A DNA stretch of 64,000 bases from Aerococcus urinaeequi (GTDB taxonomy: Bacteria > Bacillota > Bacilli > Lactobacillales > Aerococcaceae). Shown one piece after another: positions 1 through 64,000 of the stretch (positions are counted from its first letter, which is position 1; every line of letters starts with the position of its first letter). A program made the translations under genes and the position numbers. Under the pieces are notes generated by a model, which was given only the letters and a program-made list of their open reading frames with translations, ran no database searches and was not told the DNA's origin. The stretch spans positions 806,001 to 870,000 of the forward strand of contig NZ_CP014162.1 of NCBI RefSeq assembly GCF_001543205.1, given 5' to 3'.

Positions 1-365
1 CCATGGAAGTTACAGGTGGTCACAGCCCAGGTCATACGATTATTCGTCTTGAACAAGCTGGCGAAACCATGCTACATATGGCGGATATCCTACTTACTTT
101 CGTCCACACAAACCCACTTTGGGTCGGCGGTCTAGACGATTACCCAATGGATTCGATTTCAGCCAAACAAGACTTGATGCCAGAAGCCCTAGCCAACAAC
201 TACCGCTTTATCTTCTACCATGACCCATACTACCGCGTGGTTGAATATACTGAAGACGGGAAAAACATCCAATACGCTATGAAGTCGTCGCGCGATGTCT
301 TTATCCCATTCACTGACCAACAAGACCGTGTCCCAAAACAAGTTGAAGCAGCCGTTGCGAAGTAA
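1..365 (+). CDS. Metallo-beta-lactamase-fold hydrolase, C-terminal part (partial)
   Basis: The gene runs in from before the window, so its true start is not visible. The first visible residues include GGHSPGH, the late histidine motif that supplies a metal ligand in metallo-beta-lactamase-fold hydrolases. The remaining residues (DILLTF, then a helical tail) fit the C-terminal third of a small hydrolase of this fold. The family covers glyoxalases, RNases, lactonases and others, and nothing here fixes the substrate. A strong hairpin follows the stop, so this is the last gene of its unit. Confidence 0.75.
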   Translation, partial: MEVTGGHSPGHTIIRLEQAGETMLHMADILLTFVHTNPLWVGGLDDYPMDSISAKQDLMPEALANNYRFIFYHDPYYRVVEYTEDGKNIQYAMKSSRDVFIPFTDQQDRVPKQVEAAVAK

Positions 366-402
366 GCAATAAGTCTCTTCGTTAATTGAATATGAAATAC
401 CG

Positions 403-470
403 ACAAGTTTCCTTCTATATAAGGTGTCAATCAAATGACCTATTATATAGAAGAAACTTGTTATTTTTTT
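403..470 (+). terminator. Rho-independent terminator
   Basis: A long inverted repeat pairs ACAAGTTT..TTCTATATAA with TTATATAGAAGAAACTTGT, and TTATTTTTTT follows on the plus strand. It ends the hydrolase gene on its left. Confidence 0.8.
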
Positions 471-479
471 GAAAAGACC

Positions 480-527
480 ACAAAAAAACCAGCTAGTAAA
501 GGTTTCAGGAACCCCACTAGCTGGTTA
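480..527 (-). terminator. Rho-independent terminator of the hydratase gene
   Basis: AACCAGCTAGT (487-497) and ACTAGCTGGTT (516-526) form a perfect 11-bp stem. Read on the minus strand it is followed by a run of T, just after the stop of the convergent gene at 537. Confidence 0.8.
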
Positions 528-536
528 TCTTTTGCT

Positions 537-1325
537 TTATTCGACTACTTCAAAGGTAATGTCATCCATGGTATCGAATTTCACTTCGACCTTATCGCCA
601 ATTTCAATCTTGTTGGCCTTGGTCATTCCACCGGTCATAATTGGCACGCCGGCCTCTAATTTCACACCCCGCTTATACAAGGCATTGGCTAGGAAGACCA
701 CCGCATTGGCTGGATGGTTGGCTACATCCTTCCCGACCCCTTCATCAATCTTCTCACCATTGATATAAACGACAGCCTTCTCATTCAAGATATCCACTTG
801 GTCTAAGCTGAAGTGGGTATTTGAGTAAACAGCCCCCTGGCAAGAAGTGTTGTCAGCAACCACATCTTCCAAGGAGAAGCGGAAACCGTGATAGCGAGAG
901 TCTACTATTTCAACAGAAGAATAGACATAGTCAATCTTATCCATGACCTCTTCAAAAGTCACATTCTCTTGGTAGATATCCTCCTTCAAGACAATGGTCA
1001 CTTCCGGCTCAATACGCGGGTGAATAAACCGTTCCATCGACAAAGGCTCGCCGTCATAAGAAATCATATACTCAAAGATGTGGGCATAAACCGGCTGATC
1101 AATATTCAACTGTTTAATCTTAGCCGGTGACGTCAAACCAATCTTATAAGCTGCCGTCTTCCCGTCCGTTTCTTTCTTCAAAGCCACGACCAAATCCTGA
1201 ATATCGTAGGCCTCCTGCTCATCGAAGGAAACATTAAACACCTCCGTCACATTATCAATCGCCGTCTTATTCTTCTCCGCATCATACAAATACTGCGCAA
1301 TCTCCTGCATCTTCGACTCTTCCAT
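537..1325 (-). CDS. 2-keto-4-pentenoate hydratase / fumarylacetoacetate-hydrolase-like enzyme
   Basis: At 262 residues the protein has the length and pattern of the MhpD/HpaH group. These metal-dependent hydratases or decarboxylases act on 2-oxo-alkenoates from aromatic or catechol breakdown. The RIEPEV segment near residue 105 matches the acidic metal-binding motif. A GKDVANHPANAVVFLAN-type segment and a C-terminal GDKVEVKFD segment are also typical. AAGGAG lies nine bases before the ATG. No other aromatic-degradation genes are nearby, so the physiological substrate is open. It is a single gene ended by the hairpin at 487-526. Confidence 0.8.
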   Translation of the reverse strand: MEESKMQEIAQYLYDAEKNKTAIDNVTEVFNVSFDEQEAYDIQDLVVALKKETDGKTAAYKIGLTSPAKIKQLNIDQPVYAHIFEYMISYDGEPLSMERFIHPRIEPEVTIVLKEDIYQENVTFEEVMDKIDYVYSSVEIVDSRYHGFRFSLEDVVADNTSCQGAVYSNTHFSLDQVDILNEKAVVYINGEKIDEGVGKDVANHPANAVVFLANALYKRGVKLEAGVPIMTGGMTKANKIEIGDKVEVKFDTMDDITFEVVE

Positions 1326-1430
1326 ACCTGTCAGCTCCTTTTAATTCATTAAGAAATAATGATAAATATTAACCCCATTGTATCAAAACTGACAGATAAA
1401 GCAATCCACACTCTCATATATTTTTAATAA

Positions 1431-1467
1431 AAAAAGGGCATCCGCCCCGATTGCTGGCAAACACCCT
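1431..1467 (-). terminator. Rho-independent terminator
   Basis: On the minus strand AGGGTGTTTGCC pairs with GGCGGATGCCCT (12 pairs including wobbles) and a run of seven T follows. It ends the oxidoreductase gene that stops at 1498. Confidence 0.8.
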
Positions 1468-1497
1468 AAATCACTTCATCAATAAAATCACGAAACT

Positions 1498-2496
1498 TTA
1501 GTCTTCCAAGCTGATAATGATTTTACCTAAGTTTTTATTGGCTTCCATATATTCATGGGCCTCTGGCAAGCGGTCAAAAGCCATGACTGTGTCAATCACT
1601 GGTTGAATAGTACCGTCTGCAATTAAAGGCACGACTTCTTTATTGACGTCTGCTACGAGGCGGGCCTTGTAGTCGTCTGACCGTGGTGACAGCAAGGTGC
1701 CTTGGAGCTTCACCCGCTTAAAGAGCAATTGCCCCATATCAAAGTCCGGGACCACTGTACCCCCAAGAACCCCAATTAAAACCCAGCGACCGTCTTGGCC
1801 GATAGCGGACGCATTTTTATTAGCATAGGACGCCCCAATGAAATCTAGAATGACATCGACACCCCTTTTGTCAGTGGCTTCAGAAATCACGTCGGCGAAA
1901 TTTTCTTCCTTATAATTGATGGTGTTTTGAGCGCCTAACTCTTTAGCTAGGTCTAGTTTATCTTGACGGCCTGCAGTGGCAAAGATTTCTGCCTTGGACA
2001 GGTGGTTGGCCAATTGGATGGCCGCCGTCCCAACGCCAGAACCCGCTGCATGGACAAGGATCCGCTCACCCTGATGCAAATCGCCGATCCAATACATGGT
2101 CTGGTAGGCGGTCATGAAGGCTTCTGGAATGGCGGCAGCTATTGTGAATGGCGTGTCTTTAGGGAAAACCATGGCACGACTGAGGGGGATGCGGGCGTAT
2201 TCGGCATAGGCTCCGTGGGTAATAATCCCCGCTACATGGTCTCCAATAGCAACATGACTGGATTCCGTCCCGTCTGTATGAATATCTACCACTTCACCAG
2301 CAATCTCAATCCCAATCACCCGGTCTTCAAGGCTGGCATCCGGCTTCAAACTGTTCCTAGACATGACATCATGGCGGTTCATCCCAATTGCCTTGATCTT
2401 GACTAGAGCCTCACCCGCTTGTGCTGTCGGCCTGTCGATTTCTTGCAGTTCAAAATTTTCTGGGCCACCTGCTTGATTGAGTATCCAAGCTTTCAT
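1498..2496 (-). CDS. Zinc-free medium-chain alcohol dehydrogenase / quinone oxidoreductase family protein
   Basis: This is an NAD(P)H-dependent oxidoreductase of the MDR superfamily, quinone-oxidoreductase branch. An N-terminal GroES-like domain is followed by a Rossmann domain with the HAAGSGVGTAAIQLA-type nucleotide-binding loop at residues 149-163. The cysteine and histidine set of zinc alcohol dehydrogenases is not visible. The start is placed at the ATG at 2496 because AAGGAG sits just upstream; an upstream in-frame extension to 2601 has no ribosome binding site. The substrate is unknown; quinones and reactive enones are typical. Confidence 0.85.
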   Translation of the reverse strand: MKAWILNQAGGPENFELQEIDRPTAQAGEALVKIKAIGMNRHDVMSRNSLKPDASLEDRVIGIEIAGEVVDIHTDGTESSHVAIGDHVAGIITHGAYAEYARIPLSRAMVFPKDTPFTIAAAIPEAFMTAYQTMYWIGDLHQGERILVHAAGSGVGTAAIQLANHLSKAEIFATAGRQDKLDLAKELGAQNTINYKEENFADVISEATDKRGVDVILDFIGASYANKNASAIGQDGRWVLIGVLGGTVVPDFDMGQLLFKRVKLQGTLLSPRSDDYKARLVADVNKEVVPLIADGTIQPVIDTVMAFDRLPEAHEYMEANKNLGKIIISLED

Positions 2497-2692
2497 CCAA
2501 TCCACTCCTTTTGTATGTGTGTTCGTCCCCTTCATGATAAACCATTTGCGGACAATTGATAAGTAAAGCAGTTTTCTACTATATAAAAGCGTCAACTTCA
2601 CTTACCTTAAAAATTCGATCTAGCATCTCTCTATTCGGAAATATTTCTATTAATTTGAATATTTTAAGTACAATAGCGAAATTATAACCTAT

Positions 2693-3052
2693 AACACATG
2701 TGTTGTTGATGCTATTTTTAATGGAACAGCTGAGTCAGGTTTTGTAACTAAAGCATGGTTAGATGCAGGTACATGTAACTTTTACGTGAAAGATACGCCA
2801 ATCGAAAAGGTGTCTGATTTAGCTGGGAAGAAAATTCGTGTCTAACAATTATCAACCAATGTGACCATGATGAAATTACTTGGCGGTTCTGCTACAGCTA
2901 CGGACTTTAGTGAAGTCTATACAGTCATCCAATCTGTCGTTATCGATAGTGTTGAAAATAACGAATTATCCCTAACGGAAGTTGGATTGTTATCCATTAC
3001 TTACATTTCAGCCATCTCCATGTGGTTGCCGACATTAGTAAGATTGGTTTGA
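2693..3052 (+). pseudogene. Remnant of a TRAP-transporter substrate-binding protein (DctP family)
   Basis: One continuous plus-strand frame encodes a stretch ending in SDLAGKKIRV, an in-frame TAA at 2843-2845, then residues including MMKLLGGSATATDFSEVYT and a VENNELSLT segment. These are hallmark DctP elements: the DLKGLKIRV-type hinge, the LGA..TPM..GEVYT core and the DG.ENN motif. Both ends are missing, the hinge is followed by a stop where Gln is usual, and no DctQ/DctM membrane genes remain. It is a clear fossil of a lost dicarboxylate or sialic-acid-type transporter. Confidence 0.8.
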
Positions 3053-3103
3053 TAGCATTTAATTAATCCTTGAAAAATGACTACTGCACTTTAATTTAAT
3101 CAG

Positions 3104-3171
3104 AACCGGATAGCCAGTCCTCTCATTGAGCTACTTCAAGCTGTCATGTGAACACTCGTTATCCGGTTTTT
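3104..3171 (+). terminator. Hairpin with CCGGATA stem, terminator-like
   Basis: AACCGGATA pairs with TATCCGGTT across about 47 bases and a run of T follows. It lies just left of the defence island. A hairpin with the same CCGGATAG/TATCCGG stem lies just right of the island at 15396-15469. It could be the terminator of the decayed DctP locus or a copy of a mobile or regulatory RNA. Confidence 0.5.
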
Positions 3172-3193
3172 GATCTTTCTTTATACGTAAGCC

Positions 3194-3240
3194 AAAGACC
3201 GTAGACTTCAATTGAAATCAACTTGAAGTCTACGGTCTTT
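3194..3240 (-). terminator. Terminator hairpin at the end of the island
   Basis: AAAGACCGTAGACTTCAA (3194-3211) pairs perfectly with TTGAAGTCTACGGTCTTT (3223-3240). It follows the last island gene, which stops at 3256. The T tract is better on the plus strand, so it may serve both directions. Confidence 0.7.
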
Positions 3241-3255
3241 TAGGTTTATTATGTT

Positions 3256-4854
3256 TTAATTTTTGTGATTAACGTTACTTACCCACCCAATTGCATCTTT
3301 AGGTGGTTTATTCTCATCTATCCAAATAAATTCAAAATAAATAACTTTGGGATTCTTTTCGTATTTTGATAAACGAACTGCATTAATGCCTAATTCATTT
3401 AAACGTTTATCTGTTAATGGTTCATATTCATCTAATTGAAATACTTCTCTTAAAATCCACTCACCAAGAATACCTTGATTAGCTATTGATTGAATACTTT
3501 TCCCGTTGTCTTGATTAATATAGGCTTCAATTTGATTACCACTCGGTAGAAATTCCAAAGTAAAAGTTCTCTCTTCCTTTGGCAAAGCTAATTTACTTGA
3601 ATTACCTTTAAATGTCCCAATAGACTTACCGAAGAAATCAGGATTCTCAAGATGGAAAGTTTTTGAATTTGGAATTGGAATATACATCTCACTTACTGGA
3701 CGATATACGATTGAAAAAATGTCTTTCTTTAGTTCGTCATTTCCTAAGTGAATAACCAAATCTTTTAAATCAGACCGTTTCTTTTTCATTTCGGCCTTTT
3801 CATCTGCCGTTTTATGGTCTGACAATAGAATAAATTCTAGCGCCCGGCGAATAAAATTCAATTCAGTTATAGGGATGTTACCTTGGAATTTTTGAATAAG
3901 TTTTTCAATTCTATGTTCTCTATAGTTATCTTGCTTACTCATTTTTGGCCCACCATCAAAGGCGTTGTAACCAGAATTTTCTTCAACTTTACCATTCATA
4001 TTTGGAATCATCCACGAAACTGATTCTGTTGGTTGAACGTCAACTTCTTCTTCAAAAGCATACATATGCAAATTTTGAAAGAATTTAAAAGCATTATCTA
4101 CATACTCAACATCCCAGGAATCTACAACTATTTCACGATTATTGAAAGCCATCAATAGTTGAGAGTCTGCAGAAGTATATTTATACACATGAATACCATC
4201 TGTAAACTTAAAATTTTGTGGTTTGTTCATAGGATCTAAAATTTTTATATTTTCTATATCAATGGGCGCATAATTAGTTTCACCCACATAAATTTTAGGC
4301 GTAGTCCCTTTTTTAGTTGGCATTAGGACATGATATATCATTTCTATATCATCGGCGCTCCCATCGAAACCTTTTGCTAGGGCTTTAGATGAGGCAATAC
4401 GATCATTTCTTACTTCAGCAATTTTTTGGGCTAATGCTAAATAGTGTTCTTCATAGTTTTTAGGATCAACGTCATTATCGCTGTCTTCTCTAGGTATATA
4501 TCTTAAATTAGCTATCGCTTTATTAATTAAGCTATCCCAATTATCTTCACGACTAATCGCTTTAAATTGAGCAATTTTTTGATCTCCCGAGGTAATACCA
4601 AAGGACTTTATACCTACTAGAAATTTCTGACCATCAGACAAATTTATTGAAGCATCAAAACTAGTGTTTGCAATATCTTCTGCAACTGCATTGAAAGCTT
4701 TTTGAAATGCGGTTTCTTGAAACTTAGAATTCACTATCGGGGCCACTGCTTCTTCATCGCTTGCTTTTTGAGAAAAAGCTTCACTCAGACTAGCAAAATT
4801 GGTCATCAATAGTCTGTAATTATCTTTATCATTGTCGTTCAATAATTCCCACAT
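3256..4854 (-). CDS. Putative restriction endonuclease-like protein paired with a C5 methyltransferase
   Basis: I do not recognise the family with certainty. The N-terminal 100 residues carry E47 (KFQETAF), D67 (SFDASI) and G81-I-K83 (FLVGIKSF) in predicted alternating helix and strand. This could be a degenerate D..xxK nuclease core in which the usual acidic residue before the lysine is replaced. The rest is mixed alpha/beta without an evident motif. The gene lies downstream of a C5 cytosine methyltransferase in the same unit, the usual layout for a type II restriction partner. The start is the ATG at 4854, preceded by GAGGAG; an extension to 4899 has no ribosome binding site. A DNA-recognition or regulatory protein is possible instead. 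Confidence 0.55.
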   Translation of the reverse strand: MWELLNDNDKDNYRLLMTNFASLSEAFSQKASDEEAVAPIVNSKFQETAFQKAFNAVAEDIANTSFDASINLSDGQKFLVGIKSFGITSGDQKIAQFKAISREDNWDSLINKAIANLRYIPREDSDNDVDPKNYEEHYLALAQKIAEVRNDRIASSKALAKGFDGSADDIEMIYHVLMPTKKGTTPKIYVGETNYAPIDIENIKILDPMNKPQNFKFTDGIHVYKYTSADSQLLMAFNNREIVVDSWDVEYVDNAFKFFQNLHMYAFEEEVDVQPTESVSWMIPNMNGKVEENSGYNAFDGGPKMSKQDNYREHRIEKLIQKFQGNIPITELNFIRRALEFILLSDHKTADEKAEMKKKRSDLKDLVIHLGNDELKKDIFSIVYRPVSEMYIPIPNSKTFHLENPDFFGKSIGTFKGNSSKLALPKEERTFTLEFLPSGNQIEAYINQDNGKSIQSIANQGILGEWILREVFQLDEYEPLTDKRLNELGINAVRLSKYEKNPKVIYFEFIWIDENKPPKDAIGWVSNVNHKN

Positions 4855-4929
4855 ATTCGTCTCCTCATAAGCCTTAACCATCCAATATCTACAAAACACT
4901 AATTTCCAAATTTGAATTAGTATGAAATA

Positions 4930-6147
4930 TTACTCATAACTATAGAAAACCATATTTTTATTTTTTTGGACTTGTCGTAAATAGTCTTCATGTCCTAGAA
5001 ACTCAATTTCATTTTCAGAAGCAAATTGTTCTAACGCTTCAATACTATCCACTGTTTTAATTAATTCTGATTGTCCCGAGAAACGACCATTCATGCACGT
5101 ATACATGATAGAGTATAAACCTTCTTGGCTAATATTCGATTCCTGCACTTCATCTGCATAAGTTAGTGCTGAATCAATGTTATTCGCAATTCTTTCAATT
5201 ACAGGAACAACAACACTATTTCCAGCTTGTTTATATAATTGCCCATTTGATATTTCAGGTAACTTAAATGATTCAGGGAATCCTTGAACATTAAATGTTT
5301 CCTTTGGCGTTAACTTTCTGATTCGACCATCATCTGTCAGTATTAAAGGAACGTTATGTCCCCCAGTACCCATATTGGCAGTTAGCGTTGGTACTACACC
5401 AGATTTATTTTCCCGAACGTATTGTCTCCGCCACTGGTAGACAGTATCCTGCGAAACTACTTTTGGTGCTAACTCATCCCAAAACGGTGTTTTTTCTTCA
5501 GAATAATAATAACGCTCTTCCGTCTCAAGCGCGAAATCAATGACGGAATCTAACCCCCGTTCCAAATCAATTTTTTCCGGAAATTCGAAATGATCATATG
5601 CAGCTTTTGATTTGAACCCAACCACATAGATACGTTCCCTATTTTGAGGGATATTTCCATAGTCTTTACCATTCAATACCTTCCACTTAATGTTGTAACC
5701 ACTCATCACAAGTGCTTCACGAATGACCTTGAAAGTATTCCCATGATCATGCGAGACCATGTTTTTAACATTCTCAATCATTACAGCTTCCGGCTGTTTT
5801 TCTTTAATGACTTTTAGCAATTCAAAGAATAAATCACCACGTTCATCCTCAAAACCTTTTCGATATCCCGCGATAGAAAAAGCTTGGCAAGGAAATCCTC
5901 CAACCACTATATCAGCATTCGGAACATCGTCCAAATTTTCGGTAACATCATGTATATCTCGACTATCCAGATTTACATTTGGATAATTCTCTTTATAAGT
6001 AATCGTTGCATTTTTATCAAATTCATTTGCGTACACCACTCTGAACTTGCCAGTATTTTCAAAACCTAGCTCAATTCCTCCTACACCAGAGAAAAAAGCG
6101 TCAATTGTACGCTTACCCTGTGTTGAAGAACTTACAGAATTTGTCAT
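4930..6147 (-). CDS. DNA (cytosine-5) methyltransferase (second of the island)
   Basis: This SAM-dependent enzyme methylates cytosine at C5 in a specific DNA site. The motifs are in order: FSGVGG (I, residues 19-24), GGFPCQAFS with catalytic C87 (IV), ENV at 125-127 (VI), QNRERIY at 168-174 (VIII), then RKLTPKE and a GNSVVVPV motif X. The target-recognition region lies between motifs VIII and IX. About 70 extra residues follow motif X. The start is the ATG at 6147, with a GGGTG Shine-Dalgarno; a GTG at 6156 is the alternative. It has its own extended -10 promoter and a terminator upstream, so it is expressed separately from the main island operon. Confidence 0.93.
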   Translation of the reverse strand: MTNSVSSSTQGKRTIDAFFSGVGGIELGFENTGKFRVVYANEFDKNATITYKENYPNVNLDSRDIHDVTENLDDVPNADIVVGGFPCQAFSIAGYRKGFEDERGDLFFELLKVIKEKQPEAVMIENVKNMVSHDHGNTFKVIREALVMSGYNIKWKVLNGKDYGNIPQNRERIYVVGFKSKAAYDHFEFPEKIDLERGLDSVIDFALETEERYYYSEEKTPFWDELAPKVVSQDTVYQWRRQYVRENKSGVVPTLTANMGTGGHNVPLILTDDGRIRKLTPKETFNVQGFPESFKLPEISNGQLYKQAGNSVVVPVIERIANNIDSALTYADEVQESNISQEGLYSIMYTCMNGRFSGQSELIKTVDSIEALEQFASENEIEFLGHEDYLRQVQKNKNMVFYSYE

Positions 6148-6179
6148 GTAGCTCACCCATTTCTATTTTATATGTTTTA

Positions 6180-6188
6180 ATTATAGCA
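6180..6188 (-). promoter_or_regulatory. Extended -10 promoter of the second methyltransferase unit
   Basis: On the minus strand TGCTATAAT is a perfect extended -10 element about 33 bases before the chosen ATG. No convincing -35 hexamer is seen, as is common for extended -10 promoters. Confidence 0.6.
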
Positions 6189-6210
6189 CATACGTTCGGT
6201 ATAAACTGCC

Positions 6211-6251
6211 CAAAATAAAAAACTTCTCAAAGAATCTACTTTGAGAAGTTT
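6211..6251 (-). terminator. Rho-independent terminator inside the island
   Basis: AAACTTCTCAAAG (6220-6232) and CTTTGAGAAGTTT (6239-6251) form a perfect 13-bp stem. On the minus strand TTTTATTTT follows. It separates the six-gene operon from the methyltransferase plus nuclease-like unit. Confidence 0.85.
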
Positions 6252-6280
6252 GATTTCAAATAATTACTTTTAACTTTAAT

Positions 6281-7579
6281 TTAAGTAGCCGATACTTGTA
6301 TTTCATGAGTTGTTACAAATGTTACTTTGCTACTTTCTGTTAAATACTTATCTTTAATTTCACTAATTTGTGCAAAAATTTGTTCTAATACTTGAACTAC
6401 AATACTGTTCCCTGCCAACTGAATCAATTTCGCTTGATTTAACATATTTCTATTTGAACGAACTTTGAAATTACTTTCCATCATTCTATCGTATTTGTCT
6501 TCATCAAATCCCATCAATAGGAAACACTCTCTCGCGGTTAGGTTTCTATAATTATGATTGACATCGGTTAACTTTTCATCGCCATATGCCACAATCCCTG
6601 AATTGGGATTTCTATCCTGCTTTGTTGTTACAGTTCTAGCCCAGATTCCAGATTTCGCCCTTGAACCAATAGCTAATATTGGATTTTGCTCATATATTTT
6701 CTGTCTTGAAGGCGTAAAAATCGGCGTACTTTGGATAGCTTCGTTGCGATAAACTGGATTTGAATAGTCTAAACGTAGGTAGTCGCTCATTGGTCGAAGG
6801 CTGCTAAAGTCTACTTTAACTTCTTCGAGATTATTATCTTCAAAATACTGAGTGATTGCTTTCGCATTCATAGAATCATGAGCTAATACACTTATCATAT
6901 AAGTTCTCACTCTTGATTGGGGCACATTGAAATTACGAGCATCTAAAGTATATACTTGATTCACATATCCAAGACCTTCAAGAAAGTTTTGCCATTCTCT
7001 AAAGTTACCTATATGTTTAGATGATAATATATTACTTACATTCTCCATTAATAAAAATGATGGTAAGTCTTTCTCAACTTCAACATATTCCTTCAGCAGT
7101 CGCTCAACTTCCCATAATAGTGTGGATCTATTATTAGCATCTCTATCTATCCCACCTGAATTATGGTGCCAATGTCCACTTATAGATAAATCTTGGCAGG
7201 GGAAAGAATAAGTTAATACATCTGCATCAGGTAGCTGTTCTCCATGAACCTTTGTAATATCTACCAAATTATTATTTCTTTCTATTGCACATAAAACAGC
7301 TTTCAAGTGTTGCACACTCATTGAACTTAACGCTCTATCCGTTATAGGTTCTTTACCATCGTTTGACAAACTATATTCTCTCAATTTCTCAATAAGCGAT
7401 TCTCGATTATGGAATCTATATGGTGATAAGTCTTGTGGTCCGTTATGCAAAATGTCGTAAGCAAATATAGCACCAATTTCCCATTCTAAAGTGGCAACTA
7501 TATCAAAATCTATTCCTAAATTTTCTAAGGCTTGAGATTGACTTCCGATTCCTGCAAACGACTCTATTACTTTTAGCAA
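6281..7579 (-). CDS. DNA (cytosine-5) methyltransferase (last gene of the six-gene operon)
   Basis: The C5 methyltransferase motifs are visible: FAGIGS (I, 8-13), SFPCQDLS with catalytic C128 (IV), MENV (VI, 178-181), QSRVRTY (VIII, 221-227) and a C-terminal LTARECFLLMGF / GNSIVVQVLE pair (IX, X). A longer insert of about 60 residues between motifs II and IV sets it apart from the other island methyltransferase. The start is TTG at 7579, with GAGGTG five bases upstream. It should protect the host site cleaved by the nuclease encoded upstream. The recognition sequence cannot be read from sequence alone. Confidence 0.93.
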   Translation of the reverse strand: MLKVIESFAGIGSQSQALENLGIDFDIVATLEWEIGAIFAYDILHNGPQDLSPYRFHNRESLIEKLREYSLSNDGKEPITDRALSSMSVQHLKAVLCAIERNNNLVDITKVHGEQLPDADVLTYSFPCQDLSISGHWHHNSGGIDRDANNRSTLLWEVERLLKEYVEVEKDLPSFLLMENVSNILSSKHIGNFREWQNFLEGLGYVNQVYTLDARNFNVPQSRVRTYMISVLAHDSMNAKAITQYFEDNNLEEVKVDFSSLRPMSDYLRLDYSNPVYRNEAIQSTPIFTPSRQKIYEQNPILAIGSRAKSGIWARTVTTKQDRNPNSGIVAYGDEKLTDVNHNYRNLTARECFLLMGFDEDKYDRMMESNFKVRSNRNMLNQAKLIQLAGNSIVVQVLEQIFAQISEIKDKYLTESSKVTFVTTHEIQVSAT

Positions 7580-7618
7580 ATTATCACCTCTTTTTCTTTC
7601 TATATTTTACAATCTATT

Positions 7619-8683
7619 TTACATTTCCATCAAATAAGTAGTCTTATCAATCCGCTCAAATTTGACCGTTGATAGATTATTCTTTTCAATATCAGCCCTA
7701 GTAATTGGTCTATGGTCTGTGATATCCATATGCTCTCTAACGTAGTCATAAAATTCTTCATCGATTAAAGATAGCTCGTTTTTATTTATACCTGTTAGAC
7801 GCGCTTGATAAACTTTACTATTATCTGCATAAATCTCAAAAATATTATCTTCAGGAAATACCTTATAAAAAGGTAACCCTTGGTTCTCTAGCAATACAGA
7901 TTGCTTTCCTTGAAAAATAGCATTTATACCTGTGTTTTGCCATTTACTTACACTAATCCCCATAATATTTACATAAAACGTATCATAGTAATCAAGGTCC
8001 TTTTGGCCTCTTAAAATAGCCAAATGTTTTTGATGAAAGAAAGTCATAGTATCTTCATCTAACTGATTAGATTTGTTATCCCGTTTACTTTCCGAATAGC
8101 TTTTACCTGTACTTTTTTTACTTTGAGAGGGTACTTCAGAACCATCTCCTTTTTCATTTCTACTAAGGGATAATACGTCTGCATTTCTAGTTAACTGGGA
8201 CGTTAATTCTTTCTCTCTATCATCTTCGAAAAGTGGAATATTACTAAGAACATTAAAATCTGTGCACTTTAACGATAACTGAGCAATCTGCTCGAATAAT
8301 TTATCATTTTTATTGGTATTTATTTTAGTTAGCAACTCTCGTTGTTTAATAAATCCATTTTCTGAAAAATTTGCGGACCCAACATAGGTGTTTATTTCAT
8401 TATTACTACTAAATTCATATAATTTTATATGAGTTGGAATGCCCTTTACTTGGTAGTACACTGAAATAAGTTTATCCTCACTTAACACTTTAAAGTTATT
8501 GTGATTTTGATAGCTTATTCCTTCTTTTGCCATTCCTATAAATACCTCAATTTCAAGATTCGGAAAATCTTGACTTACACGATATAAAAAGCCACTAGAA
8601 ACGTACCCACTAATAATTCTTAATTTAGCAGCTTTCTGTCCTTCTTTTCTAATAATCCTTTGATACAAATTACTGGTTATCAT
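7619..8683 (-). CDS. Phospholipase-D-fold restriction endonuclease, NgoFVII-like
   Basis: The N-terminal half carries an HxK motif (H85-I-K87, in PTHIKLYEF) followed by GSANFSENGF at 102-111. This is the active-site layout of PLD-superfamily nucleases and of the RE_NgoFVII restriction family. A polar, serine- and lysine-rich linker (about residues 165-205) leads to a C-terminal domain that may read DNA. The first 14 bases overlap the end of the upstream gene, so translation is probably coupled. A methyltransferase follows 39 bases downstream. NgoFVII itself is reported to recognise GCSGC, but I cannot tell whether this protein shares that site. Confidence 0.8.
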   Translation of the reverse strand: MITSNLYQRIIRKEGQKAAKLRIISGYVSSGFLYRVSQDFPNLEIEVFIGMAKEGISYQNHNNFKVLSEDKLISVYYQVKGIPTHIKLYEFSSNNEINTYVGSANFSENGFIKQRELLTKINTNKNDKLFEQIAQLSLKCTDFNVLSNIPLFEDDREKELTSQLTRNADVLSLSRNEKGDGSEVPSQSKKSTGKSYSESKRDNKSNQLDEDTMTFFHQKHLAILRGQKDLDYYDTFYVNIMGISVSKWQNTGINAIFQGKQSVLLENQGLPFYKVFPEDNIFEIYADNSKVYQARLTGINKNELSLIDEEFYDYVREHMDITDHRPITRADIEKNNLSTVKFERIDKTTYLMEM

Positions 8684-9368
8684 TTAAGGTCACCAACCGA
8701 TATAAATCACTGACATAATGTTGTATTCCTCCATCAACCAGTTCCGGCGTAATGGTAGGAAGTTTTGCGATATTTAATTTAAGCACCCTTCGAAACATAT
8801 TTCTAGTTGAATCATTATGAGTCGAATATTGGAGCATAATCTCTCGATATAAATCAATATTATATCCTATTCCTGGTCGTTCAAGTAATTGTGCTATGGT
8901 ATCAGTTGTATTAGATTTTAACAACTCGTAAGTTGACTTAACGTCACCTGTCCAAGAAAGATGAATGTACCACCATATTGTTTTTAACCAAATTCTACGG
9001 TGGGATTTGAAATACCTGTCTTCATTTAACCCCCAACGTGCGTGCACTACATCGGGAATCAAACGAATCGAAAGAAACCTCCAAATATTATCATCAGTTG
9101 CCACCCTATTCGTAAAGCCAATTTTTTCATTCAGAATTTCGTAAATCTTTAACCCATATAACAGATCAAATTTATAATCTAATTTGTCAGCATAGTCTAG
9201 CTCGTGTCTATCGTAAATAACATCTCGAGCTTCGATTAGCTTTTCCCTCAATTCTAAAAAATCTTCAGATATATTAGTTGCTACATAAAAATTATTACCC
9301 AAAGACAGTTTAGTAAAATCTTCTTTAGCTATACCTGGATTATAACGTACATTATCCCAATTAATCAT
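8670..9368 (-). CDS. DUF6339-like protein of the defence operon
   Basis: The protein has 232 residues and is helical and rich in Trp, Tyr and Arg. Segments include a WRFLSIRLIPDVV core, a HRRIWLKTIWWYIHLSW stretch and a late Arg-rich MFRRVLKLN helix. The pattern resembles DUF6339 proteins, which I recall as neighbours of restriction genes; this is memory rather than a search. No catalytic motif or membrane segment is evident. It starts one base after the upstream stop, with GGAGGT in front, and overlaps the nuclease gene by 14 bases. It is probably a structural or DNA-contacting subunit. Confidence 0.7.
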   Translation of the reverse strand: MINWDNVRYNPGIAKEDFTKLSLGNNFYVATNISEDFLELREKLIEARDVIYDRHELDYADKLDYKFDLLYGLKIYEILNEKIGFTNRVATDDNIWRFLSIRLIPDVVHARWGLNEDRYFKSHRRIWLKTIWWYIHLSWTGDVKSTYELLKSNTTDTIAQLLERPGIGYNIDLYREIMLQYSTHNDSTRNMFRRVLKLNIAKLPTITPELVDGGIQHYVSDLYRLVTLNDNQ

Positions 9369-9369
9369 A

Positions 9370-10317
9370 CTATTCTACCTCCGTATCAGGTTCTACATGC
9401 CAATACTCCCTCATTGTATTAGCTATGCTTAACAACGAAGTTACATCTATTTCATAAGTTGATACCCAATATTGCACTACCGCTAGAATACTATTTGGTA
9501 AAACATCATCGGATTCAACAGAATATCCTTGGCCTATAATCACTTCCTGAATTATGGCAGTCATTGCTTGCACCATTATATCGGTCATCATTAAGCTACT
9601 AACCCTTTGTTTACCATTTTTAATAGTATCAAACAGTGGATGTGAAATATTCAACATTAAGTTAACGTTTGAGATGTCGAAAGTATCGATATTAGGTTCA
9701 ATCCAATATTTTTCAATCTTCCACAATGGACCTTTTTTATCTTCAAATTCACTCATAGGGAATACTGAGCCATCGCCATCCGTTACAATAGTAATAGCAT
9801 TTAAAAATTCATTATTAAGCACCGTCCCTACAGTTGAAGCTTGTGATGGATTAATTTCTGAAAGTTCAGCTAAATAAATAAAGAAATCTAGATTAACATC
9901 TCCACGTAAACTACTTGGCATAAAATTTTCTGAAAAATCGATTGTAAACGGTACACTAGTGTTTGGAATAGCGCTAATTGGTATAGTTTTTTGAAAATTA
10001 GATTTTTTCGAATGAATATGCACTGCTAAACCAATTAAATTCTCTTCTAAAGTTAATCCATGAATTCCATATAATTTTGAAGGATTATTGAATACACATT
10101 TCTGTTGAATCTCTAGATTGTCTTCTATAGGAGACCATTCACTATCAAATTCATTTATAGTCAAGATGTTGTCAAAATTTTCTTCAACTTCTATATAAAT
10201 TGTTTCTCCCTGATTAGAGTAAGAAAAAACTGGAGTAGCAAAATGTATACCTACCTCTTCAGCAAGTCGCTCAGTTAATTTACTATATAAAGCTATTTGA
10301 TTATTTAATTGACTCAT
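9370..10317 (-). CDS. Unrecognised protein of the defence operon
   Basis: The protein has 315 residues and I do not recognise it. The first 150 residues look beta-rich, with alternating hydrophobics such as ETIYIEVEENF and LIGLAVHIHSKK. The second half is more helical, with segments such as MMTDIMVQAMTAIIQEVI. There is no Walker motif, zinc knuckle, signal peptide or clear nuclease core, though a diverged PD-(D/E)XK fold cannot be excluded. It lies between the GHKL ATPase and the DUF6339-like gene with gaps of 13 bases or less. A fixed stoichiometry in one complex is therefore likely. AGGAGGG precedes the ATG. Confidence 0.8.
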   Translation of the reverse strand: MSQLNNQIALYSKLTERLAEEVGIHFATPVFSYSNQGETIYIEVEENFDNILTINEFDSEWSPIEDNLEIQQKCVFNNPSKLYGIHGLTLEENLIGLAVHIHSKKSNFQKTIPISAIPNTSVPFTIDFSENFMPSSLRGDVNLDFFIYLAELSEINPSQASTVGTVLNNEFLNAITIVTDGDGSVFPMSEFEDKKGPLWKIEKYWIEPNIDTFDISNVNLMLNISHPLFDTIKNGKQRVSSLMMTDIMVQAMTAIIQEVIIGQGYSVESDDVLPNSILAVVQYWVSTYEIDVTSLLSIANTMREYWHVEPDTEVE

Positions 10318-10330
10318 TTATACCCTCCTA

Positions 10331-12346
10331 TCACTTGTTACTCGTCTTAATAGCTAAAGAAGGTAAATAATCCTTATTGTAGAATTCTAAAATTAAATTA
10401 CCCTCTATTTGAACACCTGTGGATAATTTAGTTTCAATTTCTATGTATTCCCCATCCTTCTCATCAAAATAAAATTCTAAGTTGTCGTCTTCAAATTCTT
10501 GAACCGACTCATTCAATTGATCGCCTGAAACTTCTAATAAAATCATATCTTTTATTCGTATAGGAAACGGTATTTGATTTCCCATATTATGCTCCCAATC
10601 AGCTTTAGTCATATACCCATCCTGGATATTTAAATTAACAAATAATTTACTAGTATTTTTTTGTTTGATTGAAATCTTAAATCTCACTTCCGCGATACCT
10701 TCTTCTAAAAGTTGCGTTGAAACTACCACGATATCGGATAATCTATTTTTACTTTTCGCTTGATTATTTGTTTTCGACTTATTTTGTACAGTGGATGCTT
10801 TACCAAAGTTTTTGGGTGGCATCATTAGTTGGCCAAATTTCCGAGACAAACCCGCAACCGCTGAAGAATACCTCTGTCCTGTATTTTCTTGATAATACTC
10901 ATTAATAGAATTACTACTATATTTTTTAATTCTTTGAACAAGAGTAATGCCATCTTCATCAATCCAATTTGCATGATCCGCATTTTCTACTGCTCTAAGA
11001 TATTGTTCTAGATTTATGTAGCCTTTTTCTTGATAGCTTTCATGCAAGCTACCATTAGAGTTGGGAACGAAAACACCAAATAATATATGGTCATCATCTA
11101 TAGATAAATTTTGTGGCACCCATTCACCATCCACACTATACTCTACAATCATCCCTGGCTTTCTAGTGTAGGCAATAACAGATTTCTTCTTACTGATAGC
11201 ATCACTCTCATTATTATTCAAATCACCTATATATTTCATCGGAGAAGGCTTATTATTTGGAGGCGTCATTCTAAAATCATCTCGGTCAAATTCTCCAAAG
11301 GCTAAATATCCAATAGGAATATCATTTTTTTCCATACCTGTTCTAGGTAATTTGATTGGTGAAACAGTAATTTTCTCATCAGCCGATTTTTGATTAACTG
11401 CAGAAGTATATAGTTTTTGTATCACACTGAAAGTAGGTTCCATAGTGATAATTGGAGTATTATTAACTGTACAATTTAGCAATGAGTTTTCTGTATAGTC
11501 TTGATAACTATTGTTCCAAATTCGAGGACTGTACCATCTCTGAACTGCCATTTCAATTTTAGAAGACACATCATCCTCCCAAAAATTGCTATTATCTTCA
11601 ATATCTTTGGCTTCGTTAACATTTTCCTTTATGTATGGAACTATAATCAACGTACCTGTCTCATCATCCGTGTATTGTTGCAATCCAAAAATATCTAAAA
11701 TTTTCCGAATTTTATTAGAATTAGTTATCGGATAGATAATATCGCTATCCTCTTCAGAAAACTCACCCCACCAAGCAATACCACGGCCACTTTGAGGAAG
11801 TAATCTATTATCATTTTTTGGACTTTCAATTAGCGAAACAATTAGTCTCTCTTCATATCCTATCTCTAATTTAACCCGAGTATAGTAAATTACAATTCCA
11901 ACACCCATACGGAAATATGATGTTTTACCTAATCCCCAACTTCCTCCTGCTCCATCCTTTTCTTGATTTTTCCCGATACCAAATACTAATTTTTGAAAGT
12001 TACTTTTATTTAAGGTATCACTATCAGTGGTTCGGAAGTCACCTGTTAAGCCACTAGTATTTTTATCGCTCACCGAAATAAAGGTATTACTTCCTAAATA
12101 CTTAGTATTTAAAATGTCTTGAATTTCTTCAAAATGAACAGATAACTGCTCTGATTCAAATTTTCCTACTGAAAAATCCACTTTGGTTTCTATTTGATTT
12201 TGAAGAGTTGCGTCTAGACTATTCTGAATAGACTCTCTCACCATCAAATCAATCATTGGTAAGCTTTTATTTTGAAGCGATCTTAATATAGCATCTCCAT
12301 CTTGGGACATCCCTTGAGGGTCATTATAAGCAATTTTCAAATCCAC
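10331..12346 (-). CDS. MORC/MutL-like GHKL ATPase of the defence operon
   Basis: The N-terminal 150 residues form a GHKL (Bergerat) ATP-binding fold. They contain RESIQNSLDA at 37-46 with the metal-binding Asn42, a SDKNTSGL motif around D94, and the glycine-rich lid GAGGSWGLGK at 132-141. The roughly 500 residues that follow should include the S5-like transducer and a family-specific C-terminal region. This layout matches the prokaryotic MORC and paraMORC ATPases, which were described from restriction-modification neighbourhoods. ATP-driven dimer closure on DNA is the expected action. The start is GTG at 12346, sharing one base with the upstream stop codon. Confidence 0.85.
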   Translation of the reverse strand: MDLKIAYNDPQGMSQDGDAILRSLQNKSLPMIDLMVRESIQNSLDATLQNQIETKVDFSVGKFESEQLSVHFEEIQDILNTKYLGSNTFISVSDKNTSGLTGDFRTTDSDTLNKSNFQKLVFGIGKNQEKDGAGGSWGLGKTSYFRMGVGIVIYYTRVKLEIGYEERLIVSLIESPKNDNRLLPQSGRGIAWWGEFSEEDSDIIYPITNSNKIRKILDIFGLQQYTDDETGTLIIVPYIKENVNEAKDIEDNSNFWEDDVSSKIEMAVQRWYSPRIWNNSYQDYTENSLLNCTVNNTPIITMEPTFSVIQKLYTSAVNQKSADEKITVSPIKLPRTGMEKNDIPIGYLAFGEFDRDDFRMTPPNNKPSPMKYIGDLNNNESDAISKKKSVIAYTRKPGMIVEYSVDGEWVPQNLSIDDDHILFGVFVPNSNGSLHESYQEKGYINLEQYLRAVENADHANWIDEDGITLVQRIKKYSSNSINEYYQENTGQRYSSAVAGLSRKFGQLMMPPKNFGKASTVQNKSKTNNQAKSKNRLSDIVVVSTQLLEEGIAEVRFKISIKQKNTSKLFVNLNIQDGYMTKADWEHNMGNQIPFPIRIKDMILLEVSGDQLNESVQEFEDDNLEFYFDEKDGEYIEIETKLSTGVQIEGNLILEFYNKDYLPSLAIKTSNK

Positions 12347-15132
12347 TAATCCAATACCTCCTCATGTTCTTCATCAATTAAGTCATCTTTAATTTTTAAT
12401 TTGGCAGAAATTCTTTTTACATGTACTCCATTCACGGTCTTACCCGGTAACATAATATTTATCCCTATAATATCTTCTTTAAAATCTAAAGGAGATCTCT
12501 GACTAGATTCTTTATTTTCTTTTTTGAAATTAGTTGGGGTACTATTTTTATCAACCTTATAGATTAACAGTTGAGGAACACTACCGTACCCGTGCAATTC
12601 TCTTAAATTCTTAATTGTTTTTATTTTTACATCTTTTCGTTCTTTTTCTGGTAAATCTTTATCAATATCAGAAAGTAAGTCAGATGGGCTTCTAAGAACA
12701 CCAATTCCCGCTACTTCGCCATTACGTAAATCAACCAATTTTGAACGCGTAATACTACTTGGACTATAACCATGAATATTCCAATAATTTGATTCGTTGG
12801 TATCTTGTATCTTAGTTTCTTCGACTACTCCTTTTGAAACAAATACAACCGACCATTTATCAATAGCAACTTTATTCGTCTCAGCCCATTCAATCAATGC
12901 TGGAAGACTAGCCATTTTTGTTGCATTCGGGTAAACTTCATATTTTTGTAAGAAGTCTTTAACTAAATCAATTTCAACGTCACGCCATATCATATACTTG
13001 GAATTTAACTTGGGTGAATCTAATGAGTTCAGAAAATTTTTGGTTTCTTCTAAATTATGCACTAATATTTCTTCACTATTTTCAAAGTACGTTGTTTGAG
13101 AATTAAATCCTGCAAAATCAAATTCTATAGGTCGCGCTGATTGCATTTTATTATTAGCTGTTACCTTAATTAACTCTCTATCAGGCGAATATTTTACTGC
13201 TGGTGCATAATCAGATGGCGTCTGACCTCGCTCAGCAAAATCCTTTATTTCTTCCTTCAGCTCTTCATCCATTTGTGATAAAAAGATAAATCTATCACAG
13301 GATTGATGATCTAGCCATACTCGTGGGAAGATTTCGTATCCCTTTCTATAGCCAAACCATCGTCCCATTTGCATTAAAGTATCGGCTTGACTTGTTGACC
13401 TTAAGAAATACGTTGTTGTAAGCCCCTCTAATGTTAACCCTCTAGATAATGTGTTTCCACCAACAACAATAAATGCGGGGGCAATATCCTGCTCGCGTTC
13501 TGGATACACTAACCTGATAATCTGATCACTAGCAACAGCCCGACTATTATCAATCGCTATATGAATTCCATTATGATAAATAGGCTCGCCTAGCTCTCCA
13601 ATTGGGATATTCGATACGTAATCTATTTCCGGTAATGTAAAAATTTTAATTAATTGTTTTTCCACTAAATGCCAACTTGGATACTCTGGTACTTTTTCTT
13701 TTGCAGAATAATCCTTCATTTCTTTCAAAAAAGAATCTCTACTAAATTCATCTTGCTCATTTAGATATAAATCTTTTATAGAAGGTAATATTTGTTCAAA
13801 ATTTTTCTGCAAATAGCGTAAATACTCACTAATCTTATCTGACACAATTTGATGATGATCCGTTTGGAAGCTTGTATGGACCAACATTGATATAGGCTTT
13901 CTATAATTTAACTCGCGCATAGCAGCAACTGAAATCAAGAACCAATGGATTGATTGAATAAAACTTTCTGGCAAATCATCAGTGGTTTTCCCTTTCTGAA
14001 TGTCTCTCACCACGTTGCGGTCAGCATTATTTACCCTACGGTAGATAGGTATTTTAGGACTAGTATCCGGTTCCGTTAAACCAAATATTTCCTGCGGACC
14101 AATGTAATCTTCAGACGGCTCTAACAAAGTTATAAAATCTTTTGGATATAATGAATCTTCGTGCGTATCGTTCAGAATATTCGCAAAAGGAGTGGCTGTA
14201 TAAGCTATATAGTTCATTGCTTTAAACCCTTTAAAATCGACGATATCACGAATTAATTGATTAATACGAGTGCTATCTTCTTCTTCTATTTTCTTAGTAT
14301 TAATACTAGCCTGATCTGCTTCATCGTCTATAATTAAGATTTTCAATTGTTTGGCTTTATTTTTATCTTGAGTTAGCCACTGGAAGAGTTTTTTTAATCT
14401 ACTACTGTTTTTTAATGCTACAGTAAAGTAACGATCTTTATCACCTTCACCTAAATTAAAGTTACTGATATCCTGGCCAACTGCTCGAGAGCTAATAGAA
14501 GGGTTATCCACTTGGATCCAATGAAGATTCCCACGACCAGAATAGGTCATATCTTTATACAAACGAGCAGACGTTTGTTGTCTCAAATTCTCTATTACTC
14601 CCGATAATACAATAAAATAGTTGAAGCCTAAATCTGCTGCCATAGCCATCAAACCAGCCATATTAGCGGTCTTACCTGATTGTACATTACCAACAACCAG
14701 ACCTTTAACAGGTAACTCATCACTTTGTACATTATCCATACTAAGTGAACGTAAAATTTCAATTGAGGATTTTTCGATTGAGTAAATTGATTTTACAGAA
14801 AACCCTTTTCCTTCTAACCCTTTTCTATATAGTTGCCAAGCAGAGGCTCTTTCATTAGAAATACTTGCTTCACTCTTTATGTCACTATCAAGTTTGATTA
14901 CCTGGGTGGATTCATATAATTCTATTTGGTTTTCAATCAGTTGATACCAAATAGGCTCTGTTAAGCCTTTCAAGCTATTATTTTTTCCAACTATATCAAC
15001 TTTCATTGCAAAATCAATTGGAAGATCTTCATAAATTTTTATATTTCGTACGTCATCCCAATTTCGATGTTCTCTAAATTGCGTCATAATCCAATTTTTT
15101 ATTTCATTATATTCAGAATTTGTAATATCCAA
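12346..15132 (-). CDS. Z1-domain superfamily II helicase-like ATPase
   Basis: The first gene of the island operon encodes 928 residues. The motor motifs are clear: Walker A GNVQSGKT at 148-155, motif II DDEAD at 269-273, motif III-like TATPF at 312-316, then GGNTLSRGLTLEG and QMGRWFGYR in the second half. The segment from about residue 390 to 630 matches the Z1 region that accompanies SF2 domains in restriction loci. It probably moves on DNA and works with the GHKL ATPase. The start is TTG at 15132 with GAGGTG seven bases upstream. A promoter lies at 15182-15210. Confidence 0.88.
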   Translation of the reverse strand: MDITNSEYNEIKNWIMTQFREHRNWDDVRNIKIYEDLPIDFAMKVDIVGKNNSLKGLTEPIWYQLIENQIELYESTQVIKLDSDIKSEASISNERASAWQLYRKGLEGKGFSVKSIYSIEKSSIEILRSLSMDNVQSDELPVKGLVVGNVQSGKTANMAGLMAMAADLGFNYFIVLSGVIENLRQQTSARLYKDMTYSGRGNLHWIQVDNPSISSRAVGQDISNFNLGEGDKDRYFTVALKNSSRLKKLFQWLTQDKNKAKQLKILIIDDEADQASINTKKIEEEDSTRINQLIRDIVDFKGFKAMNYIAYTATPFANILNDTHEDSLYPKDFITLLEPSEDYIGPQEIFGLTEPDTSPKIPIYRRVNNADRNVVRDIQKGKTTDDLPESFIQSIHWFLISVAAMRELNYRKPISMLVHTSFQTDHHQIVSDKISEYLRYLQKNFEQILPSIKDLYLNEQDEFSRDSFLKEMKDYSAKEKVPEYPSWHLVEKQLIKIFTLPEIDYVSNIPIGELGEPIYHNGIHIAIDNSRAVASDQIIRLVYPEREQDIAPAFIVVGGNTLSRGLTLEGLTTTYFLRSTSQADTLMQMGRWFGYRKGYEIFPRVWLDHQSCDRFIFLSQMDEELKEEIKDFAERGQTPSDYAPAVKYSPDRELIKVTANNKMQSARPIEFDFAGFNSQTTYFENSEEILVHNLEETKNFLNSLDSPKLNSKYMIWRDVEIDLVKDFLQKYEVYPNATKMASLPALIEWAETNKVAIDKWSVVFVSKGVVEETKIQDTNESNYWNIHGYSPSSITRSKLVDLRNGEVAGIGVLRSPSDLLSDIDKDLPEKERKDVKIKTIKNLRELHGYGSVPQLLIYKVDKNSTPTNFKKENKESSQRSPLDFKEDIIGINIMLPGKTVNGVHVKRISAKLKIKDDLIDEEHEEVLD

Positions 15133-15181
15133 ATTAATTCACCTCAGAATAAGTCGATTTCACTAATTTTTGGTTAGTATT

Positions 15182-15210
15182 GTTATAATCCCTTCTATAT
15201 ATTGTATGAA
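15182..15210 (-). promoter_or_regulatory. Promoter of the six-gene defence operon
   Basis: On the minus strand TTCATA and TATAAC are separated by exactly 17 bases, with the -10 about 50 bases before the TTG start of the Z1 gene. It is the best sigma-A-like site in the gap. Confidence 0.6.
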
Positions 15211-15337
15211 TTAATATTAATATTAACAAGGTATTTTTGATTTTAATTTAACTCTTATTCCCTAGTCAGGAATAGTTTCAAAGAAAGTATTTTTCTACTT
15301 ATCTTCCCTATCAAAACTATCTAACTAGCTTAAAAAC

Positions 15338-15366
15338 CTTGCCAACCTATCCCCATTTTGATAGGA
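15338..15366 (+). promoter_or_regulatory. Candidate promoter of the membrane protein gene
   Basis: TTGCCA and TAGGAT are spaced 17 bases apart on the plus strand. Transcription from here would give a leader of roughly 110 bases that contains the hairpin at 15396-15469. Confidence 0.45.
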
Positions 15367-15395
15367 TAGTGACACATTAATAAAAACGACTATCG

Positions 15396-15469
15396 CCGGA
15401 TAGGTATCTAGTGCACATAGGCCCTTCAAATTGAAGGTGTGCTGCTTGGATGTCTATCCGGTTTTTTTT
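15396..15469 (+). promoter_or_regulatory. Structured leader ending in a terminator, attenuator-like
   Basis: CCGGATAG (15396-15403) pairs with CTATCCGG (15454-15461). Inside lie a GCACA/TGTGC stem and a CCTTCAAATTGAAGG hairpin. Eight T follow, only one base before AGGAGGG, the ribosome binding site of the next gene. A terminator this close to the start codon suggests conditional read-through (riboswitch or attenuator). I could not match it to a known riboswitch class. A terminator for a short upstream transcript is the alternative. Confidence 0.5.
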
Positions 15470-15481
15470 AGGAGGGAAATC

Positions 15482-16180
15482 ATGTTTGCAGTCTTTACAA
15501 CGACCTTAATTGCTGGCTTAATCGATGGCATTAATCCCTTTGCGCTCACCCAGCAATTCATTTTACAATCTAAAATTAAATCCCCATATCATATTTTGTA
15601 TTTTATCTTCCCCATTGGTCTGGGAAACTTTTTAATCGGTTTAGCCTTCTACTTTGGTTTCTCTGATTGGATTTTCCAAGCCTTCAATTGGGTAAACCAC
15701 CATTATCTATACACATGGCGTTACCTAGCGTTGGCAGCCAGTCTTTTGATCATCGCTTATTTAACCTATACCCACTTGAATAAAGACCAACCTGCAACAA
15801 GCCAGGAAGAGGTGCAAAAGAAAGCCGTTACCCAAGCAGAAGAAACGCACTTATCAGCTGGCGCATTGATCATGCTGGGTATTGCCTCTTGTCTAGCCGA
15901 AATCTCTTCAATAGCGCCATATTTAGCCTTACTTAGTTACTATGCAACTATATCGATTACCGATCTACAAGCAACGTTACTCCTGGCCTTTTACTCCTTT
16001 GTCTTGTTTGTATTACCTATGTACGGCTTATTTTTAATGTCCCTATTCTTTAAAAGCCGCTTAACGACAATTTATACACAAATTGCGGGCTGGATGGACT
16101 TTTTTATCACACGCATTTTGCCAGTTATCCTCTTTCTGATTGCTGTTGCCTTATTTGGGTACGGCATACAAATTTTCTAA
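15482..16180 (+). CDS. Six-helix membrane protein, DsbD/CcdA- or LysE-like
   Basis: The protein has 232 residues with about six hydrophobic segments and a short polar loop (DQPATSQEEVQKK) in the middle. The opening LIAGLIDGINPFALTQQF resembles the G.IDGINPCA motif of DsbD/CcdA-type electron carriers and related exporters, with Phe where Cys is usual. A thiol role is therefore doubtful. The second half repeats a similar pattern (LGIASCLAEISSIAPY), as expected for an inverted repeat. The start is the ATG at 15482 after AGGAGGG. The structured leader suggests control by a small ligand or metal. The substrate is unknown. Confidence 0.7.
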   Translation: MFAVFTTTLIAGLIDGINPFALTQQFILQSKIKSPYHILYFIFPIGLGNFLIGLAFYFGFSDWIFQAFNWVNHHYLYTWRYLALAASLLIIAYLTYTHLNKDQPATSQEEVQKKAVTQAEETHLSAGALIMLGIASCLAEISSIAPYLALLSYYATISITDLQATLLLAFYSFVLFVLPMYGLFLMSLFFKSRLTTIYTQIAGWMDFFITRILPVILFLIAVALFGYGIQIF

Positions 16181-16191
16181 AATTGGCCATA

Positions 16192-16230
16192 AAAAAACGC
16201 CAAGCGTGAATGGACACACTTGGCGTTTGG
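16192..16230 (+). terminator. Rho-independent terminator
   Basis: AAACGCCAAG pairs with CTTGGCGTTT across a 13-base loop just after the membrane protein gene. T-rich sequence follows on both strands, so it may also back up the SRP RNA. Confidence 0.7.
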
Positions 16231-16249
16231 CGTTTAGCCGTTTAAATTT

Positions 16250-16347
16250 ATACTAACTTACAGCACAGGATAGACAATGCTTAGAGCTGCTTGGTTCCCC
16301 ATCTGACCCGGTTCACATCTCTACCCTTGCCGCAAGGCCTTTCGGCA
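16250..16347 (-). ncRNA. ffs: SRP RNA (4.5S / small scRNA)
   Basis: Read on the minus strand, the segment contains the conserved GNAR-tetraloop domain of bacterial SRP RNA: GTGAACCGGGTCAG, GGGGAACC, then AAGCAGCTCTAAGC. The flanks pair as expected for one long hairpin: AGGGTAGA with TCTATCCT, and CTTGCGGCA with TGCTGTAAG. A strong promoter is placed to start transcription near 16347. This RNA binds Ffh and targets nascent membrane proteins. Confidence 0.9.
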
Positions 16348-16353
16348 AATTTA

Positions 16354-16383
16354 ATTATACCATTTTTAAGGGAGCTTTGTAAA
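16354..16383 (-). promoter_or_regulatory. Promoter of the SRP RNA gene
   Basis: On the minus strand TTTACA and a perfect TATAAT are 18 bases apart. The predicted start is about seven bases downstream, at the 5' end of the SRP RNA. Confidence 0.8.
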
Positions 16384-16429
16384 GGACTTCTTCCATATTA
16401 CGAAACCTTCCAAAGAATGGTCATATATG

Positions 16430-16480
16430 AAAAAGAGACCAAACCAATTATTTTAATTGATTTGATCTCTCGCTTTGAAA
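16430..16480 (-). terminator. Rho-independent terminator
   Basis: On the minus strand GAGAGATCAAATCAATTA pairs imperfectly with TAATTGGTTTGGTCTC, and five T follow. It ends transcripts from the structured RNA at 16501-16683 and possibly from the ATPase operon. Confidence 0.65.
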
Positions 16481-16500
16481 ACTATTTGAATGATAAGTAA

Positions 16501-16683
16501 GTGCAAGTCGAAAGCTACATAAGATTACAATTAGACTGGCTAATGTTGCAAACATAGCGCCTCACACCCTTAGTCGGGTTCAAGCCTCCAGGGAGGACTG
16601 CGTTTCAGATTAGGTTGTACCTGACTGCGTCATCTTCATCGCTAATCTTCCAACGTTTCCTGTCTTGGCGTCGACTCTCACAT
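16501..16683 (-). ncRNA. Structured RNA, 6S-like candidate
   Basis: The ends of this 183-base segment pair with one mismatch (GTGAGAGTCGA with TCGACTTGCAC). Inside, AAGATTA pairs with TAATCTT, CCTCC with GGAGG and ACCC with GGGT. It encodes no protein, is more GC-rich than nearby spacers, and is followed by a minus-strand terminator. One long bulged hairpin of about 180 bases is the shape of 6S RNA, which binds RNA polymerase. The strand is inferred from the terminator. The class is not proven. Confidence 0.5.
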
Positions 16684-16690
16684 CCTATTA

Positions 16691-17326
16691 TTAACCCATG
16701 TCTTTTACTTTTATCATCCGGGTGATTGATGCTCGTTCGTTTTCGTCTAGTTTCATTTGGATATACTTGATGGTTTCCTTGATGTTTGGAATCATTCGGT
16801 ATTCTAAGGCGTTTACTCGACGTCTTGTGGATTCAATTTCCGTTGCCATTAATTGACACGTTTTTTCAATTTCGCTCAATTTTAACAGCTTAGGCATGAC
16901 ATCGTTCAAGACTTCGATGGCATCGTCTAATTCACTAGATGTGTTTAGGTAACCGTATTTCACTTCGTTGTCGCTGTTTTGATTGTCATCGTCGTATGAA
17001 AATGACATCTTAGGTACGTCAACGCTCATGATATTTTTCTTGGCAATTTCTAAGTTGACCTGTTTAGTCGGTAAGGCCACGATTTCTTCCATAAAGGCGT
17101 CATTCATTGATGATGAGGCCAATACAAAATTACCTAAGGCACCCGACAATTCATCTTCTACTTCATTGCGCAAGCGGTTATTTTCTTTGATCAATTCAAT
17201 AAACTGACGCATCAATTCATCTTGCTTATCTTTTAGTAAGTCATAACCATTTTGAGCAACTTTTAAACGGTCTTTTAATGTGCTCAGTTCCATCCGTGTT
17301 GGTTTGACATTTAGCGCATTTGCCAT
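16691..17326 (-). CDS. ntpD: V-type ATPase subunit D (central stalk)
   Basis: The protein has 211 residues and is a long helical hairpin. It begins NVKPTRMEL, the signature of V/A-type subunit D, and ends with a paired coiled coil (RRRVNALEYRMIPNI). It forms the rotor shaft inside the A3B3 ring, with subunit G(F). It is the last gene of the operon. No ntpH or ntpJ gene follows; structured RNA genes come next. Confidence 0.95.
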   Translation of the reverse strand: MANALNVKPTRMELSTLKDRLKVAQNGYDLLKDKQDELMRQFIELIKENNRLRNEVEDELSGALGNFVLASSSMNDAFMEEIVALPTKQVNLEIAKKNIMSVDVPKMSFSYDDDNQNSDNEVKYGYLNTSSELDDAIEVLNDVMPKLLKLSEIEKTCQLMATEIESTRRRVNALEYRMIPNIKETIKYIQMKLDENERASITRMIKVKDMG

Positions 17327-17332
17327 TTAAAA

Positions 17333-18715
17333 TCACTCTCCTTCAGTTGAAGGCATGTATGTATCGATTAAATCATCTTTAATACGTGTTAATTCTGTAC
17401 GAGGCAAGATCGCTAGTAATTCCCAAGCAAGATCTAAGGTTTCTTCAATCGTACGGTTGTACTCAAAACCTTGATCAACGTATTTGTCTTCAAATGCTGT
17501 GGTAAATTCTACGTATTTCTTATCTGTTTCAGATAGGGCTGATTCACCCAATACTTGAGATAATTCTTTGGCTTGTTTACCTTTCGCATAAGCAGCAAAT
17601 AGTTGGTTCATGGTTGCAGCGTGGTCTTTACGTGTTTTACCTTCACCGGTACCTTTATCTTTTAGACGAGAAAGTGATGGCAATACGTTGATTGGTGGCT
17701 CAATACCACGTGCATCAAGGTCACGGTCTAAGATAATTTGCCCTTCGGTAATATAACCTGTTAAGTCAGGAATTGGATGGGTAATGTCATCCTCTGGCAT
17801 AGACAGGATTGGAATCTGCGTTACAGAACCTTTAGAGCCTTTGATACGGCCAGCACGTTCATATAATGTAGAAAGGTTTGTATATAAGTAACCTGGATAA
17901 CCACGACGTCCTGGTACTTCACGGCGGGCTGCAGATACTTCACGTAAGGCTTCACAGTAGTTAGTCATGTCAGTCATGATAACCAATACTTGCATGTCTT
18001 TTTCGTAGGCTAAGTATTCTGCTGCTGTTAAGGCAATTTTTGGTGTTGCTAAACGTTCGATTGAAGGATCATCCGCTAAGTTGATGAACAAAACAGAGCG
18101 GTCGATGGCACCTGTTTCACGGAATGATTCCATGAAGTATTCAGCCTCTTCAAAAGTTACCCCCATTGCTGCAAAGACAACGGCGAATTGATCGTCGTCA
18201 CCTAGCACAGTGGCTTGACGTGCGATTTGGGCAGCAAGCTCTTTATGCGGTAAACCTGAACCAGAGAATACGGGTAGTTTTTGCCCACGAACTAAGGTGT
18301 TTAAGTGGTCAATTGTTGAGATTCCAGTTTGAATAAACTCATCCGGGTAGTCACGAGCCATTGGGTTAATGGCTTGCCCATTGATGTCACGGCTTTCGTC
18401 AGCGATGATTTCTGGACCGTTATCGTTGATGTTACCAAGTCCATCGAATACACGACCAATCATGTCTTCAGACACGCCGAATTCAAGTGGATGTCCTTGG
18501 AAGCGCACTTTAGTGTCTTGTAAGTTAATACCAGAACCACCACCATAGATCTGTACGACTGCGCGACTTTCTTCTACTTGAAGCACTTGTCCTAGACGTT
18601 TTTCACCAGTTTGTAATTGTACTTCTACTAACTCATCAAAACTAATGCCTTCAACGTCTTCTACAATCATTAGGGGACCATAAACGTCGGAGATAGATTT
18701 ATACTCTTTTAACAT
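17333..18715 (-). CDS. ntpB: V-type ATPase subunit B (non-catalytic)
   Basis: The protein has 460 residues and matches the non-catalytic B subunit that alternates with A in the hexameric head. It has [15 protein letters not shown] in place of a Walker A loop, as expected for the B subunit, and the conserved PGRRGYPGY segment. Its ATG shares one base with the ntpA stop (TAATG), so translation is probably coupled. Confidence 0.97.
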
Positions 18716-20490
18716 TATGCGTAGCTGCCTCCTTTCAATATTTCTGTCATAGCTTCTTTAATTTCATTGTTGATAGCGTCAATGCGGTCTAATTGATCTT
18801 CTGGGATAAATTTAGAACGCACGATTTTTTCGCGTAAGTCGACAGTGTTGTCAGCAATTTCTTGGTAGTAAGTACCCTTTTCCATTGCTTGGCGCGCTTC
18901 TTGGTCGAAGGTTAAAATGTTGAATAACATTTTCTCTTGTTTCTTCGCTGAAGTTGTTGTATCTACTTCATCAAAGGCATTTTGCTGTAAGTAACCTTCA
19001 CGAATCATGGCTGCGATTAGTAGGGTCATTTTATCTTTTTCAGATAAAGCATCAATACCAACCAATTGTACAACTTCTTGTAAGCTGTCTTCTTCAGTTA
19101 AGATATTCATGGCTTTTTGTACCCATTGACCCCATTCAACACCTAATTCTTCCGCTACACCCTTGTAGATTTCTGAATCATACAATGAGTATGAGCTTAA
19201 CCAGTTAATGGCTGGGAAGTGACGTTGACGAGATAGGTTGGCATCTAATGACCAGAATACTTTTACAACTCGTAAGGTATTTTGTGTAACCGGCTCAGAT
19301 GTATCCCCACCTGGAGGCGACACGGCACCTACCGCTGTAACTGAACCTGTACGGCCTTCGCTACCTAAAGTACGGACGATACCTGCACGCTCATAGTATT
19401 CTGCAATACGAGAACCTAGGTAAGCTGGGTAACCTTCGTCACCAGGCATCTCTTCTAGACGACCAGACATTTCACGAAGTGCTTCCGCCCAACGAGAAGT
19501 TGAATCGGCCATAATCGCTACTGAGTAACCCATGTCACGGAAGTATTCAGCAATTGTGATCCCTGTATAAACAGAAGCTTCACGGGCTGCTACCGGCATG
19601 TTTGAAGTGTTGGCAATTAACACAGTACGTTCCATGATTGATTCACCAGTTTTCGGGTCAACCAATTCAGGGAACTCGTTAATTACGTCCGTCATTTCGT
19701 TACCACGTTCACCACAACCAACGTAAACCACGATATCTACATCCGCATATTTAGCAATTTGGTGTTGCACAACTGTCTTACCGGCACCGAATGGCCCTGG
19801 AACTGCTGCTGCCCCACCTTTTGAAATTGGGAAGAAAGTATCGATAACACGTTGACCTGTTGTCATAATTTTATTTGGTGAGTATTTTTCGGCAAAAGGA
19901 CGACCTTGACGAACTGGCCATGTTTGCATCATTGTGAATGATTTCTCGCCTTGCTCAGTGTCTAAGACGTACACATTATCTTCTAAAGTGTAGTCGCCTT
20001 CTTGAATTGATTTCACTGTACCTGAAACGCCAACCGGCACCATGATACGGTGTTCAATTACGGGACCTTCTTGAACAGTACCCACAATGTCACCACCTGT
20101 AACTTGTGTGCCTACTTCAACAGTTGGAGTAAAATGCCATACTGCTGAACGGTCTAGGGGCGCTACTTGCACACCACGTTCTAAGTAGTTTGAGTCGGTT
20201 GAATCCATGAACTCTTGTAGAGGTCGTTGGATACCGTCAAACATTTTCGTTAACATACCAGGTCCAAGTTCAACTGATAATGGTTGACCAGTTGTTTTTA
20301 CTACTTGGCCAGGTTTAAGACCAGAAGTTTCCTCGTATACCTGAATTGAAGCAACATCGCCGTGCATTTCAAGGATTTCCCCTGTTAATTGTAGGTCACC
20401 TACTAAACAAATATCACGAACAGCAGCTTCTTCCATGCCACTTGCTTTAATCAGTGGACCGGAAACTTCAATGATTTTTCCGTCTTTCAA
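18715..20490 (-). CDS. ntpA: V-type ATPase catalytic subunit A
   Basis: The protein has 591 residues, the usual length for V/A-type A subunits. It has a beta-barrel start, the bulge domain typical of A subunits (about residues 115-190), Walker A GPFGAGKT at 232-239, and the [14 protein letters not shown] segment. It hydrolyses ATP to drive the rotor. The start is TTG at 20490, with GGGAGGAA five bases before it. No ATG fits, so the rare start codon is real. Confidence 0.97.
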
Positions 20491-20546
20491 GACTGTTCCT
20501 CCCTCTTATCGTTTTCTATGATTTTTCATTTGTGTATTTTGATTTC

Positions 20547-20858
20547 TTATAGAATATTTTGACCAACCGCTTTTTCAACGTTGTCATTTACACGAGACTG
20601 CCCGATACCCAAGCTCCCTTTGTGTGAAGGAATCAGAATGATTGCTGGGGTAACTTGTGTGTCGTAAAAGGCAATGGTGTCTGGAATTTGCTGTGCGATT
20701 GTTTCGGTCAAATAGATCACACCATAGTGGTCATCTGCCATTGTCCGGATTGTTTCACGGGCTTGTTGGCCTGAAATCACTGGATAGGCGTCGAAACCAA
20801 TCAATTGGAAAGGAACAACGACGTCTTTTTCACCGACTACACCGATTTTATAAGCCAT
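20547..20858 (-). CDS. ntpG: V-type ATPase subunit G (F-type stalk subunit)
   Basis: A short protein of 103 residues beginning AYKIGVVGEKD with a Rossmann-like pattern. This is the small central-stalk subunit called G in E. hirae and F elsewhere. The start is the ATG at 20858, inside the last codons of ntpC (11-base overlap). A longer frame to 20885 lacks a ribosome binding site. Confidence 0.93.
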   Translation of the reverse strand: MAYKIGVVGEKDVVVPFQLIGFDAYPVISGQQARETIRTMADDHYGVIYLTETIAQQIPDTIAFYDTQVTPAIILIPSHKGSLGIGQSRVNDNVEKAVGQNIL

Positions 20859-21849
20859 AAATAGGTCGCATCCTTTCTTCCACACTTTTTTGATCTAGAT
20901 CATATTCCTTCGCGTTTAAAATTAACCTCAAATTGGCTACTTCATTTTCTTTGAAGTAAATGTAAGCCAATACGGGCATTGGGCCAAATGGTACCCAAGC
21001 TGACTGACGAATTTCTTCAGCCTCGATTTTTTTGATTTTTTTATCTAATTGCACCACGTCGATTGGGTCGTTGGCGCTGATGCGGTCATTGATTTTACCA
21101 GCGAATGGTAAGCTGGCAAATTTATCCAATACGCGGTTATAGTCTTTACTCGTCGCTAAGTCGACTAATTCTACCTCTTCAAAAGTCCCATCATCAGATA
21201 AAACTGCTTCTAAGAACCCACGAGAACGGCCTTGTTTCATACCACGAACAACCATAGACAAGTTTTCTAAATCAATCATCATCAATAGGGTCTTCGCCAT
21301 ATCTTGATCATCTGATTCATCTGCTATAGCTCTTAAATGTCCCAAGTATGCTTGGTCTAAGAGAATGGAAATCCCATCTAAATCTTGGTATTCATCGTAG
21401 TAATCACGTGCATGCTGAACACCAGCTTTCATGACTTCTGGGAATTGGTTACCTTCACCAGTTTGCATTAAGGTCCGTAAGGCTTCGATTGAAAAACGGC
21501 CGATGTTGATATACATGTGCGAGAAATCGCGTTCTGTATACCATTCTTTGAATAATACTTTCAAATTGTGGTAGCTGTAACGCAAGGCAAATACGTCTAC
21601 CACTTCATCTACAGGCGTTTCTTCATATAAACCAGCATACATTTCACGTAAATCACGGGTTAGGAACCCTTCGAAATCATGTGTTTCCCCGATATTTTCA
21701 GGGATATGATAGTTGGTTTTGCGTAGGGCAGCAAATACATCTTCAAGGGAGTTGGCACGTAAAAGTGCGTCATAGTCTTCTTTTGCTAGCAAACTACTTT
21801 CTTTTACACGAATGGTTGTATCCAGTTGTGCATATGTAGCGTTTGGCAT
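20848..21849 (-). CDS. ntpC: V-type ATPase subunit C (d-type, rotor socket)
   Basis: An all-helical protein of about 333 residues that matches the C/d subunit connecting the central stalk to the membrane ring. It opens with a YAQLDTTIRVKESSLL segment, and an LRLILNAKEYDLD segment lies near the end. The ATG at 21849 is preferred because GGGGAGTG lies six bases upstream; a GTG at 21858 is the alternative. Confidence 0.93.
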   Translation of the reverse strand: MPNATYAQLDTTIRVKESSLLAKEDYDALLRANSLEDVFAALRKTNYHIPENIGETHDFEGFLTRDLREMYAGLYEETPVDEVVDVFALRYSYHNLKVLFKEWYTERDFSHMYINIGRFSIEALRTLMQTGEGNQFPEVMKAGVQHARDYYDEYQDLDGISILLDQAYLGHLRAIADESDDQDMAKTLLMMIDLENLSMVVRGMKQGRSRGFLEAVLSDDGTFEEVELVDLATSKDYNRVLDKFASLPFAGKINDRISANDPIDVVQLDKKIKKIEAEEIRQSAWVPFGPMPVLAYIYFKENEVANLRLILNAKEYDLDQKSVEERMRPIYGL

Positions 21850-21867
21850 TGCTGTCACTCCCCTCTC

Positions 21868-22437
21868 TTAGAATGCTTGTTTCACTAATTTTGGCGCTAA
21901 TGCTTTTTTCTTTTGGTCAATGATTGATTCAAAAGTAAAGTTATAGTCCACTTCTTCGTTACTTAAGACAAAACCTGAACGCTTAGGAAGGAAAGTGTCA
22001 TCTAATTGAATAGATGGGTTTAAGGCTTTCACTTGGTCAGCGTCGAATTGATGTTGGCTGAATTCACCTACTGTTAACGTAAGGTTCTCAGTGCCTGCTA
22101 CTTGGTCTAAAGCGCCTTTAATAAAACTAGTAAACTCTTCGCTTGATAATTGTTGTAATTCAACAATAGCTTGTTGGTAGACTTTTTCTAGTAAGGCTTG
22201 TTTAGCTTGTAATTTTTCATTACGTAAGACGTTTAAATAGCTTTGTTTTTGTGTTTGTAATTTTCTAGCTTCAGCGTTTTCGATGTGTTGCTTTTCAGTC
22301 ACAATTTGCTCATCGTTTTGCGCTTTGGCTTTGTTGATTTCTTCATTCGTTTCAGCTTCAAATGCCGCTAATGATGCTTTTTCTTCGTTTTCAGCATTGG
22401 CTAGTACTTGATCGACTAAAATTTGAATATCTGCCAT
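21868..22437 (-). CDS. ntpE: V-type ATPase subunit E (peripheral stalk)
   Basis: The protein has 189 residues. Residues 10-100 form a long charged coiled coil rich in Glu, Lys and Ala, and the C-terminal part is globular. This is the peripheral-stalk E subunit, which pairs with the F(H/G)-type subunit encoded first in the operon. It sits between ntpK and ntpC, as in E. hirae. Confidence 0.93.
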   Translation of the reverse strand: MADIQILVDQVLANAENEEKASLAAFEAETNEEINKAKAQNDEQIVTEKQHIENAEARKLQTQKQSYLNVLRNEKLQAKQALLEKVYQQAIVELQQLSSEEFTSFIKGALDQVAGTENLTLTVGEFSQHQFDADQVKALNPSIQLDDTFLPKRSGFVLSNEEVDYNFTFESIIDQKKKALAPKLVKQAF

Positions 22438-22480
22438 TCGACTAATCCTCCTTCTTTTGGTTTTTCTACTTGATTAGTGA

Positions 22481-22963
<483 letters not shown>

Positions 22964-22992
22964 TTAAAAACCTCCATTTTGTTGTCTTTTAA

Positions 22993-24948
22993 TTAATTTT
23001 CTTCTACGTCTTTTAGAGAAACAAACTCTTGTAGTGTGCGAATCGGCTTAAAGGCACGCCCGCCACCTTCATAAAATTTACCAAAGAACTCAACGAATAC
23101 TAAGCGCATACTATGAACGTAGGCAGATAGTAATGATAAGAACATGTTAAATAATTGTAAGGCGATAATCATCAAAATACCCGCTGAAAATCGAACAGGC
23201 ACTGGCAAGATGGTGAACAAGATATTAAAGGACATGGCAATAGCTCCACCTGAAATACCTAAAGCCATTAGTCGTGTATAAGAAACGAAATCTCCTACAT
23301 ACGAAGATACACCGTATAAGTTATACAAACCAACGACACCACCAACTGCCTTATTATTACTCGTGAACATAGGAACCAAGATAATTCCTGCAGCTGCAAT
23401 AATAGCAAACCATTTTGCAATAGGAATCAACATATCCATACCGGTCATAAAGCCAGTAATACCAATAGCTAGCGCTATTAACAGTGCTAACCAACCAATA
23501 CCGTCATTATAGGCTGATGCATAATCTTTACGACTAAGCTGTAATCTGATATTTAAGCATAAACCTACAAAGATGTGAATGTAACCAATCACTAAAGAGA
23601 TAATCATTAGGGTTAAGGCATCTTCAGTTGGATTGATCAAACCGAATGGTAAAGCTTCACCAAATAGGGATCCATAAGCTAAACCAATTAACATGGTTGG
23701 ATAGGATAGGATATGACCAAATTTAACGAAACGTTTGGTCCCTTTCCGTAAATCCATTACCTTCAAGGCGAAGAGTGTCCCAATCCAAAGGAGTACACCA
23801 TAACCAAAGTCACCCATCATCATTGCGAAGAATAACATGTAGAAACCAGCTACCCAGTTGGTTGGGTCTTTCTCCCGGTAATTTGGCAATGAGTACATTT
23901 CAGTAATCATTTCGAATGGTTCTACTATAGAAGCATTATGTAATTTGATTGGCACTTCATCTTCTTTAACTTCTTGTTCTGTTGTTTCTTCTAAAATAAT
24001 AGCAAACGTGTGCACATCAAAAGCTTCTTCTAAAGCGCTTTGCAAGTTTTCAACTTGCGCTTCTTCAATCCAACCACTGAATAAAGATAACTGTTGGTTA
24101 TCATATGAAAGCTGTGCTGCGTTGGCACGTTGACTACGGTTAAAGAATTCTTCTACCGCTAATTGAATAGTGGCTTTAGATCCTTGCATGTTTTTAATGT
24201 CTTTAACAACGACTTCCTCATCTTTGATAAGTTGTTTCCGTTCACTTTCCAATGTTTGGAAGGTCTCTTCTGGGGTTTGTCCGTAATTAAACTCTACTTC
24301 AGAGAAATAATTTTCTGCAAGTTTTGCTTGCAGGTTGTCGTGGTGACCTGGTAAGGCAACGACTGCGACACCAATTTCATTCTCGTTAGCAAAAACTTCT
24401 TCAACAGCCACATCTTCAATGGCTTTTAATTGTTGCCAGTGGTGACGGTTTTCGTCATTTGGAATCGTTCCTAGACGAACATCGAATAGTTTTAATTCTT
24501 GTAGAGATTTTGGATCAACATCTAGGGCCCGCCATTTGGCGATGGTTGTTTGTTCATCTTCAACCCGTTGGCGTTGGTCTTGAATGTCGTTACGCTTTTG
24601 TCTTAAGGCTTCGACTTTTTCAATCAATTGTAAAGCTGCTGCTTCATCCACAGTTTGATGTAGTTCATCCATGGTCATTTGTGGGCGTTTGGTCGTAATT
24701 TTATCCTTTAAAGATACCTTTTGTTGGTATTGACTTAGATAATGTAATACTTCTCGCCCGCGTTCATAAATGACTTGATAATCTTGATCACTTTGGTAAT
24801 TATTGTTGAAGGTAAAGTCTTGACCGGTTACCTTTAAGGAAAGGTCACTAACTTGTATATTCTGCATCGTTTGTAAAGTGTATAACAAGTGGTCCTTGTT
24901 ACTTGGCGCCGTTACAATCGATACTTTTTGCATCTTAGCGATTGCCAT
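22993..24948 (-). CDS. ntpI: V-type ATPase membrane subunit I (a subunit)
   Basis: The protein has 651 residues. A cytoplasmic half (to about residue 330) has coiled coils, and a membrane half has seven to eight transmembrane segments. The sequence VSYTRLMALGISGGAIAMSFN contains the conserved arginine of the stator half-channel. It pairs with the K ring for ion movement. Its start overlaps the end of the upstream gene by 14 bases, with GGAGGTG in front. Confidence 0.95.
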   Translation of the reverse strand: MAIAKMQKVSIVTAPSNKDHLLYTLQTMQNIQVSDLSLKVTGQDFTFNNNYQSDQDYQVIYERGREVLHYLSQYQQKVSLKDKITTKRPQMTMDELHQTVDEAAALQLIEKVEALRQKRNDIQDQRQRVEDEQTTIAKWRALDVDPKSLQELKLFDVRLGTIPNDENRHHWQQLKAIEDVAVEEVFANENEIGVAVVALPGHHDNLQAKLAENYFSEVEFNYGQTPEETFQTLESERKQLIKDEEVVVKDIKNMQGSKATIQLAVEEFFNRSQRANAAQLSYDNQQLSLFSGWIEEAQVENLQSALEEAFDVHTFAIILEETTEQEVKEDEVPIKLHNASIVEPFEMITEMYSLPNYREKDPTNWVAGFYMLFFAMMMGDFGYGVLLWIGTLFALKVMDLRKGTKRFVKFGHILSYPTMLIGLAYGSLFGEALPFGLINPTEDALTLMIISLVIGYIHIFVGLCLNIRLQLSRKDYASAYNDGIGWLALLIALAIGITGFMTGMDMLIPIAKWFAIIAAAGIILVPMFTSNNKAVGGVVGLYNLYGVSSYVGDFVSYTRLMALGISGGAIAMSFNILFTILPVPVRFSAGILMIIALQLFNMFLSLLSAYVHSMRLVFVEFFGKFYEGGGRAFKPIRTLQEFVSLKDVEEN

Positions 24949-25261
24949 AGCTATTTTTCACCTCCTCAATTACAAGTGAGACTAAAGATGGCAAAGCGCC
25001 TTGGAATTGATTCTCAATTTCCTCAATCTCTTGATCGTTCTTCGCTTTTTCTTCAGATTTGTACGCTTGTAAAGCTTTTTCATTCTCGGCACGCTGCGCT
25101 TCTTGATAATCTTTCAAGATTGCATCTTTTTCAGACGCCATTTGGCTTAATTTGCGATTTTTGTCTTCTAATAAACTTTCTCGCTTACTTGCATATTTAT
25201 CACTTAGTGCTTGCGTTGCTTTCTCAGTATCGACAATTTTTGCTAAAGTTTTGCTGGACAC
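24935..25261 (-). CDS. ntpF: V-type ATPase subunit F (peripheral stalk, G/H type)
   Basis: About 108 residues, nearly all charged coiled coil, ending in an LVSLVIEEVK helix. It corresponds to E. hirae NtpF, which pairs with NtpE in the peripheral stalks. It is the first gene of the operon. The GTG at 25261 is preferred because AGGGGGTG lies six bases before it. The GTG at 25270 overlaps that Shine-Dalgarno and would be badly spaced. Confidence 0.85.
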   Translation of the reverse strand: MSSKTLAKIVDTEKATQALSDKYASKRESLLEDKNRKLSQMASEKDAILKDYQEAQRAENEKALQAYKSEEKAKNDQEIEEIENQFQGALPSLVSLVIEEVKNSYGNR

Positions 25262-25276
25262 CCAATTCACCCCCTA

Positions 25277-25324
25277 AAAGCGTTATAACAACTTAATTAT
25301 AACAAAGAAAACGCTTTTTTTAAA
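25277..25324 (-). promoter_or_regulatory. Promoter region of the V-ATPase operon with an inverted repeat
   Basis: On the minus strand TTTAAA (25319-25324) and a perfect TATAAT (25296-25301) are 17 bases apart. An inverted repeat, AAAGCGTT (25277-25284) and AACGCTTT (25310-25317), brackets the -10. Two near-identical TTATAACAA units lie inside it. This could be an operator, for example for Na+ induction, or a plus-strand terminator for a transcript not otherwise seen. Confidence 0.6.
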
Positions 25325-25378
25325 TATAAACGCTAAATAAATCACAATGTCTTATTTTTTAGTATTTTGACATTTCGC

Positions 25379-25906
25379 TTAGTTTTCTACTTTTGGTTTA
25401 CGACTTGAATTTTTGCGTTTCTTGCGTAATTCAATAAAAAAATCTTGTAAAAGTGCTTTACATTCGTCATGCATGACACCATCAATGACTTCAACTTGAT
25501 GGTTAAACCGACTATCATTCAGTATATTCATCAATGTTCCTGCCGTGCCACCCTTTTGATCATAAGCGCCATAATAGACACGTTTGATACGACTTTGTAT
25601 CATGGCACCCGAACACATAGGACAGGGTTCTAACGTCACATACAAATCTGCATCCGCTAGCCGCCACGATGCTCGATTACGGTTGGCTTCTTGTATAGCG
25701 AGGATTTCCGCATGGGTTGTTGCATCCTGGCTGGTCTCACGCAAGTTATGGCCACGCCCGATGATTTCCCCCTGGTAGACGACAACTGCCCCAATTGGCA
25801 CTTCACCAATAGCTGCTGCCTTCTTCGCTTCTTCAATCGCTGCCTCCATAAAAGCAACTTGGTCCACGTCAAGTGTATTGAATTTTGTATCCTTTTCTTC
25901 TGACAT
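25379..25906 (-). CDS. tadA: tRNA-specific adenosine deaminase
   Basis: This enzyme converts A34 to inosine in tRNA-Arg(ACG), allowing it to read CGU, CGC and CGA. The zinc site is visible: H65-A-E67 and PCPMC at 94-98. The window also carries a tRNA-Arg(ACG) gene at 43116, its expected substrate. The protein is about 175 residues with a basic C-terminal tail (KKRKNSSRKPK). The start is the ATG at 25906 with GAGGTG upstream. Confidence 0.95.
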   Translation of the reverse strand: MSEEKDTKFNTLDVDQVAFMEAAIEEAKKAAAIGEVPIGAVVVYQGEIIGRGHNLRETSQDATTHAEILAIQEANRNRASWRLADADLYVTLEPCPMCSGAMIQSRIKRVYYGAYDQKGGTAGTLMNILNDSRFNHQVEVIDGVMHDECKALLQDFFIELRKKRKNSSRKPKVEN

Positions 25907-26056
25907 TCCACACCTCATTTCGGTCTAAAACATGCCATAATCATACCACTACCAAGGCTTACAACCAACTGATAGGTGGGGCTCACCGGACTTTTTAATC
26001 ACTTTCTTCCTATTAACTATAGCCCTATAAAAAAAATTTTGATTGAGTGATTTGAC

Positions 26057-26085
26057 TTGATTTGAAACCGTTATCATTATATAAT
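26057..26085 (+). promoter_or_regulatory. Promoter of the trehalose operon
   Basis: TTGATT (26057-26062) and TATAAT (26080-26085) are exactly 17 bases apart. The spacer holds a perfect cre site. Confidence 0.75.
26063..26076 (+). promoter_or_regulatory. cre site (CcpA binding) in the treP promoter
   Basis: TGAAACCGTTATCA matches all positions of the consensus TGWAANCGNTNWCA. It fills the -35/-10 spacer, so CcpA binding should block RNA polymerase when glucose is present. Confidence 0.8.
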
Positions 26086-26088
26086 AAC

Positions 26089-26114
26089 CTTGTATATAAC
26101 TTGTATAGACAAGT
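26089..26114 (+). promoter_or_regulatory. Candidate TreR operator
   Basis: ACTTGTATAGACAAGT (26099-26114) is a near-perfect palindrome, preceded by a related CTTGTATATAAC. It lies just after the -10. Palindromes of the TTGTATATACAA type bind GntR/HutC regulators such as TreR, whose gene is at 30794-31510. Confidence 0.6.
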
Positions 26115-26169
26115 TTGCAATTACTAGTTGGATTTCTTGGGGCATTTTCGTTATAGAGGAGGAAGAAAA

Positions 26170-27672
26170 ATGAGTGATTTTAAACAGGATGCTAAATCCT
26201 TACTGGATGACATTGGGGGTAAGGAAAATATCCACGCCGTTACACACTGTGCAACGCGTATGCGGTTTGTATTAAATGATCCTAAACAAGCGGATGTTAA
26301 AGCTATTGAAGAGATCCCTTCTGTTAAAGGAACATTTACCCAATCTGGTCAATTCCAAGTTATTATTGGGAACAAGGTAGCAGATTTTTACAACGATTTT
26401 GAAGCGGTTTCCGGTGTTTCTGGTACGTCAAAAGAAGCGGTGAAAGCTGCAGCTGCCGACCAGCAACAAAATTGGCTACAAAAGGCAATGACCTTCTTAG
26501 CTGAAGTATTTGCACCAATTATTCCAGCAATTATCGTCGGGGGGCTTATTTTAGGTTTCCGTAACGTGCTTGAAGGGGTGCCAATGGAGTTCCTTGGGCA
26601 AAAAATTATTGATGGTGTTGCGCAAACGATGGGTGACGGTACACCTCAATACAACACGATTGTTGATGTTTCATCATTCTGGGCCGGGGTGAACAGCTTC
26701 CTTTGGTTACCGGGTGAAGCCATTTTCCACTTCTTACCAGTTGGGATTACATGGTCTGTAACACGTAAAATGGGTACCACTCAAATTCTTGGTATCGTAT
26801 TAGGTATCACATTAGTTTCACCACAATTACTAAATGCTTATGCTGCACCAGATGCTATCCTAGCTGGTGAAGTACCACAATGGGACTTCGGTTTCTTCCA
26901 ATTAGATATGATTGGTTACCAAGCCCAAGTATTACCGGCCATGTTCGCAGGTTTATCATTGGCTTGGCTTGAAAAATTCTGGCGTAAATACATCCCAGAG
27001 ATGATATCAATGATTTTCGTGCCATTCTTATCATTAGTACCTGCCATTATCTTGGCGCATACAGTTTTAGGCCCCATCGGTTGGACTGTAGGTACTTGGA
27101 TCTCTGGTGTTGTGTACGCTGGTTTAACTGGACCTGTTTCTTGGTTGTTCGGTTTAATCTTTGGTGCCCTATACTCTCCACTTGTAATTACTGGTTTACA
27201 CCATATGACCAACGCAATCGATACACAGTTAGTGGCTGACTTTGGTGGTACTGGTTTATGGCCAATGATCGCCCTATCAAATATTGCTCAAGCATCTGCG
27301 GTTATGGCAATTTGGTGGACAACTCGTCAAGATGAGAAAGAAAATCAAATTACCATTCCATCAGCTGTATCAGCTTACTTAGGGGTAACTGAACCGGCAA
27401 TGTTCGGTGTAACCATTAAATATGTTTACCCATTTATTGCAGCGATGATTGGTTCAGGTTTAGCCGGTTTACTTTCAACAACAGTTGGAATTACAGCTAA
27501 CTCAATCGGGGTTGGTGGTTTACCTGGCATCCTAGCGATTCAATTCCAATACTGGGGTTGGTTCTTACTAGCTATGGCCATCGCCATCGTTGTACCATTC
27601 GCATTGACAATTGTATTTAAGAAAACTGGTTTCTTAGCTAATAACAAAATCGATTTCAATATCAAGTTCTAG
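26170..27672 (+). CDS. treP: Trehalose-specific PTS enzyme IIBC
   Basis: The protein has 500 residues. The N-terminal EIIB domain carries the phosphocysteine C27 in AVTHCATRMRF. A linker leads to an EIIC membrane domain of about ten helices from roughly residue 105. It imports trehalose as trehalose 6-phosphate, and no IIA domain is fused. Its neighbours, trehalose-6-phosphate hydrolase and a TreR-like regulator, fix the substrate. The start is the ATG at 26170 after GAGGAGGA. Confidence 0.93.
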   Translation: MSDFKQDAKSLLDDIGGKENIHAVTHCATRMRFVLNDPKQADVKAIEEIPSVKGTFTQSGQFQVIIGNKVADFYNDFEAVSGVSGTSKEAVKAAAADQQQNWLQKAMTFLAEVFAPIIPAIIVGGLILGFRNVLEGVPMEFLGQKIIDGVAQTMGDGTPQYNTIVDVSSFWAGVNSFLWLPGEAIFHFLPVGITWSVTRKMGTTQILGIVLGITLVSPQLLNAYAAPDAILAGEVPQWDFGFFQLDMIGYQAQVLPAMFAGLSLAWLEKFWRKYIPEMISMIFVPFLSLVPAIILAHTVLGPIGWTVGTWISGVVYAGLTGPVSWLFGLIFGALYSPLVITGLHHMTNAIDTQLVADFGGTGLWPMIALSNIAQASAVMAIWWTTRQDEKENQITIPSAVSAYLGVTEPAMFGVTIKYVYPFIAAMIGSGLAGLLSTTVGITANSIGVGGLPGILAIQFQYWGWFLLAMAIAIVVPFALTIVFKKTGFLANNKIDFNIKF

Positions 27673-27699
27673 CATTAGCCAGATAGATTCAAGTTTCAC

Positions 27700-27732
27700 G
27701 CTCGCCTTGGATGCCCCTGGGCGAGCTTTTTT
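27700..27732 (+). terminator. Intercistronic terminator between treP and treC
   Basis: GCTCGCC pairs with GGCGAGC and six T follow, 20 bases before the treC start. It should reduce downstream transcription or stabilise the treP message, since treC has no obvious promoter of its own. Confidence 0.7.
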
Positions 27733-27752
27733 CTAAAAAGGAGGAAGACACA

Positions 27753-29423
27753 ATGACAAATGATTTAGGGAAAAAGGTAATATACCAAGTTTATCCAAAG
27801 TCTTTTAACGACACGGATGGGGACGGTTTTGGTGATCTTAGAGGAATCATTGAAAAATTAGACTACCTGGAAACACTAGGTGTCGACATGATTTGGATGA
27901 ACCCCTTCTACCCATCGCCACAAAATGATAACGGATATGACATTTCAGACTACACAGCCATCGACCCACGTTTTGGAACTATGGATGATTTTGAAGAATT
28001 AGTCCGGGAAGGTAAAAAACGCGGTATCGACTTGATGTTGGATATGCCTTTAAACCACTCCTCTACTGAACACGAGTGGTTCCAAAAAGCCCTAGCTGGC
28101 GACGAATACTACCAAGACTTCTATTACATTCGCCCCGCTCAAGAAGACGGGTCTCTGCCAACAAACTGGGAATCTAAATTCGGTGGCCCTGCTTGGGAAC
28201 CATTTGGCGACACTGACAATTACTACATGCACCTCTTCGACGTGACCCAAGCCGACCTAAATTGGCATAATCCAAAAGTGCGTGAAGCCCTATTCGATAT
28301 CATCCGCTTTTGGATTGATAAAGGCGTACATGGCATTCGTTTTGACGTGATGAATGTAATAGGTAAAAGTGAAGTTCTCGAAGATTCAACAGGTGGTCCA
28401 GGTTCTACCCAGGAGAAACGTTTATATACGGATACTGAAAATTCACATGCTTGGATTCGAGAAATGGCTCAATCTACCTTTGGCGATATTGAAGGCTTTG
28501 TCACAGTAGGTGAAATGTCCTCTACAACAGTTGAAGACGGTGTTCGTTATACCAATCCTGAAGAAGACAAATTAGCTATGATCTTCTCCTTCCACCATTT
28601 AAAAGTTGATTACAAAGACGGCGAGAAATGGTCTAAAGTTGATTTCGACTTCCAATCTTTAAAAGACATTTTAAACGAATGGCAAAAAGGCATGTCAGAT
28701 GGCAATGGATGGAATGCCCTATTCTGGAACAACCATGACCAACCACGCGCTAACTCTCGTTTCGGTGACACCGAAAACTATCCATACGAAACAACCACCA
28801 TGCTTGCCCAAACTATTCACATGATGCGTGGTACTCCCTACATCTTTGAAGGGGAAGAAATTGGTATGACAAACCCAGATTTCGACGACATCAACGACTA
28901 CAACGACATCGAAACATTCAACAACTACCAAATCTTATTAGATAAAGGTGTTTCTGAAGAAGAAGCGATGGAAATTATTAAATTTAAGTCCCGCGATACT
29001 AGCCGGACCCCAATGCAATGGGATGATTCAGAAAACGCCGGTTTTACCACTGGTACACCATGGTTGAAAGTAGCTGACAACTACAAAGATATCAACGTGA
29101 AGAAGGAACTTGAATCAGGTAAAATCTTCCCGTATTACCAAAAATTAATTCAATTGCGCCATGAACTACCTATCATCCAAGACGGTGCTTACCACGAATT
29201 ACTAACCGACCACCCGGAAGTATTAGCTTACTACCGAACTTATGGCGACCAAATCTTGTATGTCTTCTCACACTTCTACCCAGGCACCAGTCAAGTTGAC
29301 CTACCAGGAAGCGTTGATTTAACCCGTGACTATGACAAGTTATTAGGTAATGGTGATTTAGATAAAATGACAGCCTCATTCGAGTTAGGACCGTATGAAA
29401 CAGTTGCATTCCTTTCGAAATAG
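27753..29423 (+). CDS. treC: Trehalose-6-phosphate hydrolase (GH13)
   Basis: A cytoplasmic enzyme of 556 residues that splits trehalose 6-phosphate into glucose and glucose 6-phosphate. GH13 motifs are present: the nucleophile Asp in GIRFDV, the acid Glu in VTVGEM and the third acid in NNHDQPR. An AGGAGGAA Shine-Dalgarno precedes the ATG at 27753. Oligo-1,6-glucosidase is related, but the treP neighbour supports this call. Confidence 0.93.
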   Translation: MTNDLGKKVIYQVYPKSFNDTDGDGFGDLRGIIEKLDYLETLGVDMIWMNPFYPSPQNDNGYDISDYTAIDPRFGTMDDFEELVREGKKRGIDLMLDMPLNHSSTEHEWFQKALAGDEYYQDFYYIRPAQEDGSLPTNWESKFGGPAWEPFGDTDNYYMHLFDVTQADLNWHNPKVREALFDIIRFWIDKGVHGIRFDVMNVIGKSEVLEDSTGGPGSTQEKRLYTDTENSHAWIREMAQSTFGDIEGFVTVGEMSSTTVEDGVRYTNPEEDKLAMIFSFHHLKVDYKDGEKWSKVDFDFQSLKDILNEWQKGMSDGNGWNALFWNNHDQPRANSRFGDTENYPYETTTMLAQTIHMMRGTPYIFEGEEIGMTNPDFDDINDYNDIETFNNYQILLDKGVSEEEAMEIIKFKSRDTSRTPMQWDDSENAGFTTGTPWLKVADNYKDINVKKELESGKIFPYYQKLIQLRHELPIIQDGAYHELLTDHPEVLAYYRTYGDQILYVFSHFYPGTSQVDLPGSVDLTRDYDKLLGNGDLDKMTASFELGPYETVAFLSK

Positions 29424-29445
29424 CGTATTTTAGAAATAGATAGAT

Positions 29446-29477
29446 GAAAAAGGAGCTGGATTTCCAGCTCCTTTTCT
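29446..29477 (+). terminator. Rho-independent terminator of the tre operon
   Basis: AAAAGGAGCTGGA pairs with TCCAGCTCCTTTT and T-rich sequence follows. Confidence 0.85.
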
Positions 29478-29517
29478 AGACTACAATTTTCATAAAAATT
29501 AAATAAACAATTCTTTC

Positions 29518-29991
29518 CTACCTACTTTTAATTGTTTTTGGAGGCCAAAACAATAAGTATACCATTATATATAAACATACATTTACAAAGATATTAGAAG
29601 AATTCTGTGTAAAATTATCCATATTATGAATAGTGGCAGTGAGGACAATTACAGCCAAGACAAACTTAAAGTCATGCCAATAAAATATTTTCTCATTCAA
29701 TATATCAAGCACAGCATCTAATTTATTTAACCACTTAAGCAATCTTCTAGATTTATTTTTCTGATTTTTATTATCTTTCGGTTTGCCGAATAGGCTATAA
29801 ACCAATATTATAACCACCCAACAATACATAAATTTCATAAATCTGCTAGAAAAATTTATATTGTCTATAATCATCAAAGTAGTAACAATGGCAATGAATA
29901 GTTTTAGATTGTACCATTGAAACATGCGCTCATGGAGATCCTTGAATTTATGATCAACTTTTTGTGTCAGGTCCTTTAGATATGCTATCAA
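29518..29991 (-). CDS. Small membrane protein with two repeated halves
   Basis: I do not recognise this 157-residue protein. It consists of two similar units (about residues 18-77 and 97-155). Each has an amphipathic start (LHERMFQWYNLK, then LNEKIFYWHDFK), two transmembrane segments and a closing GKPK or PPK motif. An internal duplication is therefore visible. Four transmembrane helices are predicted. The start is TTG at 29991, with GGAGTG six bases upstream. It lies after a lipoprotein gene on the same strand. Confidence 0.65.
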   Translation of the reverse strand: MIAYLKDLTQKVDHKFKDLHERMFQWYNLKLFIAIVTTLMIIDNINFSSRFMKFMYCWVVIILVYSLFGKPKDNKNQKNKSRRLLKWLNKLDAVLDILNEKIFYWHDFKFVLAVIVLTATIHNMDNFTQNSSNIFVNVCLYIMVYLLFWPPKTIKSR

Positions 29992-30029
29992 TAATTACAC
30001 TCCTTCTATAGTAGTTCGCTATCGATTGC

Positions 30030-30635
30030 TTAATTATCTTCCTCATCCATTTTGGTATCTGGTGCTGTCGTAATATCATATTCGTCATAAGGAGAAGCTA
30101 TAAAACGACTAATATCCTCTTTACTCGTATCGACATCAAGATGATTCATACTAATAGTATATATTTGTCCTTCAAAGTATATTAGAGCTGGATTATCTTC
30201 TAGCTGATAGTCTGTTAGGAATGTACCGTATTCATCTGTATTTTCAGATGGATCTAGCATATAGGTATAACCCTCACCCTCAGGATAAACATCGGTCAGT
30301 TGATCACCTATCATGTCGTAAGTTTCTGAAATCGTCTGTTCAAGTTTAATATTCTCTTCGTCTGAAGCGCCAGATAGGAACACAAAGAAACTATCCCCTG
30401 CTGCAATCTTTTCTTTAATTTCATATAGCGCGATAAGCTCAATTCTTGTATCGCTGGCTTTCTCATTTCTTTCGTTAACTGATTGACTACTTGCTTGGCT
30501 ATTACTTGAAGATACTATCGCACTTCCTTCACTGGCAGTAGATGGTGTATTTGCATCATGCTCATTATTACTTGTATTTATACAGCCCGACACTAAAATA
30601 CTTGTCACCAATAATATTGCGTATCTTTTCAACAT
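30030..30635 (-). CDS. Lipoprotein with thioredoxin-like C-terminal part
   Basis: The protein has 201 residues. A lipobox (LVSGC) sets Cys18 as the likely lipidated residue. A Ser/Asn-rich linker (about residues 20-62) leads to a globular domain. The segment KIAAGDSFFVFLSGASDEEN and a following strand and helix pattern resemble thioredoxin-like proteins such as bacteriocin-transport accessory proteins, but the CxxC is absent. Function is unknown, and no bacteriocin genes lie next to it. Confidence 0.7.
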   Translation of the reverse strand: MLKRYAILLVTSILVSGCINTSNNEHDANTPSTASEGSAIVSSSNSQASSQSVNERNEKASDTRIELIALYEIKEKIAAGDSFFVFLSGASDEENIKLEQTISETYDMIGDQLTDVYPEGEGYTYMLDPSENTDEYGTFLTDYQLEDNPALIYFEGQIYTISMNHLDVDTSKEDISRFIASPYDEYDITTAPDTKMDEEDN

Positions 30636-30719
30636 GAAATCGCTCCCTTTTCTTTATTGTACCAGTAAAAACACCATTTTCTTTGTCATAACTAAAAATC
30701 CAATACCTAGAAATGAAAC

Positions 30720-30763
30720 AAAAAATGCCCTCAATCAACCATATATGGTTGATTGAGGGCGCT
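30720..30763 (-). terminator. Rho-independent terminator after treR
   Basis: A 17-bp perfect palindromic stem (GCCCTCAATCAACCATA and its complement, 30728-30761) is followed on the minus strand by ATTTTTTG. Confidence 0.9.
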
Positions 30764-30793
30764 TTATTAATTATTTAAATACAATCATATTGA

Positions 30794-31510
30794 TTAATGA
30801 GCTGTCCGCCGTGCAAATTCTGCAAATCTAAATTTGTCGATCCGGTGGTGGGATGAGGTATATTGAAAAAAGGTGGCATCTTCTAAGTATACATGGCTGT
30901 TGACCTGGATGATAAAATCATCTGGGCCAAGGACCATGTGCTTTTGATCGATACGGTCTGCCTTTTTGGCCACAATTTCCTTATTGGCAAAGGATATTTG
31001 TAAGTCCAATTCTTGTTCGAAGTATTGATAAATGGATACTTCCGCAATTTCATCTGGCACCCCATCTTGGATAACGGAAACGCGGAGGTAGTCGTGGTCA
31101 ACAATGACCGTTTCCCCTTCCATTTCACGGGCCCGAATCAAGTGGATGAAGGGTTCGCCCGCTTCAACACCGTCTTCACCGACGAGAAAGTCAGGTGCCG
31201 CTACCCGTTTATTACTCAAAACTTGGGTTGCAGTTTGGAAGTGTTGGGATTCTTGCAATTCCTTGTAGGAAGTTAAACCGGATATAGGAAAAGAAAAACG
31301 GGCAAAGTCTAGGACGATAGCCCCTTTACCTTGTTTCTTCTGGATAAAACCGGTGTCTTCCAATCTTTTCTGCGCTTTTCGAATGGTTTCGCGCGATACG
31401 TCGTACGTCTTGGCCAGGTCATTTTCACTCGGAAGTAACCGGCCTACAGGGTAGATGCCCTGGTGGATTTTATTTTGAATGTCAGCGGAAATAAATTCGA
31501 ACTTGTACAT
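30794..31510 (-). CDS. treR: GntR/HutC-family trehalose operon repressor
   Basis: The protein has 238 residues. The N-terminal winged helix (residues 5-70) includes LLPSENDLAKTYDVSRETIRKA, and a UTRA ligand domain follows. The FPISGLTSYKELQE linker is typical of TreR. It should bind the palindrome at the treP promoter and release it on trehalose 6-phosphate. The start is the ATG at 31510 with an AGGTG upstream; an in-frame GTG nine bases earlier lacks a site. Confidence 0.88.
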   Translation of the reverse strand: MYKFEFISADIQNKIHQGIYPVGRLLPSENDLAKTYDVSRETIRKAQKRLEDTGFIQKKQGKGAIVLDFARFSFPISGLTSYKELQESQHFQTATQVLSNKRVAAPDFLVGEDGVEAGEPFIHLIRAREMEGETVIVDHDYLRVSVIQDGVPDEIAEVSIYQYFEQELDLQISFANKEIVAKKADRIDQKHMVLGPDDFIIQVNSHVYLEDATFFQYTSSHHRIDKFRFAEFARRTAH

Positions 31511-31561
31511 TTCCGTCACCTACTTATCTAGCTTAATTTTGTGTGTCCTTTTCGCTAGAAG

Positions 31562-32557
31562 TTAATCCAGCATGTCTAGGTATTGATGGTATTTGTCTTC
31601 GCCAAATAGGGTTGAAATCACGTGGGCTTTATAAGCTTCAATATCGATATCCATTGCGATGTAGACATTTTTTGGTCGGTCAGTACGCTCCTCAAAGTCA
31701 ATGACGGTCTGTCCGTAAGTATACTCACCTTTAGTTTCAATGACCAAGTTAGTATGGTAGACTTCGGTCAAAATTTCTGGGTGCAGATAGCCAACAACTG
31801 CTACTAGGTCATGGATAACGATCCCAATTTTGCCTTCATTTTCAAATGAGTTCAGGACATAATCGTCGAACATTTCACGAATCATGCCGCCTAGTTCACC
31901 GCCTGCTTGACGGATAAATTCTAAGTCGTTCATATCTAAGAGGGACGGTCTCGTCACGTCTAAACCAACCATTGTAATCGGAACAGATTCGCCCAAGGCT
32001 TGATAGACGATATCGACTGAAACGGGGTCAAACCAGTAGTTAAATTCCGCTACCGGGTTCGTGTTCCCGTCAAAAGCAGCCCCACCCATAGACATGATTG
32101 ACCGGACTTGTTTCATGGTCGCTAAGTCTTTTTCAACGGCCAAAGCAATATTCGTTAGTGGTCCTAAGGTAATTAGGTCGATTTCACCAGGATGTGCTTT
32201 AACTTGCTCAAGAATGAAGTCAACTGCATGTTGGTCTTGAATCAAACTTTCATCATAGGGGAAATCAACGCCACCCATTCCGTTCGATCCATGGATATTC
32301 CCAGTCGCATTCTCTCTTGGTGGTTTGTTCTCTTTTAAAGAGGTATAATCGTTGTCAGCGCCCGGATAGATCTTCACGCGACCATCGAAATAAGTAGATA
32401 CCCGAACCGCATTCGTAGTGGTCATATCCAATCCCTTATTCCCGGCAACCGTGGTGAAACCTAAAATTTCCAAGCTATCGTCCGACAAGGCGGTCATCAA
32501 GGCCGCCGCATCGTCAATTCCTGGGTCCGTATCAATAATTACCTTACGTTTATCCAT
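31562..32557 (-). CDS. Inosine-uridine-preferring nucleoside hydrolase
   Basis: The protein has 331 residues and carries the Ca2+-binding DTDPGIDD signature at 9-16. The conserved AEFNYWFDP segment, which binds ribose, lies near residue 170. It hydrolyses the N-glycosidic bond of ribonucleosides for salvage. The gene ends 51 bases before treR on the same strand with no hairpin between, so co-transcription is possible. AGGAGG precedes the ATG. Confidence 0.9.
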   Translation of the reverse strand: MDKRKVIIDTDPGIDDAAALMTALSDDSLEILGFTTVAGNKGLDMTTTNAVRVSTYFDGRVKIYPGADNDYTSLKENKPPRENATGNIHGSNGMGGVDFPYDESLIQDQHAVDFILEQVKAHPGEIDLITLGPLTNIALAVEKDLATMKQVRSIMSMGGAAFDGNTNPVAEFNYWFDPVSVDIVYQALGESVPITMVGLDVTRPSLLDMNDLEFIRQAGGELGGMIREMFDDYVLNSFENEGKIGIVIHDLVAVVGYLHPEILTEVYHTNLVIETKGEYTYGQTVIDFEERTDRPKNVYIAMDIDIEAYKAHVISTLFGEDKYHQYLDMLD

Positions 32558-32662
32558 GAAAATTCCTCCTATATCCTATCTGTCTATACAAGTTCATTGT
32601 AACATGTAAGCGGTTTATTTTATAATAATATTATTTTGGAAACAGGATCTCGTGTCGTTAAT

Positions 32663-33514
32663 CTAACGATTTTGTTTAAATTGTGCTACTACTTGAATAT
32701 GAGTAGATAATGCTTTTAAGATCTTCTCTAACGCTTCTAAGTCACCAATCATATTACTTGGGTCTGCTTCAATAAAGAAGCCGTAACGGAAGGGTTTCAT
32801 TGGAATTGGACGGGCATTTAACCCCTCCAAGTTAATGCGATAAACATCTAATACTTGTAGTAATTTTGCTAAAGCACCTGGTTCATGCGGTGTTTCAATA
32901 TATAACATTAATTTATCATGGTTATTGGTCATATCAATATGGTCGTAACGCTCAAATACTAAAAAGCGTGTCATGTTACCAGCTTCATCATAAGCTGCTG
33001 GTTCTAAAGCTTGCAAGCCGTGTAATTCACCTGCTCGCGGACTAGCAATTGCTGCGATAGTAAGGTCATTCTCTTGGACAATAAATTCCGCTGAAACAGC
33101 GGTATCAATGTAAGCTACAGGATCCATATTAGGATAGCGGTCGAATAATAATTTACACTGTGACAGGGCTTCTGGATGAGAGTAGACCTTTTCCACTTTT
33201 TGAATATCAGCACCAGGCAAGCCCCATAGAACATGGTTAACCGGTTGGTAATGTTCATATTTTGCTAGGACAGGTTGGTAACGGATAATATCCATTGTTC
33301 GAGCAATTAACCCTGTTGTCGAATTCTCAATTGGCATGACAATTCGGTCTACTTTTTCAGCCACTAAGTCATCTACCATAGGTTGAAAGTCGTCATAGGA
33401 AATGATTTCCAATCGCTCATCGTCAATTTCTACATGCAATTGTTCATTTACAAAGGCAATTGTTGCTGCCTCACTATAAGCCCCCGGTATGCCTTGATAA
33501 CCAATTCTCATCAT
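32663..33514 (-). CDS. pheA: Prephenate dehydratase
   Basis: The protein has 283 residues. The catalytic domain has IGYQGIPGAYSEAA at the start and the TRF motif at 182-184. A C-terminal ACT domain (about 195-275, with HEPGALAKLL) senses phenylalanine. It converts prephenate to phenylpyruvate. The gene stands alone, without chorismate mutase or other aro genes beside it. AAGGGTG precedes two adjacent ATG codons and either could be used. Confidence 0.93.
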   Translation of the reverse strand: MMRIGYQGIPGAYSEAATIAFVNEQLHVEIDDERLEIISYDDFQPMVDDLVAEKVDRIVMPIENSTTGLIARTMDIIRYQPVLAKYEHYQPVNHVLWGLPGADIQKVEKVYSHPEALSQCKLLFDRYPNMDPVAYIDTAVSAEFIVQENDLTIAAIASPRAGELHGLQALEPAAYDEAGNMTRFLVFERYDHIDMTNNHDKLMLYIETPHEPGALAKLLQVLDVYRINLEGLNARPIPMKPFRYGFFIEADPSNMIGDLEALEKILKALSTHIQVVAQFKQNR

Positions 33515-33585
33515 TATTTCACCCTTCTTTTTGAAATCTCATATTTATAAGTGTACCAGTTTCAACTGCTAATGTCATTCTGGAT

Positions 33586-33634
33586 AAAACAAAAAAAACC
33601 CCCAACTACTATTACGCATAGCAATTGGAGGCAT
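33586..33634 (-). terminator. Rho-independent terminator
   Basis: On the minus strand CCTCCAATTGCTA pairs with TAGTAGTTGGGGG and eight T follow. It ends the small gene at 33646. Confidence 0.85.
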
Positions 33635-33645
33635 TTATTTTCGAT

Positions 33646-33924
33646 TTATTTTGTAAATGATTTTGCTTGGCCTACAGCATAGTCGTAAGCATCTGCTGCT
33701 GAATCTTTTACACGGTCACCGAATGAGCGGTTTGGTAAAAATGATACATCATCAGCACGACGAGCTAAGTCACGACCTGTATGGCGTAATTGGCGACCAG
33801 CATCATCGATGAAATCACTGACTACTGAGTTTTTATCTTCTTGGTATAATGCGACAGCGGCAATACCTGCGATTGCAGCAATTGCACCTAAAGCAATTAA
33901 ACCTTTTTTAGTTGATTGTTCCAT
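33646..33924 (-). CDS. Small YtxH-like membrane-anchored protein
   Basis: The protein has 92 residues. One N-terminal transmembrane segment (GLIALGAIAAIAGIAAVAL) is followed by a charged helical tail (DDAGRQLRHTGRDLARRADD) and a C-terminal amphipathic part. The shape is that of YtxH/general-stress-type proteins, but the match is loose. The ATG at 33924 has GGGGAGTG upstream. It is a monocistronic gene next to the clpC operon. Confidence 0.7.
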   Translation of the reverse strand: MEQSTKKGLIALGAIAAIAGIAAVALYQEDKNSVVSDFIDDAGRQLRHTGRDLARRADDVSFLPNRSFGDRVKDSAADAYDYAVGQAKSFTK

Positions 33925-34086
33925 GATATCACTCCCCATAATTATTATATACATTATAGCATATCCACTACACCAGCGAAAATAATATGGTTACTGGTCA
34001 AGCCAGTAAATTAGGCTAAATATCATACCTTTTTGGTGGCTACCCCTAATTCACGTTCATCAGGAGACATTCCAAAAGTATATAAG

Positions 34087-34118
34087 AAAGCGGACTGTAT
34101 CAACGTTACAGTCCGCTT
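34087..34118 (-). terminator. Rho-independent terminator of ctsR-clpC
   Basis: AAGCGGACTGTA and TACAGTCCGCTT form a 12-bp perfect stem; TCTTATAT follows on the minus strand. Confidence 0.8.
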
Positions 34119-34139
34119 CATACGACTTGTTGTGAAAGC

Positions 34140-36677
34140 TTATTGACCTGCGCTAATCAAGTCTTTGACGTCGTTGCTTTCTTCTTGGCCATCTGGGTGT
34201 TTTACACGGATGTATAATTCACCTTGGCGGGCACCGACTGTGACAACGTCGCCTTCGCTTATTTTATCAGCGATTAACATTTCAGCGATTGGATCTTCAA
34301 CTTTTTGCTGGATTACACGGCGTAATGGACGTGCACCGTACTCTTTATCAAAGCCTTTACTTGCAATTTCTTTATTAGCGCCTTGTGTCACCCGTAGTTT
34401 CACACCTTGCTCTGCTAATAATTTGGTTAAGGCTGTAGTAAATTTCTGTACGATTTCAACGATTTGCTCTTCCGCTAATGTATGGAAGACGATGATTTCA
34501 TCCACACGGTTTAAGAATTCTGGCCTGAAGGCAGACTTCAATTCTTTACGGATACGGCTATCCATTTCTTCATGACTATCTGTGGCTTGTTTGGCACCGA
34601 ATCCGACGTTTTTATCGTCACGGATGGCAGTTGCCCCCAAGTTAGACGTCATAATCATGACTGTGTTACGGAAGTCTACTTTACGGCCTTTAGAGTCTGT
34701 AATATAACCATCATCCAAGACTTGTAGTAGCATATTGAAGACATCCGGGTGGGCTTTTTCAATTTCATCGAATAATACAACTGAGTATGGGTGTTGACGA
34801 ACTTGTTCGGTCAACTGACCACCTTCATCGTAGCCAACGTAACCTGGCGCTGACCCAATCATACGACTCGTTGAGTATTTTTCCATGTATTCAGACATAT
34901 CTAAACGGATGATGTTGTTATCTGAACCAAACATCTCACCAGCTAGCGCTTTAGCTAACTCTGTCTTACCAACACCTGTTGGCCCAAGGAACATAAATGA
35001 ACCAATTGGACGGTTTGGATCTTTAATGCCAGATCGTGCACGACGAACTGCACGAGCAACACTTCTCACTGCTTCGTCTTGCCCTTTAACACGTTTGTGT
35101 AAATGGTCTTCTAGATTGATCAGCTGTTGGTTTTCTGTTTGGGTAAGCTGTTGCATTGGCACACCTGTCCACATAGCAACAATATCCGCTACGTTTTGGC
35201 TGTCAATTTCAATATCAAACGGCTCATCTTGAACAACTTGTGGGTTATTTTGTAGGGCGAATAATTCTTGACTTAAACGTTGTTGTTGTTGGTGAACACC
35301 TGCTGCTTTTTCAAATTCTTGGGTATTCACATAGTGTTTCTTCAATTCTTCTAAATCAGTTAATTGCTTACGAATGCCTACAATGGTTTGTTGGGTTGTA
35401 TCTTTATCACCATTGTCTAAACGCGCTGTTGCTGCAGCCTCATCCATAATATCAATCGCTTTATCTGGTAAGAAACGATCAGCAATATAACGGTTACCTA
35501 GACGAACAGCAGCTTCAATAGCTTCATCTTTAATCGTCACTCGATGGAATTTTTCATAATCTTTTCGGATACCTTTAAGAATTTCAATAGCATCCGCTTC
35601 GCTTGGTTCATCAACTAGGACTTTGGCGAAACGACGTTCTAAAGCGGCATCTTTTTCGATATATTTTTGGTACTCATTTAAGGTTGTAGCACCAATCACT
35701 TGTAGGTGACCACGGGCTAAAGCTGGTTTCATCAGGTTGGAAGCATCAATAGCCCCTTCTGCTGCTCCGGCACCGATTAAGCTATGTAATTCGTCAATAA
35801 ATAAGATGACGTTACCAGCTTTTTCCGTTTCTTCAATTAAGTTTTTCACGCGGTCTTCAAATTCCCCACGGTATTTAGTACCTGCAACAAGGGAACCTAC
35901 ATCAAGTGATACTACACGTTTGTTGGCTAGGGTAGAAACAACATCATTGTTAGCAACGGCAATAGCAACTGCTTCAGCGATGGCTGTTTTCCCAACACCT
36001 GGTTCTCCTACTAATACAGGGTTATTTTTAGTTCGACGGCTAAGGACTTGCATGATGCGACGTAATTCTTTCTTACGGCCGATCACTGGGTCTAATTGCC
36101 CATTACGCGCTTGCTCAGTTAGGTCTCTAGTTAGTGAGTCTAAGGTTGGCGTTGCACTTTGTGGGCGTTTGCTGCCGCGGTTTGATGGTTTATTATTATT
36201 CTCGTTGCTGCGGTTGCGCACTGGGGGACGCTGGCCAATTGAACGGTAGATGTCTTTACGTAATTTCTCGATATCCACGTCCAAGTTTTTCAGGATTCGA
36301 ACAGCTAGTACTTGGTCAGCGATTAAAGATAGCAAAATGTGCTCTGTGCCGACTAAAGTGACTTGTTGGCGTTGCGCTTCTTCACCTGCAATATATAAAA
36401 CTTTTCTTGAACGCGGTGAATACACCACGCGATTCAAGTCTACGGGGGCGTCTTGGGCTTCATCCTTACCGTATCCGATGACAAATTCAACTTCTTCTTT
36501 CACAGCCTCGTAACTTGGCAAGTGGTCAACTAACACGTTATGCGCAACACCCTCGGGCTCACGGTAAAGTCCTAGCAGCAAATGTTCTGTTCCAATGGCT
36601 TTATGACGAAATTGTTTGGCTTCTTCGGCAGCGTACAATAAGGCCTGTTTTGCTTTCTCTGTATAAATTTCGTTCAT
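34140..36677 (-). CDS. clpC: ATP-dependent Clp protease ATP-binding subunit ClpC
   Basis: The protein has 845 residues. A double Clp-N domain (to about 145) and a glycine/asparagine-rich linker precede AAA-1 (Walker A GEPGVGKT at 224-231). A UVR-type coiled middle domain and AAA-2 (GPTGVGKT, LFDEIEKAHPD) follow. It unfolds substrates for ClpP in protein quality control. It is co-transcribed with ctsR, and the mcsA and mcsB genes usual in Bacillus are absent. Confidence 0.96.
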   Translation of the reverse strand: MNEIYTEKAKQALLYAAEEAKQFRHKAIGTEHLLLGLYREPEGVAHNVLVDHLPSYEAVKEEVEFVIGYGKDEAQDAPVDLNRVVYSPRSRKVLYIAGEEAQRQQVTLVGTEHILLSLIADQVLAVRILKNLDVDIEKLRKDIYRSIGQRPPVRNRSNENNNKPSNRGSKRPQSATPTLDSLTRDLTEQARNGQLDPVIGRKKELRRIMQVLSRRTKNNPVLVGEPGVGKTAIAEAVAIAVANNDVVSTLANKRVVSLDVGSLVAGTKYRGEFEDRVKNLIEETEKAGNVILFIDELHSLIGAGAAEGAIDASNLMKPALARGHLQVIGATTLNEYQKYIEKDAALERRFAKVLVDEPSEADAIEILKGIRKDYEKFHRVTIKDEAIEAAVRLGNRYIADRFLPDKAIDIMDEAAATARLDNGDKDTTQQTIVGIRKQLTDLEELKKHYVNTQEFEKAAGVHQQQQRLSQELFALQNNPQVVQDEPFDIEIDSQNVADIVAMWTGVPMQQLTQTENQQLINLEDHLHKRVKGQDEAVRSVARAVRRARSGIKDPNRPIGSFMFLGPTGVGKTELAKALAGEMFGSDNNIIRLDMSEYMEKYSTSRMIGSAPGYVGYDEGGQLTEQVRQHPYSVVLFDEIEKAHPDVFNMLLQVLDDGYITDSKGRKVDFRNTVMIMTSNLGATAIRDDKNVGFGAKQATDSHEEMDSRIRKELKSAFRPEFLNRVDEIIVFHTLAEEQIVEIVQKFTTALTKLLAEQGVKLRVTQGANKEIASKGFDKEYGARPLRRVIQQKVEDPIAEMLIADKISEGDVVTVGARQGELYIRVKHPDGQEESNDVKDLISAGQ

Positions 36678-36694
36678 AAGGTCCTCCTATCTGG

Positions 36695-37153
36695 TTACCT
36701 ATATTTCAGCTTCACAAGCATCGATCTTAATATTAAGGACCGAACTTCATCAGCGTTAACAATTTTGCCTAGGGCATCCTTGTCGACTGCTGAGTGCATG
36801 ATTTGCGCTTCATTTTCGGTAACAATCTCGTTGACTAATAAATTTTGAATGATGGCAGTAGCATCTCGTAATGTCGTTTTTTGGTGGACAAGGTCAACCA
36901 TAGCATCAATTAAATCTGCTTCTTCGACAATTTCCAATTTCATAATACGGATATAGCCACCCCCACCACGTTTACTTTCTACAATATAACCCTTTTGAGG
37001 GGTAAATCGCGTGTTAATCACGTAATTAATTTGGGATGGGACACATTGAAATTGGTCTGCGATCTCACTACGACTAATCTCAACATGCTCTTCTTGTTGT
37101 AAGATTTGCTTTAAATAAGATTCAATAATATCAGACATATTTCTATTTTTCAT
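36695..37153 (-). CDS. ctsR: Transcriptional repressor of class III stress genes
   Basis: The protein has about 152 residues and begins MKNRNMSDIIESYLK. It contains a helix-turn-helix and the RGGGGYIRI wing, whose Arg62 contacts DNA. It represses clp genes and is inactivated by heat. The ATG at 37153 has GAGGTG six bases upstream. Its own operator lies just upstream, so the operon is autoregulated. Confidence 0.95.
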   Translation of the reverse strand: MKNRNMSDIIESYLKQILQQEEHVEISRSEIADQFQCVPSQINYVINTRFTPQKGYIVESKRGGGGYIRIMKLEIVEEADLIDAMVDLVHQKTTLRDATAIIQNLLVNEIVTENEAQIMHSAVDKDALGKIVNADEVRSLILRSMLVKLKYR

Positions 37154-37180
37154 ATTCATCACCTCAAGCCTGATTCTTAT

Positions 37181-37197
37181 TTTGACTAACTTTGACT
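37181..37197 (-). promoter_or_regulatory. CtsR operator
   Basis: On the minus strand AGTCAAA-GTT-AGTCAAA is the tandem heptad bound by CtsR (spacing three). It lies just downstream of the likely promoter. A partial second pair, AGTCAAATAGTCAA, is found on the plus strand near 37220. Confidence 0.85.
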
Positions 37198-37206
37198 AAT
37201 TAACCA

Positions 37207-37236
37207 TATCATACGATAACCGCAGTCAAATAGTCA
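37207..37236 (-). promoter_or_regulatory. Promoter of ctsR-clpC
   Basis: On the minus strand TTGACT and TATGAT are 18 bases apart. The overlapping TTTGACT heptads fit CtsR control. Confidence 0.6.
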
Positions 37237-37239
37237 ATT

Positions 37240-37556
37240 CAAAAGCTTGGTAATTGGAGGTGTGACAAAAGTCGTTTAGACTCGACGCACTAGACCAAAA
37301 TCCGAATAAACACTGCAAGTGTTTAGCATATTTTGGGAAGTGTCGGAAGCGTTTGACTTTTGGAACCTGGTTTGAAGACGTATCTTAACGAGCGTTATAC
37401 GCTGTAAAAGAAAAAATTTGAAATATCGCATCTTTATATAGCAAAAAGGCAACGCAAAGGAATTGCTGGTCAACTCCTTTACGCTACCCTCAATTTGAAG
37501 TGCGCTGGCCTCATTTTTCAAATCAAAATCATTAGACTGTGTTAAGTCACCGCATC
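37240..37556. other. Gene-free stretch with possible repeated element
   Basis: No credible gene is seen. An 81-residue minus-strand frame (37276-37521) has no ribosome binding site and no recognisable motif. The stretch contains the hairpin AAACACT-GCA-AGTGTTT and the palindrome AACGAGCGTT. It may be a degenerate dispersed repeat, which only a genome-wide search could show. Confidence 0.4.
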
Positions 37557-38564
37557 TTATGCTAAGGCTGCGATAACCCTGTCGGTGAAGGCTGCTGTTG
37601 TTAAATCGCCACCTAAGTCTCGGGTAAAGTTACCTGCATCGGACAAGACCGTATTCAAAGCGTCGCGCAAACGAGTGGCATCCGCCTGTAAACTAATATG
37701 GTCTAGTAGGTCTGCAAAGGCTAATAAGATGGCTGTCGGGTTGGCAACACCTTGACCAGCAATATCTGGTGCTGAGCCATGAACGGCCTCAAATATCGCC
37801 ACATCGTCGCCCAAATTGGCACCTGGCACTAATCCTAAACCTCCAATTAAACCGGCCATCAAATCAGATAAAATATCGCCGTATAAGTTTTCGGTGACGA
37901 CCACATCGTATTGTTGAGGACGCATAACCAATTGCATGGCCATGTTGTCGACTAAAACTTCTGTTGCTTCAATTTGCGGATATTTAGCGGCAATTTCGCG
38001 AGCGACTTTTAGGAATAAGCCGTCCGATAATTTCATAATGTTGGCTTTAGTGACGATAGTAACTTTTTTCCGATGATTTGCTACTGCATATTCAAAGGCC
38101 GCGGTCACAATACGCTCAGTAGCTTGCCGAGTAATGATTTTTATAGAGTGGGCTTCATCAGCAGATATTTGCTTCTCCACGCCTGCGTATAAATCTTCCG
38201 TATTCTCCCGGAATAAGACGATGTCTACATCCCGGTGTATGGCTGGAATTTGGCCTAATACGCGGATTGGACGGATGTTTGTATGTAATTGATAATGTTT
38301 TCTAAGCGATACATTGACCGATCTGAAACCCTCACCAATTGGCGTTGCAACGGGCCCTTTCAAGGCAACCTTGTGGGTATCGATGGCGTCGTAAACGGCT
38401 TTGGGAATCAGTTCACCCGTGGCATCAATGGCGTCTTGGCCAGCGACCACTTCATCCCAAGCAATTGGACTTTCTAGGGCTTTTGCCACCTCTTTAACGG
38501 CTTCTGTAATTTCTTTCCCAATCCCGTCTCCAGGAATTAAGGCGATTGTATGTGTGTTCGTCAT
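37557..38564 (-). CDS. NAD-dependent isocitrate dehydrogenase-type enzyme
   Basis: The protein has 335 residues and belongs to the isocitrate/isopropylmalate dehydrogenase family. The substrate motif RSVNVSLRK (S82, N84, R88) fits isocitrate rather than isopropylmalate or malate. HGSAPDIAG near residue 265 carries the Asp-Ile pair that selects NAD over NADP. It would oxidise isocitrate to 2-oxoglutarate. The next gene upstream encodes a citrate carrier, supporting a citrate-use role. Homoisocitrate or tartrate dehydrogenase is less likely. Confidence 0.82.
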
Positions 38565-38616
38565 TCAGTCCACTCCTTTTAAAGTCGATAATATAATAGC
38601 TTTAATTTATTCATCA

Positions 38617-39933
38617 TTATTGGAAAATGGGTAACAAACCAAAGATGGCAGCAGTAATCACGTAGACAATGAAAATACCAAGTGACACGACCAAACCTTT
38701 TTTCTGCCAGTCGCCCCATTCCACGCCAGTTAAACCAAGTAGTACGTATGAGAAAGGTACTAGTGGGCTGAACAAGTGGAAAGATTGACCGATTAGAGAT
38801 GCAAATGTCAGTTGTAACGGGGTAAATCCGTAAGCATATCCGGCTTCTGACAAGATAGGCATCATGCCGTAGTAGAAGGCATCGTTATGTAGGAAATAAG
38901 TACCTGGCGCTGAAATAATGGCTACGATTAGACCGTAGAAACCACTTAACGACTCAGGGATGATAGCGATTAGGGATGTGGCGATGGCATCTGACATACC
39001 GGTCGCGTTTAAAATCCCCATGAAAATACCGGCACCAAATACGGTCATAACCACCTGGTTGGCTTCAGATGCGTTGCTGTCAATTCGCGCTTTTTGGTCT
39101 TTAGGATTAGGATAGTTGACTAGTAAGGTGATCACTGTACCTAACATAAAGATAATCGCTGAAGGCACAGACCCTTCAACCAATAAGGCAATGGCTACAA
39201 GGACGATAATTGAGTTGATCCAGACATTTTTAGGTCGACGTAATTCAAGGGTTTCTGGGTCGTCGATGACCATCATTGCCTGCATTTCTTGTTCAGACAA
39301 GTTGACCACACCAAGCGTTTTCCGTTCTTGTAAACCAAAAATCCAAGCGATGATAAACATATAAATCAAACCAGCTACCATCATCGGCACTAAACCACGC
39401 ATAACATCATTGGTTTCAACCCCCATAACTGCGATAGCACGGGCAGTTGGCCCACCCCAAGGCAGTAAGTTGACGATTGAGTGCGACGTCATGGTTAAAA
39501 CAGCTAGGTTTAGCATGGACATATTTAGTTTCTTGTAAATTGGCACCATAGCGGTACAGACAATGATCATAGTCGCCGTCCCGTCACCATTTAAGGAGAC
39601 AGCGGCAGTTAAGGCAACAGTTGCCAAGGCCACTTTTAAGGGGTCCCCTTTGGCAAAACGAATCATCGCGTTAGACAAGGGATCGAATAGACCTGCGTCA
39701 ATCATGATGGTAAACATATATATTGCGAAGAATAGCATAATCCCGGTAGATGATGTGGTCCCCAAGCCATCCATAGCCGCTTGACCAATATCAATCTGCC
39801 ACAAATTAAGGACTTGTCCAATTATCGCCCATAACAGTGGCAAGAACACCAAACCAATGAAGGGTGACATCTTCTTACGCATAATAACAAACATGAAAAT
39901 AACAATCAGGGCGTACCCCATAAATGCAATCAT
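38617..39933 (-). CDS. CitMHS-family citrate transporter
   Basis: About 438 residues with 11-12 transmembrane segments. The sequence pattern (SLNGDGTATMIIV, NLLPWGGPTARA, a NDAFYYGMMP region) matches the CitM/CitH family, which takes up citrate complexed with a divalent metal in symport with protons. The ATG at 39933 has AGAGGTG six bases upstream. It precedes the isocitrate dehydrogenase gene by 52 bases, likely one operon. Confidence 0.88.
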   Translation of the reverse strand: MIAFMGYALIVIFMFVIMRKKMSPFIGLVFLPLLWAIIGQVLNLWQIDIGQAAMDGLGTTSSTGIMLFFAIYMFTIMIDAGLFDPLSNAMIRFAKGDPLKVALATVALTAAVSLNGDGTATMIIVCTAMVPIYKKLNMSMLNLAVLTMTSHSIVNLLPWGGPTARAIAVMGVETNDVMRGLVPMMVAGLIYMFIIAWIFGLQERKTLGVVNLSEQEMQAMMVIDDPETLELRRPKNVWINSIIVLVAIALLVEGSVPSAIIFMLGTVITLLVNYPNPKDQKARIDSNASEANQVVMTVFGAGIFMGILNATGMSDAIATSLIAIIPESLSGFYGLIVAIISAPGTYFLHNDAFYYGMMPILSEAGYAYGFTPLQLTFASLIGQSFHLFSPLVPFSYVLLGLTGVEWGDWQKKGLVVSLGIFIVYVITAAIFGLLPIFQ

Positions 39934-39974
39934 TAAAAACACCTCTTACTTTCTCATCATTTTATATTTGTTTT

Positions 39975-40003
39975 ATCATGTGCTAAATACAATCAATTGT
40001 CAA
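39975..40003 (-). promoter_or_regulatory. Candidate promoter of the citrate operon
   Basis: On the minus strand a perfect TTGACA and CATGAT are 17 bases apart, about 40 bases before the transporter start. The rest of the 39934-40244 gap is AT-rich with one terminator and no gene. Confidence 0.5.
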
Positions 40004-40079
40004 TGAAATTTCCGCAAAAATACAAAACGTGTTACATTAGCTTACATATTATGATAGTTATGTTTTATTAGGTGCCAAA

Positions 40080-40117
40080 TAAAAAAGCCAACAAAATATA
40101 GGCTTTTGCTGGCTTTC
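40080..40117 (-). terminator. Rho-independent terminator
   Basis: AAAGCCAACAAAA pairs with TTTTGCTGGCTTT (one mismatch) and T-rich sequence follows on the minus strand. It ends the HAD hydrolase gene. Confidence 0.7.
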
Positions 40118-40244
40118 TCAAAAATCGAATCGTTCACATCATTTTTTGTCTTTATAATAAATTAAAAACACTTTGTTTCTTTAGGTATATTTTCTACCGA
40201 AGCCTGCCATTCATATCAAAATACCTGACATGACAAGTTGGATT

Positions 40245-40937
40245 TTATAAATTCTTTAACAAAGTCCGCATTTCTAGGAAATCGTCTGTTGTGCAGGTGG
40301 CTACTGTGTTTGGGACTTCTATTTTACTGTAGTGAATGGCTTGCCATCCGGCTTTTATCGCCCCTTCGATATCATTTTGGTAGTCGTCACCGACGAACAA
40401 GATTTCTTGAGGTGCAACATTTAAATCAGCAGCAATGGCGTCAAATACCTTGCGTTGTGGTTTTGACCCGCCCATACTTTCTGAAATATACCATTTGTCT
40501 CGGTCGATCAATTGGTCGACACCTAGGTTGGCCAATTTGTCGATTTGAGCCTCTGTCGTCCCGTTGGTTAAGACAAATAAGGTCATCCCTTTAGATAAGG
40601 CTGCTTCCATCAAGGCTACTAAGTCTTCGCTCAAACTTAATTGTTCTTGATAGTGGTTTTTCAGTTGGTTGAATTCTTTTGCAGTTGCTTGGTCAATTTC
40701 ATGACCGAAATGGGCGTAGGTTTCAATAACCCGGTCGTTTTTGAAGGCAGCTTCTGTCTTTTTGCCAGCCATAAAGGCTTGATATTCTTGCTCGGAGAAT
40801 TCAGCGTAGACTTGATTGAAGGTCTCAAAATCAACGTCTAAATGGTGGTCTGTCGCCTGCATATCTCGGTAGGTTTCCTCATAGATGGTTAATCGGTTGT
40901 ACAAGGTATCGTCTAAATCAAATCCAATTGCTTTCAT
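40245..40937 (-). CDS. HAD-superfamily phosphatase
   Basis: About 230 residues starting MKAIGFDLDDTLYN, the DxDxT nucleophile motif (D7, D9). FVLTNGTTEA (motif II), a lysine in GSKPQRKVF (motif III) and FVGDDYQNDIEGA (motif IV) follow. A helical cap lies between motifs I and II. It is a YjjG-like house-cleaning or sugar phosphatase of undetermined substrate. The ATG at 40937 has a GGGG-type site; an extension to 41042 is not supported. Confidence 0.88.
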   Translation of the reverse strand: MKAIGFDLDDTLYNRLTIYEETYRDMQATDHHLDVDFETFNQVYAEFSEQEYQAFMAGKKTEAAFKNDRVIETYAHFGHEIDQATAKEFNQLKNHYQEQLSLSEDLVALMEAALSKGMTLFVLTNGTTEAQIDKLANLGVDQLIDRDKWYISESMGGSKPQRKVFDAIAADLNVAPQEILFVGDDYQNDIEGAIKAGWQAIHYSKIEVPNTVATCTTDDFLEMRTLLKNL

Positions 40938-41003
40938 ATCTATCCCCTTTTCAATCATTTTCATATGATAACAAATAGCGGCCCTAAAAGCACATATTAT
41001 GGA

Positions 41004-41040
41004 AAAAGACGACCCAAGTCTGAAGTTAGACTGGACCGTC
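41004..41040 (-). terminator. Rho-independent terminator
   Basis: On the minus strand GACGGTCCAGTCT pairs with AGACTTGGGTCGTC and TTTTTCC follows. It ends the glycosyltransferase gene. Confidence 0.75.
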
Positions 41041-41073
41041 AATTTGTCTGCAATTTTTTAGTAGATTTTGTCA

Positions 41074-42135
41074 TTATATTTTAAAAGTTGAAGAAAAGAT
41101 TTTGTTGAGTTTTTTATCGCTTTGCTTTCCAAGTTGACAGGCACCGGCATATTGGTACTCATAAATATACTGTTGACCAATATTTTGAATACTTTTTAAA
41201 CTGGCTTGTTGGTAACCATTTTTACTCAAACTGGCTAAATCACCGTCTAAAAGACCTTGCAATTGCACTTTAAAATCTTCAAGTGCATTGGCTTTATAAA
41301 CATCTCGGTCAGCTTTTAAATAATCAAAGACAGGTAAATCAGATACAATCGTGTTCACCTTGCTGGCTAATGCTTCAAGTAAGACGATCCCTTCTGTTTC
41401 CTCGTGCGTCATGAATAAATAGACATCTGCCATTTGATAGGCAACGCGGACCTGATCACGCGGGATATAGCCGGCAAAAATTAAATTGGGCAACTTGGTG
41501 GCAATGGCCTTTTTGACATCTTTAGGTAAGGCATAAGGATTTGAATAGCCAAACCAAATAAAGGTAACCTCTGGCATTTGCTTGGCCAACTCGACAAATT
41601 CGATAATCCCCTTACGCTCAATTTGTAGACCCACTGAAATGGCTACTTTCTGGTCTGGGCGCAGATTAAACCGCGCCCGCATGTTGGCCACTTCTTCTTG
41701 GCTAGCTTGCCAATAAGCTAGGTCAATCCCGTTTGAAATGACATGGATTGGTTTATCGATATCGTATTTTTCAAGTAAGTTTTTAGCATACTGACTTGGC
41801 GTCAGGATCAGGTCTGCCGAGTTGTAACAGGTATTGAGCCAATATTTAAAACCGAGTGACGCTTGGTTAGAGAATGTGTAGGAATTCTTGAAATCTTCCA
41901 TAGTTGAGTGGGCATGGTAGATGACAGGTTTACCAGCGGCTTTTGCCTTTCTGGCAACGACAAGGGAATGCGGAAAGACGGTATTGATATGAACCATGTC
42001 GAAGTCATCCTTGTAGTTGGTTGTATAGGCAATGCCCGCAGATTCAAGGGCCATTTCCTGGTGCAACTGGGCGCGCCCTACCCCACTTTGTTGAATTGAT
42101 TTCTTCATATCACTGTGCAATAAAATTTTCATCAT
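41074..42135 (-). CDS. Glycosyltransferase family 4, glycolipid type
   Basis: The protein has 353 residues with a GT-B fold. The opening SGVGRAQLHQ and VHINTVFPHS segments and the YHAHSTMEDFKNSYTFSN region resemble the diacylglycerol glucosyltransferases (LafA/LafB type) of streptococci and relatives. A C-terminal EETEGIVLLEALAS segment contains the EX7E-like motif. It probably adds sugar to membrane diacylglycerol for glycolipid or lipoteichoic acid anchors. AGGAG precedes two ATG codons (42135, 42132). Confidence 0.82.
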   Translation of the reverse strand: MMKILLHSDMKKSIQQSGVGRAQLHQEMALESAGIAYTTNYKDDFDMVHINTVFPHSLVVARKAKAAGKPVIYHAHSTMEDFKNSYTFSNQASLGFKYWLNTCYNSADLILTPSQYAKNLLEKYDIDKPIHVISNGIDLAYWQASQEEVANMRARFNLRPDQKVAISVGLQIERKGIIEFVELAKQMPEVTFIWFGYSNPYALPKDVKKAIATKLPNLIFAGYIPRDQVRVAYQMADVYLFMTHEETEGIVLLEALASKVNTIVSDLPVFDYLKADRDVYKANALEDFKVQLQGLLDGDLASLSKNGYQQASLKSIQNIGQQYIYEYQYAGACQLGKQSDKKLNKIFSSTFKI

Positions 42136-42141
42136 AGACTC

Positions 42142-42744
42142 CTATATCCACTTACTCACTAATTCAACTAAAAAGATGGTTGAATAAGAGTAAATCAAAA
42201 TGGTAATGGGTTTCCCTACTGCTAAGACTTGAACGAAACGCGACAGAGACAAATTGGTTAAACCAGCCACATAGCAAATCACATCAGCCGGCATAAAGGG
42301 CAAAATCAAACCTAAAATCAAGATCCGTTTAAAGCCCGACCGGTCATCCAGCCAACTTAAGGCCTTATTATAGTACTTGTCTCCCACTAGCATATGGACC
42401 AAACTTCGGCCATACTTTCGGGCTAAGTAGAAGTTGAATATGGACCCTAGAAAAATGGGCATCAAGTTCCAAATAAAGCCCCAGACATTCCCAAACATGT
42501 ATACGCCAAGGGGGATGGTAATCGAACCAGGTATGACAGGCACAACCGTTTGGATGAATTGAATCACCACAAACATCAGCGGTGCGGCAATCCCAAAGTG
42601 GCCCATAAACCTTAAAAAGGCCACTTTGTCCGTCAACAAACCATTCCGCCATGCCCAAACAATAAAGATTATAGTAGCAACCGTACCCACAATATTCAGT
42701 AAATGAATCAATCGCTGTACGAATTGTTTACGATGCATGTCCAT
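42142..42744 (-). CDS. TVP38/TMEM64 (VTT domain) membrane protein
   Basis: About 200 residues with five to six hydrophobic segments. The VTT-domain motif is visible as PGSITIPLGVYMFG, then GSIFNFYLARKYGR, and PADVICYVAG near the end. Family members are linked to lipid scrambling or membrane homeostasis. It sits six bases before a glycolipid glycosyltransferase, suggesting a joint role in membrane lipids. The ATG at 42744 has GAGGGGAG upstream. Confidence 0.82.
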   Translation of the reverse strand: MDMHRKQFVQRLIHLLNIVGTVATIIFIVWAWRNGLLTDKVAFLRFMGHFGIAAPLMFVVIQFIQTVVPVIPGSITIPLGVYMFGNVWGFIWNLMPIFLGSIFNFYLARKYGRSLVHMLVGDKYYNKALSWLDDRSGFKRILILGLILPFMPADVICYVAGLTNLSLSRFVQVLAVGKPITILIYSYSTIFLVELVSKWI

Positions 42745-42884
42745 AGCCAATCTCCCCTCAATAGTCTACACTATTGTCTGAAATTTTAATCACCTTTAGT
42801 ATAACCTATTTCTTCAATTTTTATTGTAAACTTTTTATAAGGTAGAATCATAGGCCAAAAGTACTATTATAGATACAGAAAATG

Positions 42885-42963
42885 AAAAAAGGCGCAAGCA
42901 TCGACGCCGAGATAGGAAGGTGAACCCCTTTCCTGTCTGAACGCCATGTCTCGCACCTTTTTA
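42885..42963 (-). terminator. Long structured terminator after the tRNA cluster
   Basis: A hairpin of about 75 bases: AAAGGTGCGAG pairs with CTTGCGCCTTT, and inside it GACAGGAAAGG pairs with CCTTCCTATC. TTTTTTC follows on the minus strand and TTTTTAAAAAT on the plus strand. It is larger than needed for termination and could also be a small RNA. Confidence 0.7.
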
Positions 42964-43023
42964 AAAATACACGAAATTTAAAAAATAAACAAAAAAGATA
43001 GCCCTATTGAGCTACCCCATTAG

Positions 43024-43097
43024 TCGGGAAAACAGGATTCGAACCTGCGACCCCTTGGTCCCAAACCAAGTGCTCTACCAAGCTGAGCTATTTCCCG
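43024..43097 (-). tRNA. tRNA-Pro(TGG)
   Basis: Cloverleaf with CGGGAAA/TTTCCCG acceptor stem, anticodon loop TTTGGGA (TGG) and GGTTCGAATCC T arm. CCA is not encoded. Confidence 0.95.
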
Positions 43098-43115
43098 TTA
43101 TTAAAAAAATAAACA

Positions 43116-43189
43116 TGCACCCAGCAGGATTCGAACCTGCAACCGCCTGATTCGTAGTCAGGTACTCTATCCAGTTGAGCCATGGGTGC
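43116..43189 (-). tRNA. tRNA-Arg(ACG)
   Basis: Acceptor GCACCCA/TGGGTGC, anticodon loop CTACGAA (ACG). A34 is the substrate for TadA, encoded at 25379-25906. CCA is not encoded. Confidence 0.95.
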
Positions 43190-43201
43190 ATAAATATAAA
43201 A

Positions 43202-43286
43202 TGCCGAGGACCGGGGTCGAACCGGTACGAGGTTAACCCTCGCAGGATTTTAAGTCCTGTGCGTCTGCCTGTTCCGCCACCCCGGC
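43202..43286 (-). tRNA. tRNA-Leu(TAA)
   Basis: Class II tRNA of 85 bases with a long variable arm, anticodon loop CTTAAAA (TAA), and GCCGGGG at the 5' end. Confidence 0.95.
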
Positions 43287-43326
43287 ATATTATAAAAATA
43301 TTTAAATGTTTTGTCTTTGCAGACAA

Positions 43327-43398
43327 AGCGGAAAACGGGGTTCGAACCCGCGACCCCCACCTTGGCAAGGTGGTGCTCTACCACTGAGCTATTTCCGC
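43327..43398 (-). tRNA. tRNA-Gly(GCC)
   Basis: Acceptor GCGGAAA/TTTCCGC, anticodon loop TTGCCAA (GCC), GGTTCGAACC T arm. It is the first gene of the cluster after the promoter. Confidence 0.95.
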
Positions 43399-43431
43399 GT
43401 GTTTTTTGTGTCATCAACTGACGACTAGATA

Positions 43432-43460
43432 AGAATATCATCTGATAACAAAGTTGTCAA
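43432..43460 (-). promoter_or_regulatory. Promoter of the tRNA cluster
   Basis: On the minus strand a perfect TTGACA and TATTCT are 17 bases apart, 34 bases before the tRNA-Gly gene. Confidence 0.8.
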
Positions 43461-43581
43461 TAAGATTTCTTAAAAAAGTTCAAAAAATTTGAATAAATAA
43501 TCTTTTAGTTAAAATCCCTACAAAAAGATGCATCAAATGATCAAGATACACCTTTTTGCGACCTGGATTTTTATTGCATTC

Positions 43582-44253
43582 CTAATCCACTATCATTTCA
43601 TACTGTTGGTCATCTAAATTTACCGAGAAACTAAGATCATCTCTAACCCCAGTCACTTGCCCTATCAATCGAGCTGGTTCATAAGATAACATATTCTCTT
43701 CCAAATAGATCACATCCAATAACAGAGAAATACTCATCGGCCTATCTTCTTCTCGCTCAAATCCAGTTTCTTCTATATAAGCTAACATATCCTCATATAG
43801 ATAATAGATACGTTCAACTTGTAAATCTTGCAGCGAAATCGCATCATCCACATAACCAACCTCAACTTCTTTGGATAACTCATAACCTTTCGCGGACCCT
43901 ACATTTTCCCATTTGGGCTGAAAATTTTGAGGATTATAGCGATAGCTATCTACATATTCTCGATTCTCCGGTAACTGAATATCTGCATTAATCATTTCTT
44001 CTGAAACATTTAAGCTCATTAAAATAATCTCTTCACCTTCGAATTCTGGTAAGTTAGCTAATTCGTCGAATACAGCAATCAAATGCTCTTTTGAATCCAG
44101 ATGGTGGGCCCGTCGACCGATATACCCTCGAGATTCTCCGGGCACACTATAAGTCTCAATATAGCGAATTTCTCCTGTGACACAGCCTGTAATCACCGCA
44201 ATAATACCAAATATAATCGTCACTATAAATAAACGACTGATAAATTTCCCCAC
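43582..44253 (-). CDS. Putative lipoprotein of unknown function
   Basis: The protein has 223 residues. A hydrophobic start ends in a lipobox (VITGC), so Cys24 is the likely lipid anchor. The acidic extracytoplasmic domain has no motif I recognise. The start is GTG at 44253, with GGAGGAGA about eight bases upstream. It is a single gene next to the tRNA cluster. Confidence 0.7.
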   Translation of the reverse strand: MGKFISRLFIVTIIFGIIAVITGCVTGEIRYIETYSVPGESRGYIGRRAHHLDSKEHLIAVFDELANLPEFEGEEIILMSLNVSEEMINADIQLPENREYVDSYRYNPQNFQPKWENVGSAKGYELSKEVEVGYVDDAISLQDLQVERIYYLYEDMLAYIEETGFEREEDRPMSISLLLDVIYLEENMLSYEPARLIGQVTGVRDDLSFSVNLDDQQYEMIVD

Positions 44254-44481
44254 TATTTATCTCCTCCAAAAGGCCTGTGCGTCAGTCAACTTTTGTACTA
44301 GTATACCTTATGCAAATAAATGATAGCAAATATATAGAAAATACAGTCTTCACATTTTCTTCAATATTTTATCTCAAATCTTCACGAGAAATTCAAAGGT
44401 CCGCGCTATTATATAAACATACCCAATATAAAAACTTTTCTTCATAAATCTTTCTCCTCCCAAACGAAAGATTAAATGTTA

Positions 44482-44517
44482 GCCACCTACCGACTCCCAA
44501 CGGTAGGTGGTTTTTTT
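44482..44517 (+). terminator. Rho-independent terminator without an assigned gene
   Basis: CCACCTACC and GGTAGGTGG form a perfect 9-bp stem with seven T after it on the plus strand. No gene precedes it on that strand within about 500 bases. A preceding AATCTTTC/GAAAGATT hairpin suggests a short regulatory RNA in 44400-44517. Confidence 0.7.
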
Positions 44518-44617
44518 GTGTATAACAAAAAACCCTTTTGATTAATTTTTTGTGTTAAAATTTAGCCAATATAAGTTGATCTGATCAGTTAGCAACCCAA
44601 TGCGATTCAGCCGCGGC

Positions 44618-44649
44618 CAAAGACCAGAATGATTTATGGTCTTTTTTCA
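44618..44649 (+). terminator. Leader terminator before the ABC exporter
   Basis: AAAGACC pairs with GGTCTTT across 16 bases, and T follows. It stands about 75 bases before the ATP-binding gene, so it may act as an attenuator. Confidence 0.6.
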
Positions 44650-44723
44650 AAATTGTGTGGCCAATGAATTCCTTAATCTCCTTCCAACAGATTAGCATTT
44701 CAACAAAGAAAGTGAATGGATAT

Positions 44724-45467
44724 ATGAATACTTTAACTGTTAAAAATCTATCAAAATCTTATGGCAAAATAACACCCTTTCAAGCAGTCAAAGATGTTTC
44801 TTTCAACATTGCCCCGGGTGAAATTGTTTCACTTGTTGGACCAAATGGCGCTGGAAAAACAACCATCGTTTCAATGATCGGCGGTTATATCGAGAAAACT
44901 GCCGGGGAAATTTGGGTAAATGGTAAACAAGACCACTATAAGAATGATATTGGCGTTTCTTTTGGAGGCGATTTAGGTTTCTACGGAAATGTTTCGGCCT
45001 ATGATAATTTAAACTTCTATGCTGACCTTGCAAATGTACCATTTCGACAGCGTAAACATGAGGTCCATAGAGTTTTAGATATCGTTTCGCTGACTGATGT
45101 AAAAAATAAACAAGTAAAATTTTTCTCTAAAGGAATGAATCAACGATTACATATCGCTAAATCGCTATTAAACAAACCCTCCTTACTCTTACTAGATGAA
45201 CCTACTAACGGGTTAGATGTGGAAATCGCTAAAGAAATAAGAGATACAATCAAAAAATTAACTGTAGAAGAAAATGTGAGCATCTTATTGACAAGCCACA
45301 TCATGGGGGAGATAGAAACCCTATCTAATCGCATTATACTTATTGGTGGTGGCAGCCTAAAATTTGAGGGTCCTGTAGCAGATATTATTCACTATTCCGG
45401 CTTACCTAAAGGCTCCACCTTAGAAGACGCCTACTTATCTATTGCGCCAAGTTTAAGGAGGTCATAA
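44724..45467 (+). CDS. ABC transporter ATP-binding protein
   Basis: The protein has 247 residues. Walker A GPNGAGKT is at 39-46, Walker B is LLLLDEPTNGLD, and the signature is the degenerate FSKGMNQRL instead of LSGGQ. It powers an ABC-2-type exporter with the two membrane genes that follow. The ATG at 44724 fits family starts (MNTLTVKNLSKSYG), though its ribosome binding site is weak. The substrate is unknown; drugs or peptides are typical. Confidence 0.88.
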   Translation: MNTLTVKNLSKSYGKITPFQAVKDVSFNIAPGEIVSLVGPNGAGKTTIVSMIGGYIEKTAGEIWVNGKQDHYKNDIGVSFGGDLGFYGNVSAYDNLNFYADLANVPFRQRKHEVHRVLDIVSLTDVKNKQVKFFSKGMNQRLHIAKSLLNKPSLLLLDEPTNGLDVEIAKEIRDTIKKLTVEENVSILLTSHIMGEIETLSNRIILIGGGSLKFEGPVADIIHYSGLPKGSTLEDAYLSIAPSLRRS

Positions 45468-46207
45468 TGTTTCGATTTTTACGTTTATTTTTATTCCATA
45501 TGAAAGTTTATATTAGAAATCAATATTTTTTATGGCTACCCATCATTTCAACAACGACCATCTTTCTCTTACAATATCTTACAGCACATGGCTATGACCG
45601 GTTAGATGATCCTTATTTATGGACACGAAGTGCAATATTTGGCTTATGGGCTTCTGCTACAACAGCAACGGGTTCAATCGGATTCCAGAGACACCAGGGT
45701 ACCTTGACTTATTTAATCAATACGGGCATTAACGATTTTATGTCACTAACCGCGCTCATTTTACCTGCCTCAACTTTTGGATTGATTTCCTTCCCACTTT
45801 CTTATGGTTTAGCTCGCATTTTCCATGTTCAGGTGACTGACTTAAATTTTGAATTTGTCCTTTTAGTATTGTTGCTATGGCTGAGTGTAGCAGTAATGGA
45901 TATGTTGATCGCTGCTTTCTTTGTGTTAACACCTAATGCAATTGTCTACGAAGAGCTTATCCATATACCCCTACTTTTATGCAGTGGTTTAATTGGACAA
46001 GGAAAATTTTTTGATCACCTATCCATGTATACTCAGTGGGGGCTCCCGCTAGTCTATCCTATTCGAAAATTACTCTCCAACAACGACGCTAGTTATAACT
46101 CGTGGAGCTATCTGCTGTCCTTAATGATCTGGCTAGCCCTTGCAGTTAGCCTAGGGAGCATTCTTTTACGTTGGGCGAAAAAAGACGGTCAAGGGAGGTT
46201 GGTATAA
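45467..46207 (+). CDS. ABC-2-type transporter permease
   Basis: The protein has 246 residues with about six transmembrane segments and no conserved motif beyond the ABC-2 layout. Its ATG shares one base with the stop of the ATPase gene (TAATG). AAGGAGG lies just upstream. It should form a heterodimer with the next gene product. Confidence 0.75.
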   Translation: MFRFLRLFLFHMKVYIRNQYFLWLPIISTTTIFLLQYLTAHGYDRLDDPYLWTRSAIFGLWASATTATGSIGFQRHQGTLTYLINTGINDFMSLTALILPASTFGLISFPLSYGLARIFHVQVTDLNFEFVLLVLLLWLSVAVMDMLIAAFFVLTPNAIVYEELIHIPLLLCSGLIGQGKFFDHLSMYTQWGLPLVYPIRKLLSNNDASYNSWSYLLSLMIWLALAVSLGSILLRWAKKDGQGRLV

Positions 46208-46208
46208 A

Positions 46209-46907
46209 TTGCGTATTCAATTTTCATCATTAATCTACCTTCGTGATATCAAAACTTTTATCACTTACTTCTTTATCACACCCATTATTCAGATGATTTT
46301 GTTTGTACTCATTAACCAACAATATTCCAGCACCATTGACTATAACATTGCCTTGAGTTCAGTTTTTATTTCTGCCAACGCGAGCGCAATCAATACGATT
46401 AATCAACTATTGGTAACAGATAAAATATTAGGCATCCATACTGAAATGATTGTTCATAAGCCTTACGCCATAAAATATTGGTTTGACAAAATAGCGACCG
46501 TTTATTTTAGCTCGCTACTTTTATTTTTGATCAATATTTGCATTCTAGCAATATTCGGCGTAACGTCCAATCAAATGTATAGCGCAATCGCATTGTTACC
46601 TTTTAGCATTCTCTATAGTTTACTGATAGGAATCATAGCTTTTTATCTGGCAATCAATATGAGTAATATTTATTTTTTCAATAATATCTTTATGAATATC
46701 CTGCCTATCATTTCTGGATTAGCGATTCCAATTGCCACCTATCCAGTCATCTTTAAAAATTTTTCTATGCTATTTCCGTATGGCCAATTGCTAACTGCTA
46801 TCCACACCAATCAAGTTGTATTTGTTCCGTTGTTGACACATTTTGTAATTGTCGGGCTAATTAGTGCGCTACTTTATAGATACCGAATTGCCTTTCAGAA
46901 AAAGTAA
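46209..46907 (+). CDS. ABC-2-type transporter permease, second subunit
   Basis: The protein has 232 residues with about six transmembrane segments, including an IPIATYPVIFKNFSMLFPYGQLL segment near the end, as in ABC-2 permeases. The start is TTG at 46209, one base after the upstream stop, with GGGAGG about ten bases before it. The plus-strand unit ends at the hairpin that follows. Confidence 0.75.
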   Translation: MRIQFSSLIYLRDIKTFITYFFITPIIQMILFVLINQQYSSTIDYNIALSSVFISANASAINTINQLLVTDKILGIHTEMIVHKPYAIKYWFDKIATVYFSSLLLFLINICILAIFGVTSNQMYSAIALLPFSILYSLLIGIIAFYLAINMSNIYFFNNIFMNILPIISGLAIPIATYPVIFKNFSMLFPYGQLLTAIHTNQVVFVPLLTHFVIVGLISALLYRYRIAFQKK

Positions 46908-46944
46908 TCCGATAGCGCAACGCCTATAACTGTTCATATTAAAC

Positions 46945-46979
46945 CAAAAAAACCGTCCATCGTAAGATAGGCGGTTTTT
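46945..46979 (+). terminator. Bidirectional terminator
   Basis: AAACCGTCCATC pairs with GATAGGCGGTTT, with A and T tracts on either side. It separates the ABC exporter from the convergent ROK gene. Confidence 0.75.
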
Positions 46980-46984
46980 CAAAT

Positions 46985-47899
46985 CTATTCTTCTATCAAC
47001 AATTGATATACGGCCCCAATCAAATTGGCTTCACTACCATATTTACACAAACCAATCTCAATCGGTTCAAATGAGTCGTTAAACCATGGTACGTCACGGC
47101 GTAGTGCATCATATTTGTCTTGGATCCCTTTTAACACCAGTGGTTGGGCTGAAATACCCCCACCCAAAACGACCCTGTCTAGGTCTAGCGATATCTGTAG
47201 GGTATGGACGATATAAACGATATCTTGGCAATATTGGTCAAATAAGGCTGTAACTTCAGGATTAGTCCCCTCTTCTAAGGCTTGGAAAACTTCCTCACCG
47301 TCACCAGGCGCTAGCCCTAATAGTTCTCTAGATTTATTCACGAAAATAACCGCAGATCCTCGCCTACCCATTGCATTCTCTGTGGTCATATCGCTAGAAG
47401 ACGCATACATGTAGGACAGTTCACCCGCTTGGAAATGACTGCCTTGATGCAGTTGCCCATTTAAGACAATCCCGCCACCTACACCGGTCCCTAAAAGTAA
47501 AACCAATCCATTATCAACATCTGTTAAGTGCCCTTGCCACAATTCAGCTAGGGCTGCTGCCTTGCCGTCGTTAATAGCCGCCGCTGGTAGGCCAAAATTT
47601 TCTTTAATAAAGTGTTTGAAATTTAAGCCATCAATAAAAGGAATTGCGCCCCCAACATGGACGACACCTGTTTCTGAAACCACCCGCCCTGGTGCAGAAA
47701 AGCCAACTCCTTTTAGCTGGTCGCCCACCTGTGCCTGTGCTTGATTAACAATATCAATGATAGCTAATTTTAAATCAGGCAAGTTCTGTGGCGTTTTCCG
47801 CTTATATTGGTTGGTAATCTGACCCGATTTGTCTACCAATCCTGATTTAATATTTGTCCCGCCAATATCAATGCCTAAATATAGTGCTTGCGCTGTCAT
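46985..47899 (-). CDS. ROK-family sugar kinase without the zinc motif
   Basis: The protein has about 304 residues. GIDIGGTNIK near residue 10 binds ATP phosphate, and GTGVGGGIVLNG lies mid-protein. The CxCGxxGC zinc motif found in most ROK glucokinases is absent; HFQAGELSYMY occupies that place. Zinc-free ROK proteins include beta-glucoside kinases, which fits the EIIB-like gene upstream. The ATG at 47899 is preceded by GGAGGCGG. Confidence 0.82.
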   Translation of the reverse strand: MTAQALYLGIDIGGTNIKSGLVDKSGQITNQYKRKTPQNLPDLKLAIIDIVNQAQAQVGDQLKGVGFSAPGRVVSETGVVHVGGAIPFIDGLNFKHFIKENFGLPAAAINDGKAAALAELWQGHLTDVDNGLVLLLGTGVGGGIVLNGQLHQGSHFQAGELSYMYASSSDMTTENAMGRRGSAVIFVNKSRELLGLAPGDGEEVFQALEEGTNPEVTALFDQYCQDIVYIVHTLQISLDLDRVVLGGGISAQPLVLKGIQDKYDALRRDVPWFNDSFEPIEIGLCKYGSEANLIGAVYQLLIEE

Positions 47900-47984
47900 T
47901 AACCCGCCTCCAAAATATGCCTGCTTATGAGATACTTTCACTTACTTTATCATGAATCTAAAGTCTTTTTACATTTTCAACTCT

Positions 47985-48308
47985 TCATCTGTTTTCAAGG
48001 TGCACTTCAATTAAATCTGCCAGCATTTGCGTTTGCCTTGGTAAGGGTACATAGGCTTGTGGTGGAATCTTGGCAATGGGTTTATGCGTCCGATTAGCGA
48101 ATTTAGCTAATTGATCAAAAAACATTCTCGTTTGTGGACTGACTAAATACAGATCATATTGATCATCTTCAATGGCTTTTTGCCCTGCATACACTGATGT
48201 GGCATTTACTTCGATAGCTTTTCCTGCTGTTTGAAACAAGGCCGTTGCCTTCTTAGCAACCAATGATGATGACATCCCGCCCGCACAAACAATTAATACT
48301 TTTTTCAA
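47985..48308 (-). CDS. Orphan PTS EIIB, lactose/cellobiose family
   Basis: The protein has 107 residues. VCAGGMSSSLVAKK near the start carries the phosphocysteine (Cys8) of cellobiose-type EIIB domains. No EIIA or EIIC gene is adjacent. The start is TTG at 48308, with AAGGAGG eight bases before it. It may serve a transporter encoded elsewhere or act as a phosphorylation sensor. The ROK kinase gene follows on the same strand. Confidence 0.82.
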   Translation of the reverse strand: MKKVLIVCAGGMSSSLVAKKATALFQTAGKAIEVNATSVYAGQKAIEDDQYDLYLVSPQTRMFFDQLAKFANRTHKPIAKIPPQAYVPLPRQTQMLADLIEVHLENR

Positions 48309-48399
48309 CCGCTTATCCTCCTTTTACGGATCCATTCCATTTAAACTAACCGCTATGAAACCATTTACATTATTATCCACTTCCTGTCTCAAAGATACA

Positions 48400-48436
48400 A
48401 GAAAAACCGAGCAGGATCTTTTTCCCACTCGGCCCT
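48400..48436 (-). terminator. Rho-independent terminator of glgP
   Basis: On the minus strand GCCGAG pairs with CTCGGT across a T/A-rich loop, and TTTTTC follows. Confidence 0.7.
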
Positions 48437-48476
48437 TCTTGATTATGCAAATGTGTTCAGTATTTGACAGACAGAA

Positions 48477-50744
48477 TTATTGGTCTAAGTGCCAAATATC
48501 ATTATTGTATTCTTCAATCGTACGGTCAGCTGAGAAGTAACCAGCGTTCGCGATATTGATTAATGAACGACGGGTCCAGTCGCGACGATCTTCATAGTCG
48601 TAGTAAACTTTTTCTTTCACATCAATAAATTCTTCTAAATCAATCAAGGTCATAAAGTAATCTTTATTGGTCATGTCATTATATAGACGGTGTAAGCGGT
48701 CTGGAATACCATAAGCCATTAATTCATCAGAGATAATGAAATCTACGATTGGTTTAATGCGTTCTTGTTTATAGTAGTCTTGTGGGTCGTAACCATCTGT
48801 TGCGTATAGGTTAACGATTTCTTCACTTGATTTACCAAATGGATAAACGTTCTCTTCACCTACTTGTTCAGCGATTTCAACGTTTGCCCCATCCCAAGTC
48901 ATGATAGTTAATGCCCCATTTAACATGAATTTCATGTTACCAGTACCAGAAGCTTCTTTAGAAGCTAATGAAATTTGCTCAGAGATATTGGCTGCTGGAA
49001 TTAAGTATTCCGCTTCAGACACGTTGTAGTTGTCTACGAATACCACTTTCAAGTGTGGTGCCACATCTAAGTCATTTTCGATTAATTCTGATAATGACAA
49101 GATTAAATGAATAATATCTTTAGCAATCGTATAGGCTGGCGCTGCTTTACCACCGAAAATAATGGTAATTGGCGTTCCAGGAATGTTCCCTGCTTTAATT
49201 TCATGGTATTTGTAGATGATGTATAAGGCCAACATTTGTTGGCGCTTGTACTCATGAATACGTTTAATTTGAACATCTACAATTGAATGACGGTCAATAT
49301 TAATGTCACGTGTGCGCTGCAAGTGGTCTGCCAAGGCATTTTTATTTTCTTTCTTAATACGACGTAATTCATCTAATACCTTATCATCATTTTCGAATGC
49401 TAATAAGTCTGTTAAGTCAGCATCTTCACGCCATTTTGTCCCAATGTGTTCATCAATAAAGTTTGTTAACGACGGGTTAGATGCCATTAACCAACGACGG
49501 AAAGTAATCCCGTTTGTTTTATTTGAGAATTTTTCAGGATAAATCTCATAAAAATGGTTTAACTCGTTATTTTTCAATATTTCTGTATGTAAAGCGGCAA
49601 CCCCGTTGATTGAGAATCCAAAGTGAATCGCAATCGACGCCATATGCACAGTACCCCATTCATCAATGATGTGAACTGCTTCATTATCCGGAAATTGATC
49701 TTTGATGATTTCGTCTAGCTTCGTAATAATTTCAGCAATTTCTGGTACAACTTCATGAATATCAGATAGTGGCCATTTTTCCAAGGCTTCTGAAAGAATC
49801 GTATGGTTAGTGAAAGCAACCACATTGCGTGTGATTTCTACTGCTTCTTCAAAATCAATGCCGTGTTCCGTTGTTAATAAGCGAACGAATTCTGGAATAA
49901 TAAATGTCGGATGCGTATCGTTAATTTGTACAACAACATATTCTGCTAAGTCATGGATGTTAGACCCACGCTCGATCGCTTCTTGAATGGCTAATTGAGC
50001 ACCATTTGAGACCATGAAATATTGTTGATAGATACGTAATAAGTTCCCATTACGGTCAGAGTCATCTGGATATAAGAATAAGGTCAAGTTCTCTTCAATT
50101 TGAGTCTTGTCAAAATTAATAGAACTTTCTTCGATAATTTCTGGATTTACTGTGTCTAAATCAAATAAGCGTAATTTATTGACGTTTGGTTGGTTGTAAC
50201 CAGGTACATCGATTTCATATAAAGTAGATTGTAAGGTAAATTTACCAAACGGCACCTTGTAAGAAATGTCCGATTTGTTTAGCCACGTTGGATGGTCTAA
50301 CCACTCATCGGGTTCATAAGATTGTTTATTATCCTCAAAGTATTGGCGGAATAGCCCGAAGTGGTAGTTTAATCCTACCCCGTCACCGTTCAACCCTAAA
50401 GTGGCGATTGAGTCTAGGAAGCAAGCTGCTAGACGGCCCAAACCACCATTTCCTAGTGACGGCTCTGCTTCAGCTTCTTCAACTTCAGCAAGAGAAGTCC
50501 CATTTTCCGCTAATTCAGCAGCTACATCATCGTATAAACCTAAGTTTAATAAGTTATTTGATAGTAATTTACCGATTAAAAATTCAGCAGAGATATAATA
50601 AAGTTTACGTTTACCTTCATTTTGCGGCATTGCGGCTGTTTTTTCTTGGACAAGGTCTAATAAAATTTTGTAGATTTCCGCGTGTGACAACTCGCTTAGC
50701 GGTTGATTAAATTGTGCTTGGGCACGTTCGTTTAAATTTAACAT
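48477..50744 (-). CDS. glgP: Glycogen/maltodextrin phosphorylase
   Basis: The protein has 755 residues and belongs to GT35. The PLP lysine lies in EASGTGNMKF, and the glucan site region (SLGNGGLGRLAACFLDS) is near residue 95. It releases glucose 1-phosphate from maltodextrins. The rest of the glg synthesis operon is absent and malQ lies just upstream, so maltodextrin breakdown (MalP role) is the likelier task. AAGGAG precedes the ATG. Confidence 0.93.
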   Translation of the reverse strand: MLNLNERAQAQFNQPLSELSHAEIYKILLDLVQEKTAAMPQNEGKRKLYYISAEFLIGKLLSNNLLNLGLYDDVAAELAENGTSLAEVEEAEAEPSLGNGGLGRLAACFLDSIATLGLNGDGVGLNYHFGLFRQYFEDNKQSYEPDEWLDHPTWLNKSDISYKVPFGKFTLQSTLYEIDVPGYNQPNVNKLRLFDLDTVNPEIIEESSINFDKTQIEENLTLFLYPDDSDRNGNLLRIYQQYFMVSNGAQLAIQEAIERGSNIHDLAEYVVVQINDTHPTFIIPEFVRLLTTEHGIDFEEAVEITRNVVAFTNHTILSEALEKWPLSDIHEVVPEIAEIITKLDEIIKDQFPDNEAVHIIDEWGTVHMASIAIHFGFSINGVAALHTEILKNNELNHFYEIYPEKFSNKTNGITFRRWLMASNPSLTNFIDEHIGTKWREDADLTDLLAFENDDKVLDELRRIKKENKNALADHLQRTRDINIDRHSIVDVQIKRIHEYKRQQMLALYIIYKYHEIKAGNIPGTPITIIFGGKAAPAYTIAKDIIHLILSLSELIENDLDVAPHLKVVFVDNYNVSEAEYLIPAANISEQISLASKEASGTGNMKFMLNGALTIMTWDGANVEIAEQVGEENVYPFGKSSEEIVNLYATDGYDPQDYYKQERIKPIVDFIISDELMAYGIPDRLHRLYNDMTNKDYFMTLIDLEEFIDVKEKVYYDYEDRRDWTRRSLINIANAGYFSADRTIEEYNNDIWHLDQ

Positions 50745-50810
50745 GATCGTCTCCTTATCTGTGACTATGTATCAGTAAGTTTAAATAGTTTATTCAAGTA
50801 TTACTTTTAG

Positions 50811-52385
50811 CTAATCATTATCTTCAGGTAAAAAGGCAGCCTCCGCTGTTACACTATTTATACCATTATTTGTATCATCTTGACTAATGAAAGCTTTGTT
50901 TACTCTAAAGTATGTTTCAGTGACTGCAAGCAGGCGTTCTTCAAGGTCAACGGTAAAGTCATCCTCACTCATGCGCCAGTCCCAGTTGTTACCAATAGTA
51001 GATGGAATATTGATTCGCCCTTCAGGTCCTAAACGTAATAAGTCGTTCATCATATAGATGGCTAGTCTTGAAGGCGATGCGGCAATCCCTCTAACAAAAG
51101 CGTCTGAAGGGTGTTCACCCACACGTCGGTTAAGGTATTGGTCGGCCTGGTCCCGTTCAGCTTGGGTTGCTTGGTTCATATACCAGTCATAAGCTTGCAT
51201 CGAATCGTGCGTTGACGCATAGGCTACTGAATTGACAGGATAATGATGTGGTAAGTCCTCTGAATCTTGACCATAGAAGCCATTTTGGAGAACTTTCATT
51301 CCTGGGTAGCCCGTTTTATCCCGCATATCATTGACGGCTTGCGTCATAAAACCTAAATCTTCTGCAATCACCTTAATGTCGCCTAATTCCTTTTTAAACT
51401 GATCAAAAATTTTATTGCCTGGACCCTTTTTCCAAGAGCCTGAAGCAGCGGTTGGTGACCCAAATGGGACTGCCCAATAGCTTTCAAATCCACGGAAGTG
51501 GTCAATACGTACGACATCATACAACTTGAAGCTTTCTTTCATCCGTAAAATCCACCAAGCATAATCAGTTTCTGCCATGTAATCCCAGTCATAAATTGGG
51601 TTACCCCAATATTGGCCGTCAGCCGAATAGAAATCAGGTGGTACACCAGCAACCAAGGATGGATTTTTTTTCTCATCAGTTAGAAATAATTCTGGTTGGG
51701 TCCACATTTCAACTGAGTCTCTGGCCACGTAAATAGGAATATCACCGATGATTTCGATATGGTTCTCGTTCGCATAAGTTTTTAGGTCATTATATTGTTG
51801 GTTAAACCAAAATTGGGTGACTAAATGGTAATCATACCGCTCAACATGCGCTTCACAAAACTGGTTAATAACCGCTTCGTCATAGTTACGCAAGTTTTCT
51901 GGCCATTCATACCAAGGGCTTTGACCCTGTTCTTCTTTAACGGTCATATACTGAGCGAAAGGAATCAACCAAAAACCATTTTCTTCATAAAATTGTAAGA
52001 ATTCCGGCTGGTTGTAGGCTTTAGCTGCCACAAAGTTCGCTACAGCCTTTTCGAGAATCGGTCGCCTTTTTTGGAAAATAGTATTGTAAGCTACTTTCTT
52101 CGAGTCATCACCAAAGTTAACCTCTTGATAGTCAGCTTGGTTTAGGTAACCCTTTTTCGTTAATAAGTCAAAATCAATAAAATGTGTATTGCCGGCAAAG
52201 GCTGAGAATGATTGGTAAGGCGAGTCCCCAAATGATGTTGTGGTCAAGGGGAGGATTTGCCAGTATTGTTGCTTGGTTGCGACAAGAAAGTCGACAAATT
52301 TATAGGCTGATGCGCCAAATGAGCCGATACCAAATTGATTAGGTAGGGAAGATATGTGTAAAACGATACCACTTGCTCTTTCCAT
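50811..52385 (-). CDS. malQ: 4-alpha-glucanotransferase (amylomaltase)
   Basis: The protein has 524 residues and belongs to GH77. It opens with the conserved ERASGIVLHISSLPNQFGIG. VRIDHFRGFESYW holds the nucleophile Asp, AEDLG the acid Glu and STHD the third acid. It disproportionates maltose and short dextrins. Transcription should start at the promoter at 52442-52470 and run on into glgP. Confidence 0.94.
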   Translation of the reverse strand: MERASGIVLHISSLPNQFGIGSFGASAYKFVDFLVATKQQYWQILPLTTTSFGDSPYQSFSAFAGNTHFIDFDLLTKKGYLNQADYQEVNFGDDSKKVAYNTIFQKRRPILEKAVANFVAAKAYNQPEFLQFYEENGFWLIPFAQYMTVKEEQGQSPWYEWPENLRNYDEAVINQFCEAHVERYDYHLVTQFWFNQQYNDLKTYANENHIEIIGDIPIYVARDSVEMWTQPELFLTDEKKNPSLVAGVPPDFYSADGQYWGNPIYDWDYMAETDYAWWILRMKESFKLYDVVRIDHFRGFESYWAVPFGSPTAASGSWKKGPGNKIFDQFKKELGDIKVIAEDLGFMTQAVNDMRDKTGYPGMKVLQNGFYGQDSEDLPHHYPVNSVAYASTHDSMQAYDWYMNQATQAERDQADQYLNRRVGEHPSDAFVRGIAASPSRLAIYMMNDLLRLGPEGRINIPSTIGNNWDWRMSEDDFTVDLEERLLAVTETYFRVNKAFISQDDTNNGINSVTAEAAFLPEDND

Positions 52386-52441
52386 GCTTGAACCTCCTGT
52401 TTGCTGTTGATGTTTAATAGCTTTTCGCTTAATTCACTTTC

Positions 52442-52470
52442 ATTTTACATGAAGCGCTTACACAATGCAA
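52442..52470 (-). promoter_or_regulatory. Promoter of malQ-glgP
   Basis: On the minus strand TTGCAT and TAAAAT are 17 bases apart. A half-conserved cre (TGTAAGCGCTT) fills the spacer and a MalR-like operator overlaps the -35. Confidence 0.65.
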
Positions 52471-52480
52471 CCGGTTTCGC
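52466..52480 (-). promoter_or_regulatory. MalR-like operator upstream of malQ
   Basis: GCGAAACCGGTTGCA on the minus strand is a LacI-type near-palindrome centred on CCGG. The same GAAACCGGTTGCAT is found at 57652-57665 and a variant at 63591-63603. Confidence 0.65.
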
Positions 52481-52497
52481 CAACTTTTTGAATAATA

Positions 52498-52526
52498 TTG
52501 AAAGCGATGCCAATTTTCGGTATAAT
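52498..52526 (+). promoter_or_regulatory. Promoter of malR
   Basis: TTGAAA and a perfect TATAAT are 17 bases apart, 30 bases before the malR start. Confidence 0.75.
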
Positions 52527-52556
52527 AAGTGCAACAAGCAGAGAGGATAACACTTT

Positions 52557-53552
52557 ATGGCAATTACAATTCGAGATGTAGCTAAAAGAGCGGGTGTAGC
52601 ACCTTCTACCGTTTCACGGGTGATCGCTGACAACCCCTCAATTAGTGAAAAAACTAAAAATAAAGTGCGTACTGTGATGAAGGAAATGAATTATTTTCCA
52701 AACATTTATGCGCAAGGGCTTGCAAGTGCTCACTCTAAAACATTCGGCCTTGTCCTACCCCTAGCCAGTGACGCCTTTTACCAAAACCCCTTCTTCCCGA
52801 CCGTCTTACGTGGGATTAATTTTGAGATGGCTAAACATGATTACTCTATTCTGCTTTCCGTTGGTTTAGATGATGATCAGCGCCGGAAACATATTGAAAA
52901 AATCGTTAACGGTAAGCAAGTGGAGGGCTTAATCTTTCTATATGCCTCAAAAAATGACCCCCTATTGCGGTTCGCCCAAGAGGTCAACTGTCCAGCCGTT
53001 GTCATCGGGTCGCCCGACAACACTAAAGTTCATTTCGTGGATAACGACAATGACTTAATAGGTTACCAAGCAACGGCATCCTTGATTCAACAAGGGTGCC
53101 AGCGAATTGCTTATATCGGTGGGGACATGAAGCAATTCTTTATCGCCGACCGGCACAAAGGTTATGAACGTGCCTTAAAAGATCATGAATTAGCTTATGA
53201 TCCAAAACGTATTTATAACGACTTTGCCTTCTTGCCTAGCGATGGTTACAATCTAGCTAAAGATACACTAGACCTTGAAAATATTGATGGTATGGTCATT
53301 TCTGATGAACTGGTCTCAGAAGGTATTCGTGCCTATCTAGAAACGCAAGACAATTTAAACATCAAAACCGTTACCTTTTCTGCCTTTAAACAAGATCAAA
53401 TTAGTCGGAAAAATAACGATGCTTATATCAATCTAAATTCTCATATTATTGGCGCTCGCGCTGTAGACATTTTATTCGAAGCACTAGACCCAGAACAGGC
53501 ATCCACCCGCTTTATCCACGAATATGTTGACGCCGATCCACATACTTTCTAA
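52557..53552 (+). CDS. malR: LacI-family maltose-type regulator
   Basis: The protein has 331 residues. The N-terminal helix-turn-helix ITIRDVAKRAGVAPSTVSRVI is followed by a YFPNIYAQGLAS hinge and a periplasmic-binding-like sensor domain. It is divergent from malQ-glgP, with operator and promoters in the 170-base gap. It probably represses the malQ, ThuA-like and malX units in the absence of maltose. Ribosome binding site AGAGAGGAT. Confidence 0.88.
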   Translation: MAITIRDVAKRAGVAPSTVSRVIADNPSISEKTKNKVRTVMKEMNYFPNIYAQGLASAHSKTFGLVLPLASDAFYQNPFFPTVLRGINFEMAKHDYSILLSVGLDDDQRRKHIEKIVNGKQVEGLIFLYASKNDPLLRFAQEVNCPAVVIGSPDNTKVHFVDNDNDLIGYQATASLIQQGCQRIAYIGGDMKQFFIADRHKGYERALKDHELAYDPKRIYNDFAFLPSDGYNLAKDTLDLENIDGMVISDELVSEGIRAYLETQDNLNIKTVTFSAFKQDQISRKNNDAYINLNSHIIGARAVDILFEALDPEQASTRFIHEYVDADPHTF

Positions 53553-53559
53553 TAAAAGG

Positions 53560-53586
53560 GGCTGTATTTATTTACAGTCTTTTTTG
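53560..53586 (+). terminator. Rho-independent terminator of malR
   Basis: GGCTGTA pairs with TACAGTC and six T follow. Confidence 0.8.
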
Positions 53587-53595
53587 CATGCAAAT

Positions 53596-53624
53596 ATGTC
53601 CTTCTTGAAATTGAAGAAGGACAT
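53596..53624. repeat. Perfect inverted repeat
   Basis: ATGTCCTTCTT and AAGAAGGACAT form an 11-bp stem with a 7-base loop. No T tract follows directly. Its role in the malR-oxidoreductase gap is unknown. Confidence 0.6.
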
Positions 53625-53655
53625 TATGTTCTTTATTTAAAAATAGTCGTTCAAA

Positions 53656-53688
53656 ATAAAAAGCCGTGATTAAATATCACGACCTTTT
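53656..53688 (-). terminator. Rho-independent terminator of the ThuA-like cluster
   Basis: On the minus strand GTCGTGAT pairs with ATCACGGC and TTTTTATTTT follows. Confidence 0.8.
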
Positions 53689-53727
53689 GCTTTAACTATT
53701 TAATCTTCAGCAACAATTGGAACAAAG

Positions 53728-54768
53728 CTAAGCTAAAATATGATCAATTAATTGCATTACTTGACGAACTTGATCATTTTTTACGATTGGTTCTGCGCCA
53801 TTAACGACCACATCATAGAAATTCTTGTAAAATGATGTCGCTGCTGGCTTGCTTTCTGGTAATGGTAAGGTCTCAGTGACGCCATCAACTGGTGGTGCCA
53901 TTGTTTTGGTCAAACCGACGCCTGCTCTAATCGGTGATGGTTTATTTTCCACAGTATTACCGGTTGCTCTCACGATGCGGCCGTTCATTTCCCAGTCTTC
54001 AATGATGGCTGTTCCTTGATTACCTTTGATATACCAGCGAGGCAGGCTAATGAAGTTAGTTGTCCCTACTTCAACATGGGCGCGGATGCCGTTTTCAAAG
54101 GTGATATAAGCCATAAATCCGTCGTCTACTTCGTCGCCGAGGATATAAGATAAGTCTGAGTGGACGGACTTGATTGGTGAATCTACTAGCCACAATAATT
54201 GATCAAATAAATGGATTCCCCAGTCTAAGACCATACCGCCACCGTGGGCTTTTAGATGGCGCCAGTCCCCTGGAATGCCGTTAGCGCCGTGGACGCGTGA
54301 TTCGATTTGGAAGACATCTCCTACCGCTTGACGTTTTGTGAATATGTCTTTGACTTGTAAGAAGTCTGGGTCCCAGCGACGGTTTTGGTGAACCATGAGT
54401 ACGCGTCCTGTTTCTTCAGATACGGCTATCATTTCGTCGAATTCTTGGGTATTCATGGCCACTGGTTTTTCACAAATTACATGTTTCCCTGCCCGCATTG
54501 AGCGAATAGCTAAATCCTTATGACTGTCATTAGGTGTAGCAATAAGAACAGCATCTACCTCTTGATCATCTAAAATAGCTTCAAAGGCTGGGTAAACATA
54601 AGTGCCCGTTTCTTCCGCCACGTCTTTTCGTTCTTGGTCAATGTCATAAATGCCCACGACTTGTAGGTAGTCGGCTTCGGCTGAAATCAGGCCGTGGACA
54701 TGGTAGGTCCCCATGCCACCGTAACCGATTGTTGCGATATTTAATTTATTATTCACTTGTTTTGTCAT
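53728..54768 (-). CDS. Gfo/Idh/MocA-family oxidoreductase (first of two)
   Basis: The protein has 346 residues. The N-terminal Rossmann fold GYGGMGTYHVHG binds NAD(P), the catalytic lysine lies in CEKPVA, and HQNRRWDPD and GGGMVLDWGIHLFDQ segments follow. It oxidises or reduces a sugar or polyol. Its ATG directly follows the stop of the epimerase-like gene. With its three neighbours it forms a cluster that probably converts a disaccharide or glucose derivative. Confidence 0.88.
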   Translation of the reverse strand: MTKQVNNKLNIATIGYGGMGTYHVHGLISAEADYLQVVGIYDIDQERKDVAEETGTYVYPAFEAILDDQEVDAVLIATPNDSHKDLAIRSMRAGKHVICEKPVAMNTQEFDEMIAVSEETGRVLMVHQNRRWDPDFLQVKDIFTKRQAVGDVFQIESRVHGANGIPGDWRHLKAHGGGMVLDWGIHLFDQLLWLVDSPIKSVHSDLSYILGDEVDDGFMAYITFENGIRAHVEVGTTNFISLPRWYIKGNQGTAIIEDWEMNGRIVRATGNTVENKPSPIRAGVGLTKTMAPPVDGVTETLPLPESKPAATSFYKNFYDVVVNGAEPIVKNDQVRQVMQLIDHILA

Positions 54769-55737
54769 CTATGCCCACCACATTTCTTGGGGTTGGTCTC
54801 GCATCATGACAGATTTTAGATTGGTAATGGCACGGTCTAGTCCTTCGTCTACTGACATAATTGGATCTTCGTGTTCAATTGAAAGCACGTAATCATAGCC
54901 GTAAATGCGCAATTGGGCCAACATTTGTGACCATTCGGACATCGGATGGCCTTCACCAACACTTCTAAAGGTCCATGCACGACTGGCAACATCTTGATAA
55001 GGTTGCATATCAGTTAGGCCGTACATGTTGATATTGTCTTGGTCTAAGTAGGTATCTTTGGCATGGAAGTGGTTGATTGCGCCAGCTTTACCTAAAATTT
55101 TAATGGCTGCGACTGGGTCAATTCCTTGCCACCACATATGCGATGGGTCAAAGTTACAACCGATATTGTCCCCTGCTTCAGACCGTAAACGTAACATGGT
55201 TGCTGGGGTATGGGCTAAAAAGCCACCGTGCATTTCAATCCCGATTTTAACGCCTGCTGCCCCTGCTTCTTGGTTAATGTCCTTCCAGTAAGGGATTAAG
55301 ACTTGGTCCCATTGGTAATGGTAGGCGTCTGCATACTCCGTTGGCCAAGGAATGACCGGCCAGTTAACATGGGTATCTGTCGCGTTTCCGCCCCCAACAC
55401 CTGAGAAGCCATTCACAACTGGCACGTTCATTAAGGATGCCAGTTTGATGGTTTTTCTAAGCAATTCATCGTGCGCTTGCGCTTGATTTTTATCTGGTGA
55501 AATGGGATTACCATGCGCCGATAGGGCTGAAATAGACAGTCCACGGTCTGCAACCTTTTGTAAGTATTCTTTTCTTGCATCACTAGATGCCAAAAGGGTA
55601 TCGATTTTCAAGTGGGCGTCCCCCGGACTAGCACCGGTACCAATTTCTACCGTCTCAAGTCCTTTTGCCGCTACTTGATCTAACATGTCTTCAAAGGATA
55701 AATCGTTGAATAAAGGGGTAAATACGCCTAATTTCAT
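54769..55737 (-). CDS. Sugar phosphate isomerase/epimerase-like TIM-barrel protein
   Basis: The protein has 322 residues of the xylose-isomerase-like TIM-barrel family. Likely metal ligands are the Glu in GIEMHGG, the Asp in NFDPSHM, the His in NHFHAKD and the Glu in LSIEHED. It may epimerise or isomerise a keto-sugar made by the neighbouring dehydrogenases. GGAGG precedes the ATG. Confidence 0.87.
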   Translation of the reverse strand: MKLGVFTPLFNDLSFEDMLDQVAAKGLETVEIGTGASPGDAHLKIDTLLASSDARKEYLQKVADRGLSISALSAHGNPISPDKNQAQAHDELLRKTIKLASLMNVPVVNGFSGVGGGNATDTHVNWPVIPWPTEYADAYHYQWDQVLIPYWKDINQEAGAAGVKIGIEMHGGFLAHTPATMLRLRSEAGDNIGCNFDPSHMWWQGIDPVAAIKILGKAGAINHFHAKDTYLDQDNINMYGLTDMQPYQDVASRAWTFRSVGEGHPMSEWSQMLAQLRIYGYDYVLSIEHEDPIMSVDEGLDRAITNLKSVMMRDQPQEMWWA

Positions 55738-55795
55738 AAAAGCCTCCTATTGTCTGTCGTCTTGTCTTGTATTGTCATCTGTGAACTTTCAGTCG

Positions 55796-56512
55796 CTAGT
55801 CATTTGGCCCATTGCCATCAATGGGAAAATGCCCATATGTAGGCCTTTCAGTCAGAGGTGCTGCCCAGTGGACCGCATTTTTAATGACCCGCTGGATAGT
55901 TGGATGATAATAAGTCGGGAAGGTTTCATGACCTGGGTGGAAGTAAAAAATCTTCCCGTTACCCCGGCGATAGGTCATGCCTCCGCGGAATACTTCTCCG
56001 TTTGGATAACCGGTAATAAAAATCAGTTCATCCGGCGCCGGAACGTCAAAGTGTTCTCCATACATTTCTTCTTGGTCTAAATCAATCCACTCGCCCACAC
56101 CCTGGGTAATTGGGTGAGACGGATTCACATTCCACACCTTGGCAGAAAGCCCGTCCTCACGCCATTTCAAATTACAAGTCGTCCCCATCAATTTCTGGAA
56201 TATTTTAGAAAAATGACCCGAATGCAAGACAATCAGTCCCATGCCATCCAAAACGCGCTGGTGAACTCGGTCAACAATCTCATCTGCCACTTCACCATGT
56301 GCCATATGTCCCCACCAAAGGAGGACATCCGTTTGATTTAAGACTTCCTCGGTCAAGCCGTGTTCTGGCTGGTCTAGGGTTGCCATATTCACTTGAAAAT
56401 CTGCTGTTAAGAAACTAGCTAAGGCTTCATGAATCCCCTCTGGATAGACAGCTTTCACGTCCTCATCCGTCAATTCATGCCGGAATTCGTTCCATACTGT
56501 TACTCGAATCAT
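55796..56512 (-). CDS. ThuA-like trehalose-utilisation protein
   Basis: The protein has 238 residues. [10 protein letters not shown] at the start, [24 protein letters not shown] and [13 protein letters not shown] match the ThuA family, which has a glutamine-amidotransferase-like fold. In rhizobia, thuA and the oxidoreductase gene thuB are needed for disaccharide use through 3-keto derivatives. Here an oxidoreductase gene lies just upstream. The exact reaction is not known to me. Confidence 0.87.
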
Positions 56513-56522
56513 CAGAATCCTC

Positions 56523-57617
56523 CTATTGATTTAGAAAAACGGGTTGTCCAGTTTTTGCTGATTGATAAATGGCTTCTAGAATTTCAGTCACTATCAAAGC
56601 TTCTCGCGGTTTTACAACCGGTTCTGTATCGTGAATAATGGCTTGAATCCATTGCTTTGCTTCCGCAACTTCAGGGTCATAGGCCTCCCCTTCAAAGAAG
56701 TCAACTGCACCTGGGTCAACAATGACTTGCTTGTCGAATAATAGGCCATGGTCTTCACCATTAATCGTTAACCCATCGTTCATATCCGCACCACCCTTAG
56801 TCCCGTGCAAGGTCGTTTTCGCCTCACCTGACTTAACGGTATTCAAGGCCCACGATGATTCTAGATAAATGCTCGCACCATTTTCCATGACGATATACCC
56901 AAAGGCTGAATCTTCTACAGCGAATTCTTTAGGATCCCATGAACCAAAGGCGTTGGCAGCATTTTCTGTGTCCGCTAATTTTCTATAAGTATTTCCAACG
57001 ACGTATTTGGGCTGATAATTGTCCATCATCCATAAAGTTAGATCAAGGGCATGGGTCCCGATATCAATTAAAGGGCCTCCGCCTTGCGCTTCCTCATCAA
57101 GGAATACACCCCAAGTTGGGACAGCACGACGACGAATTGCGTGGGCTTTAGCGTTGTAGATTTCACCCAATTGACCCTCTTGGCAGATGGCTTTTAGGTA
57201 TTGGCTGTCCTTTCTAAAACGGTTTTGATAGCCGATGGTTAATTTTTTGCCGTTTCGTTCAGCCGCTTCAATCATCGCTCGACCTTCTTCAGCTGTTTTG
57301 GCCATAGGTTTTTCGCACATTACGTGGTTGCCTGCATCAAGCGCTGCAATGGATAATTCTGCATGCGTCGCATTTGGGGTACAGACATGGACCACATCTA
57401 AGCTTTCTTCAGCCAACATATTCTGGTAATCGGTATATACATTGGATTCGCTGGTCCCAAACTTGGCTTTTCCAGCTAGGGCACGGTCTTCGATTAAATC
57501 ACAAAAGGCCACCAATTCTACCCCTTCAACTTGGGCTAAGGCTGGTAAATGCTTCTGCATCCCGATGCCTCCGCATCCGATAATAGCTACCTTTAAATTT
57601 GTTACTGATTCTGTCAT
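56523..57617 (-). CDS. Gfo/Idh/MocA-family oxidoreductase, ThuB-like (second of two)
   Basis: The protein has 364 residues. [14 protein letters not shown] binds NAD(P), CEKPMA has the catalytic lysine, and [10 protein letters not shown] and [14 protein letters not shown] follow. It is the first gene of the cluster, with AAGGAGG upstream. Its ThuA-like neighbour suggests a ThuB-type sugar 3-dehydrogenase. It differs clearly from the other oxidoreductase at 53728. Confidence 0.88.
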
Positions 57618-57651
57618 GTGAATCCTCCTTATAAAATGTCATCTCAAAAGA

Positions 57652-57665
57652 ATGCAACCGGTTTC
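57652..57665 (-). promoter_or_regulatory. MalR-like operator upstream of the ThuA-like cluster
   Basis: GAAACCGGTTGCAT on the minus strand is the same as at malQ. Its TTGCAT serves as a possible -35 with TTATAA 17 bases downstream. Confidence 0.6.
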
Positions 57666-57678
57666 TTTAATTTCTATA

Positions 57679-57722
57679 GAAAAAGGCACACACGGTTCTT
57701 GTTAAGATTCGCATGTACCTTG
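57679..57722 (-). terminator. Rho-independent terminator after msmX
   Basis: On the minus strand AAGGTACATGCG pairs with CGTGTGTGCCTT (12 pairs with wobbles) and TTTTTC follows. Confidence 0.75.
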
Positions 57723-57728
57723 GTCGTG

Positions 57729-58832
57729 CTATTTAATCACTTTGCCTGTTTCAACATCGAAGAAGTGGGCCTTATTCATGTTAAAGGCAATCTTGATGGT
57801 TGAACCAACTTCATGGTAGTCACGGGCATCTACCACAGCAATGAACTCTTGTCCTTTAACATCTAAATACAGGATAGATGTTGCCCCTGTTAATTCGGAT
57901 ACCGTAATGGTTGGTTCGACAACCGTTTCTGGTGTAGCGTCTAAGGCCAATTGTTCAGACTGCATATCTTCTGGACGAATACCAAAAGTCACCGTTTTGC
58001 CGTCATAACCTTTCTCATCTAAAATGCGCCGAGATGGTGGGGTCACTTCAAGCTTGGTGCCACCTTCTAAATGAATATGGCCAGCTTCATACTTCACATC
58101 CACTAGGTTCATGGCAGGCGACCCCATAAATGCTGCTACAAAGGCATTTTCTGGGTTGTTATAGACTTCAAGCGGTGTCCCTACTTGTTGGATTTCACCA
58201 GCATTCATGATGACAATCCGGTCAGCCAAAGTCATGGCTTCTGTTTGGTCATGGGTTACATAGATAATGGTTGTGTTTAAACGTTTATGTAATTTAGCGA
58301 TCTCAGACCGCATGTGAACCCGTAATTTGGCATCCAAGTTGGATAAAGGCTCATCCATCAAGAAGGCTTTAGGTTGACGGACTACTGCACGTCCTAAGGC
58401 TACACGTTGACGTTGCCCACCAGATAAGGCGGCTGGTTTACGTTCTAATAAGTCCGTAATTTGCAGTAATTCTGCCGCTTCATCCACGCGCGTATCGATT
58501 TCTTTCTTGTCTACATTACGCAATTTCAAACCGAATGCCATGTTTTCACGCACAGTCATATGTGGGTATAGGGCATAGTTTTGGAATACCATGGCGATGT
58601 CACGTGTTTTAGGTGCCACATCGTTAACGACTTGTCCGTCAATAACCAAGTCCCCTTTAGTAATATCTTCCAAACCGGCTACCATCCGTAAGGTTGTCGA
58701 TTTCCCGCATCCGGAAGGACCTACGAAAACGATAAATTCGTTGTCTTTAATATCTAAATTGAAGTCCGTTACCGAAAACTTTTCTGCATTGTCGTATTTT
58801 TTATAAATATGATTTAATTTTATTTCAGCCAC
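57729..58832 (-). CDS. msmX: Carbohydrate ABC transporter ATP-binding protein
   Basis: The protein has 367 residues. Walker A is GPSGCGKST, the signature is LSGGQRQR, Walker B is FLMDEPLSNLDA, and a C-terminal TOBE regulatory domain follows (FGIRPEDM). It energises maltodextrin uptake and often serves several sugar importers. The start is GTG at 58832, with AGGAGA about nine bases upstream. Upstream in-frame codons to 58868 lack a site. Confidence 0.92.
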   Translation of the reverse strand: MAEIKLNHIYKKYDNAEKFSVTDFNLDIKDNEFIVFVGPSGCGKSTTLRMVAGLEDITKGDLVIDGQVVNDVAPKTRDIAMVFQNYALYPHMTVRENMAFGLKLRNVDKKEIDTRVDEAAELLQITDLLERKPAALSGGQRQRVALGRAVVRQPKAFLMDEPLSNLDAKLRVHMRSEIAKLHKRLNTTIIYVTHDQTEAMTLADRIVIMNAGEIQQVGTPLEVYNNPENAFVAAFMGSPAMNLVDVKYEAGHIHLEGGTKLEVTPPSRRILDEKGYDGKTVTFGIRPEDMQSEQLALDATPETVVEPTITVSELTGATSILYLDVKGQEFIAVVDARDYHEVGSTIKIAFNMNKAHFFDVETGKVIK

Positions 58833-58961
58833 AAGGCATTCTCCTATCTTCAAAAATGCACAGTTCAATTGTCATTTTCTTAAACTTGTTAAAGGTGATA
58901 CATGATCTATTTAAAGCATCTAGTCTAGATTCAAACAGGCTTCAAAATCATACTGGATGGA

Positions 58962-59810
58962 TTAAGCTTCCAACAGTTGAAATTCGTCCAAGGTTTGGTC
59001 GCGGAATCTTGTTTTCCACATGACTAAGAGCAGCATGGTCACTAGACCGATTGTTTGCAAGCTAGCCATTAAAGATACATCAAAGTTGTATAAACCGTAA
59101 GCCATAGCCAAGAAGGTCGGCAGTGATAGGGCGTTTAGGATTAAATTGATGGACTCTTTATAAGTTTCAATGGACGTAACTGGGCTCCCCTTGGTCATAT
59201 AGAACATGAGAGCCGCAATCCCAACCAAGAATAGGTTCATGGCTAGGAATATCAAGCTGATCACACTCGAGAAGATCAAGACCACTAAGACGCGGTTTTG
59301 GTCTAACCATTGCTGGCTCAAACTTTCCTGAATACCTGCTTGGTCAAGCCCTGTCAAGTCGAAGTCTTTGGTATAAAGGACCGTTGCCGTTGGCGCCCCA
59401 GCTTCCATTAAGACGAATTGATTCTCTTGGAAAATGAGTGCCGTTTTCCCGCTAGCTGCGAGTGTCTCTAGCTGATCGTCTGCTAATCCAAAGGCGACGG
59501 TTCCTTCAGCGCTTTCTGAAACCACTGGTTGGCCGATCAGCATTTCCCCATTTTCAAAGGTGACTTGCTGGATCTCGGCTACCACTTGGTCATCTACAAG
59601 GGCCATGGCATTGGGATAGTAGTCGGTTACGGGAAACTCGGTCATATTGGCATAGTTTAAGGTTACTGGAACTGTCATCAAACCGTTTAAAAAGAGGATG
59701 ACCAGCAACATTTGCCACCATTTGAGGTCATGTCGGTTAAACCAAATTTTGCTTGGTGTCCAAATACTCTTAAAGTAATTGATGGGAAATATTGCTTTTA
59801 ACACGTTCAT
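58962..59810 (-). CDS. malA: DUF1189 membrane protein, MalA-like
   Basis: The protein has 282 residues. One transmembrane segment near residue 40, a large extracytoplasmic part (about 60-165) and three or four C-terminal segments match DUF1189. It is known from maltodextrin operons of Lactobacillales, where its role is not settled. It lies between malG and msmX in the transporter operon. The ribosome binding site is weak. Confidence 0.82.
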   Translation of the reverse strand: MNVLKAIFPINYFKSIWTPSKIWFNRHDLKWWQMLLVILFLNGLMTVPVTLNYANMTEFPVTDYYPNAMALVDDQVVAEIQQVTFENGEMLIGQPVVSESAEGTVAFGLADDQLETLAASGKTALIFQENQFVLMEAGAPTATVLYTKDFDLTGLDQAGIQESLSQQWLDQNRVLVVLIFSSVISLIFLAMNLFLVGIAALMFYMTKGSPVTSIETYKESINLILNALSLPTFLAMAYGLYNFDVSLMASLQTIGLVTMLLLVMWKTRFRDQTLDEFQLLEA

Positions 59811-59873
59811 CGCCTATCTTTCTATCTGCTAATTGCTTGCTTAATCCGTAAGTTACTTGTGAAAAATCATGTA

Positions 59874-60731
59874 TTACCCTTTCGTACCACCAGCAGTTAA
59901 ACCAGATACAAAGTTCTTTTGTAAGTAGAAGAACATGATTGAAATTGGTAAGGCGATTAAGAGCGCCCCTGCCGCGAATAGGGTTACCCGTTGTTCACGA
60001 GGATTGGTAATAAATTGTTGTAACCCGATGGCTACGGTGTAATTTTCTGGTGAACGCAAGATGAAACGGGCTAGCATGTACTCACCGAATGGGGTCATAA
60101 ATGCCCATAAGGCTTGCACCGAAATCATTGGACGCACTAACGGTAAGACGATTTGTCCAAAGGTCCGTAAGTGGCCTGCCCCGTCTAATTTTGCGGATTC
60201 ATCTAGGTCAATTGGCACGGTATCAAAATACCCTTTCATCAACCATGAGTTCATTGGGATTGACCCGCCGACATAGGCGAAAATCAAGAACCATAATTTG
60301 TCTAGCCCCCCAACTAGTAAGGCCATAACGTAAAAGGCGGTCAAGGCTGCTGTTGTTGGAACCATTTGAACGATGATGAAGAATTTTAGGGATTGTTTAC
60401 GACCTGCGAACCGGTATCTTGAGTAGGCATATCCGGCTAAGGTAATAATCGTTACCTGTAAGGCCATGGTAATCACCGCAACGATTAAAGTATTAATATA
60501 CCACTGACCGTATTGGGTTTCTGTAAACAAGCGTTCAAAGTTACTTAGGGTAAACTGACCTGAGAAGTTCAAGTTAAAGGCAATTAAGTTTCCACCCCTA
60601 AAGGCTGATGTAATGGTGATCAGTAAGGGATAGATGATGATGATTGCCATAAAGACTAAGAAGGCATAGGTAAAGAATTGGGTCCAAAAGCGGCCGCGTT
60701 TTTGCGTGTTTGCTAATTTTTTCTCAGCCAT
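59874..60731 (-). CDS. malG: Maltodextrin ABC transporter permease (MalG/MalD type)
   Basis: The protein has 285 residues with six transmembrane segments. The EAA loop is visible as [22 protein letters not shown]. The C-terminus AGGTKG fits the family. It pairs with the MalF-type permease whose gene ends four bases upstream. Confidence 0.93.
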
Positions 60732-60734
60732 GGC

Positions 60735-62072
60735 TTAATCCTCCATTTCAAAAGCATTGGTGTATTTAAAGATGATCAATGAAATCACAATAACTATAGT
60801 TGAGATGATGATGGTAATCGCGGATGATACGTTATATTGTGGCGATTGCCCTGTTGTCAACTTGTAGACCCATGAAATCAAGATATCTGTAGTCCCGGCA
60901 TTGTTCCCTACTGAACCAGGTCCACCTTCATTAAATAGGTAAATCATTGTGAAGTTGTTGAAGTTTCCTGTGTATTGCGTGATTAATACCGGTGCCGCAA
61001 CTGACAAGATATGCGGGAAGGTAATGAATCGGAATTTTTGGATTGGTGAAGCCCCGTCGATTGAAGCGGCTTCGTACCACTCACCTGGAATAGATTGTAA
61101 AATTGACGTGGTTAATACGTAAATGTATGGGAAACCAAGCCAACCTTGGATAGAAATTAATGCCACTTTAGTCCAGAATGGGTCCGTTTTCCAGGCTAAT
61201 GCCGGAATTTCTAAGAAAGGAATCAAATTGTTGATAAACGGAATGACCTGGGAGTTAATGGCCCCCGCTGACGGGTTAAACATATTGGAAAAAGTCAAAA
61301 TTGAGATGAAGGCGGGTACTGCCCATGGTAACAATAGGATAACTCCAAAGAAGCGACGGAATTTGATGAATGGTTGGTTCATCAGAATCGCTAGGAAGAT
61401 GCCTAGACCTACTTGCAAGGTTGTAGCAAATAGGGTCCAAATGACGGTCCATGAGAATACGGCACCGAATGTTTCTCGGTAAGTTGTTAAGGTAAAAATA
61501 GAATTAAAGGTCTCCAACCCTGTCCACTCAATGAGTTTAGCCGGTGGAATGTGCTGGAAGTCATAGTTGGTAAAAACGATTAAAATCGTTACGACTACAG
61601 GGAATACAATGGCAAATAACATTAAAATATAAGCGGGAATGGTTAATAAATAAGGGAAACCTGATTCGTAGAGGTTGTTTAAAATATCCTTAGCGGAACG
61701 GTTGACCTTGTCTGGGTTAATAGCATTTAATTTGGCCACATTCCGGGCATCCCACATTTGCACAGCGTAGAAAATAATAAAGATGACAGTTATTAATAAT
61801 TCAAGTACCCCTTCAATTAAGAGGAAGAGGGAATGATCTTCACGAGGTGTTATCCCAAGCGTAACCAAACCGTTAAAGGCATCAAAGCCAAAACTGAATA
61901 AATGGAGAATATATAAGGCAAAAATGACTAAAAAGATGACGCCTTTTAGTACTTGCTTATTTAAAAATTGTCCCCCACCAGGAATGATTGAAGCCAGTGT
62001 TGCTTTATTAATCTGACTCTTTTGCTTGGAAGTGAAGTTCACTTTTTTTCTTTCTTTTGCAGTTTTAACCAC
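60735..62072 (-). CDS. malF: Maltodextrin ABC transporter permease (MalF/MalC type)
   Basis: The protein has about 445 residues. Eight transmembrane segments include two extra N-terminal ones, as in Gram-positive MalC. The EAA loop is YEAASIDGASPIQKFRFITFP. The GTG at 62072 is preferred, since AAGGAG lies nine bases upstream; a GTG at 62090 would contain that Shine-Dalgarno. Confidence 0.92.
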   Translation of the reverse strand: MVKTAKERKKVNFTSKQKSQINKATLASIIPGGGQFLNKQVLKGVIFLVIFALYILHLFSFGFDAFNGLVTLGITPREDHSLFLLIEGVLELLITVIFIIFYAVQMWDARNVAKLNAINPDKVNRSAKDILNNLYESGFPYLLTIPAYILMLFAIVFPVVVTILIVFTNYDFQHIPPAKLIEWTGLETFNSIFTLTTYRETFGAVFSWTVIWTLFATTLQVGLGIFLAILMNQPFIKFRRFFGVILLLPWAVPAFISILTFSNMFNPSAGAINSQVIPFINNLIPFLEIPALAWKTDPFWTKVALISIQGWLGFPYIYVLTTSILQSIPGEWYEAASIDGASPIQKFRFITFPHILSVAAPVLITQYTGNFNNFTMIYLFNEGGPGSVGNNAGTTDILISWVYKLTTGQSPQYNVSSAITIIISTIVIVISLIIFKYTNAFEMED

Positions 62073-62173
62073 TGCAACCAACTCCTTCACTAGAAAACCA
62101 TGACAGGTATCATAGATTCTTTTTGTTTAATAGTTCATTACTTAAAAATTTATGCCACTTCTTATAATAAGAA

Positions 62174-62216
62174 GGATGGCTCAGCGATGATTACTAAACC
62201 ATTAGCTAAACCATCC
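62174..62216 (-). terminator. Intercistronic hairpin between malX and malF
   Basis: On the minus strand GGATGGTTTAGC pairs with GCTGAGCCATCC (12 pairs). The following TTCTTATTAT is a weak T tract. It could partially terminate or protect the malX message, giving more binding protein than permease. Confidence 0.65.
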
Positions 62217-62240
62217 TCAATGTTTTTAAAGATGTGTCAC

Positions 62241-63515
62241 TTAGTATTTTTGTGCAATGTTATCTACAATCACTTGAACAGCGTCGTCTGCTGATTGTTG
62301 TGCAGATTTGTTGCCTGATACTGCATCAAACATCATTGTTTCAGCACCTGTCCAAACTTCAGCCATTTCTGGAATATTTGGCATTGGTACAGCATCGTTA
62401 TATTGTTCGATAACAGCAATCGCTAATTCATTTTCACCGGCATCCACAACTGCCTGACGGGCTTGTTGGTTAGCTGGTACTTCTGAGTTAAATTCATGTA
62501 GGCTATTCATATTTTCTTCAGTCGTTACATATTCTAACCATTGTTGTGCGGCTTCTTCATTTTCAGTGTAGCCTGAAACAATCCAGCCCTTACCACCACC
62601 GAATGTTTGGTAAGCTTCCCCATTTGGCAATGTTGGGATTGCAGCAACGCCGTAGTCAACGCCACCTTCTTGGTAAGAAGCTGCAGACCATGGTCCGCCG
62701 ATTACTGCAGCTGTACTGCCAGAGATGAAGGTTTCATCTACGAAGCTACCAGCTGAAGTTGTATCTAACATACCTTCTGGCCATTTTTCGTACCATGTTT
62801 GTGCGTATTCAATCCCTTCAACAGCACCTTCAGTATTTAAACCGATGTCAGCTGTATCAGTACCATCTTGCCCGAAGATGTAGCCACCGTAACCAGCAAT
62901 TAAACCGTAAGCAGAGTAGAAGTCTACCCAGTTTGCTAAGAAGCCAGTGTTTTTGCCTGATTCAGAAGAGTAGTCATATGCTGAATCTTCTGATAAGGTT
63001 TCCAATTCTTCAAATGTTGTTGGGGCAGTATCGATTAATTCTTTGTTGTAGTAAAGGACTAAGGCTTCAACTACATAAGGCATACCGTAAATTTCGTCAT
63101 TAGCTGTTACTTGACGCTCGTCTGTTTCGTCATAACGACCATCATCTGGCAGTGTTACTGGTAATAAATGTCCTTGAATACCTAGGTTTCCGATCCGGTC
63201 GTAAGGGGCGATTGTCACGTCTGGCGCAATCCCTGCTGGACCATCTAATGAAAGTGAGTCTAAGGTTTCGAACATTTCACGTTCAACAACTTCAACGTCA
63301 ATCCCTGTCTCTTCTTCAAAGGCTGGGGCAATTTCGTTTACGTAATCTACATAGTCAGCACCAACTGATACTTGTAAGGTGCTACCGCTTGCACTATCTG
63401 ATCCGCCATCTGAACTAGCAGATTCTTCGCCACCATTCCCACATGCTGCAAGCACTAAAGCAGCTGACGCTGTTACCAAACCAAAGGCTGTTTTCTTCCA
63501 CTGCAATTTACTCAT
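62241..63515 (-). CDS. malX: Maltodextrin-binding lipoprotein
   Basis: The protein has 424 residues. The signal peptide ends in a lipobox (LAAC, Cys25), followed by a Ser/Gly linker and a MalE-type bilobal fold (GIAPDVTIAPYDRIG, YGMPYVVEALVLYYNKE). It delivers maltodextrins to MalF-MalG. AGGAGG lies before the ATG. A perfect cre site and a MalR-like operator lie upstream. Confidence 0.93.
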   Translation of the reverse strand: MSKLQWKKTAFGLVTASAALVLAACGNGGEESASSDGGSDSASGSTLQVSVGADYVDYVNEIAPAFEEETGIDVEVVEREMFETLDSLSLDGPAGIAPDVTIAPYDRIGNLGIQGHLLPVTLPDDGRYDETDERQVTANDEIYGMPYVVEALVLYYNKELIDTAPTTFEELETLSEDSAYDYSSESGKNTGFLANWVDFYSAYGLIAGYGGYIFGQDGTDTADIGLNTEGAVEGIEYAQTWYEKWPEGMLDTTSAGSFVDETFISGSTAAVIGGPWSAASYQEGGVDYGVAAIPTLPNGEAYQTFGGGKGWIVSGYTENEEAAQQWLEYVTTEENMNSLHEFNSEVPANQQARQAVVDAGENELAIAVIEQYNDAVPMPNIPEMAEVWTGAETMMFDAVSGNKSAQQSADDAVQVIVDNIAQKY

Positions 63516-63548
63516 TTACTTTTCCTCCTAAAATATAAATACCCATAG

Positions 63549-63562
63549 TGTAATCGCTTACA
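63549..63562 (-). promoter_or_regulatory. cre site upstream of malX
   Basis: TGTAAGCGATTACA (minus strand) matches TGWAANCGNTNWCA at every position, 34 bases before the malX start, so CcpA repression is expected. Confidence 0.8.
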
Positions 63563-63590
63563 CAGATTATTGCACATGATTATTTTCTTT

Positions 63591-63603
63591 GCAACCGTTT
63601 TCG
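63591..63603 (-). promoter_or_regulatory. MalR-like operator upstream of malX
   Basis: CGAAAACGGTTGC on the minus strand is a variant of the GAAACCGGTTGCAT site found at malQ and the ThuA-like cluster. Confidence 0.55.
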
Positions 63604-63667
63604 TAACTCACTTATAATATTTTTTTACTTTTAATATATTGCAAGAACCCTATTTTCACTAATAGGC

Positions 63668-64000
63668 TTAATCTACACTAACTAAGTAAGTTCCTGGACT
63701 CACATATATGTAATCGCATTCAATTTCTGCAATATTGGTTAAGACAATTTTTGTATTTTTATCTACTACAATTTTTAGGTCTTGATTCCCTTGATTAAAA
63801 TATGCCCGCAGGGTTTGCCCTTGATAATTCTTTTTAAAAGCTAATATTCGATCACTTGGCAAGTCGCGTGACCAATCTAGGCTGGCAGAGTGAATGAGAT
63901 TACTATAGGTTTGTCGCATTTTTATGAGACCTTTAGTGAACTGTAACATCGCTTGATCTTGCTTATCCTTTTCCCAGACCATACATTTGCGGTTATCTGG
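63668..64000 (-). CDS. GH13 alpha-glycosidase / neopullulanase, C-terminal part (partial)
   Basis: The gene enters from beyond the window; the visible frame is open to base 64000 and begins PDNRKCMVWEKD. PD.RK.M.W followed by FTKGLIKMRQTYS is the usual end of the catalytic barrel in GH13 maltogenic amylases and neopullulanases. A short beta-domain follows. It probably cuts maltodextrins or cyclodextrins inside the cell. Its stop lies 152 bases before malX, with a cre site and operator in the gap. Confidence 0.8.
   Translation of the reverse strand, partial: PDNRKCMVWEKDKQDQAMLQFTKGLIKMRQTYSNLIHSASLDWSRDLPSDRILAFKKNYQGQTLRAYFNQGNQDLKIVVDKNTKIVLTNIAEIECDYIYVSPGTYLVSVD

What the first reader, a model, noticed from the sequence alone, without database searches (positions are those of the whole stretch)
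6281..15132. Six-gene MORC/Z1 system with a PLD nuclease and a C5 methyltransferase
One operon encodes a Z1/SF2 helicase-like ATPase, a MORC-like GHKL ATPase, two poorly characterised proteins, a NgoFVII-like PLD nuclease and a cytosine methyltransferase. Several genes overlap and a shared promoter precedes them. Prokaryotic MORC relatives were proposed from gene neighbourhoods to work in restriction-modification (Iyer, Abhiman and Aravind), but this gene set does not match any defence system I know by name. A restriction system in which two ATPases recruit a PLD nuclease would be mechanistically unusual.
Basis: partly seen in the sequence, partly recalled or inferred. Interest (0 to 1): 0.85.

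Follow-up and report, generated by a model that had tools for sequence, protein, structure and literature searches.

The report
MORC-helicase restriction system with swapped nuclease
A conserved six-gene bacterial operon that most likely cuts unmethylated foreign DNA, in which a known four-gene, two-ATPase core has exchanged its usual nuclease for a different type (phospholipase-D-like), probably once, and kept a protective DNA methylase.

Summary
Six overlapping or closely spaced minus-strand genes (15132-6281) encode an SF2-Z1 helicase, a GHKL ATPase, a protein with no family match (P6), a DUF6339-like protein, a PLD nuclease and a C5 methyltransferase (M2). A hairpin terminator at 6251-6220 closes the unit. 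The same order recurs in 14 other fetched loci of Lactobacillales and Bacillales, plus a frameshifted and a truncated copy. In about 50 further loci the first four genes are the same, but a putative PD-(D/E)XK protein (DUF4420) replaces PLD. On a tree of the four core genes the 16 PLD-type loci form one clade (support 1.0): the nuclease slot was switched once. The GHKL protein is a paraMORC2 (ExxxH in 69 of 69), not a MORC proper. The broad system was predicted by Iyer et al. 2008. The PLD protein has the PLD + B3-like layout of R.NgoAVII/R.CglI, whose partner is also an SF2-Z1 ATPase. No PADLOC, Pfam or NCBIfam model describes the six-gene set; MZA, the nearest named system, fails its tests. 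Best reading: an ATP-dependent restriction-modification system, a new variant of a known kind. The island (33% GC against 41%) also holds a separate type II RM pair (3256-6156). Function is inferred, not shown.

The parts
12346..15132 (-). SF2 helicase-like ATPase with Z1 domain (928 aa); Walker A GxVQSGKT, DDEAD box, TATP and Z1 motif ADTLMQMGRWFGY intact
   Evidence: PF10593 E 1e-54; PADLOC MzaC E 7e-62 and Helicase_II E 8e-45; catalytic motifs nearly invariant in 69 loci
10331..12346 (-). GHKL ATPase of the paraMORC2 type (671 aa)
   Evidence: E38/N42/D45, D94/G99, GGSWGLGKT conserved in 68/69 (one gap); ExxxH (E454, H458) in 69/69 as described for paraMORC2 in PMC2292703; PADLOC PDC-M33A E 2e-9
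9370..10317 (-). P6, 315 aa conserved core protein, no family; predicted N-terminal Ig-like beta-sandwich and helical C-terminus; no nuclease motif found
   Evidence: linked to the GHKL gene in almost all loci
8670..9368 (-). DUF6339-like protein (232 aa), all-helical; invariant D68, W96, R111, R125, W133, R164
   Evidence: PF19866 E 1.3e-3 here, 23 of 64 members match; AF2 pLDDT 95, no PDB relative; conservation
7619..8683 (-). Restriction endonuclease subunit: PLD domain (H85xK87, GSxN105, E116) plus C-terminal B3-like domain
   Evidence: PF09565 E 3e-23; H, K, N, E invariant in 15/15; C-terminus aligns with R.NgoAVII B3 (E 0.21, only PDB hit) and with the neighbouring B3 enzyme (hhalign E 1.2e-4)
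6281..7579 (-). M2, C5-cytosine methyltransferase (432 aa); motifs SFPCQ, ENV, QSRVR, GNS present; TRD core TTKQDRNPNSG
   Evidence: PF00145 E 4e-51; present in every PLD-type operon that is not cut off; TRD conservation
6220..6251 (-). intrinsic terminator closing the six-gene unit
4930..6156 (-). M1, separate Bsp6I-type C5 methyltransferase (site probably GCNGC-like); not part of the six-gene core but often beside it
3256..4899 (-). Partner restriction enzyme of M1 (called REB3 here) with C-terminal B3 domain (PF20731)
   Evidence: R.NgoAVII B3 match E 7e-4; found with M1 alone on a Lactobacillus plasmid
2575..15312 (.). Defence island occupying a site where three close relatives carry a Nudix-like gene and a 954-aa gene; GC 33% against 41% in the flanks

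Best explanation
A six-subunit ATP-dependent restriction-modification system. M2 methylates the host site. On unmethylated foreign DNA the SF2-Z1 protein acts as the DNA motor; the paraMORC2 GHKL ATPase closes as an ATP-gated clamp or loop-former; P6 and DUF6339 are structural or coupling subunits. Together they activate a PLD-B3 nuclease that dimerises to build one active site and cuts the DNA, as in CglI. The PLD-B3 protein took over the slot that a DUF4420 PD-(D/E)XK protein occupies in the wider family, once, in an ancestor of the Lactobacillales/Bacillales versions. Shown here: gene content, conservation, motif integrity, single switch of nuclease type, island insertion. Inferred: methylation-guarded cleavage, translocation, clamp role, complex formation.
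For: Constant four-gene core with a nuclease gene downstream; PLD clade monophyletic with support 1.0; catalytic motifs of both ATPases and of PLD intact; M2 in every PLD-type operon that is not cut off; PLD-B3 plus SF2-Z1 plus C5 MTase is the experimentally studied CglI/NgoAVII set; island with foreign GC and a second RM at the same site; Iyer et al. predicted RM function for such operons.
Against: No functional data. Eleven long DUF4420-type loci have no methyltransferase nearby, so the core may not always work as a classical RM. P6 and DUF6339 have no assignable function.
Confidence: 0.72

Rival explanations
1. An exclusion or abortive system of the MZA kind in which the methyltransferase is an accessory mark-writer and the nuclease is triggered by a phage cue rather than by an unmethylated site.
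For: Z1 is nearest to MzaC in PADLOC and NCBIfam; DUF4420 of sister loci matches MzaD weakly; 11 sister loci lack a methyltransferase.
Against: M2 is present in every PLD-type operon that is not cut off; no AIPR or DUF4420 here; MzaC score is far below the NCBIfam cut-off (279 against 1500).
Confidence: 0.18
2. M1 plus the B3 enzyme (3256-6156) are part of the same machine, so the system has eight genes with two nucleases and two methylases sharing one motor.
For: The B3 enzyme adjoins the system in 5 of 7 carriers among 100 relatives, while it occurs anywhere in only 8 of 93 non-carriers (Fisher p 3e-4); also near distant versions L093, L081, L038.
Against: Behind a terminator here; orientation varies between genomes; the pair stands alone on a Lactobacillus plasmid, and the enzyme occurs in 8 genomes without the six-gene system.
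Confidence: 0.12
3. A decayed or silent island without activity in this strain.
For: No expression data; low GC and insertion suggest acquisition from elsewhere.
Against: All eight reading frames are full length and the catalytic motifs examined are intact.
Confidence: 0.05

Closest known systems
MORC/paraMORC restriction operons, third type (Iyer, Abhiman and Aravind 2008, PMC2292703)
   Same: SF2 helicase with Z1 domain (DThhQXuRhFG motif), paraMORC2 GHKL ATPase with ExxxH, cytosine methylase; sister loci often have a Vsr neighbour
   Different: The third-type operons are described with a PD-(D/E)XK protein; here that slot holds a PLD-B3 nuclease. P6 and DUF6339 are not recognisable by name in the text read.
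CglI / NgoAVII ATP-dependent restriction systems (PMC4267653, PMC5737866)
   Same: PLD-B3 nuclease subunit, SF2-Z1 ATPase subunit, C5 methyltransferase
   Different: CglI has three genes and one ATPase; here a GHKL ATPase and two further conserved proteins accompany them, and the SF2-Z1 protein is longer (928 aa; the PADLOC helicase model it matches has 621 positions)
MZA (MutL, Z1, DUF, AIPR; Gao et al. 2020, from own knowledge; models in PADLOC/NCBIfam)
   Same: GHKL plus Z1 ATPase pair; Z1 nearest to MzaC
   Different: No MzaD or AIPR homologue, GHKL does not match MzaB, methylase and PLD present
BfiI and stand-alone NgoFVII-type PLD-B3 enzymes (own knowledge)
   Same: PLD-B3 layout with a single HxK..N..E site per monomer
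   Different: BfiI works without any ATPase; related stand-alone PLD genes sit beside some DUF4420-type loci but fall outside the groups of operon copies

Membership tests
paraMORC2-Z1 restriction operons (Iyer 2008) | SF2 helicase with Z1 domain | tested here: met
   PF10593 E 1e-54; motif residues invariant or nearly so in 69 loci
paraMORC2-Z1 restriction operons (Iyer 2008) | GHKL ATPase with ExxxH motif (paraMORC2) | tested here: met
   E454 and H458 in 69/69, GHKL motifs intact
paraMORC2-Z1 restriction operons (Iyer 2008) | associated PD-(D/E)XK endonuclease (NRE/DUF4420) | tested here: not met
   slot filled by PLD (PF09565); DUF4420 present in 50 sister loci
paraMORC2-Z1 restriction operons (Iyer 2008) | DNA cytosine methylase in operon | tested here: met
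   PF00145 E 4e-51
CglI/NgoAVII | PLD-B3 endonuclease subunit | tested here: met
   PF09565; B3-like C-terminus supported by hhalign E 1e-4 and a marginal PDB hit
CglI/NgoAVII | SF2-Z1 ATPase subunit | tested here: met
CglI/NgoAVII | three-gene system without further core genes | tested here: not met
   GHKL, P6 and DUF6339 accompany the PLD-M2 pair in every PLD-type operon found (the loci were found through the GHKL gene)
CglI/NgoAVII | ATP-dependent site-specific cleavage next to an asymmetric site | not testable with these tools
   needs purified proteins
MZA | MzaC (Z1) above curated cut-off | tested here: not met
   278.8 bits against 1500
MZA | MzaB, MzaD and MzaE (AIPR) present | tested here: not met
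   no PADLOC hit of these names among the six proteins at E 0.1
eukaryote-like MORC proper | GhXhhpXXRhl signature in S5 domain | not tested
   assigned to paraMORC2 by the ExxxH motif only
any PADLOC 2.0.0 / NCBIfam named system | model matches that amount to a named system with this gene set | tested here: not met
   only single-protein hits such as MTase_II, REase_II, Helicase_II, MzaC, PDC-M33A

The most novel reading that the evidence does not exclude
The four-gene core (SF2-Z1, paraMORC2, P6, DUF6339) is a general DNA-sensing and licensing machine with a plug-in nuclease slot: it accepts a PD-(D/E)XK or a PLD-B3 enzyme with the same M2-type methylase (same slot order and shared TRD core TTKQDRNPNSG). 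Target choice may then reside in the core rather than in the nuclease, unlike any restriction system I know of.
Probability: 0.3. Interest if true: 0.7.

Novelty: new variant of a known kind. Interest (0 to 1): 0.5.

Why it matters
Iyer et al. propose that eukaryotic MORC chromatin ATPases came from such prokaryotic systems, yet for paraMORC2 the literature read here gives only neighbourhood predictions. This locus gives a compact, intact system in which the nuclease has a well-studied relative (CglI), so what a GHKL ATPase adds to an SF2-Z1 driven restriction enzyme becomes directly testable. The switch of nuclease on a constant core also offers a natural experiment on where restriction specificity lies.

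Tried and rejected
Membership in MZA: rejected on scores and missing parts. P6 as the RE-fold nuclease of Iyer's operons: rejected, no E-D-ExK pattern, beta-sandwich model, and DUF4420 is a separate gene in sister loci. P6 fold matches (RhoGDI, PDE-delta, Z up to 7.9, rmsd 3.4 over 120 residues; AlkC Ig-like domain Z 6.6) are in the range of common beta-sandwich arrangements and were not used. DUF6339 gave no fold match. No solved relative of the GHKL or Z1 protein by sequence. PHROGs: no matches for P6, DUF6339 or GHKL. No PLD copy on PLSDB plasmids, and only a 20% partial GHKL match. The site of M2 could not be read from neighbours: plasmid methylases are at most about 32% identical and only one on an Aerococcus tenax element shares the TRD core. 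The N. gonorrhoeae M1 relative is not the NgoAVII locus. A literature search for mza gene names hit unrelated journals.

Full report
Observation. Six minus-strand ORFs (15132 down to 6281) are present as described, all full length and with start/stop overlaps or short gaps. Domain searches give Z1 (PF10593, E 1e-54), C5 methylase (PF00145, E 4e-51), NgoFVII PLD (PF09565, E 3e-23) and a weak DUF6339 match; the GHKL protein and P6 have no Pfam family. A 13-bp hairpin with a T-run (6251-6220) follows the last gene. Promoter-like hexamers upstream of 15132 exist but are weak evidence.

Conservation. Searching 100 related genomes with the GHKL protein found 7 with a match including the window's own. 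All six other copies lie in loci with the same gene order; five are complete through M2 and one is cut by a contig end. A scan of GTDB genomes with the GHKL alignment gave 79 loci from Bacillota, Pseudomonas, Massilia, Duganella, Chlorobi, Ignavibacteria and an archaeal MAG; some of these are the same genomes as. Z1-GHKL-P6-DUF6339 is the order in nearly all. Of 67 loci long enough to judge, 65 have the four-gene core plus a PLD or DUF4420 nuclease. P6 itself is rare: 1 of 300 genomes of the class, the window's own.

Nuclease switch. In 50 loci a ~300 aa DUF4420 protein (PF14390, putative PD-(D/E)XK; four representatives tested) follows the core, directly or after a methylase. In 15 plus the window it is the PLD protein. 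On a tree of the four concatenated core proteins the 16 PLD-type loci are one clade with support 1.0, next to an Oceanobacillus DUF4420-type locus. Gene order DUF6339-nuclease-M2 is shared with three clostridial DUF4420 loci (L048, L054, L058). M2 relatives in DUF4420 loci are 41-49% identical and keep the TRD core TTKQDRNPNSG. That the methylase stayed while the nuclease changed is an inference: the sister locus itself has a different methylase and no M2.

Proteins. SF2, Z1 and GHKL motifs are essentially invariant in 69 loci; the GHKL protein has the ExxxH pattern in 69 of 69, which Iyer et al. give as the mark of paraMORC2. The PLD protein keeps H85, K87, N105 and E116 in 15 of 15. From own knowledge this is the H-K-N-E spacing of BfiI. 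Its C-terminal domain aligns with the B3 domain of R.NgoAVII (only PDB hit, E 0.21) and with the B3 domain of the neighbouring enzyme (hhalign E 1.2e-4), so it has the R.NgoAVII/R.CglI layout. P6 is predicted as a beta-sandwich plus helices, DUF6339 as all-helical; neither has a clear structural relative.

Mechanism. CglI, with a PLD-B3 dimer and an SF2-Z1 dimer, recognises an asymmetric site, hydrolyses ATP, is proposed to translocate, and cuts when complexes meet. The same two subunit types and a C5 methylase are here, so ATP-dependent, methylation-guarded cleavage is the best-supported reading. Iyer et al. proposed that the GHKL module loops DNA or rearranges the complex; this is adopted here as inference. 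Which subunit reads the site is open: the B3-like domain is a candidate, but it is the less conserved half of the protein (23% against 38% mean pairwise identity).

Surroundings. M1 and a B3-domain restriction enzyme (3256-6156) form a second RM. M1 is 57-60% identical to plasmid methylases, three of which were checked and are paired with Bsp6I-family enzymes (GCNGC from own knowledge). The pair stands alone on a Lactobacillus johnsonii plasmid. The B3 enzyme is present in 13 of 100 related genomes; 5 of these are among the 7 carriers of the six-gene system, where it lies close by (Fisher p 3e-4, not corrected for kinship). In three close relatives the region between 2575 and 15312 is replaced by a Nudix-like gene and a 954-aa gene (names from reading the sequence, not searched). 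GC is 33% in the island and 41% outside.

Comparison. The system fails tests for MZA, meets the tested features of Iyer's third operon type except the PD-(D/E)XK protein, and meets the CglI subunit list with three extra core genes. It is therefore a new variant of a known kind. No functional evidence exists here.

Noticed in passing
window 3256-6156: Second RM pair: Bsp6I-type C5 methylase M1 and a restriction enzyme with B3 domain, often beside the six-gene system.
   Followed up: yes
window 2575-15312: Island replaces a Nudix-like gene and a 954-aa gene found at the same site in three close relatives (L099-L101).
   Followed up: yes
L017, L031, L044 and many other loci, beside Z1: Vsr-type endonuclease gene, often divergent from Z1, near more than half of the long copies of the system; none was seen beside the window copy.
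   Followed up: partly
L093: Archaeal MAG locus with the four-gene core and neither PLD nor DUF4420 in the slot; an M1-like methylase and the B3 enzyme follow.
   Followed up: no
L050 14991-17020: DUF4420 gene followed directly by a PLD gene and a methylase on the same strand: two nuclease types side by side.
   Followed up: partly
L055, L056, L059, L060, L066, L086, L087: DUF4420-type copies without any methyltransferase nearby, so the core may work without modification there.
   Followed up: no
L078: Two tandem copies of the core operon, each with GHKL, P6 and DUF6339, in a Chlorobiaceae MAG.
   Followed up: no
L030: Streptococcus sp. HSISM1 copy with Z1, GHKL and M2 each split into two ORFs, decaying or with sequencing errors.
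   Followed up: no
L105 3836-4798: C5 methylase on an Aerococcus tenax element shares the M2 TRD core (STKQMRVPNSG), a possible lead to the M2 site.
   Followed up: no
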